Positions 1 through 64,000 of a stretch of 64,000 bases of DNA are shown here, piece by piece (position 1 is the first letter of the stretch; each line of letters opens with the position of its first letter). The notes under the pieces were generated by a model. That model ran no database searches. It had not been told where the DNA came from and saw only the letters and a program-made list of their open reading frames with translations. Both the position numbers and the translations under genes were made by a program. Source of the stretch: Bacteroidota bacterium. GTDB lineage: Bacteria > Bacteroidota > Bacteroidia > Chitinophagales > Chitinophagaceae. Location: positions 1 to 64,000 of the forward strand of contig VGFK01000005.1 in the NCBI GenBank assembly GCA_016868895.1, given 5' to 3'.

Positions 1-269
1 GTCTTGAACTCAAGTTCAATCTGCTGCTTGGCAACAATGTTCTTCAATACCCTGATTTGTTCCTCTAAGGCGTCCATCTCAGGGTTGCGTTGCCTGGCAT
101 ACGACTGCAAATTCGATACACCTCCTTCATTGAAGTTGTCCTTCCACCTTCTGAATACTGTGGGTGAGAGGTTGTGTTTACGAAGTGTTGCACTTACTCC
201 AAATTGATCCGCTTCATTGATGATTGCCAGTTTCTCCGAAGCCGAGAAACTTCTTCTTGTTTTTGACAT
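1..269 (-). CDS. IS3-family transposase OrfA (partial, runs off the window)
   Basis: The minus-strand reading frame from the ATG at 269 gives about 89 residues beginning MSKTRRSFSASEKLAIINEA. A helix-turn-helix follows (LRKHNLSPTVFRRWKDNF), then a segment rich in leucine and charged residues (EEQIRVLKNIVAKQQIELEF) resembling the OrfA leucine-zipper region. This is the usual OrfA layout of IS3-family elements, in which OrfA binds the ends and is fused to the OrfB integrase by frameshifting. OrfB would lie to the left of the window. It is too incomplete to assign a subgroup. Confidence 0.8.
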   Translation of the reverse strand, partial: MSKTRRSFSASEKLAIINEADQFGVSATLRKHNLSPTVFRRWKDNFNEGGVSNLQSYARQRNPEMDALEEQIRVLKNIVAKQQIELEFK

Positions 270-334
270 ACTTCCTAAATTTAGTGACTTAATTGTTTTT
301 ACAATTCTGTCCAGCCATTTAGGGGGTCAATACA
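1..334 (-). mobile_element. IS3-family insertion sequence, 5' end (partial)
   Basis: The element runs off the left edge. Read on the minus strand, its end is TGTATTGACCCCCTAAATGG, which has the TGTA(C/T)TGACCCCC form common at termini of IS3-family elements. The terminus is at position 334. An OrfA-type transposase gene starts about 65 bases inside it. The other end and the target duplication are outside the window. The element is inserted within a methyltransferase-like gene (335-522). Confidence 0.8.
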
Positions 335-522
335 CCCGTCTCCACGAGAGTGGTGCATTCAAACTTTTTTTGATAGGCTTGAATGATCTCCTGTTTGAGT
401 CGGTGTGGATTGGGTAGCGGTTTCCCTTGCAAAATCCAGTCGGTGTATTCCTGATCGATCTCTCTCAATCGACCGGCCACATCAATCTTCTTGGGAAAAA
501 ACCGTCCTATGAGTTATTTCAT
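335..522 (-). pseudogene. Class I SAM methyltransferase-like gene, N-terminal fragment cut by the IS element
   Basis: After the plsX stop the minus strand reads ATG AAA TAA, then an open frame giving LIGRFFPKKIDVAGRLREID, later GKPLPNPHRLKQEIIQAY and finally TTLVETG. The closing LVETG is the start of the LVETGTYLGDM-type SAM-binding motif I of a methyltransferase family. The frame then enters the IS end and stops at 319. The ATG overlaps the plsX TGA as ATGA, so the gene was probably translationally coupled to plsX. The TAA at codon 3 looks like a CAA-to-TAA change. The gene therefore appears broken twice, by a nonsense codon and by the insertion. The family call rests on about 60 residues. 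Confidence 0.6.
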
Positions 523-1454
523 GCACTGGGCTGCAGGCTTTGTTTGATTTTTCCGATCACGTCTTTTTCAATCATTTTTTCTGCGATGCGGATCATGTTC
601 AGGAAGGCTTTTGCGTGGGAGATGCCGTGACCAATGATCACCGGTTTGTTGACGCCCAATACCGGAACGCCACCGTATTGTTCAAATTCGAACCGGTCAA
701 AAAATTCATCGTGTACGTTGCGGCGCTGCACTAGTCCGTGAATGCTTTCCGCTAATTTGAGAATCACGTTGCCTGTGAATCCTTCGCAGACCATCACGTC
801 TGCTTCATCCAGGAACACATCGCGCCCCTCAATGTTTCCAATGAAGTTGAGTTGTTTGTTTTGTCTCAGCAGCGGGTAAGCCGCTTGTGCCAACAGATTT
901 CCTTTTCCCTCTTCTTCACCGATGTTGATCAGTCCCACTTTCGGACGATCATACCCGAGCACTTCTTCCGCGAAGATGGATCCCAGCAGTGCAAATTGTT
1001 CCAGGTTTTCCGGCTTGCAGTCGGAATTGATCCCCGCATCCAACAGCCATCCCAGCTTTCCGTTTTCCCTTGGCATGTAGGCGCCAATTGTGGGCCGTAA
1101 GATTCCTTCAATGGCTTTGATGCTGAAGAGGGATCCCACCATCATGGCGCCCGTATTACCCGCGCTGATGAAGGCATCGATTTTGCCTTGGGCCAGGTGA
1201 GCGAAGCCCACTGCGATGGAAGAATCCGGTTTCTCTTTCAGTGCTTTGGTCGGGTGTTCCTCCATGCCAATGACCTGCGTGGTTGGAACGATCGTGATGT
1301 TGTCGGTGGGAAGGGGGAGGTGTTCGGGGAGGGAGCCGAATAAATGCAGTTGTACGTTGTTTGTTGTACGTTGTAGGTTGAAATAGAGTTCGAGGCCTTT
1401 AATGGCCTCTAAGGGGGCGAAATCTCCGCCCATGATATCCAATCCGATGTTCAT
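519..1454 (-). CDS. plsX: Phosphate acyltransferase PlsX
   Basis: PlsX converts acyl-ACP to acyl-phosphate for phospholipid synthesis, acting at the inner face of the cytoplasmic membrane. The 311-residue product has the family start MNIGLDIMGGDFAPLEAIKG, a central DCKPENLEQFALLGSIFAEE segment, and the C-terminal GHGISHAKAFLNMIRIAE region. Length is normal. I chose the ATG at 1454; the longer frame begins at a GTG inside rpmF and adds seven unrelated residues. It follows DUF177 and rpmF, the usual gene order. Residues about 26-36 (NLQRTTNNVQL) are encoded by the heptamer repeat described separately. fabH, a common next gene, is not present; the next frame is the broken methyltransferase. Confidence 0.95.
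   Translation of the reverse strand: MNIGLDIMGGDFAPLEAIKGLELYFNLQRTTNNVQLHLFGSLPEHLPLPTDNITIVPTTQVIGMEEHPTKALKEKPDSSIAVGFAHLAQGKIDAFISAGNTGAMMVGSLFSIKAIEGILRPTIGAYMPRENGKLGWLLDAGINSDCKPENLEQFALLGSIFAEEVLGYDRPKVGLINIGEEEGKGNLLAQAAYPLLRQNKQLNFIGNIEGRDVFLDEADVMVCEGFTGNVILKLAESIHGLVQRRNVHDEFFDRFEFEQYGGVPVLGVNKPVIIGHGISHAKAFLNMIRIAEKMIEKDVIGKIKQSLQPSA
1349..1380 (-). repeat. GTTGTAN heptamer array inside plsX
   Basis: The plus strand reads GTTGTAC GTTGTTT, then GTTGTAC GTTGTAG and GTTG, four and a half heptamers of the dispersed repeat family. It lies wholly within the plsX frame and encodes residues NLQRTTNNVQL without breaking it. The surrounding PlsX motifs are intact. Confidence 0.8.
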
Positions 1455-1474
1455 GGTGCAGCGACTCTTGGGCA

Positions 1475-1666
1475 CTAGTTGATAGGCGACTTCTCGGCGA
1501 CTACCTTTCCCTTGTACATGAGCTTGCCTTCGCTGACGTGAGCGCGGTGGCGCACGTGCAGTTCTCCTGTAGCCGTATCCTTGCTGAGGGTTACGCTTTC
1601 TGCCTTATAGTGTGTCCTTCTCTTCGCGCTTCGTTGCTGTGAGTGGCGGCGTTTGGGATTTGGCAT
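1475..1666 (-). CDS. rpmF: 50S ribosomal protein L32 (form lacking zinc cysteines)
   Basis: The 63-residue product begins MPNPKRRHSQQRSAKRRTHY, the basic N-terminal signature of L32, a component of the large ribosomal subunit. The second half (GELHVRHRAHVSEGKLMYKG) has no cysteine, whereas many L32 proteins carry two CxxC pairs that bind zinc. This is the cysteine-free form. It lies 12 bases after the DUF177 gene and directly before plsX, and is probably cotranscribed with both from the promoter at 2236-2267. Confidence 0.95.
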   Translation of the reverse strand: MPNPKRRHSQQRSAKRRTHYKAESVTLSKDTATGELHVRHRAHVSEGKLMYKGKVVAEKSPIN

Positions 1667-1678
1667 TGTATTGCTTTT

Positions 1679-2215
1679 TTAGTTGTCTTTAAATTTGTCC
1701 AATCCTTTCCAGATCGGGTTCGTTTCGTTATCGGTGTTATCGCTCAATTGATCCAGTCGCTTCAGCACTTCCGCGTTGCATTTGCTTTTTCCGTTTTCAT
1801 CTTCGCTGCACTCAGGATAGGGAGGAATGCTCAGCAGGATGAATTCAAATAACCAATCGCGGAGAGAGAGGTGACTTTCCGTGCGGGCAATGAAGCATAC
1901 ATCCGGGTCGTCATTGCTTGCATTCATTTCCTCGGGGTTGTCGACTAGCTTGACCACCATTTCAAAATCGTCCCATAGGTCGATTCTGAGGGGGTTTCCG
2001 CATCGGTTGCAGAAGAGATCGGCCCATCCTCCTACTTCAAACTTCAGTTGCATAAAGCCCTGATGCTTATCCAGTTTCACCGCGATGGTGGCGTGGATAT
2101 CGGAGAAATCGGTCGGCTGACTGGATTCAAAGAACTCTTTCCCTACTTCATACTCGAATTCCGTTATGCCGGGCTTCAATCCCACGAAAGCTATTTCATA
2201 ATCCCGGCGTGGCAT
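1679..2215 (-). CDS. DUF177 (YceD-like) protein
   Basis: This 178-residue protein belongs to the YceD/DUF177 family, which in most bacteria is encoded just before rpmF and is linked to 23S rRNA metabolism or ribosome assembly. A CNRCG motif near residue 90, preceded by GGWADLF, matches the family's conserved region. The C-terminal part is acidic (PECSEDENGKSKC) and contains two further cysteines. It is the first gene of a run with rpmF and plsX, with a good -33/-7 promoter just upstream. Start is the ATG at 2215. Confidence 0.85.
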   Translation of the reverse strand: MPRRDYEIAFVGLKPGITEFEYEVGKEFFESSQPTDFSDIHATIAVKLDKHQGFMQLKFEVGGWADLFCNRCGNPLRIDLWDDFEMVVKLVDNPEEMNASNDDPDVCFIARTESHLSLRDWLFEFILLSIPPYPECSEDENGKSKCNAEVLKRLDQLSDNTDNETNPIWKGLDKFKDN

Positions 2216-2235
2216 ATGAATCTTTTAGGGGAGTG

Positions 2236-2267
2236 CAAAGATAAAAAATTCCGTAGGAAAGAACAAA
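2236..2267 (-). promoter_or_regulatory. Bacteroidota-type promoter for DUF177-rpmF-plsX
   Basis: On the minus strand a TTTG (2264-2267) is followed after 20 bases by TATCTTTG (2236-2243). This fits the Bacteroidota TTTG-N19-TAnnTTTG consensus. The DUF177 ATG lies about 20 bases downstream. Confidence 0.7.
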
Positions 2268-2364
2268 TAAAGGGTATTTGTCGGTTTTCCCCGGTTATTT
2301 CCTCTTTTCTCAGGCATTTCATAGTGTAGATTGTCCTCATGACAGAATTAAAAAATATATTAAA

Positions 2365-2391
2365 AGTATATACTAAAAGTTATTACTTTTG
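2365..2391 (+). promoter_or_regulatory. Candidate toxin-antitoxin operator over the -7 box
   Basis: Two copies of AGT-N4-ACT lie side by side: AGTATATACT (2365-2374) and AGTTATTACT (2378-2387), centres 13 bases apart. The second overlaps a -7 box TACTTTTG (2384-2391), 4 bases before the antitoxin ATG. Ribbon-helix-helix antitoxins usually bind such tandem short palindromes and repress their own operon. The operator role is inferred. Confidence 0.55.
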
Positions 2392-2395
2392 ATTC

Positions 2396-2641
2396 ATGAA
2401 AATCTTATCCTTAAAGCTGGATGACGACGTGTTTGAGTCGACTGAGCGCTTAACAGCTGAGTTGGGGTGCAAGCGCAACCGGTACATCAATGATGCCCTG
2501 CGCTGGTACAATGCGCACAACGAGCGAAAAATGGTAAAGGATGCGTTGACGAGGGAGTCGCGACTGACCCGTCTGGACAGCATCAGGATCCTCAAGGAAT
2601 TTGAGCAACTGGAAAAAGGGGAGCCGGATGCTGCAATATGA
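2396..2641 (+). CDS. Ribbon-helix-helix antitoxin (CopG-like)
   Basis: The 81-residue protein begins with a short beta strand (MKILSLKLDDDVFESTERL) and two helices (TAELGCKRNRYINDALRWYN), the plan of a ribbon-helix-helix DNA-binding domain. The C-terminal half is charged and helical (residues about 45-78), as expected for a tail that wraps and neutralises a toxin. Its last 14 bases overlap the MazF-type toxin start, so the two are translationally coupled. It likely also represses the operon through the palindromes at 2365-2387. Confidence 0.8.
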   Translation: MKILSLKLDDDVFESTERLTAELGCKRNRYINDALRWYNAHNERKMVKDALTRESRLTRLDSIRILKEFEQLEKGEPDAAI

Positions 2642-2957
2642 AGTGTGGCTCGCGAACCTGAATCCTTCAAAGGGGACCATGGTGGGGAAGGTGCGACCGG
2701 TCGTAATCGTGCAAACCGATCTGCTGAACGGGGAGCATCCTTCTACCTTGGTTTGTCCACTTACTACACGTGTGAAATCGGGATTTACTTATTTGCGGGT
2801 GCATGTTCCGGATTCGTTCGTCGATCAACCCAGTGATGTGTTGGTCGACCAGCTCACGGCAATCGACAACAAACGATTGGTCAAACGGCTAGGAAAATTA
2901 TCGGACGAACAATCGCTCCAGCTCCAACGCGGGTTGAAAGTATTGTTGGATCTTTGA
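2628..2957 (+). CDS. MazF/PemK-type endoribonuclease toxin
   Basis: The 109-residue protein starts MLQYEVWLANLNPSKGTMVG and continues KVRPVVIVQTDLLN and STLVCPLTT. These are the conserved strands of MazF/PemK toxins, which cleave mRNA. The Arg of RPVVIVQ and the Thr of PLTT are at the expected active-site positions. I chose the ATG at 2628 rather than the upstream frame start at 2601, because homology begins there and the overlap with the antitoxin is typical. Cleavage specificity cannot be read from the sequence. Confidence 0.88.
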   Translation: MLQYEVWLANLNPSKGTMVGKVRPVVIVQTDLLNGEHPSTLVCPLTTRVKSGFTYLRVHVPDSFVDQPSDVLVDQLTAIDNKRLVKRLGKLSDEQSLQLQRGLKVLLDL

Positions 2958-2975
2958 TCTTCACAGATTTACCCG

Positions 2976-4055
2976 ATGTATTATAGAAGCCCTGATCAAA
3001 AATATAGCGTGCTGCTGGTGCTCAGTGCAATGGCTTGGACGTGGATGAGTTTTCCGGCGACGATCGATTCTTGGTATACTCATTTTTTATTCGGGTACAT
3101 TGGCGCGGGTTTGCGTTGGGCATTTGGATGGATACCGTTCAGTGTTGGCGATGTACTCTACATAGCAGCAGGGTTTTGGTTATTGGTTGTGGGCTTGCCC
3201 GCTGTGGTGAAATTGCCCGCCGCGGCGGATTGGCGGAAGGTGGGGCGACTCCTATTTTTTTTGTGTAGCATTTGGCTGGCGTTTCATGTGCTCTGGGGGT
3301 TCAATTATTACCGACAGAGCATCCCCGATCAATTTGGATTGCGCAAAGGAGAAGTCACTGCGGAAGAGATCAGGGCATTTGCTGAATATTCATTGACCGA
3401 AGCGAACCGCTGGGTTCCCGCAACGGGCAGCAACGGTATACAGGTAGAGCAAATCAAGAAGGCGTACGATTCGCTAGCCACCCATTTTTCTTTTCTTACT
3501 TATCGTCCCGTTTCCTACAAGCACTCTCTTTTTGGAGTACTGGGAAATTACATGGGTTATGGGGGGTATTACAATCCTTTTACCGGCGAAGCGCAGATCA
3601 ATGCGCATTTACCGGAGTTCATGCATCCCTATATTGCTTTGCACGAAGTAGCTCACCAACTGGGGTATGCCAAAGAGAGCGATGCCAATTTCATTGGCTA
3701 TCTAGCTGCACTGCATTCTATCGACAGCTCCACGCGGTATTCTGCACACCTTGAACTTTTTATATATGCCAACAATGTGTTGTGGAGAACAGATTCTATT
3801 GCGGCAAAAAACAACAAAGAGCGATTATCGCCGCGCATAAAAAAAGACCTTGCAGCATACAAGGTCTTTGCAGAAAAATATTTTGGTCCACTCGACCGCT
3901 TCATCACCTGGTTCTATGCGGGCTTTTTACGGTTCAACAATCAACCCGATGGCATGCGCTCGTATAACCGCGGGATGCTCTACGCCCTCCGCTACCATCA
4001 ACCCGCCACGGCGGATAAACATACAACATACAACTTACAACATACAACTTTTTAA
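2976..4055 (+). CDS. DUF3810 membrane protein with HExxH metalloprotease motif
   Basis: The 359-residue protein has three N-terminal hydrophobic segments (about residues 10-30, 55-80, 88-108), then a long extracytoplasmic domain. That domain carries HEVAH at residues 223-227, followed by GYAKESDANF, a gluzincin-like arrangement (H223, E224, H227, E234). This matches DUF3810, a Bacteroidota family with no assigned substrate. Peptidase activity is inferred from the motif. The last 18 residues, ending HTTYNLQHTTF, are encoded by the dispersed repeat and are unlikely to be native. The stop overlaps that of the convergent GLPGLI-like gene by 4 bases. Confidence 0.85.
   Translation: MYYRSPDQKYSVLLVLSAMAWTWMSFPATIDSWYTHFLFGYIGAGLRWAFGWIPFSVGDVLYIAAGFWLLVVGLPAVVKLPAAADWRKVGRLLFFLCSIWLAFHVLWGFNYYRQSIPDQFGLRKGEVTAEEIRAFAEYSLTEANRWVPATGSNGIQVEQIKKAYDSLATHFSFLTYRPVSYKHSLFGVLGNYMGYGGYYNPFTGEAQINAHLPEFMHPYIALHEVAHQLGYAKESDANFIGYLAALHSIDSSTRYSAHLELFIYANNVLWRTDSIAAKNNKERLSPRIKKDLAAYKVFAEKYFGPLDRFITWFYAGFLRFNNQPDGMRSYNRGMLYALRYHQPATADKHTTYNLQHTTF
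3836..3869 (-). terminator. Rho-independent terminator inside the convergent DUF3810 gene
   Basis: A perfect 10-bp stem (AAAGACCTTG at 3843-3852, CAAGGTCTTT at 3860-3869) has a 7-base loop. On the minus strand it is followed directly by a run of T's (CTTTTTTTATG). This is a standard intrinsic terminator for leftward transcripts. It lies about 185 bases past the GLPGLI-like stop and within the coding sequence of the opposing gene. Confidence 0.6.
4002..4053. repeat. Mosaic repeat forming the 3' end of the DUF3810 gene
   Basis: The palindrome arm CCCGCCACGGCGG (4002-4014) is followed by NTACAAC-type heptamers in the C-rich orientation up to the stop codon. It encodes the protein tail and contributes its stop codon region. 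Confidence 0.8.
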
Positions 4056-4933
4056 TTCCCCCCATTTCTAAAGATCATCCTCATTCCGCCCTGACTTTCA
4101 AAGCTGCTCATGGGTTTTACGTCGAATCCTTTCGGGATCTCAAATGTTTTTTCGTCGATAGCGGGATCGAGTTGAACCTTCAATACCATCATGTGGATCT
4201 TGAATCCGTTTTCACGGGTCACTTCGTATTCCACCGGAAATCCATCGATCAGTTCGAGTCCCTGCACTCCACTTGACATCATCGACATGCCTCTTCCGCC
4301 GCCGCCGGGAAATCCGCCGGAAGCCGCTGGGACCATCGACCCGGCAGCAATTTTAAACTCGGGAGTATACCACACGATGCTTTCGGTCACTTGTCCGTTT
4401 TGCGCCGTTGTTTTTACGATCACTTTTTTGCACGTGAAGCCGGAGATTTTTTTGGTCTCATCGGTATAGACCAGTTCAGGTTTGTTGTCGCGAAAGGTGA
4501 TGCCCAGTTCAGCCAGTGAATCGCGACGGGCTTTGCGCATGGAGTCCTGGCGCGCACGCTGGACTTCAGCATCGGCCGTGCTGGTGTAGAAACCGGTCTT
4601 GCGACCCATGGCTTCAATCAAGGTAGTGGTCTTTTGGTTCTTACGATCGGTAATCACCACGTTGTTCCCGAAATCAGAAAGGTTTTCAATCTTCATGAAG
4701 TCGGGGGTATAGATCATGGTCATGGTATTTTCCATGTCGCGCGGCATGCTGAACCCCATGCCCTCTCCGCCACCGCTGCCGGGACCGCCACCCCCGGGTC
4801 CACCTCCAAAACTGAAGTTTTCCGGAAAAGTGATCTCTGTTTTTGCTTTGACGATGGCCCGCTCAACGATGCGTTGCTGGGCCATAGAAACCAATGAAAT
4901 CAGAAAAGAACATACCAGTAGAGAATATTTCAT
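4052..4933 (-). CDS. GLPGLI/DUF4412-like secreted protein
   Basis: The 293-residue protein has a signal peptide (MKYSLLVCSFLISLVSMAQQ) followed by a glycine-rich stretch (GGGPGGGGPGSGGGEGMG, about residues 43-60). The rest is beta-rich, with NVVITDRKNQKTTTLIEAMG, KISGFTCKKV and WYTPEF. A cysteine between a KKISGF and a KKV block followed by a WYTP motif is characteristic of GLPGLI-type proteins of Bacteroidota, whose function is unknown. I chose the ATG at 4933; the longer frame adds MHNTTY, which resembles a degraded repeat. It is convergent with DUF3810. Confidence 0.75.
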   Translation of the reverse strand: MKYSLLVCSFLISLVSMAQQRIVERAIVKAKTEITFPENFSFGGGPGGGGPGSGGGEGMGFSMPRDMENTMTMIYTPDFMKIENLSDFGNNVVITDRKNQKTTTLIEAMGRKTGFYTSTADAEVQRARQDSMRKARRDSLAELGITFRDNKPELVYTDETKKISGFTCKKVIVKTTAQNGQVTESIVWYTPEFKIAAGSMVPAASGGFPGGGGRGMSMMSSGVQGLELIDGFPVEYEVTRENGFKIHMMVLKVQLDPAIDEKTFEIPKGFDVKPMSSFESQGGMRMIFRNGGN

Positions 4934-4993
4934 ATATGTTGTATTATGCATATTTAGATGTCATAAAATTAGTACACCTTTCTCTATGGGTCG

Positions 4994-5947
4994 TTAAAAT
5001 TTTTCTGTTTTCAACGAGAGGATAGAATCCAGGTGTCCCTTCAGATAACGATTAAACAAGATGGCCCCTTTTTTGTTCAAATGGGTGGTATTGTAAAATA
5101 GGGAATCGTCTAGTTTCATTTGGGCATAATCCAGGATATGCACATTTGGAAGGCTGTCCAATGTGGTTTGCAAACACTGAATCTCTTCCTGATTTTGTAT
5201 TGAATGCAAATAAGAATAATGATAGGGAGGAATGACCATAATTAGTTTTCTTCCTTTGGTATTAGAAAGAGTAGTCAGCAGATCTACATAAATTTTAGGG
5301 TCATGGATTACAATCAACTTTGATTCCAGTCTTTTTTGAACGGCATCATCGAATGCTTGTCGACTCAATTTTTTTAATTCCAAAATCGCACCCTTATTCC
5401 GATTACCAGTAAGTTCAAATTTTTCATTCAGGTAGTTTGCGATGTGTATTTCGAAATATCCAAAGTTTCTGACCACAGGGAGATGGTGAATGGGTTTCCA
5501 TTCTTTTCCAATAAAGGTTCTTACTGTACTATCCTGTGTATCAAAGAGCCAGTATTCCAATCCGGATTGAATACGTTGCAGTCCATCAGCATCCAAGTTA
5601 ATGACAATAGGAGTGTTTCTATATTTTGCTAATTCAATTTTTAAAAAGTACAACCACACATCATCTTGGACACCTGCCATTCCGTAATTGAAAAAATGCG
5701 GACCCAAACTGTCGGGTATAAACGATCCTTCAGCACGACTGGATCTCAGAATTGGAATTTCATTTGGATCTGTATTGGTTTTGATCCGATTTACTTTTGC
5801 TGCTCCTCTGCTTTGTGTTTGTGCAATGATGATATTTTTGAAGAAAAAATGTATAGCGATTAATCCTACTGATAAGATCGGCAGATACGGGATAAGGTAT
5901 TGCCTCATCAATTCCTTAAAACTGGAAATAGATGAATGCTTTTTCAT
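4994..5947 (-). CDS. SGNH-hydrolase-like membrane-anchored protein (MBOAT partner)
   Basis: This 317-residue protein has one N-terminal membrane anchor (about residues 18-42) and an extracytoplasmic domain. ILRSSRAEGSF (about residues 65-75) resembles the block-I GxSR/GSSH loop, and NTTHLNKKGAILFNRYL near residue 290 resembles the C-terminal HLN-x-x-GA block of SGNH proteins. Such proteins work with MBOAT acyltransferases to O-acetylate extracellular polysaccharide, as AlgX/AlgJ do with AlgI. Its start overlaps the end of the MBOAT fragment by 32 bases. The usual catalytic aspartate before HLN is replaced by Asn/Thr. The MBOAT is truncated, so this pair may no longer act here. Confidence 0.6.
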   Translation of the reverse strand: MKKHSSISSFKELMRQYLIPYLPILSVGLIAIHFFFKNIIIAQTQSRGAAKVNRIKTNTDPNEIPILRSSRAEGSFIPDSLGPHFFNYGMAGVQDDVWLYFLKIELAKYRNTPIVINLDADGLQRIQSGLEYWLFDTQDSTVRTFIGKEWKPIHHLPVVRNFGYFEIHIANYLNEKFELTGNRNKGAILELKKLSRQAFDDAVQKRLESKLIVIHDPKIYVDLLTTLSNTKGRKLIMVIPPYHYSYLHSIQNQEEIQCLQTTLDSLPNVHILDYAQMKLDDSLFYNTTHLNKKGAILFNRYLKGHLDSILSLKTEKF

Positions 5948-6446
5948 TTGATTTACCGAGGGTAATGATTAACAGTGAGGAGATGACGAGGAGTGGTAAC
6001 AGGTGTTTTCGATACGTTGAGGTTTTTATAGAATCCAGAAAAAAAACCAAGGGTACACAAAACCAACACAGGATCATATTAAACGGACTGATGAAGGCAC
6101 TGATTTGAGATATGCTTGCGTCGATTTCAAGACTATACAGCGATTTCAGCACAAGAAATACCTGCTGAAAATCTGGTGATCGAAAAAATATCCAGGCTAT
6201 TGAGACACATGCAAAAACTACTGTCTGGCGCATCCAGGAACGCTGTCCAACAGCGAAATGATTTGAAAATATTTGTGTTTCCAGAATAATTAATCCCGCA
6301 TGGATTGCTCCCCAAGCTACAAAAGTCCAATTAGCACCATGCCAAATGCCGGATAAGAGAAAAACGATGGAGATGTTACGAATCAAGTTGTACGGGTATA
6401 AAACTAAAGCTTCAAATACAAAAAACAGTATTTTAGACCCATTCAA
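5916..6446 (-). pseudogene. MBOAT O-acyltransferase, C-terminal fragment
   Basis: The 176-residue frame contains NLIRNISIVFLLSGIWHGAN (about residues 20-39), the conserved MBOAT segment with its active-site histidine (H36). More membrane helices follow, and it ends NEKAFIYFQF, a common MBOAT C-terminus. AlgI-type MBOATs are about 450-500 residues, so roughly the first 300 are missing. The first 18 residues (MNGSKILFFVFEALVLYP) do not resemble the family and probably come from the region upstream of the neighbouring gene. The divergent hexosaminidase starts only 8 bases away. This looks like a deletion remnant rather than a short functional protein. Confidence 0.7.
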
Positions 6447-6454
6447 CTTTTTTT

Positions 6455-8344
6455 ATGAAAATCATCACTATTATTTTGTCCGTTTTTTTATCCGGTGTTG
6501 CATTTGCTCAACAACCAATTTCAATCATACCGCGTCCTGCGGAGATGAGGGTAGGGACGGGGAAGTTCATCGTTAGTCCTAATACGGCGCTGGTCCCTCT
6601 GGGAAACGATCCCGAGGTGAGGCGCATTGCTGGACTCCTTAATGAAAAGCTGAAGATAGCTGCCGGGTTTACCCTGAAAACCGAGCAAACCCAGCGCAAA
6701 GACGCGATTCATTTTAAGCTCATCAACGAGCCGGCGCTGGGCAATGAAGGGTACCGGTTGCATGTCACCGGAGAGGATGTGACGATTGCAGCCAACAAGA
6801 GCGGCGGACTGTTTTACGGACTTCAATCCCTGTTTCAGTTACTGCCCTATCAAATTGAAGGCAAATCGTTGATAACCAATTTTCAGTGGTCGATACCTGT
6901 AGTGGAAATTCGAGATGTTCCCCGGTTTGGATGGAGGGGACAAATGCTGGATGTTTCCCGGCACTTTTTTACCAAAGACGAGGTCAAGTCTTTCATCGAC
7001 GATATGGCCCAGTACAAGTACAACCTGTTGCATTTTCATTTGACAGACGACCAGGGTTGGAGGATAGAAATCAAGCAGTATCCTAAGCTCACTTCCGTCG
7101 GCGCCTGGAACGTAAAAAAGGAGGGTCGATTCGGCGCGTTTAGTCCACCTGCCGTCAACGAGCCCCGTGATTATGGAGGATTTTATACGCAGGACGATAT
7201 CCGCGAACTGATCCGGTACGCGAAGGACCGTTATGTGGAAATCCTACCGGAAATCGAGAGTCCCGGTCACTCCCTTGCAGCCATCGCCTCGTATCCGGAA
7301 CTTTCCTACACACCGGGTACTTACGTTGTGAATTCTGGTGAAACGTTCATGGATTGGTTTGGCGGAGGAAAGTTTGCGGCGCGGGTCGACAATACCCTGT
7401 GCCCCGCAAACGATAAGGTCTATGAGTTTCTGGATAAGGTCCTGGGAGAAGTAGCCCAGCTTTTCCCCTTCCCATACATCCATATGGGGGGCGATGAGTG
7501 TGCGAAGAATTTTTGGGAAAAGAATCCCCAGATCAAAAGCCTGATGGCGAGAGAGAAGCTTGGCGACATGGATGCAGTGCAAAGCTATTTTGTCGGCCGT
7601 GTCTCCAGCATCATCACCTCAAAAGGAAAGAAGATGATCGGGTGGGATGAAATTTTGGAAGGAGGATTGGTGAAGTCGGCTGCCGTAATGAGCTGGAGAG
7701 GGATGAAGGGTGGAATTGAGGCGGCGAAGAAAGGGCATGAAGTCGTGATGACACCCAGCGATTTTGTATATGTCGATTACATGCAGGGCGATGCTGCCCT
7801 GGAACCACCGGTCTATGCAACACTTCGGTTGAAAAAAACCTATCAGTTCGAGCCGGTGCCCGAAGGCGTGAATGCGAATTTGATTAAAGGGGGACAAGCC
7901 AACTTGTGGACCGAACAGATTTACAACATGCGGCATCTGCGCTATATGTTATGGCCACGTGGGTTTGCCATTGCGGAAGCACTGTGGAGTCCTAAGTCGG
8001 CCCGCGACTGGAAAGGATTTGTCCCCCGCGTTGAAGAACATTTCAAACGCTTCGAGGTCTCCGACCGCAAGTACGCCCCCAGCATGTATGAGCCAGTCGT
8101 GAATGTCAAGCGATCTGCAACGGGAGGATTTGCACTGGACTTTGATGTAGAGGTGCCGGGTGTGACTGTCCATTACAGTTTTGATCATTCGTTTCCGGAT
8201 AATTTTTATCCTGCGTATTCCGGGAAAAGCATTGTTGTTCCGGTGGATGCTACGGTCTTGCGGGTGGTTTCGTATACATCCGGTCGACTTGTTGGTCGCA
8301 CCATGACAATCTCAATTGCTGATTTGAAGAAGAGGGTGAAGTAG
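6455..8344 (+). CDS. GH20 beta-N-acetylhexosaminidase
   Basis: The 629-residue protein has a signal peptide (about residues 1-19) and an N-terminal GH20b domain (ISIIPRPAEMRVGTGKFIV). The catalytic barrel begins near GWRGQMLDVSRHFFTKDEVK. YNLLHFHLTDDQGWRIEI and HMGGDECAKNFW are GH20 signatures; the catalytic pair is D347/E348. A C-terminal chitobiase-type beta domain covers about residues 545-625. It releases terminal N-acetylglucosamine or N-acetylgalactosamine from chitin-derived or glycan substrates, probably in the periplasm or outside the cell. It is an isolated gene; the MBOAT fragment occupies its promoter side. A mosaic repeat begins at its stop codon. Confidence 0.93.
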   Translation: MKIITIILSVFLSGVAFAQQPISIIPRPAEMRVGTGKFIVSPNTALVPLGNDPEVRRIAGLLNEKLKIAAGFTLKTEQTQRKDAIHFKLINEPALGNEGYRLHVTGEDVTIAANKSGGLFYGLQSLFQLLPYQIEGKSLITNFQWSIPVVEIRDVPRFGWRGQMLDVSRHFFTKDEVKSFIDDMAQYKYNLLHFHLTDDQGWRIEIKQYPKLTSVGAWNVKKEGRFGAFSPPAVNEPRDYGGFYTQDDIRELIRYAKDRYVEILPEIESPGHSLAAIASYPELSYTPGTYVVNSGETFMDWFGGGKFAARVDNTLCPANDKVYEFLDKVLGEVAQLFPFPYIHMGGDECAKNFWEKNPQIKSLMAREKLGDMDAVQSYFVGRVSSIITSKGKKMIGWDEILEGGLVKSAAVMSWRGMKGGIEAAKKGHEVVMTPSDFVYVDYMQGDAALEPPVYATLRLKKTYQFEPVPEGVNANLIKGGQANLWTEQIYNMRHLRYMLWPRGFAIAEALWSPKSARDWKGFVPRVEEHFKRFEVSDRKYAPSMYEPVVNVKRSATGGFALDFDVEVPGVTVHYSFDHSFPDNFYPAYSGKSIVVPVDATVLRVVSYTSGRLVGRTMTISIADLKKRVK

Positions 8345-8391
8345 GTTGTAGGCGTGCCCGCCGTGGCGGGTTGTAAGTTGTATGTTGCTAG
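8342..8391. repeat. Mosaic repeat with GC palindrome after the hexosaminidase gene
   Basis: In G-rich orientation it reads TAGGTTGTAGG, then CCCGCCGTGGCGGG (8357-8370, a 6-bp perfect stem with a 2-base loop), then TTGTAAGTTGTATGTTG. The first bases are the TAG stop codon of the hexosaminidase. There is no T-run, so it is not a canonical terminator. Confidence 0.8.
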
Positions 8392-8400
8392 GTGTGATCA

Positions 8401-9393
8401 TTAATATTCATCTACCCCGTATTTCAGTCCCATTGCAGTTCTAATTCGGTCTAGCGTTTTCATCAGATCAAGGGTGTGGTCGAGCGACCAAATGGGACTT
8501 TCGGTTTTCCCTTCTACTAGACATTCCTGAACATGTCGTGCTTCAAACTGGTATCCAAAACCAGCCTCTCTATCCACTCCGACCAAGGTCCGAGTATCCA
8601 CGATGCCCGGATAATATTGAATGGTCGCGGACGGTTCATAAAAGCGGGAGGTCAGTCGGATGCGTCCCTTTGTTCCAAAAATATCTGCGTCGGTTTCCAG
8701 GTTTGAAGCCAGGGTGGCAAACAGGTTGGCAGATCGACCGTTGTTGTAATGAAACGAGATGGAACATTGTTCATCCACTCCAGTCGCTGCAGGGTTCATG
8801 CTGGCCTGGATCATATCTGGTACGCCCAGAATGGACTGGGCCAGAAAGACCGGGTAGATGCCGATGTCGAGCAGGGCTCCGCCTCCAAGGGCAGGATCAA
8901 AGAGACGCGGTGCCACCGGTTCCACCGGTTTGAAACCGAAGTTGGCATTGACGCCCTTGAGTTCACCAAGGAGTCCCTCTGCTATCATCTCTCGCACTTT
9001 CTGATAATGCGGCAGGAAGCGGGTCCACAAGGCTTCCATCAAGAATACTTTTCTCGACCGCGCCAATGCGATCATTTCGCTGGCTTGTCGGTGATTGATG
9101 GCAAATGCTTTTTCGCAGAGTACCGCTTTGCCATGGTTCAAGCAGAGCAAGGTGTGCTCATGGTGATGGCTGTGCGGACTCGCTACGTAGATCACATCCA
9201 GATCCGGAAGATTGACCAGATCTTGGTAGGAGCCGAGTACATGCGTAGCCGGAAAATCGTTGGCAAAGGCTTGTGCACGTTCCCATGAACTTGACGCGAC
9301 AGCATGGAGCACTGCACCTTCAACGTGTTTCAGGTCCGATGCAAATTTCCGTGCAATCTTTCCGCAAGCGAGGATGCCCCAGTTGGTTTTCAT
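8401..9393 (-). CDS. Gfo/Idh/MocA-family oxidoreductase (dihydrodiol/xylose dehydrogenase-like)
   Basis: The 330-residue cytoplasmic protein starts with a Rossmann NAD(P)-binding domain (NWGILACGKIARKFASDL). The family motif normally written EKP reads CEKAFAINHRQ (about residue 96). The C-terminal substrate domain contains GGGALLDIGIYPVFLAQSIL, typical of the group with trans-1,2-dihydrobenzenediol dehydrogenase. The exact substrate, probably a sugar or polyol, cannot be told. It is a single gene between two repeat elements and lacks the Tat-type leader of the other members in the window. Confidence 0.85.
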   Translation of the reverse strand: MKTNWGILACGKIARKFASDLKHVEGAVLHAVASSSWERAQAFANDFPATHVLGSYQDLVNLPDLDVIYVASPHSHHHEHTLLCLNHGKAVLCEKAFAINHRQASEMIALARSRKVFLMEALWTRFLPHYQKVREMIAEGLLGELKGVNANFGFKPVEPVAPRLFDPALGGGALLDIGIYPVFLAQSILGVPDMIQASMNPAATGVDEQCSISFHYNNGRSANLFATLASNLETDADIFGTKGRIRLTSRFYEPSATIQYYPGIVDTRTLVGVDREAGFGYQFEARHVQECLVEGKTESPIWSLDHTLDLMKTLDRIRTAMGLKYGVDEY

Positions 9394-9409
9394 AAATCAA
9401 GGTTCTAAG

Positions 9410-9891
9410 TTGTATGTTGTAGGTTGTAAGTTATGTTTTAAAGTCATTTTCAGTGTTTTTTTCAGCATTTTATCGGTAATGAAGATTATTATTTTGTACG
9501 AATGAAATCGTATAGAGATTTAAATGGTTATCAACTATCACTTTCACTTTTTTATCAGGTTCATCCCTTGACCTTAAGGTTACCCAAATACGAGTGTTAT
9601 GAGTTAGGTAGTCAGCTGAGACGATCCGCAGATTCTGTTGTAACCAATTTGGTAGAAGGTTATGGGAGAAAAGAGTACAAACATGATTTCATTTGGTTCA
9701 TGATTATCTCTCATTCCAGTTCCCTGGAAACCATCAATCATCTTGAAAAGTTAGCAGCTCTTCATCCTGGACTTTCTACCGAAGCTTCCATCCTCAAAGA
9801 AGATTATGCTATCCTCAGTCAAAAACTCTATGCTTTTCTGATGTACATTAAAAGGAACTGGCGCACATAACCTACAACCTACAACATACAA
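9410..9891 (+). mobile_element. S23/IVP-like unit bounded by 27-bp inverted repeats
   Basis: The left end (9410-9436) and the reverse complement of the right end (9865-9891) are 27 bases long and differ at one position. Both consist of GTTGTAN heptamers ending in GTTATGT. Between them is a single gene for a four-helix-bundle protein (9502-9870), whose TAA stop lies inside the right repeat. The whole unit is 482 bp. A transcript would fold with a 27-bp basal stem, recalling intervening sequences of 23S rRNA genes that encode related proteins. Mobility is inferred from structure; target duplications were not seen. Confidence 0.55.
9502..9870 (+). CDS. Four-helix-bundle protein of the S23/IVP family
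   Basis: The 122-residue protein contains [20 protein letters not shown] and [15 protein letters not shown], hallmarks of the 23S-rRNA intervening-sequence protein (TIGR02436-type) four-helix bundle. The same fold occurs in the Avd accessory protein of diversity-generating retroelements. The biochemical role of stand-alone copies is not established; an RNA- or DNA-binding role is plausible. No rRNA gene, reverse transcriptase or variable repeat lies nearby. It sits between inverted heptamer repeats. The upstream 65 bases are AT-rich with no clear -7 box. Confidence 0.85.
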
Positions 9892-9937
9892 GCCTCCCTT
9901 GTGAATAACTCGTGGATATCCCCACCTCCTCAAGCAT

Positions 9938-9945
9938 TATATTTG
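9938..9945 (+). promoter_or_regulatory. -7 box upstream of smc
   Basis: TATATTTG matches the Bacteroidota TAnnTTTG box and lies 23 bases before the smc GTG. No TTTG is seen at the -33 position. Confidence 0.45.
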
Positions 9946-9968
9946 ACGCTCGACCAAAATGAGAGAAT

Positions 9969-12900
9969 GTGAGATTAAAGAGTCTAGAGATCAAGGGGTT
10001 CAAGAGTTTTGCGGATAAGACTGTCGTCAATTTTGACGAAGGAATTACAGGCATTATCGGTCCAAACGGCTGCGGCAAAAGCAATATCGTGGATTCCATC
10101 CGCTGGGTGATCGGCGAACATAAAATCAGCAACCTTCGAAGCGAGAATTTGGATAGCCTGGTGTTCAACGGTTCCAAGACCCGTAACGCGAGCGGAATGG
10201 CGGAAGTCAGCCTGACGTTCGAGAACACCAAAAACCTGTTGCCAACGGAATTCAGTACCGTGACCATCACCCGCCGCTTCTACAAAAGCGGGGAGAGCGA
10301 ATACCGCCTCAACGATGTACAGTGCCGGTTGAAGGACATCCTCAACCTGTTCCTGGATACGGGCGTGAGCACCGACAGCTATGCGATCATGGAACTGGGA
10401 ATGGTGGACGACATCATCAAGGACAAAGACAATTCCCGTCGGCGCATGCTGGAACAAGCAGCAGGCATCTCCATTTACAAAACGAGAAAGAAAGAGGCAA
10501 AGCTGAAGTTGGATGCCACCGAGCAGGACCTGGCACGTATCGAAGATCTTTTGTTCGAGATCAACAATCAGCTGAAAGCATTGGAAAGCCAGGCGAAAAA
10601 AGCCGAGCGCTACCACGAAATCAAAAAAGAATACAAAGTCAAATCTATTGAACTGGCCAAAGCAGCGTTGGAAGGATTCAATGTGCAATACAAGGAACTC
10701 AGTGAACAGCAGCAGTCGGAATCCGACCGCAAGATCGGCATCGATACCACTATTCTGGGGGAAGAGGCGGAGCTGGAGCGACTCAAACTGGAGTTCATCG
10801 AAAAAGAAAAAGCCCTGCAACAACTTCAACAGGCGTTCAACGAACTGATCAATACCATTCGCACCCGCGAAAACGATAAGAACCTTGCGCAACAACGTCT
10901 TCAATACCTTGGCGAACGCGAAAAAGCGTTGAATGAGTTTTTGTCGAAGGCGGGTGGACAATCAGCGGGATTGGAAGAGAGCATTGGATTTTCTGAACAA
11001 CAACTGGTCGATGAAGAAGCGGCACTTGCTGCCCTTCAAACGGCCATTGATCAGGTGCGCACACAATTGGATGAGAGCAGAAGGGTGTTTGATGAGAAAA
11101 GGGGACTGGTCGACGAACTGCGTCGTTCCAATCAAACCCTGCAGCGCAGTCAGTTTGAATCTGAAAAAAATGTAGCCATCCGCGATACATCGCTGCAAAA
11201 CATCGAACGCTCCATTCACCAATTGCGTGATGAACAGTCGGCTCGCAAGCAACAGCAATTGGATCTTGAAGGACAGCAACACGACAATGCAGGTGCGCTG
11301 AATGCACAAAAAGAACAACTTGAAACGTTGGTGCTGCAGCACGAAACGGCGAAGTCGCAAATCCTGGAAACGCAATCCAGTCTGGAAGGCCTTCGTTCTC
11401 GCCTTGCAGATGAATCCCGCAAATTTGATTCCAAAAAAAACGAATACGATCTTCTCAAGAGCCTCGTGGATTCCATGGAAGGGTATCCCGACAGTGTAAA
11501 GTTCCTGCACAACAATGCAGGCTGGAATCATCAGTCGCCCATCCTCTCTGACATCATTTATGTCAAAGAAGAATACCGGGCTGCCGTTGAAAATGTACTG
11601 GAACCCTATCTGAATTATTATGTGGTGGGTGATCTTCGTGAAGGATTGCAGGCCGTGCATTTGCTCGACGATAATAAAAAAGGAAAGGCGAATTTCTTTT
11701 TGCTGGACCGACTCAACGCTGAGTACGGCGATCGGCAACTGGAGCAGCGGGGAGTACCGGGCACCATTCCGGCCACTTCCATTGTTGAATACGATAGTCG
11801 GTACACCAACCTGGTGAAATATTTGCTGGGCAATGTCCTCATCGCTGAAGATGAGTCGGTACTGGAACATGCCAATGGCCATATCATATTGGAACGACAC
11901 GGAAAATACGTGAAAGGCAAGTATGCCTTGACCGGAGGAAGTGTGGGATTGTTTGAAGGCAACCGAATTGGTCGCGTGAAAAATTTAGAGAAGCTGGCAA
12001 CGGAAATCGAGGCGCAAGGGTCGGTTGTCGCTGCACTCAAAGCCGACATCCAATCGCGCCACGATCAGGTTCTGGAATACAACAATCAACTTCAAGAGCA
12101 GTCGATCTCTGAAAAACAAAAGCAGATTCAGGAATTAACCAATCGCGCGTTTGCCATTCAAAATCGTTTGGAGTCACTCCAATCGACCGAACAAACAGCA
12201 GTCCACCGCTTGAATGAACTGGAAACACAACTTGCTGCAGACCGCGAAAGCATTCGCTCCGATCGGGAAACACTGGAGCGGTATACCCTAGAACTGAATG
12301 AGCTGACGGGTAGCATCGGTGCCGTGGAGGCCGACTACTCCGCAGCGGAACAGGCGTATAATGCGATCAGTGCACAATTCAACGAAGGCAATATTCAACT
12401 TGCGCGTCAGCAAAATAAAATTGATGCCATTCGGCAAGAATCGGTGTTCAAACGCAATCAACTGGAAGAACTCCGTGCGCAAATCGCCACCAGTTCTGAG
12501 CAATTGAATGAAGCGAATGCCACCATTACGGAAACGTCGCATGAATTATCCGGAATTGAAATTGCCTTGCTTGAACTTTATCGCAGAAAAGAGGACGATG
12601 GAAAGGTGCTGAACAAGGCCGATCAATCTTATTACAACATGCGCAACCTGCTCAATAATAAAGAGAGCGAATTGCGGTTGAAAGTCAAGGAAAAAGAACA
12701 GATCGATCAGTTGCTCAACCTCATCAAAGACCGCATCAATGAATTGCGTTTGCAGTTGGCCGGAATCAAAGAGCGCTTGAATGTGGAGTTCAAGGTGGAC
12801 ATCGAGCAGATTCTCGACGAACCGCGTGAAACTGAAGAGCCGCTGGAAGAATTGCAGGCCGAATGCGATCGCATGAAAAAGCGGCTCGAAAATATTGGAG

Positions 12901-13499
12901 AAGTCAATCCAATGGCCGTCGATGCATTTGTTGAAATGAAGAAGCGTTACGATTTCATTGTGGAGCAGAAAAACGATCTGGTCAGTGCGAAAGACACCTT
13001 GATGCAAACCATCCAGGAAGTCGAAGCCGCAGCCAACCAGCGCTTCCTGACCACGTTCAATGAAGTTCGTGAAAACTTCCAGCGCGTATTCAAGGCGCTC
13101 TTTACGGAAGATGATACGGCCGACATGGTGCTGGAAAATCCGGACGACCTTGCAGAAACCGGAATCGACATTGTGGCCAAGCCCAAAGGCAAGCGCCCGA
13201 CTTCCATCACCCAGTTGAGTGGTGGTGAGAAGACGCTGACCGCTACCGCACTGTTGTTTGCGATTTACCTGATTAAACCCGCTCCGTTCTGTATACTCGA
13301 TGAGGTGGATGCACCGCTTGACGATGCCAACGTGGGTAAGTTCACCAACATGATCCGCCAGTTCAGCAAGGAGTCGCAGTTCATCATTGTTACGCACAAT
13401 AAAATGACGATGTCGACTGTCGACGTGATTTACGGTGTAACGATGCAAGAGCAGGGTGTCAGTAAGATGGTACCGGTCGATTTCAGGAGTCTGAACTAA
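9969..13499 (+). CDS. smc: Chromosome segregation ATPase SMC
   Basis: The 1176-residue protein is of normal SMC length. The N-terminal head has the Walker A motif GPNGCGKSNIVDSIRWVIGE (about residues 32-51). Coiled coil covers about 170-500, and the hinge (about 510-660) contains SDIIYVKEEYRAAVENVLEP. A second coiled coil follows. The C-terminal head has the signature LSGGEKTLTATALLFAIYL and Walker B CILDEVDAPLDDAN. SMC dimers with ScpA/ScpB organise and segregate the chromosome. The start codon is GTG at 9969, required to keep the MRLKSLEIKGFKSF beginning. The Mur-ligase gene overlaps its stop (TAATG). Confidence 0.97.
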   Translation: MRLKSLEIKGFKSFADKTVVNFDEGITGIIGPNGCGKSNIVDSIRWVIGEHKISNLRSENLDSLVFNGSKTRNASGMAEVSLTFENTKNLLPTEFSTVTITRRFYKSGESEYRLNDVQCRLKDILNLFLDTGVSTDSYAIMELGMVDDIIKDKDNSRRRMLEQAAGISIYKTRKKEAKLKLDATEQDLARIEDLLFEINNQLKALESQAKKAERYHEIKKEYKVKSIELAKAALEGFNVQYKELSEQQQSESDRKIGIDTTILGEEAELERLKLEFIEKEKALQQLQQAFNELINTIRTRENDKNLAQQRLQYLGEREKALNEFLSKAGGQSAGLEESIGFSEQQLVDEEAALAALQTAIDQVRTQLDESRRVFDEKRGLVDELRRSNQTLQRSQFESEKNVAIRDTSLQNIERSIHQLRDEQSARKQQQLDLEGQQHDNAGALNAQKEQLETLVLQHETAKSQILETQSSLEGLRSRLADESRKFDSKKNEYDLLKSLVDSMEGYPDSVKFLHNNAGWNHQSPILSDIIYVKEEYRAAVENVLEPYLNYYVVGDLREGLQAVHLLDDNKKGKANFFLLDRLNAEYGDRQLEQRGVPGTIPATSIVEYDSRYTNLVKYLLGNVLIAEDESVLEHANGHIILERHGKYVKGKYALTGGSVGLFEGNRIGRVKNLEKLATEIEAQGSVVAALKADIQSRHDQVLEYNNQLQEQSISEKQKQIQELTNRAFAIQNRLESLQSTEQTAVHRLNELETQLAADRESIRSDRETLERYTLELNELTGSIGAVEADYSAAEQAYNAISAQFNEGNIQLARQQNKIDAIRQESVFKRNQLEELRAQIATSSEQLNEANATITETSHELSGIEIALLELYRRKEDDGKVLNKADQSYYNMRNLLNNKESELRLKVKEKEQIDQLLNLIKDRINELRLQLAGIKERLNVEFKVDIEQILDEPRETEEPLEELQAECDRMKKRLENIGEVNPMAVDAFVEMKKRYDFIVEQKNDLVSAKDTLMQTIQEVEAAANQRFLTTFNEVRENFQRVFKALFTEDDTADMVLENPDDLAETGIDIVAKPKGKRPTSITQLSGGEKTLTATALLFAIYLIKPAPFCILDEVDAPLDDANVGKFTNMIRQFSKESQFIIVTHNKMTMSTVDVIYGVTMQEQGVSKMVPVDFRSLN

Positions 13500-14827
13500 T
13501 GGCCCATTATTTTTTCATCGGAGTTGCTGGTACGGGAATGAGCGCCATCGCTCAATACATGAAAGCAGCCGGGCATGATGTGTCCGGTTCTGATCGACAA
13601 TTTATTCGTGGTCAATTCAATGAAACCCAGGACGCGTTGATGGCTCAGGGAATTTCGTGCTATCCGCAGGGTGCAGGTGGACTCACCACTGATATTGATT
13701 ATGTGATTGTTTCTACCGCAATTGAGGACAGCGTGCCGGAAGTGCAGTTAGCACGGCAATTGGGAAAACCCATTTTGCGTCGCAGCGAATTGCTGGCTCA
13801 ACTTGTTTCCTCAAAAAAAACGATTGCCGTTGGGGGTACTTCCGGAAAGAGTACTACTGCTGCCATGATCTATGAAATCCTGCGTGCAGCAGGATATCAG
13901 CCTTCAGTGATTGGAGGTGCAGGCTTGACCCGATTGATTCGTGAGGGAAAAATCGGCAATGCTGCATATGGCGAAGGAGAGTGGTTGGTCATCGAAGCCG
14001 ATGAAAGCGATGGTTCCATTGTGAACTATCATCCGGAAATCGGCCTGTTGTTGAATGTTGACAAGGATCATCAGGATATAGAGGCGTTGATGCAATTGTT
14101 TGGATTCTTTGCCAATCATTCGCTTCATTTCATTACCAATACGTCTCATCCATTGTCCGCTTCTTTGTCCAAGGGTTCGCCATACGATATTCACCTGCCC
14201 GATGATTTTATGCAACAAGGAGTGGTGGTTCATTTTTCAGTGGATGATGTAAGGTTCAGTATACAGTCGCCTGGTCGCCACACCATGGAAAACGCCATGG
14301 CAGCCATTTCAGTAGCACGTTCCATTGGGATTTCGCTTCAGCAGTGTGCCGAGGCGTTGCAGCAATACGAAGGCATTTATCGTCGGCATCAGATCCTGGG
14401 TGAACGCAATGGAGTGGTGGTAGTAGATGATTATGCGCACAATCCCGTGAAGTGCGCCCGATCGATAGAAGCGTGTCAGCCTTTTTCCAAGAAACTCATT
14501 GCGTGGTTTCAGCCGCACGGATACGGTCCCACCCGGTTTCTCCGTCACGATTTTGTAGAGGAGATCGCAAAGGCGTTGCGACCGCAGGACGAGATTTGGA
14601 TGAGTGAAATTTATTATGCCGGAGGAACGGCTGTAAAAGATATTTCGTCAGAGGATTTGGTCAACGATTTGAACATGCGTGGCGCCAATGCGTTTTTCGT
14701 CGCCAACCGCAATCAACTCGTCGACGCACTGCGCCCGCACCTGGAACCCGGTACTACTTTGCTGTTGATGGGCGCACGAGACCCGTCGTTAGACGCTTTT
14801 GCAAAAGAAGTTTATCAAGCATTATAA
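13499..14827 (+). CDS. Mur ligase family protein, MurC-like
   Basis: The 442-residue protein has the three Mur-ligase domains. They are an N-terminal nucleotide-sugar Rossmann domain (HYFFIGVAGTGMSAIAQYMK), an ATP-binding domain with P-loop GGTSGKSTTAAMI and the acidic motif EADESDGS, and a C-terminal domain with DDYAHNPVKCARSI. It resembles MurC, which adds L-alanine to UDP-MurNAc, and Mpl. The P-loop has Ser where canonical MurC has His/Thr (GTHGKTTT), suggesting a paralogue. It is coupled to smc by an ATG overlapping the stop. The canonical dcw cluster is not nearby, so I do not assign murC. Confidence 0.78.
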   Translation: MAHYFFIGVAGTGMSAIAQYMKAAGHDVSGSDRQFIRGQFNETQDALMAQGISCYPQGAGGLTTDIDYVIVSTAIEDSVPEVQLARQLGKPILRRSELLAQLVSSKKTIAVGGTSGKSTTAAMIYEILRAAGYQPSVIGGAGLTRLIREGKIGNAAYGEGEWLVIEADESDGSIVNYHPEIGLLLNVDKDHQDIEALMQLFGFFANHSLHFITNTSHPLSASLSKGSPYDIHLPDDFMQQGVVVHFSVDDVRFSIQSPGRHTMENAMAAISVARSIGISLQQCAEALQQYEGIYRRHQILGERNGVVVVDDYAHNPVKCARSIEACQPFSKKLIAWFQPHGYGPTRFLRHDFVEEIAKALRPQDEIWMSEIYYAGGTAVKDISSEDLVNDLNMRGANAFFVANRNQLVDALRPHLEPGTTLLLMGARDPSLDAFAKEVYQAL

Positions 14828-14836
14828 GGTATACGT

Positions 14837-14892
14837 TAACCTACAACCCGCCACGGCGGGCTCGCCCACAACCTACAGCCCACAACCTACAA
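14837..14892. repeat. Mosaic repeat between two convergent genes
   Basis: It is C-rich on the plus strand: TAACCTACAAC, then CCCGCCACGGCGGG (14847-14860), a short GC linker, then CCACAACC/CTACAAC-type heptamers ending exactly at the stop codon of the minus-strand ureohydrolase-like gene. It fills the whole intergenic space. Confidence 0.8.
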
Positions 14893-15933
14893 CTATATTT
14901 TACTTTTCACAAAATCCGTAATCAGCAATCCAATCAACGTTGCGAGTTGTTGGCTTTCGGCGTGGAGTTGTCCGGAAGAGCCTTTGCAGATGTGCAGGCT
15001 GCAGATGTTGGAATAGTTGCCGCAGAAGCGGATGAATTGCCGGGCTTGGTCGACCGACACCCCACCGGGATGTGTGGACATCGATCCGGAGTGGTTGACG
15101 GCATCCAGGTCAAGATCGACGGCTATCGGTTCATCATCGATGAAGGCAAACGATTGCGCAAGGGACTGCACAAAATTCAGTCGCTCGTCCACAAAAATCT
15201 CTTCATACGTGTGGTAATGAATATTCACATTGCTGTAGAGATCATCCATCATGCTTTGCGGATTGTTGTTCTCTTGTAATCCAATCACTGCATAACGGTG
15301 CAGATAGGATTCTTCCATGGCATAGCGAATGGCATTGCCGTTGTGCCGACCTTCCATGATGCGGTATCCTCCAAACGAAGAGAGATTGATGGCATTGATC
15401 ATGGGACGTTTTGTCTTGCCGGCTTTGTATAAATTTTTAGCAGCGGACTTGATGATGGGATACGCATTGTTGTGTCCACCTCCGACCACAATCGGAATTT
15501 TTCCCGAAGCAATAATGGCCTTCACTACCGATTCCACTTCTTCGTCGATGATGTTGGCAACAGCGTGCCGACATGCATCAATTTTTTCTTCTGTGTTCAT
15601 GTGGTGATGGTCGATCACCTGCTGCACATCGGAAAAATCAAAATAACCGGCTAGGATGACTTCGCTACCGGAGCAGGCATCGCTGCTCTGCAGGTTGAGA
15701 AACGCGTTGACAAAATGGAACCAGGTGTGTTCAGCACCTTTTGTGCCGTGATCGCCGAGAACACCGATGCATTCTGGAACGCCGATGCATACAAATCGTG
15801 CTTCGGGATGAGCGGAAAGAGAGGAAAGGCCATTTTTCAGGATCTGAGCGCGTTCTCCCAGTTTGGTTTCGTAGCGCCGAATCCGGGTATGGTCGAGCAG
15901 TTCCTTTTTTGTGTAAAAATGGAAGCGGGACAT
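14893..15933 (-). CDS. Formimidoylglutamase/arginase-family protein lacking part of the metal site
   Basis: The 346-residue protein has the ureohydrolase fold. IVVGGGHNNAYPII (H154) matches the first metal motif GGxH. EGRHNGNAIRYAMEESYLHR and YAVIGLQENNN match the formimidoylglutamase-like branch. AVDLDLDAVNHSGSM (D273, D275, D277) matches the third motif. The central motif DAHxD is replaced by SSFGG (residues 185-189), losing two Asp and one His that bind the manganese pair. Hydrolase activity is therefore doubtful; a regulatory or scaffold role is possible. Its stop abuts a mosaic repeat. An intact family member lies at 22946-23989. Confidence 0.75.
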   Translation of the reverse strand: MSRFHFYTKKELLDHTRIRRYETKLGERAQILKNGLSSLSAHPEARFVCIGVPECIGVLGDHGTKGAEHTWFHFVNAFLNLQSSDACSGSEVILAGYFDFSDVQQVIDHHHMNTEEKIDACRHAVANIIDEEVESVVKAIIASGKIPIVVGGGHNNAYPIIKSAAKNLYKAGKTKRPMINAINLSSFGGYRIMEGRHNGNAIRYAMEESYLHRYAVIGLQENNNPQSMMDDLYSNVNIHYHTYEEIFVDERLNFVQSLAQSFAFIDDEPIAVDLDLDAVNHSGSMSTHPGGVSVDQARQFIRFCGNYSNICSLHICKGSSGQLHAESQQLATLIGLLITDFVKSKI

Positions 15934-16010
15934 TTGCCTAAGGTAAAGATTTGGATCGATTAATTCATTAATTTTCAGACGCCAAAAACCAAGTGGAAAA
16001 ACGACTGTTT

Positions 16011-17747
16011 ATGCCGGATTTTGAGATCAAGAAACCTTCGAAGGAATATGATGCAATAGTTGTAGGATCGGGTGCAGGAGGAGGAATGGCCGCCTACGTG
16101 TTGGCCAATCAGGGATTGAAAGTGTGTTTGCTGGAAGCGGGACCGGATTACGATCCTGCCAAAAATATTACCCAGCTAAAAAATCCGTGGGAGTCGCCAC
16201 GCCGGGGTGCCAGCACCAAGTTCAGGCCCTTTGGCGATTTCGATGCCAGCTATTGGGGCTGGGAAATTGAAGGAGAACCGTATACCAAAGCTGCAGGAAC
16301 GCAGTGGGATTGGTGGCGTTCTCGGATGGTGGGAGGTCGCACCAACCACTGGGGCCGCATCTCCCTGCGATTTGGTCCCAAAGATTTCAAACGCAAAAGC
16401 ATTGACGGACTCGGCGACGACTGGCCGATTGGATACGAAGACATCAAACCGTATTACGATCGAATCGATAAATTAATTGGGGTATTCGGGACCAACGAAG
16501 GATTGGAAAACGATCCCGATGGAATTTTTCTTCCACCTCCCAAACCACGCTTGCACGAAATCTTCATCAAAAATTCTGCCGCAAAAGCAGGAGTACCAGT
16601 CATCCCATCGCGTTTGTCTATATTGACTCAGAAGATCAACGATGAGCGCGGACAATGTTTTTATTGTTCCCAATGCAACAGGGGTTGCACGGTGTACGGT
16701 GATTTTTCATCTTCGTCCGTGTTGGTGAAGCCCGCATTGAAGACCGGTAATGTGGACCTCATTACTGGCGCCATGGCGCGTGAAGTATTGACCAACGCGG
16801 AGGGGTTGGCAGTTGGAGTTTCGTATGTCAACAAGCACGATTTGTTGGAATACGAAGTCAGGGGCCGTGCTGTGATCCTGGCAGCCAGTGCCTGCGAATC
16901 TTCGCGCTTGCTTTTGAATTCAAAATCGCAGCGCCATCCCAACGGACTCGCCAACAGCAGCAATGTGGTGGGCAAGTACCTGCACGATTCAACCGGTGCG
17001 GCCATGGGCGGAATTCTTCCGGAGTTGTTTGATCGCAAGCGCTACAACGAAGATGGGGTAGGCGGCATGCACGTCTATTCACCCTGGTGGGGCGATAACA
17101 AGAAACTGGATTTCCCACGCGGATACCATATTGAATACTGGGGCGGAATGGGTCAGCCGGCCTATGGCTTTGGTTGGGGCATTGAAGGGCTGAATGGAAA
17201 GTATCCCGTAAACGGAGAAAAGAAGGAGGCCGGTGGATACGGTGCGTCATTGAAGCAAGATTACCGGTATTTCTATGGAGCAGGAGTGGGCATGGCCGGA
17301 AGGGGTGAAGCCATTCCGCTGGAATCAAATTATTGCGAGATCGATCCGAGTGTGGTCGATAAATATGGTATTCCCGTATTGCGTTTCCATGTGAAGTGGT
17401 CCGAGCACGAAGTGAAGCAGGCCAAGCACATGAAAGAGACGTTCAAGGAGATTATGCATTCCATGGGTGCTGTGATTACATGGGGCGATGATGGTCCCGA
17501 AAACAGTTACGGACTCGAATCGCCTGGAAAGATCATTCATGAAGCTGGAACGGTGAGGATGGGAAGTGATGCCAAGCGTTCTGCGTTGAACAAGTACAAT
17601 CAAGCGCACGATTGTAAGAATTTGTTTGTCGTGGACGGTGGAGCATTTGTGTCGCAGGCCGATAAAAACATCACCTGGACCATCTTGGCACTCTCCATGC
17701 GCGCCTCCGAATACCTGATTGAAGAAATGAAAAAACGCAACATATAA
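16011..17747 (+). CDS. GMC-family FAD-dependent sugar/alcohol dehydrogenase, catalytic subunit
   Basis: The protein (578 residues from this ATG) has the FAD-binding motif DAIVVGSGAGGGMAAYVLAN and a GRTNHWGRISLRFGP segment. A cysteine-rich loop (RGQCFYCSQCNRGCTVYGD, near residue 215) follows, and the C-terminal GMC signature includes AGTVRMGSDAKRSALN. It resembles glucoside-3-dehydrogenase or gluconate-2-dehydrogenase large subunits, which oxidise sugars and pass electrons to cytochromes. The next gene encodes the matching small subunit. I prefer the ATG at 16011; a GTG at 15993 would add six residues. No signal peptide is visible, so export may rely on the partner. Confidence 0.85.
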   Translation: MPDFEIKKPSKEYDAIVVGSGAGGGMAAYVLANQGLKVCLLEAGPDYDPAKNITQLKNPWESPRRGASTKFRPFGDFDASYWGWEIEGEPYTKAAGTQWDWWRSRMVGGRTNHWGRISLRFGPKDFKRKSIDGLGDDWPIGYEDIKPYYDRIDKLIGVFGTNEGLENDPDGIFLPPPKPRLHEIFIKNSAAKAGVPVIPSRLSILTQKINDERGQCFYCSQCNRGCTVYGDFSSSSVLVKPALKTGNVDLITGAMAREVLTNAEGLAVGVSYVNKHDLLEYEVRGRAVILAASACESSRLLLNSKSQRHPNGLANSSNVVGKYLHDSTGAAMGGILPELFDRKRYNEDGVGGMHVYSPWWGDNKKLDFPRGYHIEYWGGMGQPAYGFGWGIEGLNGKYPVNGEKKEAGGYGASLKQDYRYFYGAGVGMAGRGEAIPLESNYCEIDPSVVDKYGIPVLRFHVKWSEHEVKQAKHMKETFKEIMHSMGAVITWGDDGPENSYGLESPGKIIHEAGTVRMGSDAKRSALNKYNQAHDCKNLFVVDGGAFVSQADKNITWTILALSMRASEYLIEEMKKRNI

Positions 17748-17779
17748 CATACAACTTACAACGTACAACTTACAACATT
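17744..17779. repeat. Heptamer repeat after the GMC gene
   Basis: Starting at the TAA stop, about five NTACAAC-type heptamers (ACATACAACTTACAACG and on) fill most of the 38-base gap before the small-subunit gene. There is no GC palindrome. Unlike most other copies, it interrupts an apparent operon. Confidence 0.75.
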
Positions 17780-17785
17780 AATTAA

Positions 17786-18448
17786 ATGGATCGTCGAAAA
17801 TCGCTACAAGTCTTAACCCTCGGTACTCTTGGAGGTGCTGCTATTTTCAATGCCTGCAAGCCGGGTGAAGAAAAAGGAGAAGCTGCCAATCAATCTGTCG
17901 CGGACGGCTACACGCTGGACCGTCAGCCGGAAGAACTGGAGGCATACGACAAGATCGTTTCCGAAACATTTTTCACCGAACATGAAATGGCTACCATTAC
18001 GGTGCTTTCCGACATCATCATTCCCAAGGATGAAGTGAGCGGAAGTGCATCCGATGCCAAGGTGCCGGAGTTCATTGAATTCATTGTGAAGGACATGCCT
18101 TCGCATCAAGTGCCCATGCGGGGGGGATTGCGTTGGATCGATCGTCATGCATTCAAGAAGCACGGTAAAAACTTCAGCGCATGCAACGAGCAGGAGCGGA
18201 TCGGAATTGTAGATGAAATTGCTTACCCTGCAAAAGCAAAACCAGAAGTAGCGCAGGGCGTAGCGTTTTTCAGTTTGATGCGCAATTTAACCGCGTCCGG
18301 TTTTTATACATCGCAAATCGGCGTAAAGGATATTGGCTACATGGGCAATCAACCTAATCAATGGAACGGTGTCCCCGATGAAGTGCTCAAGCAGTACAAC
18401 GTGGCGTATACCGAGAAGGAAAACAAGGAGTGCGTAAAATATTCTTAA
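17786..18448 (+). CDS. Gluconate 2-dehydrogenase subunit 3 family lipoprotein
   Basis: The 220-residue protein starts MDRRKSLQVLTLGTLGGAAI and has a lipobox-like FNAC at residue 24, with an RRKSLQ Tat-like start. It is thus probably exported and lipidated. The middle contains ATITVLSDIIIPKDEVSGSA and a C-terminal NQPNQWNGVP. This is the pattern of the small subunit (DUF1932/subunit-3 family) that accompanies GMC dehydrogenases and carries them through the Tat system. It follows the GMC gene by 38 bases and precedes a Gfo/Idh/MocA gene by 23. Confidence 0.82.
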   Translation: MDRRKSLQVLTLGTLGGAAIFNACKPGEEKGEAANQSVADGYTLDRQPEELEAYDKIVSETFFTEHEMATITVLSDIIIPKDEVSGSASDAKVPEFIEFIVKDMPSHQVPMRGGLRWIDRHAFKKHGKNFSACNEQERIGIVDEIAYPAKAKPEVAQGVAFFSLMRNLTASGFYTSQIGVKDIGYMGNQPNQWNGVPDEVLKQYNVAYTEKENKECVKYS

Positions 18449-18471
18449 TTATACATTAATCAACGATTCGT

Positions 18472-19905
18472 ATGGCAAACAAAAATTATCAGCGCAGAAA
18501 GTTCATCAAGACAGGAGCAGCAGGTGTGGCTGCATTCACCATTGTGCCCCGCAATGTATTGGGAAAGGGATTTGTCGCGCCCAGCGACAAATTGCGCATC
18601 GCGGGTATTGGCGTGGGTGGTAAAGGAGAGAGCGACCTGACTTCTTTTGCGGAGAGTCCCAACGCTGAAATCGTTGCGTTGTGCGATGTGGACGATCGTG
18701 CCTCTGCAAAGTCCCGCAAAAATTTTCCCAAAGCAAAATACTATACGGATTTCCGGGAAATGCTCGAGAAAGAAAAAGATGTGATCGATGCCTGTTCCAT
18801 TTCTACGCCGGACAATACGCATGCCGTTGCCACACTTGCCGCCATGCAGTTGGGCAAGCACGTGTATACTCAAAAGCCATTGACGCATGATATTTATGAA
18901 GCGCGTGTGCTCACCGAAGCGGCAAAGCGCTATAAAGTGGTAACGCAGATGGGCAATCAGGGTGCTTCCGGAGATGGCGTGCGCAGAACCCAGGAGTTGA
19001 TACAGGCCGGATTGATTGGAGACGTGACCAAGGTGCACTGCTGGACCAATCGTCCCGTGTGGCCACAAGGCATTCCTACCCCGACTGGAAAGTTTGATCT
19101 CCCCAAGGAGTTGAATTGGGACCTCTGGATTGGTCCCGCTAAAATGATTGATTACAACCCCGCCTACCTGCCGTTCAACTGGAGAGGTTGGTGGGCATTT
19201 GGAACGGGATCACTGGGCGACATGGCCTGTCACATCATGGATCCGGTGTTCCGTTGTTTACCGATTCTGTATCCATCCGATGTGGAGTGTTCAGTAGCCA
19301 GCATTTGGAGGGCCATGTGGGATGATTCTGCGAACACCGATGCGTGTCCGCCTTCTACCATCATTCACCTGACCTATCCCCGCACCGATGGAAAGCCTGG
19401 TGACATCAAGGTCTCCTGGTACGATGGCGGATTGTTGCCGCAGCGCCCGGATGAACTGTTGCCTGAAGAAGCTTTTGGAAACTGGGACGGTGGAGTATTG
19501 TTTGAAGGTACAAAGGGTAAGTTGTTGGCCGATTGTTATGGGGCGAACCCGCGACTGCTTCCCACCAAATTGATGAAAGAAGTGACCTTGCCGAAAGAAA
19601 CCCTGAAGCGAGTGCCAGAAGGGCATTGGGTGCAGTGGGTCAATGCCTGCATAGCCGGTCATGGCAAGGGCGTGACCAGTTCACCGTTTGAATTTTCCGG
19701 TCCCTTCACCGAAAGCATTTTGATCGGCAATCTTGCAATCAGGAGCTGGATGATGAAGAATCCGAACCTGAAAGGGTGGGATGATAAGTATTTGGGAAGG
19801 AAGAAGCTGCTATGGGATGCGAAGAATTTGCGGATCACGAATTTTGAACCCGCCAACCAGTACGTCAAGCGCGAATACCGCGATGGCTGGAAGTTGGTGA
19901 TGTAA
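18472..19905 (+). CDS. Gfo/Idh/MocA-family oxidoreductase with Tat-like leader
   Basis: The 477-residue protein begins with a twin-arginine-type leader (QRRKFIKTGAAGVAAFTIVP) and a Rossmann domain (LRIAGIGVGGKGESDLTSF). The EKP-type motif reads TQKPLTHDIYEARVL (about residue 140). The C-terminal domain contains WWAFGTGSLGDMACHIMDPV, common in long Bacteroidota members often found with GMC dehydrogenases or DUF1080 hydrolases. It probably acts on an oxidised sugar in the periplasm. It ends the three-gene run starting with the GMC gene. The substrate is unknown. Confidence 0.85.
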   Translation: MANKNYQRRKFIKTGAAGVAAFTIVPRNVLGKGFVAPSDKLRIAGIGVGGKGESDLTSFAESPNAEIVALCDVDDRASAKSRKNFPKAKYYTDFREMLEKEKDVIDACSISTPDNTHAVATLAAMQLGKHVYTQKPLTHDIYEARVLTEAAKRYKVVTQMGNQGASGDGVRRTQELIQAGLIGDVTKVHCWTNRPVWPQGIPTPTGKFDLPKELNWDLWIGPAKMIDYNPAYLPFNWRGWWAFGTGSLGDMACHIMDPVFRCLPILYPSDVECSVASIWRAMWDDSANTDACPPSTIIHLTYPRTDGKPGDIKVSWYDGGLLPQRPDELLPEEAFGNWDGGVLFEGTKGKLLADCYGANPRLLPTKLMKEVTLPKETLKRVPEGHWVQWVNACIAGHGKGVTSSPFEFSGPFTESILIGNLAIRSWMMKNPNLKGWDDKYLGRKKLLWDAKNLRITNFEPANQYVKREYRDGWKLVM

Positions 19906-19943
19906 TCATGAATTCCGATATTTGCGGAGCTTAATTGAAACCA

Positions 19944-20120
19944 ATGGACAAAAGGATTTACACCCTCATTTTTCTGTACGTGGTATTTTTTATCATTGCA
20001 GTGAACATGTTGCTTTTCGCACCCGTTCAAAAGTTCATGACTGGATTTTTGTTTGGTGCAACGGGAGTTTTGATTTTCCTGATGTTCTTCTCCCTTTGGC
20101 TCGTGCAGCGCAAGGATTAA
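19944..20120 (+). CDS. Small two-helix membrane protein
   Basis: The 58-residue protein MDKRIYTLIFLYVVFFIIAV continues with a second hydrophobic segment (FLFGATGVLIFLMFFSLWLV) and ends QRKD. Two transmembrane helices separated by a short loop are clear. The frame can be read from a TTG nine bases upstream, but the ATG is more likely. I do not recognise a family. It converges with the TonB-type gene, overlapping it by 4 bases. Confidence 0.6.
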   Translation: MDKRIYTLIFLYVVFFIIAVNMLLFAPVQKFMTGFLFGATGVLIFLMFFSLWLVQRKD

Positions 20121-20989
20121 TTATTCACCCGGAAGTTGAATACGATGGTGCCGATTTGTTCTTCAGCACCTTCGGGGTCTGCCGTGAATTTCAGTTGTCG
20201 CGCTTTTTGCAAGGCGATGGCTTTCATTGAACTGTTGCCGGTGGTGGTTCCTCTGGGTTGAATGGTTGCACTCATAACATTTCCGTTACGGTCCACGCGG
20301 ATGTCTACTGCAATTTTAGCGTTCTCATTGAAATCATCCTGGAACGAAGGGAATCGATTTATTTTTCTTCCGGACAGTCCTTTGGAGATCGATACGCCAC
20401 CGTTTCCGTTTCCGCCTGTCCCGGTATAACTGTCGGAGTCAGGATCTCCGTTGGGTTTTCCCTGATTGCCTGTGCCACCCGCAATTCCTTGCCCCGCGCT
20501 TGGCTGATAGCTATCGGCATTGTTCCCTCCTTTACCGTTCCCATTCGCCGCCTTGAATAAGGCCTTGGGTTTTGGGGCGGGGGGGACTTCCACCGGCTTG
20601 GTTACTTCTTTAGGAGGATTTTTAGCCGCTGGTGTTGAAGCAGTAGATGGATTGATTGGTTGTGACTTGGGAGGTGAGGTTAGGGGAGGGATAACAACAG
20701 GTGGTGCTTCTTTGTCGTTATCGTTTGTCTCAATTTCTTTTGCTGATGCAAGTGCTGTAGATGGTTGTGGAGGAGCCGTGTTGTTGTCGACGAGCGCCGC
20801 CGGGTCTTCTGGCATCAGGGGTTCGATATCACCTGAGCCGGTTTCACTATCGCCCAGATTCACTTCCATTCCTTCTTCTTCTTTGATCGGTTCTTGTACC
20901 GGCGGCGTCCATGAAATCAAAAAACACAACAGGATCAACAGTCCCATGATGACGGTGGTGTAGATGGAGGCTTTGGTGGTAGGGTTCAA
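20117..20989 (-). CDS. TonB-family energy-transducer-like protein
   Basis: The 290-residue protein has one N-terminal membrane helix (residues 8-28: IYTTVIMGLLILLCFLISWT) and a long Pro/Lys/Glu- and then Gly/Asn-rich linker (about 35-205). The C-terminal domain (IAVDIRVDRNGNVMSATIQP, then KARQLKFTADP and IGTIVFNFRVNN) matches TonB C-terminal folds. It would link the proton motive force to outer-membrane receptors. ExbB/ExbD genes, often upstream, are not present; a heptamer repeat pair lies there instead. It may be a partner of an ExbBD set elsewhere. Confidence 0.78.
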   Translation of the reverse strand: MNPTTKASIYTTVIMGLLILLCFLISWTPPVQEPIKEEEGMEVNLGDSETGSGDIEPLMPEDPAALVDNNTAPPQPSTALASAKEIETNDNDKEAPPVVIPPLTSPPKSQPINPSTASTPAAKNPPKEVTKPVEVPPAPKPKALFKAANGNGKGGNNADSYQPSAGQGIAGGTGNQGKPNGDPDSDSYTGTGGNGNGGVSISKGLSGRKINRFPSFQDDFNENAKIAVDIRVDRNGNVMSATIQPRGTTTGNSSMKAIALQKARQLKFTADPEGAEEQIGTIVFNFRVNN

Positions 20990-20991
20990 TG

Positions 20992-21072
20992 AAGTTGTAA
21001 GTTGTAGGTTGTAAGTTAAATAGAATTATTTCATAAAAATGTTAAAGCCAACATACAACCTACAACGTATAA
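20992..21072. repeat. Inverted pair of heptamer arrays (MITE-like)
   Basis: G-rich heptamers (20993-21018) and C-rich heptamers (21051-21072) face each other across about 32 AT-rich bases. The pair occupies the whole gap between the TonB-type start and the radical SAM stop. The arrangement matches the ends of the S23/IVP unit at 9410-9891 without a gene inside. Confidence 0.65.
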
Positions 21073-22371
21073 TCATTTCGCATAATCCTTTTCAAACACT
21101 CCCTTAATCCGTTCCATGGGCGGATTGTAATATCCGAATTTGAGATCGGGGAATTCTTCGCGGATGAGTTCCATGAGATTGCGGATACCCATCATCTCCA
21201 TTGGCTCTGTAATTCCCATTCTGCCCAGGTACCAGTCGGGATCGATGTTGAAATTCCTCCACTGAATCATTTTCAAATTTGTTTTCCGAATCACGGAGCG
21301 CAGGGATTCGTATTCTGCTTCGGTATCGGTCATTCCGGGAAAAACAAAATAGTTGATTGAGCTCCATCCGCCGAATTGATTGACGATCGAGAGGCTTTCA
21401 AGGATGTCATCAAAGCGGTAGTTGTTGGGACGATAATAGCGTTCATACCAGGAGGCTTGCAATGAGTTCGTGCTCACCCGAATCGAATCGAGTCCCGCTT
21501 CACACAATGCCCTCACGGCTTTTGGCATGGAGCCGTTTGTGTTGATGTTGATGCTGCCTCGTTCGGTGTGTTTTCTGATTTCCGCAATGGCTTCGCGGAT
21601 GGTTTCCCACATGAGGAGTGGTTCGCCTTCGCATCCTTGTCCAAAACTCACGATGGGAAACGGTGCATTCATGAGATGTGGAACAGTGAACTCCACAATT
21701 TCTTCTTTGGTGGGTTTAAACAACAGGCGGTCTTGCGGAGACGTAATCGATTCCGATTCCGGTTGAAACGATATGCATCCGATGCAATTGGAATTGCAGG
21801 CAGGGGATGAAGGGATGGGGCATTCCCATCGACCTAAAAAATAATTGCGGGCAGCGGGACAGGTATACGTCCTGCAGCATTTTTCTGCCAGGTGTTGTAC
21901 CAGTCGGTTCTGCGGATATGCTTGCAGCATGGCTTCAACGCCGGTTTCGATTTTTTCGGCATCATAGCCAGCACATTCCTGTCGGATATCCGGTTCGATC
22001 CGAATGGCGGTCACCATGAACTGATCGTCGTACCATCCGGCAGCGGTATAGCAAAACAGGGGGAGGGTTACGGCGTTGGGACTGGTTTCAAAGGCGGCGA
22101 GAAAAGTACCGGTGTGGGCAGGGGGGACAAACGCCGCAACGGCCCAGCCTTTTTCGCACAGCCGCATCTCTCCGGTCTCTACATCAATGCCGATGCCTTT
22201 TCTTCCCGGCAATTCATAGAGCGAACCTCCATCGGGAAGCGGAATCCATTCATTCAACTCAACCGGAAATGCATCCCATCCGGAACGTCCTACTGCGTAA
22301 AGTGTTTCATCTTCGAAGATGTTGCCTTTCCCATCGGAGTACAACAGATAGGGGGAGTGCTGAAGGGCCAT
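21073..22371 (-). CDS. Radical SAM protein
   Basis: The 432-residue protein has an unusual N-terminal region of about 185 residues, then the cluster motif CNSNCIGC (C192, C196, C199), the CxxxCxxC of radical SAM enzymes. Motifs such as VSFGQGCEGEPLL (SAM-binding GGE-like) and SININTNGSMP follow. Cysteines at 165, 166, 171 and 184 before the motif could hold an additional cluster. The product is unknown. I use the ATG at 22371, because the longer frame starts at TTG. It follows a membrane-protein gene by 8 bases and may be expressed from a TAACTTTG box overlapping that gene's stop (22375-22382). Confidence 0.8.
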   Translation of the reverse strand: MALQHSPYLLYSDGKGNIFEDETLYAVGRSGWDAFPVELNEWIPLPDGGSLYELPGRKGIGIDVETGEMRLCEKGWAVAAFVPPAHTGTFLAAFETSPNAVTLPLFCYTAAGWYDDQFMVTAIRIEPDIRQECAGYDAEKIETGVEAMLQAYPQNRLVQHLAEKCCRTYTCPAARNYFLGRWECPIPSSPACNSNCIGCISFQPESESITSPQDRLLFKPTKEEIVEFTVPHLMNAPFPIVSFGQGCEGEPLLMWETIREAIAEIRKHTERGSININTNGSMPKAVRALCEAGLDSIRVSTNSLQASWYERYYRPNNYRFDDILESLSIVNQFGGWSSINYFVFPGMTDTEAEYESLRSVIRKTNLKMIQWRNFNIDPDWYLGRMGITEPMEMMGIRNLMELIREEFPDLKFGYYNPPMERIKGVFEKDYAK

Positions 22372-22379
22372 GTGCAAAG

Positions 22380-22940
22380 TTACCTATTTAGCATACGCTG
22401 GCAATAGGTGTTGAATTCATCGTCTTCGATCTCATAATCGTCTTCGGCTTCATCATCTGTTTGCATTTGAAGCAGCTGATTATTCCTAAAGTCGATGGTC
22501 AGCCAGCCATCTCGAATCAGCACATTTTGTACATCGCCCCAGGGAGTGATTTTTTTTACCCATCTGAATTGCACTATACCGGTGTCCGAGAAACCGATTT
22601 CGGTTTTCTGCAGCAGGAATCCTTCTGCAATCCCAAGTCCAATTAAAAGAATGTTGGAGTTGAAACCTTCTCCGAAAGCGGTCAGTCCGATGCCCGCTGT
22701 AAGCAGGATATACCGAAACCGAATGGGCTGCTGTTTTCTTTTTTCCATCAGATTGCTGATGGCCAGGATCACAACAATGAGCAGGCAGAGGTAGAGTGGC
22801 CAGCTTGATGCAGGCAGTTGAGTATTGATGATCAACAGGAGGAGGCATAGAGCAGTCAACAGCCATCCGGTGCGTTCGATGAGCGGTCGATTTTGATTCT
22901 TGAGTACAACGACGTAGTCGTAAATTTTTTGCTTGCGCAT
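22380..22940 (-). CDS. Hypothetical membrane protein
   Basis: The 186-residue protein has about four hydrophobic segments (WLLTALCLLLLIINTQL, PLYLCLLIVVILAISNL, FRYILLTAGIGLTAFG, NILLIGLGIAEGFLL). A soluble tail follows, containing WVKKITPWGDVQNVLIRDGW and an acidic end (DDEAEDDYEIEDDEF). The tail resembles a small PH-like or beta domain, but I do not recognise the family. It lies 5 bases after the agmatinase-type gene and 8 before the radical SAM gene, so the three may be one transcription unit. Confidence 0.6.
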   Translation of the reverse strand: MRKQKIYDYVVVLKNQNRPLIERTGWLLTALCLLLLIINTQLPASSWPLYLCLLIVVILAISNLMEKRKQQPIRFRYILLTAGIGLTAFGEGFNSNILLIGLGIAEGFLLQKTEIGFSDTGIVQFRWVKKITPWGDVQNVLIRDGWLTIDFRNNQLLQMQTDDEAEDDYEIEDDEFNTYCQRMLNR

Positions 22941-22945
22941 GAGCT

Positions 22946-23989
22946 CTATTTATCGCAGAGCATCAAGTTACAGAGTTTGAAGAGCACGCGAGCGCCTACG
23001 TTTTCATCCCATCCGTCTTTGCTCACGCCGGTTTCGCAGAGGTCGAAGCCGATGATTTTTCTACCGCTGGAGAGAATTTTTCGAAAGACAAAACTCAGTT
23101 GTTCCATTTCAAATCCGCCGGGGACGGGCGTTCCGGTGTGGGGACAGAGTTTCGGATCCAGTCCGTCGATATCATAACTGATGTACACGTGTTCCGGAAG
23201 TTGCGAAATCATTTCATCGGAGATATGCGACCAGGTTTGTCCCTCAAACTGTCGCTCTTTGATTTCTTTTTCAAAATAGGTAACGATGCGGAAATCACTT
23301 TGGCAGATGTAATTCCATTCCGACTCGCAGTAGTCGCGAATGCCTAGCTGAATCAGTTTCGATACCTGTGGAAAATCATTCAACACATTGAACATGATCG
23401 ATCCGTGGGAATGGTCGAGTCCCTCATACGATTTGCGCAGATCACAATGAGCATCGACTTGCAGGATGCCGAAATTCGAATAGGTTTCGCTCAGGGCTTT
23501 GATCAAACCGTAAGCCGTGCTGTGATCACCGCCCAGGAGTCCCACTTTCTTTCCTTTCTTGATCTGCTCCAGGCATTTTTCATAGACCCAGAGGTTCAGT
23601 TGCATGCATCCCTCGTTCACTTCCTTCAGGGTTTTACGCATGAACTTATTGGTCTCGATTTTTTCGCCAGAGTTGATGAAGTTGAGGTAGAGTTCGTTTT
23701 CCTTTCTGAGGATATCGTTCTTCAAGAGAATTTTTTTGTCGACTGCCTGCATGAACACGCCTTTCTTCCAGGCATTTTGAAATTGGCTGTCGAACAGGTC
23801 CACCTGCAAACTTGCTTCCAGGATGTGTTCCGGGGAGCGGGCGGTTCCACTTTTGAAGCTCACCGTCACTTCCCAGGGAACGGGAATGATGATCAACGAG
23901 GCGTTTTCTTCGGTGAAGGGGAGGCCAAATACATTGTTGTTGGCAACGCTCACTCCGTTGGGGTCGAACCGGGAAAGGTCGGCTATCAT
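22946..23989 (-). CDS. Agmatinase/arginase-family ureohydrolase (intact metal site)
   Basis: The 347-residue protein has all three manganese motifs: LLGGDHSTAYG (H156), VDAHCDLR (D179, H181, D183) and YISYDIDGLDP (near residue 270). CPHTGTPVPGGFEMEQL completes the active site. Family members hydrolyse guanidino compounds such as agmatine, arginine or guanidinobutyrate, releasing urea. The exact substrate is not decidable; agmatinase fits the loop length and the aguA/aguB genes 5 kb away would form a second route from agmatine. An N-terminal 100-residue region is longer than in typical agmatinases. Confidence 0.82.
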   Translation of the reverse strand: MIADLSRFDPNGVSVANNNVFGLPFTEENASLIIIPVPWEVTVSFKSGTARSPEHILEASLQVDLFDSQFQNAWKKGVFMQAVDKKILLKNDILRKENELYLNFINSGEKIETNKFMRKTLKEVNEGCMQLNLWVYEKCLEQIKKGKKVGLLGGDHSTAYGLIKALSETYSNFGILQVDAHCDLRKSYEGLDHSHGSIMFNVLNDFPQVSKLIQLGIRDYCESEWNYICQSDFRIVTYFEKEIKERQFEGQTWSHISDEMISQLPEHVYISYDIDGLDPKLCPHTGTPVPGGFEMEQLSFVFRKILSSGRKIIGFDLCETGVSKDGWDENVGARVLFKLCNLMLCDK

Positions 23990-24081
23990 ACTGCGGAACT
24001 AATTAAAATTCTGTGGTTTATGCAATAAATTGATCTCAAAAAGCGTTGCAATTTAGGTAAAATTGGAATTCGCCTTTGTAG

Positions 24082-24089
24082 TACATTTG
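24082..24089 (+). promoter_or_regulatory. -7 box upstream of ccmE
   Basis: TACATTTG fits TAnnTTTG, 16 bases before the ccmE ATG. It lies in the 116-base divergent gap between the ureohydrolase gene and ccmE, and no clear -33 TTTG is present. Confidence 0.45.
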
Positions 24090-24105
24090 CATATTCGTAA
24101 AAACT

Positions 24106-24531
24106 ATGAAAAAGATACATATCCTCGGCTTGATTTTGATCGCAGGTGCCATTGGCGCCCTGTTGACCATGATGGGTGACATCAGCACCTACGATTCAGT
24201 TGAATCCGCAAAGAAAAAGGAGGGCAAGTTTGTCCACCTGATCGCCAAGATCGACACTACACAACCGATCGTTTACGATCCGTTGATTGACCCTAATTAT
24301 CTGGCATTTACCGCCGTTGACTCCCTGGGATACAGCACAAAAGTGGTGTATAAAAATGCCAAGCCAACCGACTTTGAAAAAAGTGCTCGGGTGGTAATGA
24401 AAGGGTCCATGAACGGCGAAACATTTGAATGCAAGGAAATTGTTCTCAAGTGTCCATCTAAATACACCGATGAGCAAGGAGCTAACCCCGGTAAGTTAGC
24501 GGAAGAGCCTGCCATGAAGACCACGGAATAG
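24106..24531 (+). CDS. ccmE: Cytochrome c maturation heme chaperone CcmE (CxxxY form)
   Basis: The 141-residue protein has an N-terminal membrane anchor (HILGLILIAGAIGALLTMM) and an OB-fold periplasmic domain (KPTDFEKSARVVMKGSM). CcmE carries heme covalently and hands it to CcmF. The usual heme-binding motif is HxxxY; here the equivalent position is CPSKY (C116 to Y120), the CxxxY variant known from some anaerobes and archaea. It is followed after 22 bases by ccmF, and the two are probably cotranscribed. Confidence 0.85.
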   Translation: MKKIHILGLILIAGAIGALLTMMGDISTYDSVESAKKKEGKFVHLIAKIDTTQPIVYDPLIDPNYLAFTAVDSLGYSTKVVYKNAKPTDFEKSARVVMKGSMNGETFECKEIVLKCPSKYTDEQGANPGKLAEEPAMKTTE

Positions 24532-24553
24532 TGATCGCTAAACTGCTTATCTT

Positions 24554-27019
24554 ATGATTGAATACAATGGCGAACATCTGCTGATTGGGCAGATTGGAAT
24601 GTTTTTGACCTTATTGGCATTTTTTTCTGCATTGGTTGCAGCGTTTTCAAATTTTAGAGCAGCTGGGGCAGCAGACGCCATTCAGGAAAAGCCATGGCAG
24701 CGGTTGGCGCGCGTGAGCTTTATTTTGAATGTCTTGTCGGTAATCGGACTTTTTGTTACCCTCTACCTCATCATCTACAATCACTACTTTGAATACAAAT
24801 ACGCGCACCAACACTCCAAGCGGAGTTTGGATGTGCAGTACCTCTTGAGTTGTTTTTGGGAGGGCCAGGAAGGCAGTTTTATGCTCTGGGCTTTTTGGAA
24901 TGCGGTATTGGGACTCTTGCTGATTCGCTGGTCCAAGAAGTGGGAATATCCGGTAATGGCCATCATGAGTATGGCGCAGGTCTTTTTAGCGACGTTCCTC
25001 ATCGGTATTTATTTCTTTGATATCAAGATCGGTTCCAATCCATTTGTATTGATGCGCAGTGAGTTTCCGGATGCTCCAATATTCCGGGATCCCGATTATC
25101 TGACCAAATACATTACAGACGGTAACGGATTGAATATTTTGTTGCAGAATTATTGGATGGTGATTCATCCCCCCATTTTGTTTTTGGGATTTGCCAGCTC
25201 CATTGTTCCGTATGCGTACGTTGTTGCCGGTTTGTGGAAAAAAGATCATTCCGGATGGTTGCGTCCAGCAATGCCTTGGGCCTTGTTCTGTGCGGGTATT
25301 TTGGGACTCGGCATCATGATGGGTGCGGCATGGGCCTATGAGTCGCTTACCTTCGGAGGCTATTGGGCCTGGGATCCTGTGGAGAATGCTTCAATGGTGC
25401 CATGGCTCTTACTGGTGGCGGGAATCCATACCATGTTAATTTACAAGAGCACCGGTCATTCGCTCAAAAGCAGTTACCTCTTCATTGCTCTTTCGCATCT
25501 GCTGGTTTTGTATTCTACATTCCTCACGCGCACTGGCGTTTTGGGCGATACCTCTGTTCACTCGTTTACAGGAGAAGGCAGCACGTTATATTGGCACCTG
25601 ATCATCATGCAGTTGTTTTTTATTGCTGTGCCGATCTACTTGTACTACCGCGACCGAAAAAATATTCCTGTGGTGCACAAAGAGGAAAGCATGAACTCAC
25701 GGGAGTTTTGGATGTTTGTCGGTTCACTTTTACTGCTGATCTCTGCAGTGTACATCATTGTGCTGACATCGCTTCCATTCATCAATAAATTATTTGGAAC
25801 GTCCTGGGCAATTGGTGAGAACGTTGAGTACGTCTATAACCGCATCATGATTCTTGTTGCTATTCTTTTAGGAGCACTGACAGGATGTGTGCAGTACTTC
25901 AAGTACAAGGATACCTCACGCAAATACATTTGGTCTAAGTTGCTCATCCCAACCATTATTGCAGTAGTGCTTTCCGCGGCAGTCAGCATTTTCGGTGAAG
26001 TGAATTACGACAAGTTTGGCTTGGGATTTCTAATTGGTATACATGTGGCCTTGTGGACCGCTATCTATACCATTGTTACCAATGCCTCTTACCTGATTTC
26101 TGTCATGAAATGGAAATGGAAGGCAGCTGGCGCATCGATCACGCACGTTGGGTTTGGAATGATGCTCTTGGGTATTCTCATCTCATCCTCTAAAAAAGAA
26201 CTCATTTCCAAGAATGCAGGCGGAATTGCAGTGACAGGTTTAAAAGATGCCAAGGGGAGGGACGAAGATCCATTGGAAAATGTAACCTTACTCAAAGGGG
26301 TTCCTGTGAAAATGGGTAAATACGTGGTCACGTATTACGGTGATTCTACAGTTGAACGTTCCGATAAGGTCTTTTTCAATATTCGATTCATTGAAGTGGA
26401 TGAAAATGATTCCATAAAGGATGCTTTTACTATAATGCCCAATGCATTTCTGGTAAAAAGTGAAAATAATTCACAGCTTTCATCGAATCCCGGTTCGCGC
26501 CACTATGTGTCAGAAGATATTTTCGTTTACATCACATCATGGCTGAATCCTGACAGCATAAAGGATACAACCACCACTCGGTTTACGGCCATTCAGGAAG
26601 GCGACACTGTATTTTATTCTAAAGGGTTTATCGTGATCAATAAAATGCTGCAGGCGAATAAAAACGACAACAAAGATCTTCCGATGGTAGACAGTGCCTG
26701 GGTTTCAGAAGTGACCGTGGAATCAACTGAAGGATACACCTATAAACAAAGCCCCGCCTTAATGGTTAGGGGAGGTGTTGCAATTCTCAAGAATGATACC
26801 ATCATGGAGCAACGTTTGGTGCTCTCCATGCGCAAGGATCCTGCTTCAGGAAAAGTTCAACTGGGTATTCGTGAACCAGATGCAATGGTACGCTACATCA
26901 CGCTGAAGGCCTATCGTTTTCCATGGATCAATGTGCTTTGGATTGGAACCATTGTCATGGTCCTTGGTTTCATGATCAGTGTGGCGTTTAGGATTCGGAG
27001 TAAGCTCTATATGGCTTAG
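24554..27019 (+). CDS. ccmF: Heme lyase CcmF (cytochrome c assembly protein)
   Basis: The 821-residue membrane protein has many transmembrane helices, with the tryptophan-rich heme-handling motif GGYWAWDPVENASMVPWLLL near residue 270 and histidines such as MVIHPPILFLGF. It attaches heme from CcmE to apocytochrome c at the periplasmic face. It is longer than typical CcmF (about 650); the extra is mainly a periplasmic domain (about residues 555-790) before the last helix. The other ccm genes are not in the window. The stop is followed directly by a heptamer repeat. Confidence 0.92.
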   Translation: MIEYNGEHLLIGQIGMFLTLLAFFSALVAAFSNFRAAGAADAIQEKPWQRLARVSFILNVLSVIGLFVTLYLIIYNHYFEYKYAHQHSKRSLDVQYLLSCFWEGQEGSFMLWAFWNAVLGLLLIRWSKKWEYPVMAIMSMAQVFLATFLIGIYFFDIKIGSNPFVLMRSEFPDAPIFRDPDYLTKYITDGNGLNILLQNYWMVIHPPILFLGFASSIVPYAYVVAGLWKKDHSGWLRPAMPWALFCAGILGLGIMMGAAWAYESLTFGGYWAWDPVENASMVPWLLLVAGIHTMLIYKSTGHSLKSSYLFIALSHLLVLYSTFLTRTGVLGDTSVHSFTGEGSTLYWHLIIMQLFFIAVPIYLYYRDRKNIPVVHKEESMNSREFWMFVGSLLLLISAVYIIVLTSLPFINKLFGTSWAIGENVEYVYNRIMILVAILLGALTGCVQYFKYKDTSRKYIWSKLLIPTIIAVVLSAAVSIFGEVNYDKFGLGFLIGIHVALWTAIYTIVTNASYLISVMKWKWKAAGASITHVGFGMMLLGILISSSKKELISKNAGGIAVTGLKDAKGRDEDPLENVTLLKGVPVKMGKYVVTYYGDSTVERSDKVFFNIRFIEVDENDSIKDAFTIMPNAFLVKSENNSQLSSNPGSRHYVSEDIFVYITSWLNPDSIKDTTTTRFTAIQEGDTVFYSKGFIVINKMLQANKNDNKDLPMVDSAWVSEVTVESTEGYTYKQSPALMVRGGVAILKNDTIMEQRLVLSMRKDPASGKVQLGIREPDAMVRYITLKAYRFPWINVLWIGTIVMVLGFMISVAFRIRSKLYMA

Positions 27020-27020
27020 T

Positions 27021-27075
27021 GGGTTGTAGGTTGTATGTTGTACGTTGTAGGTTGTATGTTGTACGTTGTAGGTTA
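27021..27075. repeat. Heptamer array between ccmF and DUF4294
   Basis: A 21-base unit (GTTGTAGGTTGTATGTTGTAC) occurs about 2.5 times, that is eight heptamers, in G-rich orientation from just after the ccmF stop. Its last bases GGTTA run into a TAATTTTG promoter-like box. Confidence 0.85.
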
Positions 27076-27081
27076 ATTTTG
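27074..27081 (+). promoter_or_regulatory. -7 box at the repeat junction
   Basis: TAATTTTG matches TAnnTTTG; its first two bases are the end of the heptamer array. It ends one base before the GTG start of the DUF4294 gene, so a transcript starting there would be leaderless or nearly so. Confidence 0.35.
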
Positions 27082-27082
27082 G

Positions 27083-27688
27083 GTGGTGAGAATTTTAATT
27101 TCCATAGTACTTTTTTCTCTGTTGTGCAGTGCGCATGCGCAGCAGTCGCGGTACGGTCCCAACGACACACTGGTGGTCCCTTATCTGGTGTACAACGGGG
27201 ACACGATGACCTATGCCCAACTGGACATGGTGATGGTCTATGGAAATCTCTCTGGCAAAGACCGTAACGCTCGAAAACAATGGACGCGGCTGCGCAATGC
27301 TGTGTATGTGACCTATCCTTATGCAAAGAAAGCAGGGTACATCATCAATGATGTCAATGCTCAGCTGACCCGAATGCAGGATGCACGTGCACGCAAGAAA
27401 TACCTCAGCTCTCGCGAAAAAGAATTGAAGAAAGAATTTACTGAACCGCTGACGGCGCTATCGGTTTATCAAGGCAAAGTGTTGATGAAGCTCATCAATC
27501 GAGAAACGAGCAACAATTGTTACACGATCATCAAAGAATACCGCGGTGGTTTTTCGGCACGGTTCTGGCAGACTCTTGCCTGGATATTCGGCAGCAGTTT
27601 GAAACAGGAGTATGATCCCAATGGTGAAGATGCAGAAATGGAAGCCATTGTTCAGGAAGTCGCCCGCATGTATGGCCATGCAGAGTAA
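27083..27688 (+). CDS. DUF4294 secreted protein
   Basis: The 201-residue protein has a signal peptide (RILISIVLFSLLCSAHAQQ) and the DUF4294 core: RKQWTRLRNAVYVTYPYAKK and LTALSVYQGKVLMKLINRET, then NCYTIIKEYRGGFSARFWQT. DUF4294 is a Bacteroidota family of unknown function with an essentially invariant YPYA segment. The start is GTG (27083 or 27086); no ATG precedes the signal peptide. The gene lies directly after a heptamer repeat and 27 bases before bshB1. Confidence 0.8.
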   Translation: MVRILISIVLFSLLCSAHAQQSRYGPNDTLVVPYLVYNGDTMTYAQLDMVMVYGNLSGKDRNARKQWTRLRNAVYVTYPYAKKAGYIINDVNAQLTRMQDARARKKYLSSREKELKKEFTEPLTALSVYQGKVLMKLINRETSNNCYTIIKEYRGGFSARFWQTLAWIFGSSLKQEYDPNGEDAEMEAIVQEVARMYGHAE

Positions 27689-27715
27689 TGCGTATATTCG
27701 CCGCGAAATCTTATC

Positions 27716-28453
27716 ATGAAACTTGACGTTTTGGCTTTTGGGGTGCACCCCGATGATGTGGAACTCAGTTGTGCCGGCACGCTGATCAACGAGATCAGAA
27801 AAGGAAGGCGTGCAGGGGTGATCGACCTTACTGCGGGTGAATTGGGAACACGCGGAACCGCAGAAACCCGCACCACGGAAGCGGCAAAGGCTGCTGAAAT
27901 CATGGGGTTGTCCATTCGCGAAAACCTAGGCATGCGGGATGGATTTTTTCAAAACGACGAAGCACACCAATTGCAGGTGATTCGCGCCATTCGCACCTAC
28001 CAGCCTGAAATTATTTTAGCCAATATTTTGGAAGACCGTCACCCCGACCACGGTCGCGCTGGCAAACTGGTCCGTGATGCCGCTTTTCTCTCGGGACTCA
28101 CAAAAATCGAAACGGTCGATACCCAAGGTGTTGTCCAGCAGCGCTGGCGACCCAAAATGGTCTTGCATTATATCCAAGATCGCTTGCATGAGCCGAATCT
28201 GGTGATCGATATCAGCGATGCATTTGAACAGCGCATGGAAGCAGTCAAGGCCTATGCCACGCAATTCCATGTGGCCCCTGATTCTGCCGCAGGAACCCAG
28301 ACCTATATCTCTACTCCAGATTTTATGGAGGCACTGGTTTCGCGTTGGCGACTCATGGGCAAGCGCATCGGTGTGAAGTACGCAGAAGGATTTGTCGCCG
28401 AGAAATCCATCGGACTCCGATCGTTGAACGATCTCATCTTGATTGAAACCTAA
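27716..28453 (+). CDS. bshB1: Bacillithiol biosynthesis deacetylase BshB1
   Basis: The 245-residue protein starts MKLDVLAFGVHPDDVELSCA, with the HPDD metal motif of LmbE-like deacetylases, and has LTAGELGTRGTAETR and DRHPDHGRAGKLVRDA (zinc histidine). It matches BshB1, which deacetylates GlcNAc-malate in the second step of bacillithiol synthesis. The length is typical. bshA and bshC are not in the window. It is followed after 22 bases by aguB, with no evident functional link. Confidence 0.9.
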   Translation: MKLDVLAFGVHPDDVELSCAGTLINEIRKGRRAGVIDLTAGELGTRGTAETRTTEAAKAAEIMGLSIRENLGMRDGFFQNDEAHQLQVIRAIRTYQPEIILANILEDRHPDHGRAGKLVRDAAFLSGLTKIETVDTQGVVQQRWRPKMVLHYIQDRLHEPNLVIDISDAFEQRMEAVKAYATQFHVAPDSAAGTQTYISTPDFMEALVSRWRLMGKRIGVKYAEGFVAEKSIGLRSLNDLILIET

Positions 28454-28475
28454 CTCATCATTTATACACCAAGCC

Positions 28476-29345
28476 ATGTCGCGTATCAAAACCGGACTCG
28501 TTCAAATGAGTTGTACTGCCGATGGAAAGTCCAATATGGACAAAGCCATTGCGGGTGTTCGTGAAGCTGCAGCAAAAGGAGCACAAATCGTTTGCCTGCA
28601 AGAACTGTTTACCTCTCTTTATTTCTGTGATGTGGAGGACTATGAGCACTTTAAATTAGCGGAATCCATTCCGGGTCCTTCTACGGATCAATTATCAGTG
28701 CTTGCAAAAGAACTAGAAGTAGTGATCATTGCTTCACTCTTTGAAAAACGCGCACAGGGCATTTATCACAATACCACAGCAGTGCTGGACGCTGATGGAT
28801 CCTATCTGGGCAAGTACAGAAAAATGCATATTCCGGATGATCCGGCGTACTATGAAAAATTTTATTTCACTCCGGGTGATCTGGGGTATAAAGTCTTCAA
28901 GACCCGCTTTGCTACCATTGGGGTGTTGATTTGTTGGGATCAGTGGTACCCGGAGGCGGCACGCATTACCTCGCTGATGGGGGCGGAGATACTCTTTTAT
29001 CCTGCCGCCATTGGCTGGGCTACTTCACAGGATGCGGCAACCAACGATGAGCAATACGCAGCTTGGCAAACCATACAGCGCAGCCATGCTGTCGCCAACG
29101 GCGTACATGTGGTCAGTGTGAATCGGGTGGGACTGGAACAAAATGGCGCCATGAAATTCTGGGGCGGCTCGTTTGTTGCCAACCCGTTTGGCCGACTGCT
29201 TGCGCTTGCCTCCCACGATAACGAAGAAGTGATGGTGGTGGAACTTGATCTTTCCAAGATGGATAGCTACCGCACCCATTGGCCCTTTATGCGCGATCGC
29301 CGCATTGATTCCTATCACGAGATAACCAAGCGTTTCATCGATTGA
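28476..29345 (+). CDS. aguB: N-carbamoylputrescine amidase
   Basis: The 289-residue carbon-nitrogen hydrolase has the nitrilase-family triad: E43 (CLQELFTSLYF), K116 (GKYRKMHIPDD) and C153 (GVLICWDQWYPE). It converts N-carbamoylputrescine to putrescine, CO2 and ammonia. I use the ATG at 28476, where the family sequence MSRIKTGLVQMSC begins. The frame upstream adds eleven unrelated residues. aguA follows 2 bases later, giving the complete agmatine deiminase route to putrescine. Confidence 0.93.
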   Translation: MSRIKTGLVQMSCTADGKSNMDKAIAGVREAAAKGAQIVCLQELFTSLYFCDVEDYEHFKLAESIPGPSTDQLSVLAKELEVVIIASLFEKRAQGIYHNTTAVLDADGSYLGKYRKMHIPDDPAYYEKFYFTPGDLGYKVFKTRFATIGVLICWDQWYPEAARITSLMGAEILFYPAAIGWATSQDAATNDEQYAAWQTIQRSHAVANGVHVVSVNRVGLEQNGAMKFWGGSFVANPFGRLLALASHDNEEVMVVELDLSKMDSYRTHWPFMRDRRIDSYHEITKRFID

Positions 29346-29347
29346 TC

Positions 29348-30394
29348 ATGGTGCAACCCACTCCCCGTTCATTGGGCTATTATTTTCCTGCAGAATTTGC
29401 TCCTCATGCATCTACCTGGTTGAGCTGGCCGCATAAAGAAGCTTCCTGGCCGGGTAAAATAGCATCTATCTTTCCATCATATGTCGCGTTCATTCGTGCG
29501 CTTGCTCGCTTTGAAGACGTGAACATCAATGTAGTGGATGCCACTATGCAGCAGCACGCAATGGAGCTGTTGCAAGCAGGAGGTGCAGATGGTTCTCGGA
29601 TTCATTTCCACCTGCATCCCACCAATGATGCCTGGTGCCGCGATCACGGTCCCGCGTTTCTGCTCAACCGCAACGACCCATCCAAAAAAGCGGTGGTCGA
29701 CTGGAACTATAATGCCTGGGGCAATAAATATCCTCCTTATGACCTCGATGATGTAATTCCTACCCGCATCGCTGAAAAAATGGGCTTGCCTGTTTTTTAC
29801 CCCGGCATCATCATGGAAGGAGGTTCGGTTGATTTCAACGGTGAAGGAACCGTGATGACTTCTACCGCCTGTTTGCTCAATCCCAACCGCAATCCGCATC
29901 TCAATCAACAACAGATTGAACAGTACCTGATGGATTACTATGGACAAGATCAGGTACTCTGGGTGGATGAAGGAATCATCGGTGATGATACCGATGGGCA
30001 CATCGACGATACCGTACGCTTCATCAATGCCGATACCGTAGTTACAGTCATTGAAGAAAATAAAGCAGATGAAAATTACGCACTGCTGCAGCACAACCTT
30101 CGTCAGTTATCCGCCATGCGCTTGCTGAATGGAAAACAATTGAACATTATTGAACTGCCCATGCCGGATCCGGTGATCTGGGAGGGACAAGCCTTGCCCG
30201 CATCCTACGCCAATTTTTACATTGCCAATCAGCAAGTAATTGTGCCTACTTATCGAAGCAAGAAAGATCAACAAGTCCTGGACATTTTACAGAACTGTTT
30301 TTCGGATCGGGAAATGGTGGGCATTGATTCTACGGATATTATTTGGGGACTCGGAAGCTTTCACTGCCTCAGTCAACAAGAACCCGCCACCTAA
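29348..30394 (+). CDS. aguA: Agmatine deiminase
   Basis: The 348-residue protein has the guanidino-group-modifying fold: YYFPAEFAPHASTWLSWPHK at the start, TNDAWCRDHGPAFL, IIMEGGSVDFNGEGTV and DDTDGHIDDTVRF. The nucleophilic cysteine is C340 in GLGSFHCLSQQEP. It converts agmatine to N-carbamoylputrescine and ammonia, feeding AguB from the preceding gene. Start is the ATG at 29348. The last codons (Pro-Ala-Thr) lie in the arm of a mosaic repeat that continues past the stop. Confidence 0.93.
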   Translation: MVQPTPRSLGYYFPAEFAPHASTWLSWPHKEASWPGKIASIFPSYVAFIRALARFEDVNINVVDATMQQHAMELLQAGGADGSRIHFHLHPTNDAWCRDHGPAFLLNRNDPSKKAVVDWNYNAWGNKYPPYDLDDVIPTRIAEKMGLPVFYPGIIMEGGSVDFNGEGTVMTSTACLLNPNRNPHLNQQQIEQYLMDYYGQDQVLWVDEGIIGDDTDGHIDDTVRFINADTVVTVIEENKADENYALLQHNLRQLSAMRLLNGKQLNIIELPMPDPVIWEGQALPASYANFYIANQQVIVPTYRSKKDQQVLDILQNCFSDREMVGIDSTDIIWGLGSFHCLSQQEPAT

Positions 30395-30449
30395 CCCACA
30401 ACCCGCCGCTAGCACACCTATACAACATACAACGTACAACATACAACCT
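30382..30449. repeat. Mosaic repeat after aguA
   Basis: CCCGCCACC, then CCCACAACCCGCCGC (a decayed GC palindrome), then about four NTACAAC heptamers (ATACAACATACAACGTACAA). It begins within the last codons of aguA and ends just before the stop of the CDF transporter gene. Confidence 0.75.
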
Positions 30450-30453
30450 TTTT

Positions 30454-31443
30454 TTATATCTCATGCTTCTTATCACTCGAAATATTGTGCACATCCCAGG
30501 TGATGGATTTTTTGAAAGGGAATTTGCGCTCGGGACAATCTTTTTTCTGACAAATGCGGCAGGAGAAATCCATGCATCCGTCGGCATGCACAAATAATTC
30601 TACGCTCTCTCCAAATTCATTTTTTGCTATCGCTGAAAATTCATCAATTTCTGTATGGACTTGGTGCACATTCAGGAACCAGGGAACGGTGAGGTGACAA
30701 TCTACATGAATCACCGTTCCGAATTTGATGATGCGCAGGTTGTGAAGATCGACCCAGTTTTCTCGTCGACTCTGATTCATGCGCTGCACCAGTTTCTCCA
30801 ACAGTTCATGATCGGCTTCGTCCATGATTCCGGCAAGTGAACTGCGTACAATTGTATAACCGGTGTAAATGATGAAGAAGGCAAAGGCAATGGCTACCAG
30901 GCTATCCATCCAAATCCAATTGGTGAAATAGATCAGTGCCATGCCGGCAATGATGCCCAGGGTCGAGTAGGTGTCGCTTTGTAAATGCTTTCCCGATGCA
31001 ATCAAGGCGAGAGAATTGTTTCGGTTGCCCGTGCGGATGGCATACCACCCTGTGGCGTAGTTGACGATGGCCGTAAAGGCAATGATCGCCATACCCGTAT
31101 CGAGTTGCTGGATGATATGTGGGTGAATCAGGTTGTCGATGGCTTCGTAGATGATGATCAGTCCCGCAATGGCTACCAGACTTCCTTCCACCGCTGCTGA
31201 AACAAATTCCGCCTTTCCGTGTCCATATGGGTGTTCTTTATCGCGGGGTTGATAGGCGATGTATAGGCTATAGAGGCTGATGAATCCGGCCACCACGTTG
31301 ACGGTACTTTCGAGGGCATCGGTGAGCACAGCTACCGATTGGGTGAGCCACCAGGCGGCGATTTTGAATAGGAACAGAAAGACGGCTACCGTAGCGACGA
31401 TCTTCTGCATTCTGTAATTGAGGTCGGCTTGGGTGGGTCTCAT
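30454..31443 (-). CDS. Cation diffusion facilitator (CDF) metal transporter
   Basis: The 329-residue protein has about six transmembrane helices. Metal-site residues include VLTDALESTVN (D42, E45) in helix 2 and KHLQSDTYSTLG in helix 5. PRDKEHPYGHGKAEF is the typical loop after helix 2. A cytoplasmic dimer domain (VIHVDCHLTVPWFLNVHQVH) follows. After it comes a cysteine-rich tail, CMDFSCRICQKKDC, not usual in CDF proteins. It exports divalent metals by proton antiport; which metal is not clear. It converges on aguA with a repeat between them. Confidence 0.88.
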   Translation of the reverse strand: MRPTQADLNYRMQKIVATVAVFLFLFKIAAWWLTQSVAVLTDALESTVNVVAGFISLYSLYIAYQPRDKEHPYGHGKAEFVSAAVEGSLVAIAGLIIIYEAIDNLIHPHIIQQLDTGMAIIAFTAIVNYATGWYAIRTGNRNNSLALIASGKHLQSDTYSTLGIIAGMALIYFTNWIWMDSLVAIAFAFFIIYTGYTIVRSSLAGIMDEADHELLEKLVQRMNQSRRENWVDLHNLRIIKFGTVIHVDCHLTVPWFLNVHQVHTEIDEFSAIAKNEFGESVELFVHADGCMDFSCRICQKKDCPERKFPFKKSITWDVHNISSDKKHEI

Positions 31444-31509
31444 GGATGGAATTGTCTGTGAAAGTAGAGATTTGTCCTTTTATACCGAAATTTGCATCAA
31501 ACTTGCCGT

Positions 31510-32667
31510 ATGGATTTTACACTATCAGAAGAACAGCGGATGATTCAGCAAGCTGCACGTGATTTTGCGCAACAATCCTGCTTGCCTGGAGTAATCGATC
31601 GCGATGAACAACAAAAGTTTCCTCACGAGCAGGCCTTGCAATTGGCAGAGCTGGGATTCATGGGCATGATGGTCGATCCTGAATTTGGAGGAGCCGGATT
31701 GGACACCGTAAGTTATGTCTTGGCAATTGAAGAGATCAGCAAAGTGGATGCCAGCACAGGCGTGTGCATGAGTGTGAACAATAGTTTGGTATGCTGGGGA
31801 CTGGAAAAATATGGTACTGAGGAACAAAAACGCAAGTATCTCACGCCACTGGCTCAGGGGCGCAAAGACGGCGCCTTGTACCTTGGAGCGTTCTTGCTCA
31901 GCGAGCCGGAGGCCGGGTCGGATGCGACTTCTCAACGGACAACGGTTGAGGACAAAGGAGATCATTTTTTACTCAATGGCATTAAAAACTGGATTACCAA
32001 TGGATCCTCTGCCTCGGTATACCTGGTGATGGCGCAAGGAGATCCTGCAAATGGTCACAAAGGAATCAACACATTGATTGTTGAAAAAAACTGGCCCGGT
32101 GTGAGCGTTGGGGCAAAAGAAAACAAAATGGGCATTCGCGCCAGCGATACCCACAGCATATCGTTCACGGATGTGAAAGTCCCCAAAGAAAATTTAATCG
32201 CCGATCCTGGATTTGGATTTCAGTTTGCCATGAAAACACTTGATGGCGGTCGCATCGGCATTGCAGCACAGGCTCTTGGAATTGCCGGTGGAGCATACGA
32301 ACGTTCGGTGACCTATGCCAAAGAACGCAAGGCATTTGGAAAAGAGATTGCGCATCATCAGGCGATTCAATTTAAACTGGCCGATATGGCAACCCGCATA
32401 GAGGCAGCGAGGATGCTTTGTTATAAAGCAGCTTGGGAAAAAGATCAGGAGATGGATTATTCCACTTCCGCTGCAATGGCTAAGGTCTACGCTTCTGAAA
32501 CAGCGATGTGGGTGAGTACACAGGCTGTGCAGGTCCACGGTGGATACGGATACGTAAAAGAGTTCCACGTAGAACGGATGATGCGGGATGCAAAGATCAC
32601 AGAGATTTATGAAGGAACCAGTGAGGTCCAACGTATGGTGATTGGAAGAAAAGTGATTGGTAAATAA
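31510..32667 (+). CDS. Acyl-CoA dehydrogenase
   Basis: The 385-residue protein is of the short/medium-chain flavoprotein type. GAFLLSEPEAGSDATSQRTT and AVQVHGGYGYVKEFHVERMM are the two acyl-CoA dehydrogenase signatures. IYEGTSEVQRMVIGR carries the catalytic base E368. It oxidises acyl-CoA to enoyl-CoA and passes electrons to ETF. Start is the ATG at 31510, where MDFTLSEEQRMIQQ begins. The chain-length preference (butyryl-CoA-like) is inferred from overall similarity. The YggS-type gene follows 6 bases later. Confidence 0.92.
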   Translation: MDFTLSEEQRMIQQAARDFAQQSCLPGVIDRDEQQKFPHEQALQLAELGFMGMMVDPEFGGAGLDTVSYVLAIEEISKVDASTGVCMSVNNSLVCWGLEKYGTEEQKRKYLTPLAQGRKDGALYLGAFLLSEPEAGSDATSQRTTVEDKGDHFLLNGIKNWITNGSSASVYLVMAQGDPANGHKGINTLIVEKNWPGVSVGAKENKMGIRASDTHSISFTDVKVPKENLIADPGFGFQFAMKTLDGGRIGIAAQALGIAGGAYERSVTYAKERKAFGKEIAHHQAIQFKLADMATRIEAARMLCYKAAWEKDQEMDYSTSAAMAKVYASETAMWVSTQAVQVHGGYGYVKEFHVERMMRDAKITEIYEGTSEVQRMVIGRKVIGK

Positions 32668-32673
32668 TTGCAG

Positions 32674-33348
32674 ATGGCTGTCGACACCCTTGCTTATCAC
32701 CGCATCTGTGCTGAATTGACCGCGCGCAACGTTGCACTGGTCGCGGTTTCCAAAACCAAGCCTGTTGATGACATCCGAGCATTGTATGAATTGGGACAGC
32801 GCGATTTTGGTGAAAACTATGTACAGGAACTGGTGCAGAAACAAGCAGAATTACCGGCGGATATTCGTTGGCATTTCATCGGCCATTTGCAATCCAATAA
32901 AATAAAATACATCGCGCCGTTTGTTCATTTGATTCACGGAATTGATTCGCAGAAATTATTGAAGGCTGTCGACAAAGAAGGACGAAAACTAAATCGAAAA
33001 ATTGGTTGTCTTTTGCAGGTGCACATTGCACAGGAAGAAACAAAATTTGGATTGAACCGCGATGAAGTCGACCTACTCACCCATGCGTATTTCAATCAAT
33101 CAGCATACGAAGGGGTAGTGGTGAAAGGCCTCATGGGAATGGCATCGTTTACCGATGACACGGTACAGATTGCCCGTGAAATGAGTACCCTGAAATCTGT
33201 CTTTGATGAAATCCGCTCCAGCTATCCATCACATGCCCACCAGTTTGATACGCTTTCGATGGGAATGAGCGGCGATTATCCAATTGCCATTGAAAAGGGA
33301 AGTACACTGGTGCGTATCGGCAGCCTCCTCTTCGGCACCCGCTCCTAA
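32674..33348 (+). CDS. YggS/PROSC-family pyridoxal phosphate homeostasis protein
   Basis: The 224-residue protein binds PLP on a single alanine-racemase-like barrel. VALVAVSKTKPVDDI carries the PLP lysine (K27), then FGENYVQELVQK, WHFIGHLQSNKIKYI, SMGMSGDYPIAIEKGSTLVR and GSLLFG. Members regulate free PLP and amino-acid levels rather than catalysing a known reaction. The ATG at 32674 gives a normal length. It follows the acyl-CoA dehydrogenase gene closely and ends in a repeat element. Confidence 0.9.
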   Translation: MAVDTLAYHRICAELTARNVALVAVSKTKPVDDIRALYELGQRDFGENYVQELVQKQAELPADIRWHFIGHLQSNKIKYIAPFVHLIHGIDSQKLLKAVDKEGRKLNRKIGCLLQVHIAQEETKFGLNRDEVDLLTHAYFNQSAYEGVVVKGLMGMASFTDDTVQIAREMSTLKSVFDEIRSSYPSHAHQFDTLSMGMSGDYPIAIEKGSTLVRIGSLLFGTRS

Positions 33349-33381
33349 CCCGCCACTCCTACAACATACAACTTACAACCT
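33346..33381. repeat. Mosaic repeat between yggS and the M20 peptidase gene
   Basis: From the TAA stop it reads CCCGCCACTCC (half palindrome), then TACAACATACAACTTACAAC. On the minus strand the AGGTTGTAA end of the repeat supplies the last Arg-Leu codons and the TAA stop of the M20 peptidase. It bridges both convergent stops. Confidence 0.8.
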
Positions 33382-34662
33382 CTTCTTATAATCAAAAACA
33401 ATATTACAAAACGCCTTTACCCCCACATCCAGCATGCTGTCATCGATGTAAAAATCAGGTGTATGGTGGGGTGCTGCTTTTGAAGGATCTGTTCCTTTTG
33501 GCATGCCGCCTAAGTTAAAAAAGAAACTGGGTGCACGTTCACCAAAGAACGAAAAGTCCTCCGCTCCGGTTGTCCACCTGCCCATTGAAACGCGGTCTTT
33601 ACCGGCAGCTTTTTCCAGTGAAGGGACCATGGCTGCCACCAATGCCGGGTCGTTATAGGTGACCAGTGTTTTGGTATCGATGTTGACTTCAACCTGTGCG
33701 CCCCAGGCTTCTGCTACATTCTGAGCCACCTGGCGAATTTTGGCATGCACATCTTTTTGCATTTTACTGTCGAGGGTGCGAATAGTACCCTCCAGCTCTG
33801 CTTCCTCTGGAATGATGTTGGCCCGCACACCGCTGTGGAACTTGCCGACCGTTATGACGACGGGCGCGACGGTCAGGTCTTGTTGTCGACTCACAATGGT
33901 TTGCAGGTTGTTGATGATTTGAGTACCCACCACAATCGGATCGATTCCGGTCCACGGAGTTGAACCGTGCGTTTGCTTGCCTTTGACTTTTATGGTAAAC
34001 CAATCAGACGAAGCCATCATCGATCCGCTGATGTATTTGATTTGCCCAATCTCCAATCCCGATGCGATGTGTAACCCAAATACGGCATCCACTTTTGGAT
34101 TGTCCATTGCTCCTTCTTTGATCATGAGTGGAGCGCCGCCTTCTTCATTGGCAGGTGGACCTTCTTCGGCGGGTTGAAAAAAGAATTTTACAGTCCCGGC
34201 AATATCTTTTTTCATGGATGCAAGAACTTCTGCAGCGCCCATCAAAATGGAAGTATGCGTATCGTGGCCGCAGGCATGCATGACGGAAACCGTGTTGCCT
34301 TGGTAGTCAGCGGTAACCGTTGATTTATAAGGAACATCGACGCGCTCTTTTACAGGGAGTGCATCGATATCGGCTCTTAGGGCAATAACGGGACCGGGTT
34401 TACCTCCTCTTAAAATTCCCACCACAGCCGTTTTGGCCATTTTTTGTACCTCAATGCCCAGTCGCGACAAATGGGCTGCAATGTATTCCTGCGTTTTGAA
34501 TTCACGGTTGCCCAATTCTGGGTTCTGGTGAATGTGCCTTCGCCATTCAATGAGTTTTGCGGACAGGGCGGTCGATTTTGCATCGATGACCGACTCATAC
34601 CCGTTTTGTGCATGAACCAGAGAGGCAGTCGACAACAGCAAAAGCAGGGAAAAGAAGCGCAT
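33373..34662 (-). CDS. M20D-family amidohydrolase/carboxypeptidase, secreted
   Basis: The 429-residue protein has a signal peptide (RFFSLLLLLSTASLVHAQ) and the M20 domain: EWRRHIHQNPELGNREFKTQ, VIALRADIDALPV, MHACGHDTHTSILMGAAEVL, and KFFFQPAEEGPPANEEGGA. The metal ligands (His, Asp, Glu, His) are present. A dimerisation domain (about 200-310) is inserted. It would cleave N-acyl or amide bonds of amino acids, as hippurate hydrolase-like enzymes do; the physiological substrate is unknown. The last two codons and stop derive from a repeat. Confidence 0.88.
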   Translation of the reverse strand: MRFFSLLLLLSTASLVHAQNGYESVIDAKSTALSAKLIEWRRHIHQNPELGNREFKTQEYIAAHLSRLGIEVQKMAKTAVVGILRGGKPGPVIALRADIDALPVKERVDVPYKSTVTADYQGNTVSVMHACGHDTHTSILMGAAEVLASMKKDIAGTVKFFFQPAEEGPPANEEGGAPLMIKEGAMDNPKVDAVFGLHIASGLEIGQIKYISGSMMASSDWFTIKVKGKQTHGSTPWTGIDPIVVGTQIINNLQTIVSRQQDLTVAPVVITVGKFHSGVRANIIPEEAELEGTIRTLDSKMQKDVHAKIRQVAQNVAEAWGAQVEVNIDTKTLVTYNDPALVAAMVPSLEKAAGKDRVSMGRWTTGAEDFSFFGERAPSFFFNLGGMPKGTDPSKAAPHHTPDFYIDDSMLDVGVKAFCNIVFDYKKRL

Positions 34663-34712
34663 ATTGTTGGGTTTAGGGACTCAATTTAAGGAATTTGAGC
34701 GTTCTGTTTTCG

Positions 34713-36371
<1,659 letters not shown>

Positions 36372-36379
36372 TACTGCGG

Positions 36380-37924
36380 TTATTGACGGTGTTCGCCAAA
36401 CACTTTTCTCAGCGCATGCGAGATCTCTCCTAACGTACAGTAATGTTTAACGGCTGATAATACGACTGGCATCAGGTTGGTGCCATCTTTTGCAGCAGTT
36501 ACAATATCTGCAAGACACCGTTCAGCCGCCTGTGCATCGCGTTTCGCTTTGAGTCGGCTGATCTTTTCAGTTTGCGCACGCCGAATCTCATCGGAGATTT
36601 TGAATTGGACAGGAGGCAGGGGGTCGGTCGACTGAAAACGGTTCATGCCGACAATGATCTTTTTTTCTGTTTCAATATCGCGCTGGTACTGATAAGCACT
36701 TTGTGCAATTTGCTCTTGCATGAATCCTTTTTCAATGGCTTTCACGCTTCCGCCCATTGCATCAATCACCTGCATGATCTTTCGGGTTTCTTCTTCCATC
36801 GAGCACGTGAGGGATTCTACATAGTAGGATCCGCCCAGTGGATCGGCTGTATCGGCTGCTCCACTTTCGAACGCAATGATTTGCTGCGTCCGCAAGGCAA
36901 CCTGAGCAGCTTCTTCTGTAGGAAGATTCAAGGCTTCATCGTACCCATTGGTGTGCAGCGATTGTGTTCCGCCCAGCACAGCCGAGAGTGCCTGAATGGT
37001 GACACGCGCAATGTTGTTGAGCGGCTGTTGTTGAGTGAGGGTGCTGCCTCCGGTTTGCGCATGGAACCGAAGCATTGTTGCTTTGGGGTCAGTGGCACCC
37101 AACTCTTCCATGATGCTGCACCATAGCTTACGTGCGGCACGGAATTTGGCGACTTCTGCAAAGAGGTCGTTGTGGGCATTGAAAAAGAAGGAGAGCCGTT
37201 TGCCCAATGTATTGATCTCCATTCCCTTTTCCAATGCAGCTTTCACATACGCTTTGCCATTACTAAGTGTAAAAGCGATTTCCTGTGCTGCAGTGCTCCC
37301 GGCTTCCCGGATATGGTACCCGGAGATGGAAATGGTATTCCATTTCGGCATCTCTTTGCTGCACCACTCGAATATATCGGTAATGATGCGCATGGAAGCC
37401 TGTGGCGGATAGATATAGGTGCCGCGTGCAGCATATTCTTTGAGGATGTCGTTTTGAATGGTTCCGTTGAGTGCAGCAATGGACGCGCCCTTTTTCTTGG
37501 CGACTGCTGCATAAAGGGCCAGTAGAATGAAACCTGTTGCATTGATCGTCATCGATGTTGAAACTTTTTCAAGATCAATACCATCAAAGAGCAGTTCCAT
37601 GTCTTCGATGCTGTCGATGGCAACGCCGACTTTTCCGACTTCCCCCTCAGCCAAAGGGTCGTCGCTGTCGTATCCGATTTGAGTCGGCAAATCAAATGCA
37701 ACACTCAATCCAGTCACCCCATGATCCAGCAAGAAGCGATAGCGCTTGTTGCTTTCTTCCGCAGTAGAAAACCCGGCATATTGACGCATGGTCCAGTGCT
37801 TTCCCCGGTACATGTCCTCCTGTATCCCCCGGGTATACGGTGGAGTACCCGGAGCAGGCTCCGCAGCCGGAAGGTCGTGTGGACCATAGACTTTTTTTAT
37901 TTCAATGCCGGAGTCGTTTTTCAT
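36380..37924 (-). CDS. Methylmalonyl-CoA mutase large-subunit protein without B12 domain
   Basis: The 514-residue protein matches the acyl-CoA mutase barrel: [54 protein letters not shown] and [19 protein letters not shown]. It stops before the cobalamin-binding DxHxxG domain, so a separate small subunit is required, as in two-gene mutases. Such enzymes interconvert methylmalonyl-CoA and succinyl-CoA or related acyl-CoA pairs. No small subunit or MeaB-type chaperone is in the window. A DUF7935-like gene lies 3 bases upstream. Confidence 0.88.
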
Positions 37925-37927
37925 GCA

Positions 37928-38332
37928 TTAAAGTTGAGCATGGGTCTGTTTGGCTTCTTTTTTGATGGCCTCCAACACCATTGGCTGCAAGGAGGCATTG
38001 GCATCGGCGTGCAAAAATGCTTTCCATGCGTCTTCCCAAGCGGAACCCATAGCCGTTTCCGGGAGGGTTTTATTCAGTTGTTCAATGATGAACAGTTGCT
38101 GGTCCTTGAGGTCGCAGACCGACTGCCAAAGTTCTTCGGAAACGTAGATCTGCTGCGTGATGACGTGCTCAAATTCAGATGAAATGGCTGCAGCGTATAC
38201 GGCAGCCAGCTGTTTGGCCGTCAGCGTACCTGCTGGGAGACGCTCTGAAAGAGCCGGAAACCCCATGCGCTGAACCAGCGTGAGGAGTCGCTCATACGCC
38301 TGCATTTTCAGTTGAGATGGCACGATGGACAT
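37928..38332 (-). CDS. DUF7935-like hypothetical protein
   Basis: From the chosen start the protein (134 residues) begins MSIVPSQLKMQAYERLLTLV and contains SSEFEHVITQQIYVSEELWQ. This LKLQAYERL...EYEHNxxQQIYVS pattern recurs in an uncharacterised Bacteroidota family, which usually has an N-terminal membrane helix absent here. A start at 38383 would add 17 residues, but the TACCTTTG box at 38339-38346 lies just before the ATG at 38332. The gene precedes the mutase subunit by 3 bases and is likely cotranscribed. Function is unknown. Confidence 0.6.
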   Translation of the reverse strand: MSIVPSQLKMQAYERLLTLVQRMGFPALSERLPAGTLTAKQLAAVYAAAISSEFEHVITQQIYVSEELWQSVCDLKDQQLFIIEQLNKTLPETAMGSAWEDAWKAFLHADANASLQPMVLEAIKKEAKQTHAQL

Positions 38333-38338
38333 GTTCTT

Positions 38339-38346
38339 CAAAGGTA
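38339..38346 (-). promoter_or_regulatory. -7 box for DUF7935-like and mutase genes
   Basis: On the minus strand TACCTTTG fits TAnnTTTG, 6 bases before the ATG at 38332. It faces the IscA-type promoter at 38384-38391 in the same short divergent region. Confidence 0.5.
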
Positions 38347-38383
38347 CAACGGGACTCTTGAACTTGATTTTCCCATTTGTCAT

Positions 38384-38391
38384 TAATTTTG
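38384..38391 (+). promoter_or_regulatory. -7 box for the IscA-type gene
   Basis: TAATTTTG fits TAnnTTTG and ends 4 bases before the ATG at 38396, suggesting a leaderless or very short-leader transcript. Confidence 0.5.
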
Positions 38392-38395
38392 CAGC

Positions 38396-38737
38396 ATGGA
38401 AACTACAACGGCAGCGCCTATTCGTATAACGGAAACAGCCCTGGAAGAGTTAAAGCGGTTCATCACGGAACATGCCGTGGAAGGCAAAATGCTGCGCATT
38501 GGAGTCAAAGGAGGCGGGTGCTCGGGACTCAGTTATATCCTGGAAATGGATGAGCAGAAAGAACGCGATGAAGTCCATAGCCTCGAAGGCATTTCTTGTC
38601 TCATCGATCCAGCCCATGCGTTGTATCTGTTCGGAATGGAAATCGATTGGAAGAAAGGATTGGACGCACGAGGTTTTGTGTTCAACAATCCCAACGCGTC
38701 CTCCACTTGCGGATGCGGCAGTTCATTTGCGGTATAA
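38396..38737 (+). CDS. IscA/ErpA-type iron-sulfur assembly protein
   Basis: The 113-residue A-type scaffold has the three conserved cysteines: C42 (VKGGGCSGLSYILEM) and C105/C107 (SSTCGCGSSFAV). These bind an iron-sulfur cluster or iron for transfer to apoproteins. The core RITETALEELKRFI and GLDARGFVFNNPNA matches the family. It is a single gene with its own promoter and a strong terminator directly after the stop. Confidence 0.92.
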   Translation: METTTAAPIRITETALEELKRFITEHAVEGKMLRIGVKGGGCSGLSYILEMDEQKERDEVHSLEGISCLIDPAHALYLFGMEIDWKKGLDARGFVFNNPNASSTCGCGSSFAV

Positions 38738-38766
38738 AAAAAACGCAGGCGATTGGCCTGCGTTTT
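38738..38766. terminator. Bidirectional rho-independent terminator
   Basis: A perfect 11-bp stem (AAAACGCAGGC 38740-38750, GCCTGCGTTTT 38756-38766) with loop GATTG follows the IscA-type stop. A-runs upstream and T-runs downstream let it work in both directions, ending the IscA-type and secDF transcripts. Confidence 0.85.
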
Positions 38767-38785
38767 GGGAGCTATTCATCAGAGC

Positions 38786-41700
38786 CTACTTTTTCTTTTT
38801 CTCCGTATCGGCGGCACCCAGGGGTTTGTCCTTGGCCACATCCACGAGCACCGGTGATGCCACAAAGATGGTAGAGTAAGAACCCGAGATCACACCCACC
38901 AACATGGCAAAGGCAAATCCCCGGGTTACCTCACCACCAAAGATGAAGAGGATCAAGAGCGTTAGGAATACCGTGACAGAAGTCATGATGGTACGGCTAA
39001 GGGTATCGTTGATGGCGCGATTGATGATTTCATTTTTAGATGCGCCTTTGAGTTTTGTACTGTACTCACGGATACGATCGAATACAATTACTGTATCGTT
39101 CATTGAGAAACCGATTACCGTCAGAATCGCTGCGATGAAGTGTTGATCGATTTCAAGCGGGAAGGGAACCACGCCTCTGAGGAATGAGAATACCGCGAGC
39201 GTAACAAACACGTCGTGCAGTGTTGCGATGATTGTACCGATAGAATACCTCCAGTCGCGGAACCTCAGGAAGATATACAGGAAGATCGCGATCACTCCGA
39301 GGACAGTCGCCTGCACCGCACCTTTTTTCAGGTCATCTGAAATGGAAGGCTGAACGGTTTGTGAACTTTGTTTATAATCTTTCTTGAAATCAGCAAACGT
39401 CAATCCATCAGGAAGCACATCTTTGAGTCCTGCGAAGAGGGCAGCTTCAACGGTAGAGTCCGTAGACTTACTCGCGTTGTCAATCAAATAAGATGTAGTG
39501 ATGTTCAGCGTTTTCTCATCGCCCACTGTTTTGATGATGGGAGACTCGCCTTCAAATGCTTTGGTGAGCGATGCGCGTATAGCGTTGTTTTCGACCGCCT
39601 TTTCAAATGCAATGGTATAGCTTCTTCCTCCTTTGTATTCAACACCCTCATCAAAACCATTGAAATAAGAACCTACACCCAGAATCAATACGATTGCTGA
39701 AGTGAAGTAGGCTACTTTTCTGAATTCAATGAATTTGAAGTTGGCATTCTTGAGGAAGCCTTTGCTGAATCCGGTGAAGTATTTGAATTCTTTTTTCTTA
39801 TTGGTCCAGAAATCAGTGATCAAACGGGAGATCAGGATTCCGCAGAACAAGGAAAGCAGAATGCCCAAAATTTGAGTCGTTGCAAAACCTAGGATAGGTC
39901 CCAATCCAAAATAGAAGAGGATGATGGCTGTGATCAAGGTGGTGATGTGTGCGTCCAATACGGGCGCCATGGAAATGCTGTATCCTTGCGCAACTGCCTG
40001 CTGATAGCTTCTTCCAAAATTCAATTCATCCTTGATGCGTTCGAAGATCACTACGTTGGTGTCTACTGCCATACCGATGGTCAGTACCAGACCGGCAATA
40101 CCCGGAGCAGTCAGCGTAGCACCCAATGCACTGAGTACTCCTACTGTAAACAGGAGATTCAGGATCAGGGAAATATTGGCTACCCATCCGCCTGTGTTAT
40201 AGTAGGCGAGCATGAGCGCGAAAATCACCAGGAATGATATAGCGAACGAAAGGGTACCACCATCGATGGCTTCGGCACCGAGTGTGGGACCAACAACTTG
40301 TTCTTGCACGATGAGTGCGGGGGCGGGAAGTTTACCGGATTGAAGAATATTGGCCAGATCCTGCGCTTCTTCAATTGTGAAGTTTCCGCTGATTTCTGAA
40401 TTGCCCGTTGTGATCGGATTGATGACCGTTGGTGCCGAGTACACCAAGTTATCCAGTACAATCGCAATTGGTTTGCCCACGTTGTTGGTGGTCATTTCAC
40501 CCCAGGTGCGCTCGCCTTGCTTGGTCATCAGCATTTTGATGGCAGGTCTGCCACGGTCATCGTAGTCCTGAGAAGCTTGCTGTACGCCATCGCCTTCTAG
40601 TTTTGCTTTGTCCTGTCCCTCGATGGTTTTCAGTGCATACACCGCAACCACATCGCCCTTCACTCCTTGTTCGTTTGTCTCAGGAATCCCAAAAACAAAT
40701 CGCACGTTGCCGGGGAATTGTCCGCGTACGCTTTCAATCGCCAGGTATTCGCTCATGAGCGCCGTATCGCGGGTAGAAATGTAACCCAGGTTGGGGGCAA
40801 AATTCATTCTGCCTTGCGCATCCTGTTGAGGAGGCACGGGCTGGAAGATGGTGAAAAAAGAACGAGCAGGTGCTTTCGCGGCATCTTTTTTAACCGGTGC
40901 AGTTTTCACCAGCTCAGATATAGTTGCTGTTTTGGTTGTGTCGGTGTTGGCTTTGGTTTCGGCGGCTGCAGCGGGTTGTGTGCTGTCGCCAGCAGTTCCT
41001 TCATAGTACGCCTGCAAAGCTTTTTCTGCATCAGAGAAAGGTTTGTCCAATTCTCCAATGTTGTACAGTTCCCAGAACTGCAAGTTGGCAGTGGCCTGCA
41101 AGTACTTCCGTACACGCTCGGGATCATCTTTTACACCGGGCAATTCCACTGTGATGATGCCCTTGGCTTTATCCAACTGAATATTGGGCTGAGCCACACC
41201 GAACTGGTCGATACGCTTTTGCAGGACATTGAAGGTATTGCTGATGGCTCCTTCTGCAGAAGTTTGCAGCTTAGCGATCACATCGTTATCGGTGTCTTCG
41301 ATCTTGATCCCTCTGCCTCCGCTTCCTGCAAAGAGGGGAGCGAGGCGACCAGCAGGATTCTGGCGCTTGTAGGCTTCAGCAAAGAGGGAGATGAAGTCTT
41401 CGTCGCTGGTCTGACGCAGCTGCAGTGCTTCTTTGATGGCACTGTTGAGCGATGGGTCGCGGGGATTGACCGCCAATGATTTGAGCAGTCCCTCCAATTC
41501 CACTTCAAGGGTTACACTCATACCGCCTTGCAGGTCCAATCCCAGGTTCAGTTCCTGCTCTTTGGCCTTCTGGTAGCTGATGGCACCGGTGATGCCATAG
41601 GTCACCGTGGTCTCACGGGTACTGTCCAACAAGCGCTTGTACCGCTTGTTGAATTCCAGTTCGGAAGTCTCGGTATCTGCCTTAGGAAAGTTTACTTTGA

Positions 41701-41827
41701 CGAAAGCGCCCGCCTTTGTTTCCTGCTTTTCTTCGTGGTTACGAACCACCCAGGTAAAATGAAGCTGATATAGGGAGATCAGGATGAGGGCTACCGCAAA
41801 AAAACGAACCAAGCCTTTCAGTTGCAT
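38786..41827 (-). CDS. secDF: Protein translocase subunit SecDF (fused)
   Basis: The 1013-residue fusion has SecD first: an N-terminal helix, then NLGLDLQGGMSVTLEVELEG and a large periplasmic region (about 100-500) with a low-complexity Ala/Thr insert (QPAAAAETKANTDTTK). SecD helices follow, with VDTNVVIFERIKDEL. SecF comes next (from about residue 680), with GFSMNDTVIVFDRIREYS. SecDF uses proton flow to pull proteins through SecYEG. I use the ATG at 41827; the longer frame adds 26 residues lacking family similarity. The C-terminus is lysine-rich. It has its own promoter and shares the terminator at 38738-38766. Confidence 0.95.
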   Translation of the reverse strand: MQLKGLVRFFAVALILISLYQLHFTWVVRNHEEKQETKAGAFVKVNFPKADTETSELEFNKRYKRLLDSTRETTVTYGITGAISYQKAKEQELNLGLDLQGGMSVTLEVELEGLLKSLAVNPRDPSLNSAIKEALQLRQTSDEDFISLFAEAYKRQNPAGRLAPLFAGSGGRGIKIEDTDNDVIAKLQTSAEGAISNTFNVLQKRIDQFGVAQPNIQLDKAKGIITVELPGVKDDPERVRKYLQATANLQFWELYNIGELDKPFSDAEKALQAYYEGTAGDSTQPAAAAETKANTDTTKTATISELVKTAPVKKDAAKAPARSFFTIFQPVPPQQDAQGRMNFAPNLGYISTRDTALMSEYLAIESVRGQFPGNVRFVFGIPETNEQGVKGDVVAVYALKTIEGQDKAKLEGDGVQQASQDYDDRGRPAIKMLMTKQGERTWGEMTTNNVGKPIAIVLDNLVYSAPTVINPITTGNSEISGNFTIEEAQDLANILQSGKLPAPALIVQEQVVGPTLGAEAIDGGTLSFAISFLVIFALMLAYYNTGGWVANISLILNLLFTVGVLSALGATLTAPGIAGLVLTIGMAVDTNVVIFERIKDELNFGRSYQQAVAQGYSISMAPVLDAHITTLITAIILFYFGLGPILGFATTQILGILLSLFCGILISRLITDFWTNKKKEFKYFTGFSKGFLKNANFKFIEFRKVAYFTSAIVLILGVGSYFNGFDEGVEYKGGRSYTIAFEKAVENNAIRASLTKAFEGESPIIKTVGDEKTLNITTSYLIDNASKSTDSTVEAALFAGLKDVLPDGLTFADFKKDYKQSSQTVQPSISDDLKKGAVQATVLGVIAIFLYIFLRFRDWRYSIGTIIATLHDVFVTLAVFSFLRGVVPFPLEIDQHFIAAILTVIGFSMNDTVIVFDRIREYSTKLKGASKNEIINRAINDTLSRTIMTSVTVFLTLLILFIFGGEVTRGFAFAMLVGVISGSYSTIFVASPVLVDVAKDKPLGAADTEKKKK

Positions 41828-41880
41828 ATCGATCTGTTTTCGCTTAAAATATGAAGGGTCCCCGACCGGGTCAGGGCGGG

Positions 41881-41888
41881 CAAAGATA
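41881..41888 (-). promoter_or_regulatory. -7 box for secDF
   Basis: On the minus strand TATCTTTG fits TAnnTTTG, 53 bases before the secDF ATG. A TTTG occurs upstream but closer (14 bases) than the usual spacing. Confidence 0.5.
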
Positions 41889-41933
41889 GGGGATTTTAGG
41901 GTCAAATCATATTGGAATTGACCTCGGTTTTTT

Positions 41934-41941
41934 TACCTTTG
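41934..41941 (+). promoter_or_regulatory. -7 box for the aminotransferase gene
   Basis: TACCTTTG fits TAnnTTTG, 18 bases before the ATG at 41960, in the divergent region shared with secDF. Confidence 0.55.
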
Positions 41942-41959
41942 CGGCAAATAAAAACAGCC

Positions 41960-43150
41960 ATGAAACTATCGTCGCGCCTCGATCTCTTTGCTGAACCGGA
42001 AACGCTGAAAATGGCCAAGCTGGGCCGTGAGTTAAGGGCCAAGGGAATTGATGTGATCGATCTTTCGCTGGGAGAGCCGGATTTTGATACGCCCACGCAC
42101 ATCAAGGATGCCCTGAAAAAGGCCGTTGACGATAACTACAGCCATTATACCCCTGTAGCGGGATACCCCGATTTGAGGGAAGCCGCATGTTCTAAGTTGA
42201 AACGCGACAACAACCTCGAGTATAAACCTGAAAACATTCTGGTGTCCACGGGTGCCAAACAAAGTTTGGCCAATGTGGTCATGGCCATTGTCGACAAAGG
42301 CGATGAGGTAATCATTCCCACCCCTTACTGGGTGACCTATTCTGAAATTGTGAAGCTGGCTGAAGGCAAGGTTACCCTGGTGCGCACCTCCATTGAAAAT
42401 AAGTATAAGATCACGGCTGCAGAATTGGAACAGGTGATCAATGCAAACACGCGACTCTTCATGTTTTCTTCTCCGTGTAATCCAAGCGGTGCAGTCTATT
42501 CGAAAGAAGAATTGTCGGCCCTTGCTGAAGTCTTTAGAAAACATCCACAGGTCTACATCCTCTCTGATGAAATTTACGAGTACATCAATTTTGTGGGCAA
42601 GCACGAGAGCATCGCTCAGTTTGAGGACCTCAAAGATCGCATCATCATCATCAACGGATTGAGCAAGGGGTATGCCATGACCGGTTATCGGTTGGGATAC
42701 ATTGCTGCGCATCCCGATGTGGTCAAGGCGTGTGAAAAATTACAGGGACAATACACCAGCGGCACCAACGCTGTAACGCAACGCGGAGCCATCGTGGCGC
42801 TGACGGGCGATATGGCACCCAGTGTAGAAATGAACAAAGAATTTGGGCGCAGACGCGAGCGCATGCTGCAGTTAATCAAGGCCATACCGGGAATCCACAT
42901 TGCTGAACCGGATGGAGCATTCTATGTGTTTCCGGTTGTTACAGCCTATTTTGGAAAAAAGAATGGCGAGGAAAAAATCAAAGATGCCGATGATCTTTGC
43001 ATGTATTTGCTGAACACTGCGCATGTGTCCACCGTTACGGGTCGTGCTTTCGGAGAACCTACCTGCATCCGCATTTCATTTGCCAACAGCATGGAAAAGA
43101 TTGAAGCGGCCATGGACCGCATCAGCAAAGCACTCGCTGCACTTCAGTAA
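41960..43150 (+). CDS. Class I pyridoxal-phosphate aminotransferase (aspartate aminotransferase-like)
   Basis: The 396-residue protein is a fold-type I aminotransferase: DLSLGEPDFDTPTHIKDAL, FSSPCNPSGAVYSKEEL (N174), LSDEIYEYINF (D203, Y206), and the PLP lysine K236 in NGLSKGYAMTGYRLGY. An arginine in TCIRISFANSME binds the substrate carboxylate. It resembles the Thermus-type subgroup Ib aspartate (or aspartate/prephenate) aminotransferases. The ATG at 41960 is preferred to the upstream frame start, which would precede the promoter box. Confidence 0.92.
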   Translation: MKLSSRLDLFAEPETLKMAKLGRELRAKGIDVIDLSLGEPDFDTPTHIKDALKKAVDDNYSHYTPVAGYPDLREAACSKLKRDNNLEYKPENILVSTGAKQSLANVVMAIVDKGDEVIIPTPYWVTYSEIVKLAEGKVTLVRTSIENKYKITAAELEQVINANTRLFMFSSPCNPSGAVYSKEELSALAEVFRKHPQVYILSDEIYEYINFVGKHESIAQFEDLKDRIIIINGLSKGYAMTGYRLGYIAAHPDVVKACEKLQGQYTSGTNAVTQRGAIVALTGDMAPSVEMNKEFGRRRERMLQLIKAIPGIHIAEPDGAFYVFPVVTAYFGKKNGEEKIKDADDLCMYLLNTAHVSTVTGRAFGEPTCIRISFANSMEKIEAAMDRISKALAALQ

Positions 43151-43152
43151 GC

Positions 43153-45036
43153 TTACCAGGCTATACCGTAGTCTTCGCCGTGATTGCTGGATCCTCCCCA
43201 GAGCGACCCGTGTTTCCAGTCGAAATAAATGGCATTGATGGGACCCGAAGTCCGATCATCAAACGAAAGCGTATATCCCATTGCTTTCAATGCAGTGCGA
43301 ATCGATTCCGGAGTTTTATCGTGCAACAAAATACTGCCTGCTCGAGGTTGACGATCCGATGTTTTTGTCCCGCCAAGGGATAACCACAGTTGATTGGTGT
43401 TGATGTTGGCCGCTTCGGTTGCCTGTTGCGCCGTCATGTTGAACTCCACCATGTTCAGGAAAAACTGGAGCAGGTTTTGATCCTGGGTATCGCCTCCTTG
43501 CACAGCGAATGCCAAAAATGGCTTGCCGTCTTTCATTGCAAGACTTGGGGTAAGGGTGACACGGGGACGCTTACCGGGCGCTACAACATTGAACGGGTTC
43601 AGGCTGGAGTCCAATACAAAACTTTGCATGCGCTGGCTCATGCCCACGCCGGTTTTACCCGCGATGCAGGCCGGTATCCATCCACCGCTGGGTGTAATGG
43701 AAACCACCCATTCTTCTTTGTCCGCAGCCTCCACAGAAGTCGTTCCCGCCCAAAGCCGCTCGTAATACGCTTCGTCCAATAGTGCCAATCCACCGGTATC
43801 GTGAGTGGGAGCAAAATTTCGCTCACTGCTTTCAAATCCACTGAATCCTCTTGCCTTGAGTAAAGCCGTGTAGGGATTTGAATCTCCTTGAAAGGGATAA
43901 GGATCACCGGGACCAATATTCGGATCATTTTTTCCCTTGTTGATGTGTGCGGCGCGTTGCTTTGCGTATTCTTTGCTGAGCAATCCCTTCATGGGTTCTG
44001 CAGGAGGGAAATACGGGTCGCCATAATAAAAATCGCGATCGGCAAACGCCATACTCATCGCCTGATACACGGTGTGGATGTAGGATGTGCTGTTGTAGCC
44101 CATGGACTTGAGATCCACATTCTCTAAAATGTTCAGGGCTTGCAACATGGCGGGACCTTGGGTCCATTGCTGCATTTTATAGACATCAATTCCTTTATAC
44201 GTGATGTGCGTGGGCTGCTCGACCAATGGTTTCCAGTTGGCCAGGTCCTGCAGGGTGAAAAGTCCCCCTTGCTCTTTACTGCCCCGCACCAATTCCTGTG
44301 CGATATCCCCTTTATAGAAACGATCGTATGCCGCCATGATCGCCGCTTTGCGTGTGGCTCCTTTTTTTAGGGCCTGTTGCTCGGCATCTACCATTTTTTG
44401 AAGAGTATTCAATAAATCGGACTGCACAAAAATTTCTCCGGCTTCAGGAGCTTCTCTCTTTTCGCCAAGGTGTGGAAGGAACACCGCTTTGCTGTAGGGC
44501 CATTCTTTGATCCGATTTTTTTGACGCTCGATGCTGTTTGCAGTTTGAGCGTCTATTGGATAACCGGCTGCGAGTTCCATGGCAGGCGACAATACCTCTT
44601 TCAAACTTTTTGTCCCGTATTCCGCCAGCATGTAACAGAGTCCGCCAGGCGTTCCAGGAGTAGTGGCAGCGAGTGGACCGTATTCGGGAGGAAAATTGTA
44701 TCCCTTGCTTTTAAAAAACTCCGGTGTGGCGCCAGTAGGAGCAACACCCATGGCATTGATGCTGATGACTTGTTTTGTTTTGGGATTATAGAGAATGGTT
44801 TGTGTTTCTCCACCCCAGCTCAATACATCCCACATGGTGCAGGTAGCGGCCAGCATCGCACAGGCCGCATCAACTGCATTTCCTCCTTTGTTGAAGAGGG
44901 TTGCTCCGGCAGTTGCAGCAAGCGGTTTACCGGTGATGGCCATCCAGTGTTTGCCGTGCAGCGGCGGCTTCTGTGTTTGCTGTGCGTTAACGGTGGTTGC
45001 TGCAAGTAAACAGGCTAGTGCAAAAATCTTTTTCAT
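43153..45036 (-). CDS. Gamma-glutamyltransferase-family hydrolase, secreted
   Basis: The 627-residue protein has a signal peptide (KKIFALACLLAATTVNAQQ) and the N-terminal-nucleophile fold: AAATAG-type start, GGNAVDAACAMLAATCTM, and TTPGTPGGLCYMLAEYG. The self-cleavage site is RLWAGTTSVEAADKEEW near residue 430, where Thr would become the nucleophile. NVVAPGKRPRVTLTPSLAMK is the C-terminal signature. It hydrolyses gamma-glutamyl compounds such as glutathione in the periplasm. The usual GTTHxSVxD sequence is altered to GTTSVEAAD. The amidohydrolase gene lies 1 base upstream. Confidence 0.85.
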   Translation of the reverse strand: MKKIFALACLLAATTVNAQQTQKPPLHGKHWMAITGKPLAATAGATLFNKGGNAVDAACAMLAATCTMWDVLSWGGETQTILYNPKTKQVISINAMGVAPTGATPEFFKSKGYNFPPEYGPLAATTPGTPGGLCYMLAEYGTKSLKEVLSPAMELAAGYPIDAQTANSIERQKNRIKEWPYSKAVFLPHLGEKREAPEAGEIFVQSDLLNTLQKMVDAEQQALKKGATRKAAIMAAYDRFYKGDIAQELVRGSKEQGGLFTLQDLANWKPLVEQPTHITYKGIDVYKMQQWTQGPAMLQALNILENVDLKSMGYNSTSYIHTVYQAMSMAFADRDFYYGDPYFPPAEPMKGLLSKEYAKQRAAHINKGKNDPNIGPGDPYPFQGDSNPYTALLKARGFSGFESSERNFAPTHDTGGLALLDEAYYERLWAGTTSVEAADKEEWVVSITPSGGWIPACIAGKTGVGMSQRMQSFVLDSSLNPFNVVAPGKRPRVTLTPSLAMKDGKPFLAFAVQGGDTQDQNLLQFFLNMVEFNMTAQQATEAANINTNQLWLSLGGTKTSDRQPRAGSILLHDKTPESIRTALKAMGYTLSFDDRTSGPINAIYFDWKHGSLWGGSSNHGEDYGIAW

Positions 45037-45037
45037 A

Positions 45038-46366
45038 TTATCCTTTATAAACTTTTCCTTTTTTCATGACGAAATCCACCTTCTGCAAGAGGTTGATGTA
45101 CTTGATGGCATCTCCCTTGACTGCAATGATGTCGGCTTGCTTGCCTTCCGTGATGGTACCCACTTTCTGATCAACACCCATGAACACCGATGGCCAGTAG
45201 GTTGCGGACTTGATGGCTTGAATTGGATCCACGCCAAACACGCGCACCCATACGTCCAGCTCATTCCAGGTGCTCTGTGAATGGAACTTCATGGGTATTC
45301 CACTGTCGGTGCCAATCAACAACACGACACCTGCTTTTTGCAGTTGGCGGAATTTGGTTTCCAGTGTGGGTTTTCGAATCGGAGTGAGTTGGAAGTAGGA
45401 AAGTCGACCTGGATGCTGCAACGAACTCCGAATGTCTTTGATCACAGAATCCGGTAAGCCCAGGTGCCAGGATGGGTCATCGATTTTTTCCGGATTGTCG
45501 CGCACATCTTCATAATTGTATAATCCTTCAATGGTTGGTGTCCAGAACAAGGGACCCTTGCTCATTTGCGCAGTTCGTTCTGCAATGGATTTGATGATGT
45601 CATCCGGATAAGCCGGAGCCGAACTCAGTCCCGTGTGTTCAAAATTATCAACACCTGCTTCCAGTCCAATGCGGATTTCATTGGGACGATGCGAGTGTCC
45701 CACGACTTTTAATTTGTGTTTGTGTGCTTCATTCACAATGGCAAACACTTCCTCACGGGTCATTTCATCCTGATCAATCAGCTTGATGCAGTCCACTCCC
45801 GCCTTTGCCAGGAGCTGAACTTTTTCGCGTGCATCTTTTTCACCGTATACACCCCAGCGGAATTGTTCCGTACCGGGATAGGGGCGGTGTTGAAGAAAAG
45901 GTCCGCTCACGTACATGGTCGCACCGGGAATTTCTCCGCGGTTGATGGCATCGCGCACCCAGATGCTTTCTTCCAGAGGTCCACCCAAATCCCGTGCACT
46001 GGTCACACCAGCCATCAACAATTGATGGGCAGATGCCGGCATGATGATTTTTTGAAAAAGCGGAGGATATTTTTTATCCCAATAAGGGTAATCGGCATGA
46101 CCGTTGATCATCATATGCACGTGCATGTCCCACAAGCCGGGCATCACCGTCATCCCTTCTGTGGAGATGATCTGGATTCCTTTAGGAATATCCAGTTCTC
46201 CAACGCGTCCTACTTTTTCAATGGTTTCGCCATTGATCAGCACCACGCTGTTCTGTATGGGTTTTCCGCCATATCCATCCACCAGTGTTCCTCCTACCAA
46301 TGCTTTGCGCTGTGCGGGCAGGGAGAGTGCAATCAGCAGGAAGATCTGCAGAGAAATCGTTTTCAT
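45038..46366 (-). CDS. Amidohydrolase-family protein, secreted
   Basis: The 442-residue protein has a short signal peptide (KTISLQIFLLIALSLPAQ). The amidohydrolase barrel has metal motif GLWDMHVHMM, then GVTSARDLGGPL, CIKLIDQ (possible lysine bridging position), VVGHSH, NFEHTG and IGTDSGIPM. Imidazolonepropionase- and prolidase-like dipeptidases share this plan; the substrate is not assignable. I use the ATG at 46366. It stops 1 base before the gamma-glutamyltransferase ATG, so the two likely act together on exported peptides. Confidence 0.85.
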   Translation of the reverse strand: MKTISLQIFLLIALSLPAQRKALVGGTLVDGYGGKPIQNSVVLINGETIEKVGRVGELDIPKGIQIISTEGMTVMPGLWDMHVHMMINGHADYPYWDKKYPPLFQKIIMPASAHQLLMAGVTSARDLGGPLEESIWVRDAINRGEIPGATMYVSGPFLQHRPYPGTEQFRWGVYGEKDAREKVQLLAKAGVDCIKLIDQDEMTREEVFAIVNEAHKHKLKVVGHSHRPNEIRIGLEAGVDNFEHTGLSSAPAYPDDIIKSIAERTAQMSKGPLFWTPTIEGLYNYEDVRDNPEKIDDPSWHLGLPDSVIKDIRSSLQHPGRLSYFQLTPIRKPTLETKFRQLQKAGVVLLIGTDSGIPMKFHSQSTWNELDVWVRVFGVDPIQAIKSATYWPSVFMGVDQKVGTITEGKQADIIAVKGDAIKYINLLQKVDFVMKKGKVYKG

Positions 46367-46418
46367 GAATTCTGTTTTATTATAGTCATTCAATTTAGTC
46401 ATTTTTAGAATCCATGCG

Positions 46419-46426
46419 TATATTTG
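46419..46426 (+). promoter_or_regulatory. -7 box for the kduI operon
   Basis: TATATTTG fits TAnnTTTG, 19 bases before the kduI ATG. A TTTA at 46394-46397 sits near the -33 position. Confidence 0.55.
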
Positions 46427-46445
46427 AAAGGATCAAGTTGTATTC

Positions 46446-47276
46446 ATGAATATCCGCTTTGCCATTGGACAAAAAGAGGCCAACGCGCTGGACACGCAGG
46501 GTTTGCGTGACCGGTTTTTGGTCGACGGTTTATTTCAAAATGACCGTATGAGCCTGGTCTATTCTCACCACGACCGGATGATTGTCGGTGGTTGCCAGCC
46601 CATCAAAAAAAAGATTGCCCTCGAACCCCCTGCTGAACTCCGTGCAGCATATTTTTTAGAGCGCCGTGAACTCGGCATCATCAATATCGGCGGAAAAGCT
46701 GAAGTCGAGGCCGATGGCAAAAAGTATTCCCTGAATAAACTGGAATGCCTCTATCTGGGCAAAGGGGTAAAGAAGGTAGTGTTTGCTTCTGCGGATTCTA
46801 AAAAGCCTGCAAAGTTGTATGTGTTGTCTGCTCCGGCGCATCACAGTTATCCCGCGGTCAAGTATACGCGGCAGAAAGCAGCTCCTGTTCATTTGGGGGA
46901 TGCATCCACGTCCAACAAACGCACAGTATATAAATATATTCACCGCGAGGGTATTCAAAGTTGTCAGTTGGTGATGGGACTCACAGTATTGGAAAAAGGA
47001 AGCGTGTGGAATTCTGTTCCTCCGCATACGCATACCCGTCGAATGGAAGTGTACCTCTACTTTGATCTGGGTGCAGCCCATCGCGTGTTTCATTTCATGG
47101 GCGAGCCACAGGAAACCCGCCACATTGTGATGGCCAATGATGAAGCAGTGATTTCTCCGCCCTGGAGCATGCATTTTGGTTGCGGCACGTCAAACTATTC
47201 ATTTGTATGGGGAATGGCTGGTGAGAATTTGGATTATACGGATATGGATCCGGCTCTCATTTCTACATTGAAATAA
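46446..47276 (+). CDS. kduI: 5-dehydro-4-deoxy-D-glucuronate isomerase
   Basis: The 276-residue cupin-type protein has the metal histidines in SVPPHTHTRRMEVYLYFDLG and a further SPPWSMHFGCGTSNYSFVWG. It isomerises 5-keto-4-deoxyuronate, from unsaturated uronic acids released by pectin or glycosaminoglycan lyases, to 2,5-diketo-3-deoxygluconate. It is the first of a four-gene run with kdgK, kdgA and an esterase. The reductase KduD that would follow is not obvious; the SDR at 53546-54367 might serve. Confidence 0.95.
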   Translation: MNIRFAIGQKEANALDTQGLRDRFLVDGLFQNDRMSLVYSHHDRMIVGGCQPIKKKIALEPPAELRAAYFLERRELGIINIGGKAEVEADGKKYSLNKLECLYLGKGVKKVVFASADSKKPAKLYVLSAPAHHSYPAVKYTRQKAAPVHLGDASTSNKRTVYKYIHREGIQSCQLVMGLTVLEKGSVWNSVPPHTHTRRMEVYLYFDLGAAHRVFHFMGEPQETRHIVMANDEAVISPPWSMHFGCGTSNYSFVWGMAGENLDYTDMDPALISTLK

Positions 47277-47286
47277 ATTATTGATC

Positions 47287-48288
47287 ATGGCAAAAAAAAT
47301 CGTGACGTTTGGTGAGATCATGCTGAGGCTCTCGCCTCCGGGCTATAACCGTGTTGTGTTGACGGAACGCTTTGATGCCACCTATGGAGGAAGCGAGGCC
47401 AATGTGGCAATCTCCTTATCACGATTCGGAAAAGATGTGGCGCACGTCACAAAAGTTCCGGAGCATGCGGTGGGACAAGCCGTGGTGGATCATTTGCGCC
47501 GGCACGGTGTGGACACATCCTCTGTGTTGAGAGGCGGAGAGCGTTTGGGCGTTTATTATTTGGAGAATGGCGTGTCCATGAGAAGTCCCCAAGTGATCTA
47601 TGATCGCAAAGGAGCTGCATTTGCCGAGGCGGCAGTGGATGAATATGATAGTGATGCGATTTTGGCGGATGCCGATTGGTTCCATGTTTCCGGGATCACA
47701 CCTGCTTTGTCCGACTCGTGTGCAGCACTGACCATGCGGTTCATGGAAGCAGCACGCAAGAGGGGCATCACCACCAGCATTGATTTGAATTACCGTAAAA
47801 AATTATGGTCGCGCGAAAAGGCAGTACAGACGTTGATTCCGTTGTGTCGACTGGCGGATGTGTGCATTGGTGCTGATGCATCGTTGCTGTCCAGTCCCAT
47901 GGACGTAGAACAAGAAGACCCCGCTGCCGTGCAGGTGTTGCTGGCAGCCCTGCACAAAGAATTTGGGTTCCGTTCCATCGTTACTACGGTTCGTGTGAGT
48001 CACAGTGCCAGCTATAACGATTGGAGCGCTGTGTGCTACGATGGAAAAACTTTTCATGTGACGCGACAATATTCCATTCGCATTGTAGACCGGGTTGGTG
48101 GAGGAGATGGATTTGCAGCTGGGTTGCTGTATGGACTGCATTCGGGATGGAGCCTAGATAAGTCAACCGACTTCGCAACGGCTGCAGGTGCGCTCAAGCA
48201 TACCATTCCTGGCGACATCAACTTGGTCACTGTAGAAGAAGTCAATGAACTGCTGCAGGGCGATGGAAGCGGGAAAGTTCAACGTTAA
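47287..48288 (+). CDS. kdgK: 2-keto-3-deoxygluconate kinase (PfkB family)
   Basis: The 333-residue PfkB-family kinase begins MAKKIVTFGEIMLRLSPPGY and has TYGGSEANVAISLSRFG (substrate-binding) and DRVGGGDGFAAGLLYG (anion hole and catalytic Asp). It phosphorylates 2-keto-3-deoxygluconate (KDG) to KDPG. Placement between kduI and the KDPG aldolase supports the assignment. I use the ATG at 47287; the frame also opens at a TTG six bases earlier. Confidence 0.92.
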   Translation: MAKKIVTFGEIMLRLSPPGYNRVVLTERFDATYGGSEANVAISLSRFGKDVAHVTKVPEHAVGQAVVDHLRRHGVDTSSVLRGGERLGVYYLENGVSMRSPQVIYDRKGAAFAEAAVDEYDSDAILADADWFHVSGITPALSDSCAALTMRFMEAARKRGITTSIDLNYRKKLWSREKAVQTLIPLCRLADVCIGADASLLSSPMDVEQEDPAAVQVLLAALHKEFGFRSIVTTVRVSHSASYNDWSAVCYDGKTFHVTRQYSIRIVDRVGGGDGFAAGLLYGLHSGWSLDKSTDFATAAGALKHTIPGDINLVTVEEVNELLQGDGSGKVQR

Positions 48289-48297
48289 TCAACGAAC

Positions 48298-48960
48298 ATG
48301 AAAACAACTCAACAGATCATAGATGCCATTACGGGACAGGGAATGTTGCCTTTGTATTTCCACCCTGATGCGACCACCAGTATAGAAATACTTCGAGCCT
48401 TGCATCGGGCCGGTGTGCGTTCTATTGAATATACCAATCGGGGCGCAACGGCACTTTCCAATTTTGAGCAACTGATTGCCATTCGTAATGCAGAAATGCC
48501 AGAAGTGATTTTGGGAGTGGGCACCATCAAAAATCTGCAACAGGCCAAAGCGTATCTGTCGGTCGGTGCAGATTTCCTGGTCAGTCCCGGTTACGATGCC
48601 GAAGTAGCCGCTTACTGTGTGGAGCGTGATATATTTTTCGGTCCAGGGTGCATGAGTCCCACCGAAATCATGACTGCCGAAAATGCAGGCATCAAATTTG
48701 TAAAATTATTTCCCGGCAATATGTTGGGACCGGAATACATGAGCAGCATCCGCGATATTTTTCCGCTCATGGTGTTCATGCCTACCGGTGGAGTGGATAC
48801 TACCGCTGAAAGCATTACGGCATGGTACTCATCAGGAGTAAAGGCCGTCGGCATGGGAAGCAAATTGGTGAGCAAGTCGCTCATGGAAGCACATGATTAT
48901 GCGGGTATAGAGGCCATTGCAAAAAAAGTATTGAACATCATCGCCGAGGTCAGAAAATAA
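48298..48960 (+). CDS. kdgA: 2-dehydro-3-deoxyphosphogluconate (KDPG/KHG) aldolase
   Basis: The 220-residue class I aldolase has the catalytic glutamate E44 in VRSIEYTNRG and the Schiff-base lysine K136 in GIKFVKLFPGNML. A phosphate-binding FMPTGGVDTT follows. It splits KDPG into pyruvate and glyceraldehyde 3-phosphate. It follows kdgK by 9 bases. The gene ends 7 bases before the esterase gene. Confidence 0.93.
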   Translation: MKTTQQIIDAITGQGMLPLYFHPDATTSIEILRALHRAGVRSIEYTNRGATALSNFEQLIAIRNAEMPEVILGVGTIKNLQQAKAYLSVGADFLVSPGYDAEVAAYCVERDIFFGPGCMSPTEIMTAENAGIKFVKLFPGNMLGPEYMSSIRDIFPLMVFMPTGGVDTTAESITAWYSSGVKAVGMGSKLVSKSLMEAHDYAGIEAIAKKVLNIIAEVRK

Positions 48961-48967
48961 AAAATTG

Positions 48968-49861
48968 ATGAAAAGCAGTACCGCTTTTTTATTCCTTGCA
49001 TGCATTGCGTTTCAACCGGTGATGGCGCAATACCAACCCTTGTACGAACGCATTCCCAATTACATTGACGCACCCAATGAGGAGTCGGAGCAGGTGCAGG
49101 GAATTTTGCGCATCTCAAAAGTTTCCATTCCCGGGTATGCTTTTTTTAGCGCAGGAAATGAGGGCATTAAAAAACCCTGTGTCGTGATTTGTCCCGGTGG
49201 CGGCTACGGCATACTGGCTGCTCAGCACGAGGGCACCGATGTGGCCAAGTACTTCAACAGCATTGGGGTACATGCCATCGTGCTCAAGTACCGATTGCCA
49301 TCACCTGGCCATCAGCCCGATCCAAAGATTGCGCCGTTGCAAGATGCACAGCAGGCCATTGCGCTGGTGCGACAACATGCCAAAGAGTGGAATGTGGATC
49401 CAAAGAAAGTGGGCATCATGGGATTTTCGGCGGGCGGGCACCTGGCTTCTACGGCTGCAACCCATTTCAATGATAAACAGATTGCAGGTACACGATCGGT
49501 GCGTCCCGATTTTCAAATTTTAGTCTATCCGGTGATCACCTTTGGAGAAAAAACGCACAAAGGTTCCCGCAATAATTTATTGAGTGCGGATACTTCTGAA
49601 AGATGGATTGAATATTTTTCCAATGAGCTACAGGTGAAAGCGAGCGCTCCCAAAGCCTTTGTGGTGCATGCTGCTGATGATAAAGTGGTACCCGTTGAAA
49701 ATGCGCGGGCCTATGTAATGGCATTGAAGTTCTATAATGTGGATGTGGATTATTTTGAATTTGAAAAAGGGGGACATGGATTTGGGATGGTGAACAAGAT
49801 GAGTGCTGTTGATTGGACTGCCCTCATGAAATCCTGGATGGTAAAAGAAGGAATTCTCTAA
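48968..49861 (+). CDS. Secreted alpha/beta-hydrolase, carbohydrate-esterase-like
   Basis: The 297-residue protein has a signal peptide (KSSTAFLFLACIAFQPVMA) and an esterase/lipase fold: VVICPGGGYGILAAQHEG (oxyanion loop), IMGFSAGGHLAS (nucleophile S154), VVHAADDKVVPVENA (Asp) and EKGGHGFGM (His). It resembles acetylxylan-esterase-like enzymes near polysaccharide genes. It would remove acetyl or similar groups from uronate-containing glycans before uptake. It ends the kduI operon and overlaps the EamA gene by 4 bases. Confidence 0.82.
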   Translation: MKSSTAFLFLACIAFQPVMAQYQPLYERIPNYIDAPNEESEQVQGILRISKVSIPGYAFFSAGNEGIKKPCVVICPGGGYGILAAQHEGTDVAKYFNSIGVHAIVLKYRLPSPGHQPDPKIAPLQDAQQAIALVRQHAKEWNVDPKKVGIMGFSAGGHLASTAATHFNDKQIAGTRSVRPDFQILVYPVITFGEKTHKGSRNNLLSADTSERWIEYFSNELQVKASAPKAFVVHAADDKVVPVENARAYVMALKFYNVDVDYFEFEKGGHGFGMVNKMSAVDWTALMKSWMVKEGIL

Positions 49862-50784
49862 TCCAATCGTTTTACTTTCAAGGCATTCAGCCAAACGCCA
49901 GCGATGATCAGTGCTCCGGCAATCAGTTTCCAGATGGTCAGTGATTCGTTCATCAGCAAAATGGCTCCGGCTGTTCCAAACAGAGGTTGAAAATAAATAA
50001 AGCTGCCAGTGCGGGATGGTCCCCATTTCATCACGCCCCAGTTCATCAGGATGTTGGCAACCAATGTTCCGGTGATGATGATGTAGAGCAGTGCAAACCA
50101 ATCGTAACCATTGAATTGTTTCCAGTCGATTGCCGCAAATTCATCACAGGCGATGGGAATGCTGAATGCCGCACCAAAGGCAAAAGCATACCGCAGGATC
50201 GTCATGGGGGAGTAGCGCTGTGAAATACGCCGAATGAGCACCAGGTAGGAAGAATAACAGACCGATCCGGCCAGGATGAACAAATCGCCGACCAGAGTTG
50301 GTGCATGAGCGGAGGTCGATTGCTTTCGCATGGAGATGAGCAGAACAGCACCTGAGAGTCCCAACACCAATCCTCCAATCCTGTTCCATCCAAATGCTTC
50401 TTTCAAAAAGATGGCGGCGAGTATGGAAACGATGATGGGAGTGGACATGATCAGCAGAGAAGCATGAATGGGATTGGTAGCAGCAATCCCTTTGATGGAA
50501 AACAATTGATTGCAGGTCATGCCCAGCAGACCGGCAATCATTACGACGCCTAGTTCTTTTCCTCTGATTGTTTCGGTGTTGCGGCTGAACAGAGGGATTG
50601 AGAGCAAGACGATGGCGCTGAACAGGAGTCGCGAGAACGTCAGTGCTACCGGCTCCATCAACCGGGGTGAGATGTATTTCACTGCGATGACGTTGGTGCC
50701 ATAGAAAAAGTTGGCGACTACCAAGGCAGTCGCCAACCACAGAGCTCCTGTTTTTTTTGAGTCAGTATTTGAAGATTTTTCCAC
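49858..50784 (-). CDS. EamA-family (DMT) transporter
   Basis: The 308-residue protein has ten predicted transmembrane helices in two EamA repeats (first SPRLMEPVALTFSRLLFSAI, second SQRYSPMTILRYAFAFGAAF). GTLVANILMNWGVMKWGPSR and NESLTIWKLIAGALIIAGVW are typical. The start is GTG at 50784, overlapping the upstream oxidoreductase gene by 23 bases. Such proteins export amino acids, nucleotide precursors or other metabolites; none can be assigned. It is the last gene of the ten-gene minus-strand run. Confidence 0.85.
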   Translation of the reverse strand: MEKSSNTDSKKTGALWLATALVVANFFYGTNVIAVKYISPRLMEPVALTFSRLLFSAIVLLSIPLFSRNTETIRGKELGVVMIAGLLGMTCNQLFSIKGIAATNPIHASLLIMSTPIIVSILAAIFLKEAFGWNRIGGLVLGLSGAVLLISMRKQSTSAHAPTLVGDLFILAGSVCYSSYLVLIRRISQRYSPMTILRYAFAFGAAFSIPIACDEFAAIDWKQFNGYDWFALLYIIITGTLVANILMNWGVMKWGPSRTGSFIYFQPLFGTAGAILLMNESLTIWKLIAGALIIAGVWLNALKVKRLD

Positions 50785-52117
50785 CCGCCATTACTTCTTG
50801 AGTCTTTTCATCAAACGTCACTTTTTGTCCCTTCTTCGCTGCTGCATTGGCCATGATGGTCGCAATGGAGTGCGTGTATCCCGCTTCAACCGGTGCATTG
50901 GGTTGCTTTCTGCTGCGCACGCACTCCATCCAATTGCGCACGTGTGCGGATGTGAGCGGGTCGCCACCTGTATTTGCTGCTGCTTCCACTTTGATGGCTT
51001 TATCCGTGAGGTTGAGTTCGGGCAAAAGGAAGGGTTTCATTTTCATCGGCTTTGCGAATCGCTCGGTGAGTCCGCCGCGGGGGGATACTTTATTGGTGAT
51101 CAGATTCAGTTCGCCGCCCACACCGTAATAAATTTCAGCTGGTGTTTCATCGCCGTTGTGCATGCGCGACATGAAGACGACTTGAAATCCTTTTGAAAGA
51201 TCGTCAGATGGACCGTACTCAAAGACTGCGGTTGTTGTATCCCAGTTTCTTCTGCCGTCTTTCCATTGGTACACGCCTCCGTTGGCCACCACGCTGCGGG
51301 GATGGGAGAGTCCGGTGAACCAGTGCACGGTATCGATTTGATGACTCATCCATTGTCCCGCCATTCCGGAAGAATAAGGCCAGAACAACCGATATTCCAG
51401 GTACTTGCGGGGATCGAATTTTTCAAACGGACGGTTCATCAGGTACCGTTTCCAATCGAGGTCCTCTTCTCTGCACTTCGCCACCAGATCAGGTCTGCGC
51501 CATCTGCCCGGTTGGTTCACGTTCCAGGTCAGTTCCACCATAGTGATGTCGCCAAACTGCCCCGACTGTATGAATTGCGCAGCAGCATGGTAGTTGGGTC
51601 CGGAGCGGCGTTGCGATCCAACCTGAATGATGCGGTCGGATGCTTTGGCGGCTTTCAGTGCTGCGCGGTTGTCTTCCATGGTTTCCGCGAAAGGCTTTTC
51701 AACATAGATGTCTTTGTTGGCCTTGAGTGCTTCAATGGTATGCAGGGCATGTTGAAAATCGGCAGTCGAAATAAAAACGGCATCAATGTCTTTCAGTGCA
51801 TAGAGTTCTTCGTTGTTGCGGCATCCGATGATGTCGTGTCCCATTTTGTTTTTGAGGTGTTCCACGCCTTCTTCGCGCCGCAGTTTCCAGATGTCGGAAA
51901 CCGCAACGATGTCGAAGTTCAATTCTTTGTAGTGATTCAGGAACGAAGGAAGTTGGGATTGGCGGTGGCGATCGGAAAAGCCAACCACGCCTACGCGTAC
52001 GCGATCGTTAGCGCCGAGGATGTTGCCGTAGGAGTGAGCGGTGAGTCCCATGCCAGCAAGGGTCAGTCCCGCAGTGGCCTGAGATGTTTTTTTGATGAAG
52101 GTTCGACGTTGTAGCAT
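50762..52117 (-). CDS. Gfo/Idh/MocA-family oxidoreductase with Tat-like leader (A)
   Basis: The 451-residue protein starts MLQRRTFIKKTSQATAGLTL, a Tat-type leader, then a Rossmann domain (DRVRVGVVGFSDRHRQSQL). The EKP motif is IYVEKPFAETMEDNRAAL. The C-terminal domain has WPYSSGMAGQWMSHQIDTVH and SAHVRNWMECVRSRKQP, seen in long periplasmic members acting on oxidised sugars or 3-keto-glycosides. I use the ATG at 52117; the open frame further upstream runs through the preceding gene. It is 17 bases after the tandem DUF1080 gene. Confidence 0.87.
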   Translation of the reverse strand: MLQRRTFIKKTSQATAGLTLAGMGLTAHSYGNILGANDRVRVGVVGFSDRHRQSQLPSFLNHYKELNFDIVAVSDIWKLRREEGVEHLKNKMGHDIIGCRNNEELYALKDIDAVFISTADFQHALHTIEALKANKDIYVEKPFAETMEDNRAALKAAKASDRIIQVGSQRRSGPNYHAAAQFIQSGQFGDITMVELTWNVNQPGRWRRPDLVAKCREEDLDWKRYLMNRPFEKFDPRKYLEYRLFWPYSSGMAGQWMSHQIDTVHWFTGLSHPRSVVANGGVYQWKDGRRNWDTTTAVFEYGPSDDLSKGFQVVFMSRMHNGDETPAEIYYGVGGELNLITNKVSPRGGLTERFAKPMKMKPFLLPELNLTDKAIKVEAAANTGGDPLTSAHVRNWMECVRSRKQPNAPVEAGYTHSIATIMANAAAKKGQKVTFDEKTQEVMAGGKIFKY

Positions 52118-52134
52118 AAAAAAAGTATTGGGGG

Positions 52135-53535
52135 TTATGGTTGGTTGGAGAGTTCTTTTATTTTGATGCTGCGAAAACTGACCTTGTCGCCATGGTCCTG
52201 CAAGAGGATCCTTCCTTTGGCTTGGGTACCGAATTGTGGCCAGGTTGCGAATTTGCTGCGGGCGACCAGTGCAAGGAAGATGGGTCCACCGCGTTGGTAT
52301 TCGACCATTTTCCAGCCGTTGAGCCAGTGCTCGACTTTGCCGTCGGGGTAAACGACGATCCGTGCGCGGTTCCATTGTCCTACTGGAATGCGATCCCTTC
52401 GGGAGGCTTTGGAGTCCAGTCCCGGCGCCGCCGGGATGAGGTCGTACAGCGAAGCCATGGTCCTGTTACCGGCGGCGCCTGCCTTGGCATCGGGGTGCTT
52501 GGCATCGTCCAGAATCTGGTATTCCAGTCCAATGACGGCCCTTTTTTCCGGGTACTCCTGCACAAAATATTTCACACCTGAATTTGCAGTATCGGTGATC
52601 TTGAATTCAAATTGCAAATCGAAGGCACTGTATTCTTTTTCTGTCACGATATCGCCCACGCGCATAGAGCGTGTGGGGGGTTCGTTGTGCAGGATCAGTT
52701 CTCCGTTGCTGATCGACCACCCCTTTGCTGGAAATCCCGCTCCATTCGCTGAACGCCACCCGTTTCCAGTTGCGCCATCCCACAGCAGCGAATAACCAAG
52801 TCGTTTTTCTTCTTCGGAGATGGTATTGTTCAGCAGGTTCACCACAAAAATACCATTGGAAGGAGAGGGTTTCAGGTTGGTCGTTTTGATGCGGATGTTT
52901 TTCCAGTGAATCTCTTTGCCTTCGTCGGTTTTGTTTTGAATGGCATGGACCTGCAGCGCAATAAACCCAACCGGAGTCATGTCGTCGATCACGTACGCAC
53001 AGGGAACCCCGTTGATCCAGGTGCGAATATGATTGCCGATGCATTCAATTCGGTAGCGGTTCCAATCGGTTGGTTTGAATGCCGCTTTTGCTGCCGGATT
53101 GTTTTCCAATGTATAGAGCCACCCGCGACGGGCTTCATCGTAAATGCCACCGCTCCACGCGCGGGATGAAGGATCTACTTCTGCCTGATAGCCAAATACA
53201 CGATCGGGAATTTTTGAGTTGCTCATTTCGGTGGATGCATTGCCGGACTGACTCCTGAATTGTACGCCCGAGTTCATGTTGGCGAACATTTTCAGATCCA
53301 GTTCCAATACAAAATCCCCATATGTTTTCTCGGTGGCCAGAAACGAATTGGGTTCTCCAAAAACAGTGGTGCCGATGATCTCCCCGTTTTCAACGCGGTA
53401 CTTGGCTTTTCCGTTGAGCTGTTTGAATCCACTCAAGTCCTTCCCATTGAAGAGGGAGGTCCATTCGTTTTTGGAAGGTTGTCCGGCAGACGACAACACC
53501 GCTGCAACGAAAACTGAAATAAAAAAATGTTTCAT
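52135..53535 (-). CDS. Tandem DUF1080 (3-keto-disaccharide hydrolase-like) secreted protein
   Basis: The 466-residue protein has a signal peptide (KHFFISVFVAAVLSSAGQ) and two concanavalin-like DUF1080 domains. Domain 1 (about 25-215) has EWTSLFNGKDLSGFKQLNGK and NRYRIECIGNHIRTWINGVP. Domain 2 (about 245-460) has YSLLWDGATGNGWRS, FEFKITDTANSGVKYFVQEY and KVEHWLNGWKMVEYQRGG. Pfam names DUF1080 3-keto-disaccharide hydrolase; members cleave 3-keto-glycosides made by a sugar 3-dehydrogenase. Two copies in one chain are less common. The gene is 17 bases before a Gfo/Idh/MocA gene and 10 after the SDR gene. Confidence 0.85.
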   Translation of the reverse strand: MKHFFISVFVAAVLSSAGQPSKNEWTSLFNGKDLSGFKQLNGKAKYRVENGEIIGTTVFGEPNSFLATEKTYGDFVLELDLKMFANMNSGVQFRSQSGNASTEMSNSKIPDRVFGYQAEVDPSSRAWSGGIYDEARRGWLYTLENNPAAKAAFKPTDWNRYRIECIGNHIRTWINGVPCAYVIDDMTPVGFIALQVHAIQNKTDEGKEIHWKNIRIKTTNLKPSPSNGIFVVNLLNNTISEEEKRLGYSLLWDGATGNGWRSANGAGFPAKGWSISNGELILHNEPPTRSMRVGDIVTEKEYSAFDLQFEFKITDTANSGVKYFVQEYPEKRAVIGLEYQILDDAKHPDAKAGAAGNRTMASLYDLIPAAPGLDSKASRRDRIPVGQWNRARIVVYPDGKVEHWLNGWKMVEYQRGGPIFLALVARSKFATWPQFGTQAKGRILLQDHGDKVSFRSIKIKELSNQP

Positions 53536-53545
53536 GTGCTTTGGT

Positions 53546-54367
53546 TTAAACGCCACTGAATGCTACAAATCCACCATCCACCCAGATATCGGATCCGTTC
53601 ACAAATTGCGAGGCATCGCTCAATAAATAAATCAATGCTCCGATGAGTTCATCCGGTTTTCCCATGCGCTTCATGGGTGTTTTTTTGATGACCAGGTTGC
53701 CGCGTTCGGTATACGAACCATCGGGATTGGTTAATAAGGTTCTGTTTTGTTCTGTCAAAAAGAAACCAGGCATGATGGAGTTCACGCGGATTTTTTCGCC
53801 GTGACGCTTGGCGACTTCCACCGCCATCCATTTGGTAAAACAGTCCACACCGGCCTTGCCCAAACTATAACCCAGCACTTTGGTGATCATTTGCTTGGAA
53901 CTGACCGAAGAAATGTTAACAATCGCACCGCCATGTTGTTTAGCCATGGCTGCGCCTATGACTTTGGTGGGAATGATGGTTCCCATCAGGTTGAGGTCCA
54001 GTACCTGTTGCAGTCCCTCTACACTCATGCTGAATATATCCTGCTCTGGTGGAATCACCCCTTGCGGCATGTTGCCTCCTGCGCCGTTGACCAATCCATC
54101 GATTTTACCAAACTTCGCAAGCGTGGCATCGCGCACGGCTTCCATTTCTTTTTCTTCCAGCACATTTCCTTTTACAAAAAAAGCCGTGCCGCCGGCATCA
54201 TTGATTTCTTTGGCCCGTTGTTGTCCTTGTGCTTCATTGCGTCCAACGATCACGGCTTCGCCTCCAAAAGAAACGATGCCTTCTACAAACGCTTTTCCAA
54301 GAACACCGGTTCCTCCGGTGACAACAATCGTTTTTCCTTTGAGTGAGAAGAGTTGGGAGTAGTTCAT
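53546..54367 (-). CDS. SDR-family oxidoreductase, probable D-fructuronate/mannonate oxidoreductase
   Basis: The 273-residue short-chain dehydrogenase has the cofactor motif VVTGGTGVLGKAFVEG, a VNGAGGNMPQG segment, and the catalytic Ser and Tyr-x-x-x-Lys in NISSVSSKQ and GYSLGKAGVD. A substrate loop IMPGFFLTEQNRTLL is typical of the SDR group next to uxuA in Bacteroidota. It would reduce fructuronate to mannonate. KduD-type or gluconate 5-dehydrogenase activity is possible. A heptamer-like repeat separates it from uxuA by 35 bases. Confidence 0.8.
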   Translation of the reverse strand: MNYSQLFSLKGKTIVVTGGTGVLGKAFVEGIVSFGGEAVIVGRNEAQGQQRAKEINDAGGTAFFVKGNVLEEKEMEAVRDATLAKFGKIDGLVNGAGGNMPQGVIPPEQDIFSMSVEGLQQVLDLNLMGTIIPTKVIGAAMAKQHGGAIVNISSVSSKQMITKVLGYSLGKAGVDCFTKWMAVEVAKRHGEKIRVNSIMPGFFLTEQNRTLLTNPDGSYTERGNLVIKKTPMKRMGKPDELIGALIYLLSDASQFVNGSDIWVDGGFVAFSGV

Positions 54368-54370
54368 TTT

Positions 54371-54412
54371 TGGGTTGTGGGTTATGGGTTATAGGTTGTG
54401 AGTTATGTGTTG
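54371..54412. repeat. Degenerate heptamer repeat between uxuA and the SDR gene
   Basis: GGTTGTG GGTTATG GGTTATA, then GGTTGTG AGTTATG follow a diverged heptamer pattern (GGTT[GA]T[GA]). It supplies the final Asn-Thr codons and TAA stop of uxuA on the minus strand. It is the only copy in the uronate island. Confidence 0.6.
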
Positions 54413-55572
54413 CGGAGGATACCGAGTTGCAGTCCGCGGAGTTCTGCCAGTCCGCGCAGTCGACCAATACACGAGTACCCCGGATTGGTGACTTTCTTCA
54501 GATCGTCGATCATTTGGTGACCGTGATCGGGGCGAAATGGAATGGACTCCGGAAGGGTTTGCTGAAGGATGAGCAGTTCTTTCATGACCGCGTACATATC
54601 CGTGTCCCCGGCGAGATGATCGTCTTCAAAGAAATTGCCTTCGGCATCGCGCTTGGTATTCCTCAAATGCGCAAAGTGAATGCGGGTGCCGATTTCACGG
54701 GCCATTGCCGGAAGATCATTGCCTGGGTGTGCACCAAAGGATCCGGTGCAGAAACACACGCCGTTGCTTTTGTTGGGGACTGATTGCAGAATGAAACGGA
54801 CATCGTCCATGTTTTTCACAATGCGGGGGAGTCCCAAAATATCATAAGGAGGATCATCCGGATGAATGGCCAGTTGCAGTCCCAGTTCATCGCAAAGCGG
54901 AGTAATGCGCTGCAGAAAGTGAACGAGGTTGCTGCGCAGCACATCCGCATTGATGTGATCATAGCGCTTGAGTTTTTCGCGCATGCTTTCCACCGTGATC
55001 TTTTTTTCTCCCGGTATGCCGAACATGACCGTTCCGGCAAGCTGATCGCATTGTTCCTGTGTGTAAGAGGCAAATCGTTCCTTTGCTTGAGCAACAACAT
55101 CGGACGGATAGGCCGCTGCTGCATTGTTGCGTTGCAGGATGTGGATGTCGAATACGGCAAGATCCACCCAGTTGAAATAAAGTGCCTTTGAACCATCAGG
55201 CATTTCATAGTCGAGGCTGGTGCGTGTCCAGTCGTTCACCGGCATGAAATTATACGTGATGATTTTCAATCCCGCTTGGGCCAGATTGCGCAAGGATGTT
55301 TTATACTTTTCGATCCAGGCCTCGCAATCACCCGTGCGCGTTTTGATTTCTTCGTGGATGGTTACGCTCTCTACCACATCCCAGGTGAGTCCCGATGCTT
55401 CAATCAGGTTTTTTCGTTCCATGATCTCTTCATAGGTCCATACTTCTCCGTGGGGGACATGGTGCAGTGCAGTAACAATGCCCACTGCGCCGGCTTGTTT
55501 TACATCTTGAAGACTGACGGGGTCGTTGGGACCGAACCATCTCCATGCTTGTCGCAATTCTTTTTTACTCAT
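54403..55572 (-). CDS. uxuA: Mannonate dehydratase
   Basis: The 389-residue protein begins KELRQAWRWFGPNDPVSLQD and has GIVTALHHVPHGEVWTYEEI, LAIHPDDPPYDILGLPRI, NGVCFCTGSFGAHPGNDL, IHFAHLRNTKRD and PFRPDHGHQMIDDL. These motifs carry the metal ligands (His, Cys, His, Asp) of UxuA. It dehydrates D-mannonate to 2-keto-3-deoxygluconate, which KdgK then phosphorylates. It overlaps the plug-domain gene by 4 bases (ATGA). Confidence 0.95.
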   Translation of the reverse strand: MSKKELRQAWRWFGPNDPVSLQDVKQAGAVGIVTALHHVPHGEVWTYEEIMERKNLIEASGLTWDVVESVTIHEEIKTRTGDCEAWIEKYKTSLRNLAQAGLKIITYNFMPVNDWTRTSLDYEMPDGSKALYFNWVDLAVFDIHILQRNNAAAAYPSDVVAQAKERFASYTQEQCDQLAGTVMFGIPGEKKITVESMREKLKRYDHINADVLRSNLVHFLQRITPLCDELGLQLAIHPDDPPYDILGLPRIVKNMDDVRFILQSVPNKSNGVCFCTGSFGAHPGNDLPAMAREIGTRIHFAHLRNTKRDAEGNFFEDDHLAGDTDMYAVMKELLILQQTLPESIPFRPDHGHQMIDDLKKVTNPGYSCIGRLRGLAELRGLQLGILRNT

Positions 55573-56147
55573 TGTACAATCATTTCTACGCGTGCTATAT
55601 TTTTTTTCAATATCTCTTTCTTCCGAATGAAGATGCTGGAATCGGTTTCGCGACCAATGATTCCGGATCCTATTTCCTTTTCGTCCATTCCAATTATTTT
55701 CAGCGGTTGCTGTTTGATGATGAAGTATTGGTAGGCCGAAGTCTCGTAGCGGTTGACCGGCGGGGGAATGTATCCTTTCCCGTCTTTGGTGGTGATGACG
55801 ATCACGCCCCCAAATCCGCGTGAGCCATACGCAGATGCGGCAGCACCATCCTTCAGCACCGTGATGCTGGCCACGTCAAGGGCGTTGATGAGTCCCACAT
55901 CACCTTCATAAATGGCTTTGTCCAACACGATGGTAGCAGCGACCTTTCCTTTCATGTTGCGCGTATCGCGCACGTAGATCTGCGGTTGCGCCTTTAATGA
56001 AGTGGTCAGCGAGATTTCGATGCCGGGGACTGTTCGCAATAAATCATAAATGGTTCGGGCCGCTCCGGAACTGATGTCCTGCGTTGTCTGCGCAAAAGAC
56101 ACCACACTCCATAGAAGCGAAATACATATCAAGCGTAGGGTTCTCAT
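55569..56147 (-). CDS. Stand-alone TonB-dependent-receptor plug domain protein
   Basis: The 192-residue protein has a signal peptide (RTLRLICISLLWSVVSFAQ) and a plug-type domain: ARTIYDLLRTVPGIEISLTT, IVLDKAIYEGDVGLINALDV, and ASITVLKDGAAASAYGSRGF followed by GGVIVITTKDG. These match the plug of SusC-like receptors, but the beta-barrel (about 600-800 residues) is missing. Only a short tail follows, and no barrel lies downstream. It may bind a partner or be a remnant; the intact signal peptide and tight coupling to both neighbours favour a functional protein. I use the ATG at 56147. Confidence 0.75.
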   Translation of the reverse strand: MRTLRLICISLLWSVVSFAQTTQDISSGAARTIYDLLRTVPGIEISLTTSLKAQPQIYVRDTRNMKGKVAATIVLDKAIYEGDVGLINALDVASITVLKDGAAASAYGSRGFGGVIVITTKDGKGYIPPPVNRYETSAYQYFIIKQQPLKIIGMDEKEIGSGIIGRETDSSIFIRKKEILKKNIARVEMIVQ

Positions 56148-57487
56148 TGCTGGTCGGCCAATTCTTTTGCGGAAGTTGTGATGTAATATTTGGTAATCAT
56201 GTTGGGCACTTCCCACGCGGGCATGTTCTTTTTTTGCAGGTATTCCAGGTATTTTTCCGTGACCCGTGCAAAATGCGCTTCATGCCCTTCGTTGTACGTC
56301 TCAGGAATGGTTACCGTCCATCCTTTGTTGTTTTTCACAACGCCGATGCCTGGAAACTGGGCAGCCACTGCAGCCACCGCTGCTTGAAGGGCGGCATCAA
56401 ATGCGGCATCGCTGACATGCGGCTCAATGTAGAGGGTCGGCTTGAAGTTTTCTTCTTTGCCTTGGCGGATGATCAGGTTGCTTTTGGTCCCCCGCATGAT
56501 GGAGTAGTGGGTATCGCCTGTGCCTTCGGGGGCTTTGTAGTTCCAGATCACAGAGACTTTTGTATGCACACCGTTGATGGTGTAGTTGATCTCTCCATTG
56601 CATTTGATGAGCAGGTGACCGTTTTTGTCCACGATCGGTTGCAGGTAAGAGGGTATCGAAGATTCCTTGGTGACGGTCATGAATTCATCTGTGGTCATGG
56701 CGGTATTCCAGCTGCGTGCGCTCAGGAGTTGAACATCTTTTTTGTAGTCGATGATTTTTCCCGGAAAACATTCCCATTGCACCAGATCCACCAGGTGTGT
56801 AGTTACGTCTACTATGCCTTGTCCCTGTTGGTTCACATCCAAAAACCAGGCGGGCCGGGTGAGGACACTGCCGGATACATATTTATAGATGTGGTGTACA
56901 CTTTCTTTGGTCACCGCAGGGTTGTCCGGGGTGCCTGTTTCGAGTCGACCAAACACGCTGGACTGCATCGAGAATGCCCGCTGCAGCATGGTGCTGATTT
57001 CATAGCGTTCCGTCATGATATCATAGAGCTGAATCCCTTTTTCTTTGGCGAGTGCAAATGCACCTTTTAGTTTTTCAAATCCTTTTTTGTCGATGGCCAT
57101 CGGTTTATCCGAGAATACGTGGTATCCGTTGCTGATCGACTCAACGATATAATCCGTCTTCAATCGGTTGTTCCCCGCCAGCACCACCACATTCCCTTTT
57201 TTTTCTGCAATCATTTTCGAAAAGAAATCTTTGCCGGTATACACCGTTTCATTCCAGCTGGTGGGAGAGTAGGAGCGGGTATTGTATCCCGTGATACGAT
57301 CCAGGTGCATCTGCAGGTCTCTTCCCTGTTCAGCATAGACATGCACGGTTGGATCTACCTGCGGGTACATGGACTTCTGAATCAGGGCCGCATGAAAATG
57401 TCCAGGGTCTACCGTAACCAATTTAATTTTATCCTGTGCGAGCTGCGACAGGGGACTCATCAGTGCCATCCAAATTATATATTTCAT
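56144..57487 (-). CDS. Gfo/Idh/MocA-like oxidoreductase with putative oxidoreductase C-terminal domain (B)
   Basis: The 447-residue protein has a short signal-like start (KYIIWMALMSPLSQLAQ) and an N-terminal Rossmann-like region (KIKLVTVDPGHFHAALIQKS). The motif FSDKPMAIDKKGFEKL takes the place of EKP. The C-terminal part includes GQGIVDVTTHLVDLVQWECF. It is in the subgroup annotated with a putative oxidoreductase C-terminal domain. It probably acts on a sugar derivative outside the cytoplasm. It overlaps the plug-domain gene by 4 bases and follows the next oxidoreductase gene by 10. Confidence 0.8.
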   Translation of the reverse strand: MKYIIWMALMSPLSQLAQDKIKLVTVDPGHFHAALIQKSMYPQVDPTVHVYAEQGRDLQMHLDRITGYNTRSYSPTSWNETVYTGKDFFSKMIAEKKGNVVVLAGNNRLKTDYIVESISNGYHVFSDKPMAIDKKGFEKLKGAFALAKEKGIQLYDIMTERYEISTMLQRAFSMQSSVFGRLETGTPDNPAVTKESVHHIYKYVSGSVLTRPAWFLDVNQQGQGIVDVTTHLVDLVQWECFPGKIIDYKKDVQLLSARSWNTAMTTDEFMTVTKESSIPSYLQPIVDKNGHLLIKCNGEINYTINGVHTKVSVIWNYKAPEGTGDTHYSIMRGTKSNLIIRQGKEENFKPTLYIEPHVSDAAFDAALQAAVAAVAAQFPGIGVVKNNKGWTVTIPETYNEGHEAHFARVTEKYLEYLQKKNMPAWEVPNMITKYYITTSAKELADQQ

Positions 57488-57497
57488 AAGCTTCAGT

Positions 57498-58889
57498 TCA
57501 CGCTAATCCTTTTACCAAATAGGGGGCTCGATGCGGGCGATTCAAATACGTATTCGCTTCATCGTCGTTGATGAACCGTTCATTGATCGGATCCCAGTTG
57601 AGCTTTCTTCCCAGCCGCATCGCCAGATGATGAACCAGGCAGGTAGAGCAGGCGCGGTGCCCGACTTCCACCGGAGTAATCGGTTGCTGACGGGTTCGGA
57701 TGCTGTCCAACCAATTGCCGTGGTGCTCGGTGCTGCGGTACAGATTGATTTCGTTGGGACCAATCACGGATTCGATGATCTTGGGATTGCTTGCCGATAA
57801 TGCTTTTTGATTGGCCACTACCGGTTCATTGGGACTTGCTTTGTAAGCACCACGGGTGACAAACACCCATCCTTCTGTTCCAATGAATTTGACTCCGTTA
57901 GGCAGTTCAGTACTGATGGTCATCTTTACTCCATTCGCATACACACCGTGAGATGTAAAGGAGCCGTGCACATCCCATAATCCTGATTTCGGAAATTCAG
58001 CCTTTGCCCAAATTTCAATCGGTCCGGTATATTCGGTATCCATCCCCCAGTGAGCGGAATCCACGTGATGGGTTCCCCATCCGGTGATCATGCCTGCACC
58101 AAATTGTTCGCAACGCAGCCAGCCGGGTCGACTATAATCGTCCTGCGGATGAACTCGTTTTTCGGTATAATACACATACGGTGTGGAGCCCAGCCATGCA
58201 TCGTAGTTCAACGTTTTGGGAATCGGCATCTCCGGTTCCACTTCTCCTCCCGGATCGCTGGGCAGTCCAATGTGCACCTCTTTCAATTCACCGATTCTTC
58301 CGTTGCGCACAAGTTCAGCCGCATACCGGAACTGTGATGAGGAGCGTTGCTGACTGCCGATTTGTAAAATGCGTCCGGTGCGGTGTACGGCATTGCTCAA
58401 GGCCCTTCCTTCTGCAATGGTGAGCGAGGCGGGCTTTTGCAGGTACACATCTTTTCCGGCTTCAACCGCGTGAATGCCCAGATAGGCATGCGAGTGATCC
58501 GGTGTTGAAATCAACACTGCGTCAATGTCTTTGTTCAATAACAGTTCGCGGTGATCGCTATACATGGTTACACCATCGTATGGTTTTCCGGTGACTTTGG
58601 TATAATGATCGTTGACGAATTTTTTTCCTTCTGCCAATCGTTTGCTGTCCAGATCGCAAACCGCCATGATATTGGCGTGACTGTACTTCAGTGTTTCCAG
58701 CATGTCATGGTCGCGTGAAATTCTTCCCACTCCAATGGCACCGATGTTGATTTTATTGCTGGGAGCATCTTTTCCAAAAACCGTTGCGGGTACGATTGTG
58801 GGAAATCCAAGAGAGAGGGCGCCGGTTGCTACACTGGCCTGAACAGTTGAACGCATGAAGTCCCTTCGATTAAGATGTTTACGTGCCAT
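57498..58889 (-). CDS. Gfo/Idh/MocA-family oxidoreductase with Tat-like leader (C)
   Basis: The 463-residue protein has a twin-arginine leader (LNRRDFMRSTVQASVATGAL) and a Rossmann domain (KINIGAIGVGRISRDHDMLE). The motif VYLQKPASLTIAEGRAL aligns with EKP, with Gln for Glu. The C-terminal domain has QFGAGMITGWGTHHVDSAHW. Members with ThuA and DUF1080 neighbours occur in 3-keto-glycoside gene sets. It begins 6 bases after the ThuA gene. Confidence 0.87.
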   Translation of the reverse strand: MARKHLNRRDFMRSTVQASVATGALSLGFPTIVPATVFGKDAPSNKINIGAIGVGRISRDHDMLETLKYSHANIMAVCDLDSKRLAEGKKFVNDHYTKVTGKPYDGVTMYSDHRELLLNKDIDAVLISTPDHSHAYLGIHAVEAGKDVYLQKPASLTIAEGRALSNAVHRTGRILQIGSQQRSSSQFRYAAELVRNGRIGELKEVHIGLPSDPGGEVEPEMPIPKTLNYDAWLGSTPYVYYTEKRVHPQDDYSRPGWLRCEQFGAGMITGWGTHHVDSAHWGMDTEYTGPIEIWAKAEFPKSGLWDVHGSFTSHGVYANGVKMTISTELPNGVKFIGTEGWVFVTRGAYKASPNEPVVANQKALSASNPKIIESVIGPNEINLYRSTEHHGNWLDSIRTRQQPITPVEVGHRACSTCLVHHLAMRLGRKLNWDPINERFINDDEANTYLNRPHRAPYLVKGLA

Positions 58890-58895
58890 GGTGGG

Positions 58896-59708
58896 TTATT
58901 TTAGAATGGGGTCGTCTTTGTGTTGTGCATAAGCGTTTGAAAAATCGGGTGGTTTAACCGTAGCTGCGATGAATCGAATTCCTTGTCGCAGGTGATTGAC
59001 AAACACAGGATCCTGGTACGACTCTTTACTATGTCCCAGTGTAGTGACCCAGGCATGCCCGCCTTGGAATCTGTTGTACCAAACAGCAGGGTAGTATTCC
59101 AGATAGGTGCCTGCATTTTTTTGAATCTGTTCTTTTTGTTTGGGATGGAGAGTACTGATCTGATGACTCATCATCACGTTGGTAACCGGATAGAGTTCTT
59201 TTCCGAAATAGAGTTCATCTTCCCGTTGCCATAGCAGCGGGACATCTTTCATGGATGGGTGTTGGGGGTCGGTGACCCGGACCGTGAACGTTTGAAAATT
59301 GGCATGCCATGAAAAGGTGCAACCGATCAGCATTTTGAACCAGGTCCAGTTGCGTTCAGTCCCGGTAATGGAATGAATGCCTACCAGTCCACCGCCCGCC
59401 TCTATGTACCTCCGAAATGCCAGTCGCTGCGCATCCGTATCAAACACGTCGTTGTTGGTGCTGGGAAATACCAGGAGCGAAAACTGATTCAGTTGGTCTT
59501 CCGTAAAAATGCCGGGATCATCGCTCACCACCACTTTTATCTTTTCATCCTGTCCGATCTGTTTGAGTGCCTCAACGGCAGCAGGAATGTTGTCGTGCAC
59601 GTAGCCTTTTCCGTTTTTGGTATAGACCAGCATGCTGCGCTTTTGCGCGTGAACGGAAACAGTTTGAGCAAGACCGATCAATAACAGGAGGAGGGGGAGT
59701 ATTCGCAT
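58896..59708 (-). CDS. ThuA-domain secreted protein
   Basis: The 270-residue protein has a signal peptide (RILPLLLLLIGLAQTVSVHA) and a ThuA (glutamine-amidotransferase-like fold) domain: YTKNGKGYVHDNIPAAVEAL, LLVFPSTNNDVFDTDAQRLA, GGLVGIHSITGTERNWTWF and GGHAWVTTLGHSKESYQDPV. ThuA proteins accompany sugar oxidoreductases and 3-keto-disaccharide metabolism; their reaction is not settled. It is the first gene of the minus-strand run and is divergent from exuT, with 130 bases between them. Confidence 0.88.
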   Translation of the reverse strand: MRILPLLLLLIGLAQTVSVHAQKRSMLVYTKNGKGYVHDNIPAAVEALKQIGQDEKIKVVVSDDPGIFTEDQLNQFSLLVFPSTNNDVFDTDAQRLAFRRYIEAGGGLVGIHSITGTERNWTWFKMLIGCTFSWHANFQTFTVRVTDPQHPSMKDVPLLWQREDELYFGKELYPVTNVMMSHQISTLHPKQKEQIQKNAGTYLEYYPAVWYNRFQGGHAWVTTLGHSKESYQDPVFVNHLRQGIRFIAATVKPPDFSNAYAQHKDDPILK

Positions 59709-59799
59709 ACGAAAAAGGGCAATCGTTTAGAAGGTAATTTACGCAAAAAAACAGCGCATTTTCCACTTGCAATTACGAAAACGTTATAGCGGAAAACAG

Positions 59800-59811
59800 C
59801 ACCTGCAGGTG
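59800..59811. promoter_or_regulatory. Candidate LacI-type operator (palindrome)
   Basis: CACCTGCAGGTG is a perfect 12-base palindrome in the divergent gap between the ThuA and exuT genes, 27 bases before the exuT ATG. A second weaker symmetric site, around the AACGTT core of ACGAAAACGTTATA, lies about 20 bases upstream. Either could bind the LacI-family regulator encoded at 61146-62162. Confidence 0.4.
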
Positions 59812-59838
59812 AGCTTCCGGCTAAAATGAGTATATTGA

Positions 59839-61149
59839 ATGATCAACCCAAAACCGACTGCAATGCCTCAAAAAATGACCAACTACCGGTGGACCGTCGT
59901 TTCGCTTCTTTTCTTTGCAACAACGATCAATTATCTTGATCGAAACGTAATCGGAATTTTGAAGCCAACGCTTGAACAGGTGTTCAATTGGACCGAAAAA
60001 GATTATTCGAAAATCGTGATGGCGTTTACGGCTTCCTACGCGTTTGGACTCCTGATTTTTGGTCGCATCATCGATAAAATCGGATCCAAACTGGGCTATT
60101 CGATCATCATTGTGGTGTGGAGCATAGCGGCCATTCTACATGCCGGGGTTCGTTCTACGCTCGGGTTCATTGGGGTGCGGGTTTTATTGGGACTGGGTGA
60201 GTCGGGTAACTTTCCTGCTGCAGTAAAGGCAGTCGCAGAGTGGTTTCCAAAACGAGATCGTGCGCTGGCCACCGGGGTCTTCAATTCCGGAGCCAACATC
60301 GGTGCCATGGTCGTGCCGATTGTGGTCCCTTTGCTGCTCGCCGCATTTGGCTGGCAGATGGCCTTTGTGATCACGGGAGCGGTTGGATTTATTTGGTTGG
60401 TTTTTTGGGTCATGTTATACGAAATTCCTTCTCGTCATAAAAAAGTGAATCAAGAAGAGATCGATTACATCCACTCCGATGCGCCTGCTTCCGCTGCAGC
60501 ACAACAAGGACCATCGATCGGATGGGGCAAGTTGTTTGGCATGAAGCAGACCTGGGTGTTCATCGTTGGAAAATTTTTGAGTGACCCCGTGTGGTATTTC
60601 TTTCTGTTCTGGTTGCCATCCTATTTTGCCACCCAATACAACCTCAGTCTCACCAAACCCAGTCTCCCATTGGTGGTCATCTATACCATGACCACGGTCG
60701 GCAGCATCGGTGGAGGATGGCTCTCCTCCTGGATGATCCGAAAAGGATATCCCATCTTCCGGGCACGAAAAACTTCCCTGCTGGTTTTTGCATTGATGGT
60801 GTTCCCGATTTTCCTTGTTCGCTATGCACCCAACATGTGGGTAGTGGTGGCCTTCATCAGCATTGCAGCCGCATCGCATCAGGCCTGGAGTGCCAATATT
60901 TATTCGGTGGTGACCGACATGTTCAAGAACAAGGATGTGAGTTCCGTCATCGGTATTGGCGGGATGGCCGGGTCAATCGGCGGAATTTTATTTCCCCTCT
61001 TCATCGGAAATATCCTGGAGAGCACCAAACTGGCGGGCAATATCAACGTGGGCTACAATGTGATCTTCGCCATCTGCAGCTGCTCGTATTTACTGGCCTG
61101 GATCATCATTCATTTCCTCAATCCTAAACTCACGCCTGCAGAAGAATGA
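59839..61149 (+). CDS. exuT: Hexuronate transporter, MFS (ExuT-like)
   Basis: The 436-residue protein has twelve predicted transmembrane helices and the anion:cation symporter pattern of ExuT: FFATTINYLDRNVIGILKPT, GLGESGNFPAAVKAVAEWFP, RDRALATGVFNSGANIGAMV and SDPVWYFFLFWLPSYF. It would import galacturonate or glucuronate with protons. Alternative starts are 59863 and 59875; the latter begins MTNYRWTVVSLLFF. It overlaps the LacI-type gene by 4 bases (ATGA) and heads the exuT-lacI-uxaC unit. Confidence 0.88.
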   Translation: MINPKPTAMPQKMTNYRWTVVSLLFFATTINYLDRNVIGILKPTLEQVFNWTEKDYSKIVMAFTASYAFGLLIFGRIIDKIGSKLGYSIIIVVWSIAAILHAGVRSTLGFIGVRVLLGLGESGNFPAAVKAVAEWFPKRDRALATGVFNSGANIGAMVVPIVVPLLLAAFGWQMAFVITGAVGFIWLVFWVMLYEIPSRHKKVNQEEIDYIHSDAPASAAAQQGPSIGWGKLFGMKQTWVFIVGKFLSDPVWYFFLFWLPSYFATQYNLSLTKPSLPLVVIYTMTTVGSIGGGWLSSWMIRKGYPIFRARKTSLLVFALMVFPIFLVRYAPNMWVVVAFISIAAASHQAWSANIYSVVTDMFKNKDVSSVIGIGGMAGSIGGILFPLFIGNILESTKLAGNINVGYNVIFAICSCSYLLAWIIIHFLNPKLTPAEE

Positions 61150-62162
61150 AGGGGATCAACATGATACAGCTGGCCAAGGAGTTGGGATTATCCGTCTCAA
61201 CAGTTTCCAAGGCCTTGGGCGATAGCCATGAAATCAGCGCTTCCACCAAAAAGCGTGTGAATGAATTGGCTAAGAAGTACAATTACAAGCCCAATCCATT
61301 TGCCAGTAACCTGCGCAAGAAAAAAGGCAAGCAGATCGCGATCATCATCCCGGATATCGTCAATAACTTTTTTGCTTTGGCGGTGGATGGGATTGAGCAC
61401 GTGACCATGGCAAAGAATTATGACACGTTCATTTACCTCACGCACGAAAGCCTGGAACGGGAAAAAGCGCTGTTGGAACATCTTGAAAACGGATTGATTT
61501 CTGGACTCATCATTTCTGTAAGTTCCGGTCGCGAGGGCTACGGTCATTTTCAGGAGTTCTATGAAAACACCAAGCTGCCCATGGTGTTTTTTGATCGGGT
61601 TCCTGACCTGCTGCAGTTTCCAAAGGTGATTTCCAATAACTACGAGAGTACGTTTGATGCAACTGCGCGACTGATCAAGGCGGGATGCAAGCGCCCCATA
61701 TTCTTTTCTACTCAAGAGCCGTTGTTTACCAATATGGAACGCATCCGTGGATTTCAGGCTGCGCTCTCATCCGCTGGATTGTTGTTCAGCGAGGACATGA
61801 TTGTGAAATGCAGTTACGACATGGATCAAAATTATTCCGCGCTCAGAAAAATTTTTCTATCCAAGAAGCGTCCCGATGGAGTTTTTGCTTCTATTGAAAA
61901 ATTTGCAATCAGCCTCTACCAGGTCTGCAAAGATTTGGAGGTAAACATACCGCGCGATGTAAAAGTGATTGGCATGAACAATTTGCGTACAGCGGCATTA
62001 TTGAGTCCTTCGCTCTCTACTGTTTCGCAACCCTCGTTCAACATGGGGAAAGAAGCAGCAACCCTCTTGCTAAAAATGATCGAGAAAAAAACTTACGCAG
62101 CGGCCAATGATATTATTGTATTGAAAAATGAATTGACCATTCGCGAATCGTTGCACGCATAA
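61146..62162 (+). CDS. LacI-family transcriptional regulator
   Basis: The 338-residue protein begins with a LacI helix-turn-helix (MIQLAKELGLSVSTVSKALG) and hinge (KPNPFASNLRKKKGKQ), then a periplasmic-binding-protein-like sensor (IAIIIPDIVNNFFALAVDGI, PDGVFASIEKFAISLYQ). It probably represses the surrounding uronate genes and is released by a pathway intermediate such as a hexuronate or KDG. Candidate operators lie at 59780-59811. It is coupled by overlap to exuT and followed 11 bases later by uxaC. Confidence 0.92.
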   Translation: MKGINMIQLAKELGLSVSTVSKALGDSHEISASTKKRVNELAKKYNYKPNPFASNLRKKKGKQIAIIIPDIVNNFFALAVDGIEHVTMAKNYDTFIYLTHESLEREKALLEHLENGLISGLIISVSSGREGYGHFQEFYENTKLPMVFFDRVPDLLQFPKVISNNYESTFDATARLIKAGCKRPIFFSTQEPLFTNMERIRGFQAALSSAGLLFSEDMIVKCSYDMDQNYSALRKIFLSKKRPDGVFASIEKFAISLYQVCKDLEVNIPRDVKVIGMNNLRTAALLSPSLSTVSQPSFNMGKEAATLLLKMIEKKTYAAANDIIVLKNELTIRESLHA

Positions 62163-62173
62163 ATAAATCTAAC

Positions 62174-63592
62174 ATGTCTTCATCATCGTTTTTCCTCACC
62201 AATCAATTTTTGCTTCAGTCGGACCTGGCTGAAAAACTATATTACGACTATGCAGCACCTCAGCCGATCATCGATTACCACTCCCACCTTTCTCCCATGG
62301 AAGTGGCCACCAATCGCCGATTTGAAAACTTGACGCGCATTTGGCTCAGTGAGGATCATTACAAGTGGAGGGCCATGCGTGCAGTGGGTATTTCGGAAGA
62401 GGCCATCACTGGATCGGCTTCGGACGAGGACAAGTTCAGGGCCTGGGCCAAAACGGTTCCCCAGACGGTTCGAAATCCGCTATTTCACTGGACCTATCTC
62501 GAGCTAAAGAATACGTTTGGCATCACGCGTTACCTGAATCCGGAATCGGCCGACGCGATCTATGAGGAGGGCAATGCAGTGTTGAATGATGGTCGACACA
62601 ACGCCCGCGACCTGTTGAAAAGTTACAATGTAGTGTACCTCTGTTCTACGGATGATCCGTGCGACGATCTGGCGCATCATCAATCGATTCGCGCTGAAAA
62701 AGATTTCACAATCGGAGTAGCTCCTTCCTTCCGGCCCGATAAATCATTTGCCGTGCATGATCCGGCCAATCACCTTCCTTATCTCGAGCGATTGGGTGAG
62801 GTGGCAGGAATGAAGATTGTCGATATGGATTCGCTGTTGTCTGCTTTGGCTGCCCGGGTCGATTATTTTCATGCTGTTGGGTGTCGAATTTCAGATCACG
62901 GACTGACACAACTGCCGCAACACCGACCCTTTAGTGCAGCATTGGAAAATGAATTCAAGCAGTACCTGAATTCTGGCGGAAAGCATGCTTTCTCCGATCC
63001 TGATGCATTTGTATTTCATCTATTGACGGAACTCTGTAAACGGTATCATCAAAAAGGGTGGACCCAACAGTTTCACTTGGGGGCTATTCGCAATAATAAT
63101 TCCCGACTCAAATTGAAGTTGGGAGCGGATGCCGGATTTGATTCCATAGGGGATTATGCACAAGCAGAGCGCTTATCGGCTTTGTTGAATCACCTGGATG
63201 CATCCGATCAATTGACCAAAACCATTATCTATAATTTAAATCCGGCCGACAACGCACTGTTTGCTTCCATGTGCGGCAATTTCAACGATGGAACGGTACG
63301 CGGAAAAATTCAATACGGTCCCGCCTGGTGGTTCTTGGATCAAAAGAACGGCATGGAAGAGCACCTTGATGTCTTATCGGATATCTGTCTGTTGTCCACA
63401 TTTGTCGGCATGATCACAGACAGCCGCAGTCTACTATCGTTTTCACGGCATGAATATTTTCGGCGCATCCTCTGCAACCTGTTGGCCAATGATATGCGCA
63501 ACGGCTCAATGCCCCATGACGAAAAATGGATAGGAGGATTGATTGCTGATGTGTGCTACCACAACGCCAAAGAATACATTGGGGTTGAATAA
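62174..63592 (+). CDS. uxaC: Glucuronate/galacturonate isomerase UxaC
   Basis: The 472-residue protein has the amidohydrolase-like metal motif IIDYHSHLSPMEVATNRRFE (H36, H38), LSEDHYKWRAMRAVG, STDDPCDDL, the HLGAIRNNNSRL strand, and GMITDSRSLLSFSRHEYFRR at the C-terminus. These are UxaC signatures. It isomerises glucuronate to fructuronate (or galacturonate to tagaturonate), the entry step of the pathway continued by the SDR and UxuA. Tagaturonate enzymes (UxaA, UxaB) are not in the window, so the fructuronate route is the one supported. Confidence 0.95.
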   Translation: MSSSSFFLTNQFLLQSDLAEKLYYDYAAPQPIIDYHSHLSPMEVATNRRFENLTRIWLSEDHYKWRAMRAVGISEEAITGSASDEDKFRAWAKTVPQTVRNPLFHWTYLELKNTFGITRYLNPESADAIYEEGNAVLNDGRHNARDLLKSYNVVYLCSTDDPCDDLAHHQSIRAEKDFTIGVAPSFRPDKSFAVHDPANHLPYLERLGEVAGMKIVDMDSLLSALAARVDYFHAVGCRISDHGLTQLPQHRPFSAALENEFKQYLNSGGKHAFSDPDAFVFHLLTELCKRYHQKGWTQQFHLGAIRNNNSRLKLKLGADAGFDSIGDYAQAERLSALLNHLDASDQLTKTIIYNLNPADNALFASMCGNFNDGTVRGKIQYGPAWWFLDQKNGMEEHLDVLSDICLLSTFVGMITDSRSLLSFSRHEYFRRILCNLLANDMRNGSMPHDEKWIGGLIADVCYHNAKEYIGVE

Positions 63593-63594
63593 GG

Positions 63595-64000
63595 TTATAG
63601 TCCTCGCAGTAAAGCCAGAACCAGCACAAGAGCAAGTATAATAAACAGAATGCCTAGCGAGGATAGAAGTATACCCGCCAGTCCGAGTCCCTTGCCCCGC
63701 TCTCCGGTTTTTTTCACATCACTTAAACCGATCGCGCTTAGAATGAGACCTGCCGGGAGGAATGCAAAGCTGACTAGAGGTACAAATCCCAGTAACACAA
63801 CACCCGCTGCAGCCAAAATAAAACCCCACTTTGCAAATCGATTTACTTTTCCTTGTTTCTCGGCTTTCTTCACTTTTGTTTTAACCGGCTTTGTAGGCTT
63901 TACTGCTGAAACTGTTTGGACGACAGCTGCAGGTTGAACTGCCGGAAGAATTGCTGCAGTTGCAGGTTGAAAAACAATCATGCATGCAAGGAGCATCAGA
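63595..64000 (-). CDS. Hypothetical membrane protein (probably incomplete at N-terminus)
   Basis: The frame reads to the window edge. The first ATG at 63996 gives 133 residues, MLLACMIVFQPATAAILPAV then AAVVQTVSAVKPTKPVKTK. This looks like the end of a signal peptide, so the true start is likely to the right. A basic linker (KTKVKKAEKQGKVNRFAKWG) precedes two helix pairs (FILAAAGVVLLGFVPLVSFA, FLPAGLILSAIGLSD) and a last one (GLAGILLSSLGILFIILALV). This resembles DUF4190-like small membrane proteins. It converges on uxaC. Confidence 0.55.
   Translation of the reverse strand, partial: LMLLACMIVFQPATAAILPAVQPAAVVQTVSAVKPTKPVKTKVKKAEKQGKVNRFAKWGFILAAAGVVLLGFVPLVSFAFLPAGLILSAIGLSDVKKTGERGKGLGLAGILLSSLGILFIILALVLVLALLRGL

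Follow-up and report, generated by a model that had tools for sequence, protein, structure and literature searches.

A protein gene of the 23S rRNA intervening-sequence (IVP, or S23) family was noticed between inverted arrays of the heptamer GTTGTAN in the window, a 64,000-nucleotide stretch of a Bacteroidota genome (G000). Does such a gene with its arrays form a mobile element, and are the similar arrays elsewhere in the genome its relatives? An initial annotation of the window had proposed both, comparing the arrangement with REP sequences and their RAYT transposases.

The inverted ends proved to be real. The two arms (9410-9436 and 9865-9891) are 27 nt each, complementary at 26/27 positions (96%), and separated by 428 nt. 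When 1-2 mismatches are tolerated the left array extends out to 9402 and the right one to 9892. The annotated 482 bp is therefore the minimum unit length, and 9402-9892 comprises 491 bp. The left array of the sister genome G001 is 63 bp long. A single ORF lies between the arms, and its stop codon (TAA, 9868-9870) falls within the right arm, exactly as the initial annotation had it. The features of the window are collected in Table 1.

Table 1. The IVP unit and related heptamer arrays of the window.
Feature	Coordinates	Strand	Remarks
Whole unit, one IVP gene with its flanking inverted heptamer arrays	9402-9892		Kept in position in G001 (79% nt identity); missing e.g. in G025, G010
Left (upstream) GTTGTAN array	9402-9436	+	Mirrors right array over 27 nt, one mismatch
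IVP gene, 122 aa, PF05635 / TIGR02436	9502-9870	+	dN/dS 0.08 vs G001
Right (downstream) heptamer array	9865-9892	-	Holds IVP stop codon
IVP-less hairpin, miniature relative	20992-21073 (arrays 20992-21017 + / 21050-21073 -)		Kept in G001
Dispersed heptamer array	1349-1379	+	In ORF 519-1475 (-), apparently a linker
Dispersed heptamer array	4018-4048	-	Converging stop codons
Dispersed heptamer array	8370-8386	+	Between converging stop codons
Dispersed heptamer array	14870-14893	-	Same slot: full hairpin in G001, GGGACRA array in G002, GTTAACN-type array in G026
Dispersed heptamer array	17739-17776	-	Covers stop codon at 17747
Dispersed heptamer array	27022-27074	+	Directly past stop codon at 27019; shared with G001
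Dispersed heptamer array	30420-30447	-	Between converging stop codons; shared with G001
Dispersed heptamer array	33356-33379	-	Converging stop codons; shared with G001
Degenerate array, GTTGTGN/GTTATGN/GTTATAN	54371-54408	+	

The enclosed ORF matches PF05635 (23S_rRNA_IVP; E 3.5e-19, 69.4 bits against a cut-off of 33.8) and TIGR02436 (73.2 bits, cut-off 24), which confirms its annotation as an S23/IVP gene. It is the only TIGR02436 gene in the whole genome. Between G000 and G001 the IVP proteins share 86% identity and dN/dS is 0.08, so purifying selection keeps the protein; dN/dS for the smc segment is 0.02. Residues Q38, R41, S45 and E76 (window numbering) are invariant in 20/20 diverse IVPs, and N49 and E52 are found in at least 90%. 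A profile search of solved structures returned 2gsc and 2rld, with five chains each. By homology the window IVP is a putative pentameric four-helix bundle. We know of no catalytic domain or nuclease fold in PF05635, and of no function for the IVP/S23 protein despite the two solved structures.

An Rfam scan of the whole window gave no family at the gathering score, and the neighbors of the unit are protein ORFs. The unit is therefore outside any recognisable rRNA gene, as had been claimed, and differs in this from intervening sequences located inside a 23S rRNA gene. It does share their stem-forming terminal inverted repeats. When the unit was folded as RNA the arms paired with each other (-128.5 kcal/mol, z -4.26), and 0/100 shuffles were equally stable. 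Two features of a DNA transposable element are also present, namely terminal inverted repeats together with filled and empty versions of one site. A Pfam scan of the unit found PF05635 only, with no known transposase and no HUH tyrosine transposase gene.

The pairing of the arms is what an RNA route would use. A transcript would fold into the arm stem and be excised by RNase III, then IVP would carry the RNA to a reverse transcriptase supplied in trans and a copy would be inserted. In the accessible text of PMC4990558, RNase III is described as cutting a 28-bp stem at the ends of the Coxiella 23S element, and the ORF of that element is preceded by tandem GACAGAT heptamers, the copy number of which varies between strains. 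A resemblance of PF05635 to Avd, a DGR protein, is described in part of PMC10053308; however, Avd was not among the matches of the IVP profile in our search of solved structures, which gave 2gsc and 2rld instead. The unit also carries no reverse transcriptase gene, and inversions beside the arrays (see below) indicate DNA events. We consider the RNA route quite improbable.

Among relatives, a single site can be empty or occupied by a unit in one orientation or the other. The site lies upstream of a gene that we take to be smc; this name and the names MocA-like, murC-like, formimidoylglutamase-like and accB/accC-like were presumptively assigned by the look of the sequences. An IVP unit was found there in 6/26 congeners with a readable smc start. 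It runs along the direction of smc in G000, G001 and G002 and opposite to it in G024, G026 and G030. The window type of IVP occurs at this site in G000, G001, G024 and G026, while G002 and G030 have a second type that is 28-30% identical to it. The repeats at the site are GTTGTAN, GTTGTGN/GTTATGN, GGGACRA and GGGATGA. The smc-upstream arrangement is plain, without a unit, in G025 and G010, and the contigs of G004 and G009 terminate in arrays at the site. An array starts at the stop codon of the MocA-like gene in G024 and G026, while in G002 and G030 the alignment of this gene stops about ten codons early, at the array. At least two independent arrivals in this slot are therefore likely. For the unit of the window no closely related empty site was found, hence no target duplication is readable there. 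Upstream of smc in G016 (L139) there is a small IVP-less hairpin with a 9-bp period.

The heptamer is scattered over the window, as first described. With up to 2 mismatches, GTTGTANGTTGTANGTT has 33 matches in the window, where shuffles (n = 100) predict 0.09. In the whole 1.75-Mb genome there are 27+21 exact matches on the two strands, compared with 0+1 for the same pattern read backwards. These 48 matches form 20 array places. 17/20 places fall in contig C5 at 1-34 kb (the window) and contig C1 at 24-73 kb; both array-rich stretches lie at contig starts and may be one neighborhood around the IVP unit.

The dispersed arrays, like the hairpins that lack IVP, have the character of relatives of IVP units. 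Opposite-strand array pairs less than 300 bp apart, which is too short for the IVP gene, have the polarity of the unit in 12/12 listed pairs (hand count), and so do 3/3 close opposite pairs in the gammaproteobacterial genome G446. Repeats akin to those at the gene are dispersed as they are in REP/RAYT systems. In G026 (L308) a second heptamer family, GTTAACN/GTTGACN, was observed at 1152-1192, 1828-1888 and 2637-2689, and one of its arrays sits within a stretch matching the murC-like gene.

Short or single-gene inversions relative to congeners adjoin heptamer arrays at 8401-9393, 14893-15933 and 3531-3772 of the window. The MocA-like gene is inverted in G000/G001 relative to G002, G024, G025 and G026, and the formimidoylglutamase-like gene is inverted between G000/G026 and G002/G025. 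Single-gene inversions in this position suggest that arrays may also recombine. Simple recombination between inverted arrays was considered as their source, but the array at 8370 has an unfitting orientation.

The layout of the IVP unit is widespread in many bacterial phyla, and the ends are matched within a unit though the repeat differs. Loci were scored by the best ungapped inverted repeat between the 250 bp upstream and the 250 bp downstream of the gene, with a threshold of at least 14. TIGR02436 genes were found in 45/60 relatives (136 matches). The 93 of these loci that were scored were taken best-scoring first, with fragments and weak matches mostly dropped, and 60/93 reached the threshold, compared with 2/262 cross-paired flanks from different genomes and 1/93 shuffled sequences. 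A multi-phylum sample consisted of 80 named loci out of at least 590 candidates, selected with the pattern S[IV]P[ST]NI[AS]EG, which favors classical IVPs. Here the threshold was reached at 22/51 loci in Bacteroidota, 18/29 in other phyla and 1/236 cross-paired flanks. Plasmid IVP loci reached it in 11/15 cases. Inverted arms were also observed at 14/24 IVP loci on IMG/VR viral contigs (L232-L255), which include near-duplicates (L240-L242 with L252; L244-L246), while one IVP query of an annotated phage collection gave no match.

Altogether 114/197 IVP loci are framed by inverted arrays, compared with 8/234 ordinary ORFs of at least 100 aa from the same loci and 3/498 cross-paired flanks. 83/197 IVP genes are below the threshold. 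The framing rate is uneven between groups, at 5/20 in the Xanthomonas-like family of G446 and 9/18 in other Gammaproteobacteria. The prediction that inverted heptamers are commoner at IVP genes than at other genes was borne out, with a heptamer that varies by unit, and IVP genes are mostly flanked by such repeats rather than mostly without them.

This enrichment bears on the alternative that there is no element at all. The arrays would be simple repeats of the host or 3'-end hairpins expanded by slippage, and IVP an ordinary gene between hairpins. Such a reading suits the 9/11 array sites of the window that are no more than 30 bp from a stop codon (a count without control), the different heptamers held by three relatives in one intergenic slot (14870-14893), and the regulatory or G4-forming roles described for heptamer repeats in parts of PMC4679880 and PMC4692102. 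However, the enrichment is specific to IVP genes over ordinary ORFs, and filled and empty sites with exact duplications exist (see below). The empty sites in particular disfavor this explanation, and we regard it as very improbable.

The repeat period of the arms is 7 bp in 68/87 units, 8 in 16, 9 in 2 and 6 in 1. The repeat itself varies between units (GTTGTAN, GGGACRA, GGGAGAA, TTAGTGG, AGTAGCTG, GTTGAAGGG), while both ends of any unit match. Read on the gene strand, the upstream arms are rich in G (G>C in 73/85, C>G in 8), and AG occurs within the repeat unit in 64/85 cases against 51 expected from letter shuffling. Period has no relation to the protein (Mantel r -0.03, p 0.64). For arm sequence the correlation with the protein is weak over all units (r 0.14, p 0.002) and becomes strong only among closely related proteins. 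The order of repeat variants is weakly mirrored in the two arms at 22.3, compared with 18.8 when the repeat units are shuffled, and just 3/63 units beat 95/100 shuffles on their own. A comparison of register (0.91 vs 0.80) is biased, as the best register had been picked. Heptamer-armed IVP units lie between cas6 and cas4 on plasmids of Anabaena sp. 90 (L266) and Pseudanabaena galeata (L267); IVP genes in cas loci were noted earlier in the portion of PMC3936711 available.

Comparison of loci with and without the unit had been suggested as a check on mobility, and empty sites exist on plasmids as well as at the smc locus. A tblastn search with one IVP query identified 38 plasmid records, mainly from cyanobacteria. 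For the unit on plasmid C of Trichormus variabilis ATCC 29413, six records share the flanks at 97.4-97.8% identity and have no unit; the junction was read in two of them (L369, L370). The empty form is ...AAAAAGTAATTAACAAAT..., and in the filled form GTAAT flanks the insert on both sides. The insert is 428 bp including the duplication, with an exact 5-bp overlap (script-confirmed) and flanks that are 97.8% identical. Scytonema carries this insertion at 414 bp, 14 bp or two heptamers shorter. The same site holds a decayed IVP in Nostoc C052 (L372) and an IVP-less hairpin in Brasilonema (L373).

Four more plasmid sites were compared with empty relatives. TTCTA is duplicated exactly (5 bp, read by eye) at the second (L265 vs L383), and the third (L261 vs L382) has either an exact 3-bp duplication or TAATG/TTATG with one mismatch (4/5). 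No clear duplication was seen at the junctions of two further sites (L269 vs L380/L381; L257 vs L374/L375). The five sites thus comprise two exact 5-bp duplications, one partial and two with none visible. The L257 and L258 units are one heptamer apart. Three plasmid sites coincide with a stop codon in such a way that the gene upstream still ends in one, which would make insertion near stop codons tolerable. Across 110 diverged units the longest common word outside the arms was 4.15, compared with 4.10 for cross-pairs. This missing duplication signal counts against a general claim, though unsure outer ends could explain it.

Filled and empty sites uphold the mobile part of the proposed autonomous mobile element. 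Of the two outcomes that the initial annotation named as fatal to the idea, IVP genes mostly without flanking heptamers and a lack of empty sites in relatives, neither was observed. The autonomous part gained no support from the tests, and IVP has no catalytic domain known to us. A passive unit would be moved by an unrelated transposase in trans that acts on inverted arrays, as for MITEs, with IVP as cargo or as a regulator of array RNA. The one polarity common to units and IVP-less hairpins, a 5-bp target duplication typical of ordinary DNA transposition, and the lack of a known nuclease fold in IVP are consistent with this. Yet a single outside transposase should require fixed ends, whereas the repeat varies and IVP is the sole constant.

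The distribution of the arrays is also at odds with a passive unit, as heptamer arrays go with IVP type. Within the genus GTTGTANGTTGTANGTT is present in 13/41 genomes (highest G001 57, G000 48, G024 23), and GGGACRAGGGACRAGG is likewise present in 13/41 (highest G002 87, G024 40, G009 27). Using an 80% coverage filter on 37 genomes, GTTGTAN arrays were found in 4/6 genomes with the window-type IVP and 4/31 others (Fisher p 0.013), and GGGACRA arrays in 5/7 genomes with the second type and 5/30 others (Fisher p 0.009). The filter was added after the first test, and p is 0.22 for GTTGTAN and 0.02 for GGGACRA when it is omitted. Among 16 genomes TTAGTGG arrays occur solely in the genome of the Thiohalocapsa locus. 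Dispersed arrays share polarity with the units and go with their IVP type, as expected of the relatives that had been postulated. We find a passive unit rather unlikely.

Published heptamers provided two further cases. GGGAATC arrays in Xanthomonas, many of them convergent pairs, are described in the accessible text of Rehm 2015 (PMC4692102). It was set down, before the sequence was read, that any genome carrying GGGAATC arrays should contain an IVP gene with GGGAATC on both sides. Three tandem copies of GGGAATC were found in 1/369 genomes of Gammaproteobacteria, the class of Thiohalocapsa, and this genome was G446. Its one IVP gene is broken by a frameshift, giving two matches, and has GGGAATC three times upstream on the plus strand and twice downstream on the minus strand. 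In other members of the Xanthomonas-like family of G446, where 20 of 23 matches were analysed, the link is looser. GGGAATN was found on both sides of 3/20 IVPs and upstream of 8/20, including 5/6 IVPs with an EAMK-containing (accB-like) neighbor.

TAACTGA, taken as the second case, mostly failed. Its direct repeats resemble the present arrays as heptamers of distant phyla with no known mechanism, according to the part of MacGregor 2015 (PMC4679880) consulted. TAACTGA arrays occur in 18/395 Bacteroidota, and 21/23 array places (L346-L368) have no IVP neighbor. The link of TAACTGA with IVP is weak because an IVP gene lies beside only 2/23 arrays, one of which has arrays on one side only.

We favor, with some reserve, a very small mobile DNA element in which IVP recognises its own arrays and a host or other enzyme does the cutting; this reading is somewhat probable. 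An IVP oligomer would bind the heptamer arrays of its own unit, in the form of folded-back DNA or RNA, and bring the two ends into contact. An enzyme acting in trans, rather than IVP itself, would more likely do the cutting and joining. Dispersed arrays and IVP-less hairpins would be remnants or passively moved derivatives, and slippage would change array length. A bolder version, to which we give little credence, makes IVP the first example of a new kind of mobility protein. The pentameric bundle, with Q38, R41, S45, N49, E52 and E76, would perform or organise strand transfer, and the ends would be a freely rewritten short tandem repeat. If so, each lineage rewrites the repeat in both ends at once and scatters copies genome-wide, and IVP units would be the common source of many bacterial heptamer arrays.

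The idea that the 23S rRNA elements with IVP are mobile is decades old (cited in part of PMC4990558) and has lacked a mechanism. Plasmid units with exact empty sites take the question beyond rRNA genes, and cultured cyanobacteria and E. coli become systems in which it can be tested. IVP units may explain short-repeat arrays reported in several bacteria without known cause. If the heptamer link holds, the arrays of Xanthomonas, Nostoc, Coxiella and the present Bacteroidota genus have one cause. An element with freely changing yet matched ends would differ from known transposons, the ends of which are fixed. In the open PMC literature, to which the search was confined (subscription papers and preprints being outside its scope), no recognisable description of heptamer-ended IVP units outside rRNA was found.

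Several known systems resemble the unit in part. IVP/S23p-coding 23S rRNA intervening sequences of Coxiella and Leptospira also have one gene and stem-forming inverted repeats in about 430 nt, as far as PMC4990558 was accessible. In contrast, the window unit lies between protein genes with heptamer-array arms on both sides, and its relatives show empty sites with 5-bp duplications. The arrays of Xanthomonas and Nostoc in the available part of PMC4692102 (GGGAATC and GGGGA(C/T)T) are likewise intergenic and near stops, with many convergent inverted pairs. No cognate gene is named in that part of the account, whereas the GGGAATC genome examined here has an IVP gene framed by GGGAATC.

The parallel with REP/RAYT drawn in the initial annotation is apt for the layout, a gene between palindromic repeats with many gene-less copies of these repeats dispersed elsewhere (PMC3733652, in part). 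It does not extend to the enzyme, since RAYT is a HUH tyrosine transposase and PF05635 is not; IVP, a small bundle of helices, has no known catalytic activity. Unlike REP, IVP units have repeats in short tandem arrays, and these vary from lineage to lineage. MITEs are also small, with terminal inverted repeats and a likeness to the IVP-less forms, and their target duplication has a counterpart at some of the plasmid sites, but IVP units encode a conserved protein and the sequence of their ends is not fixed.
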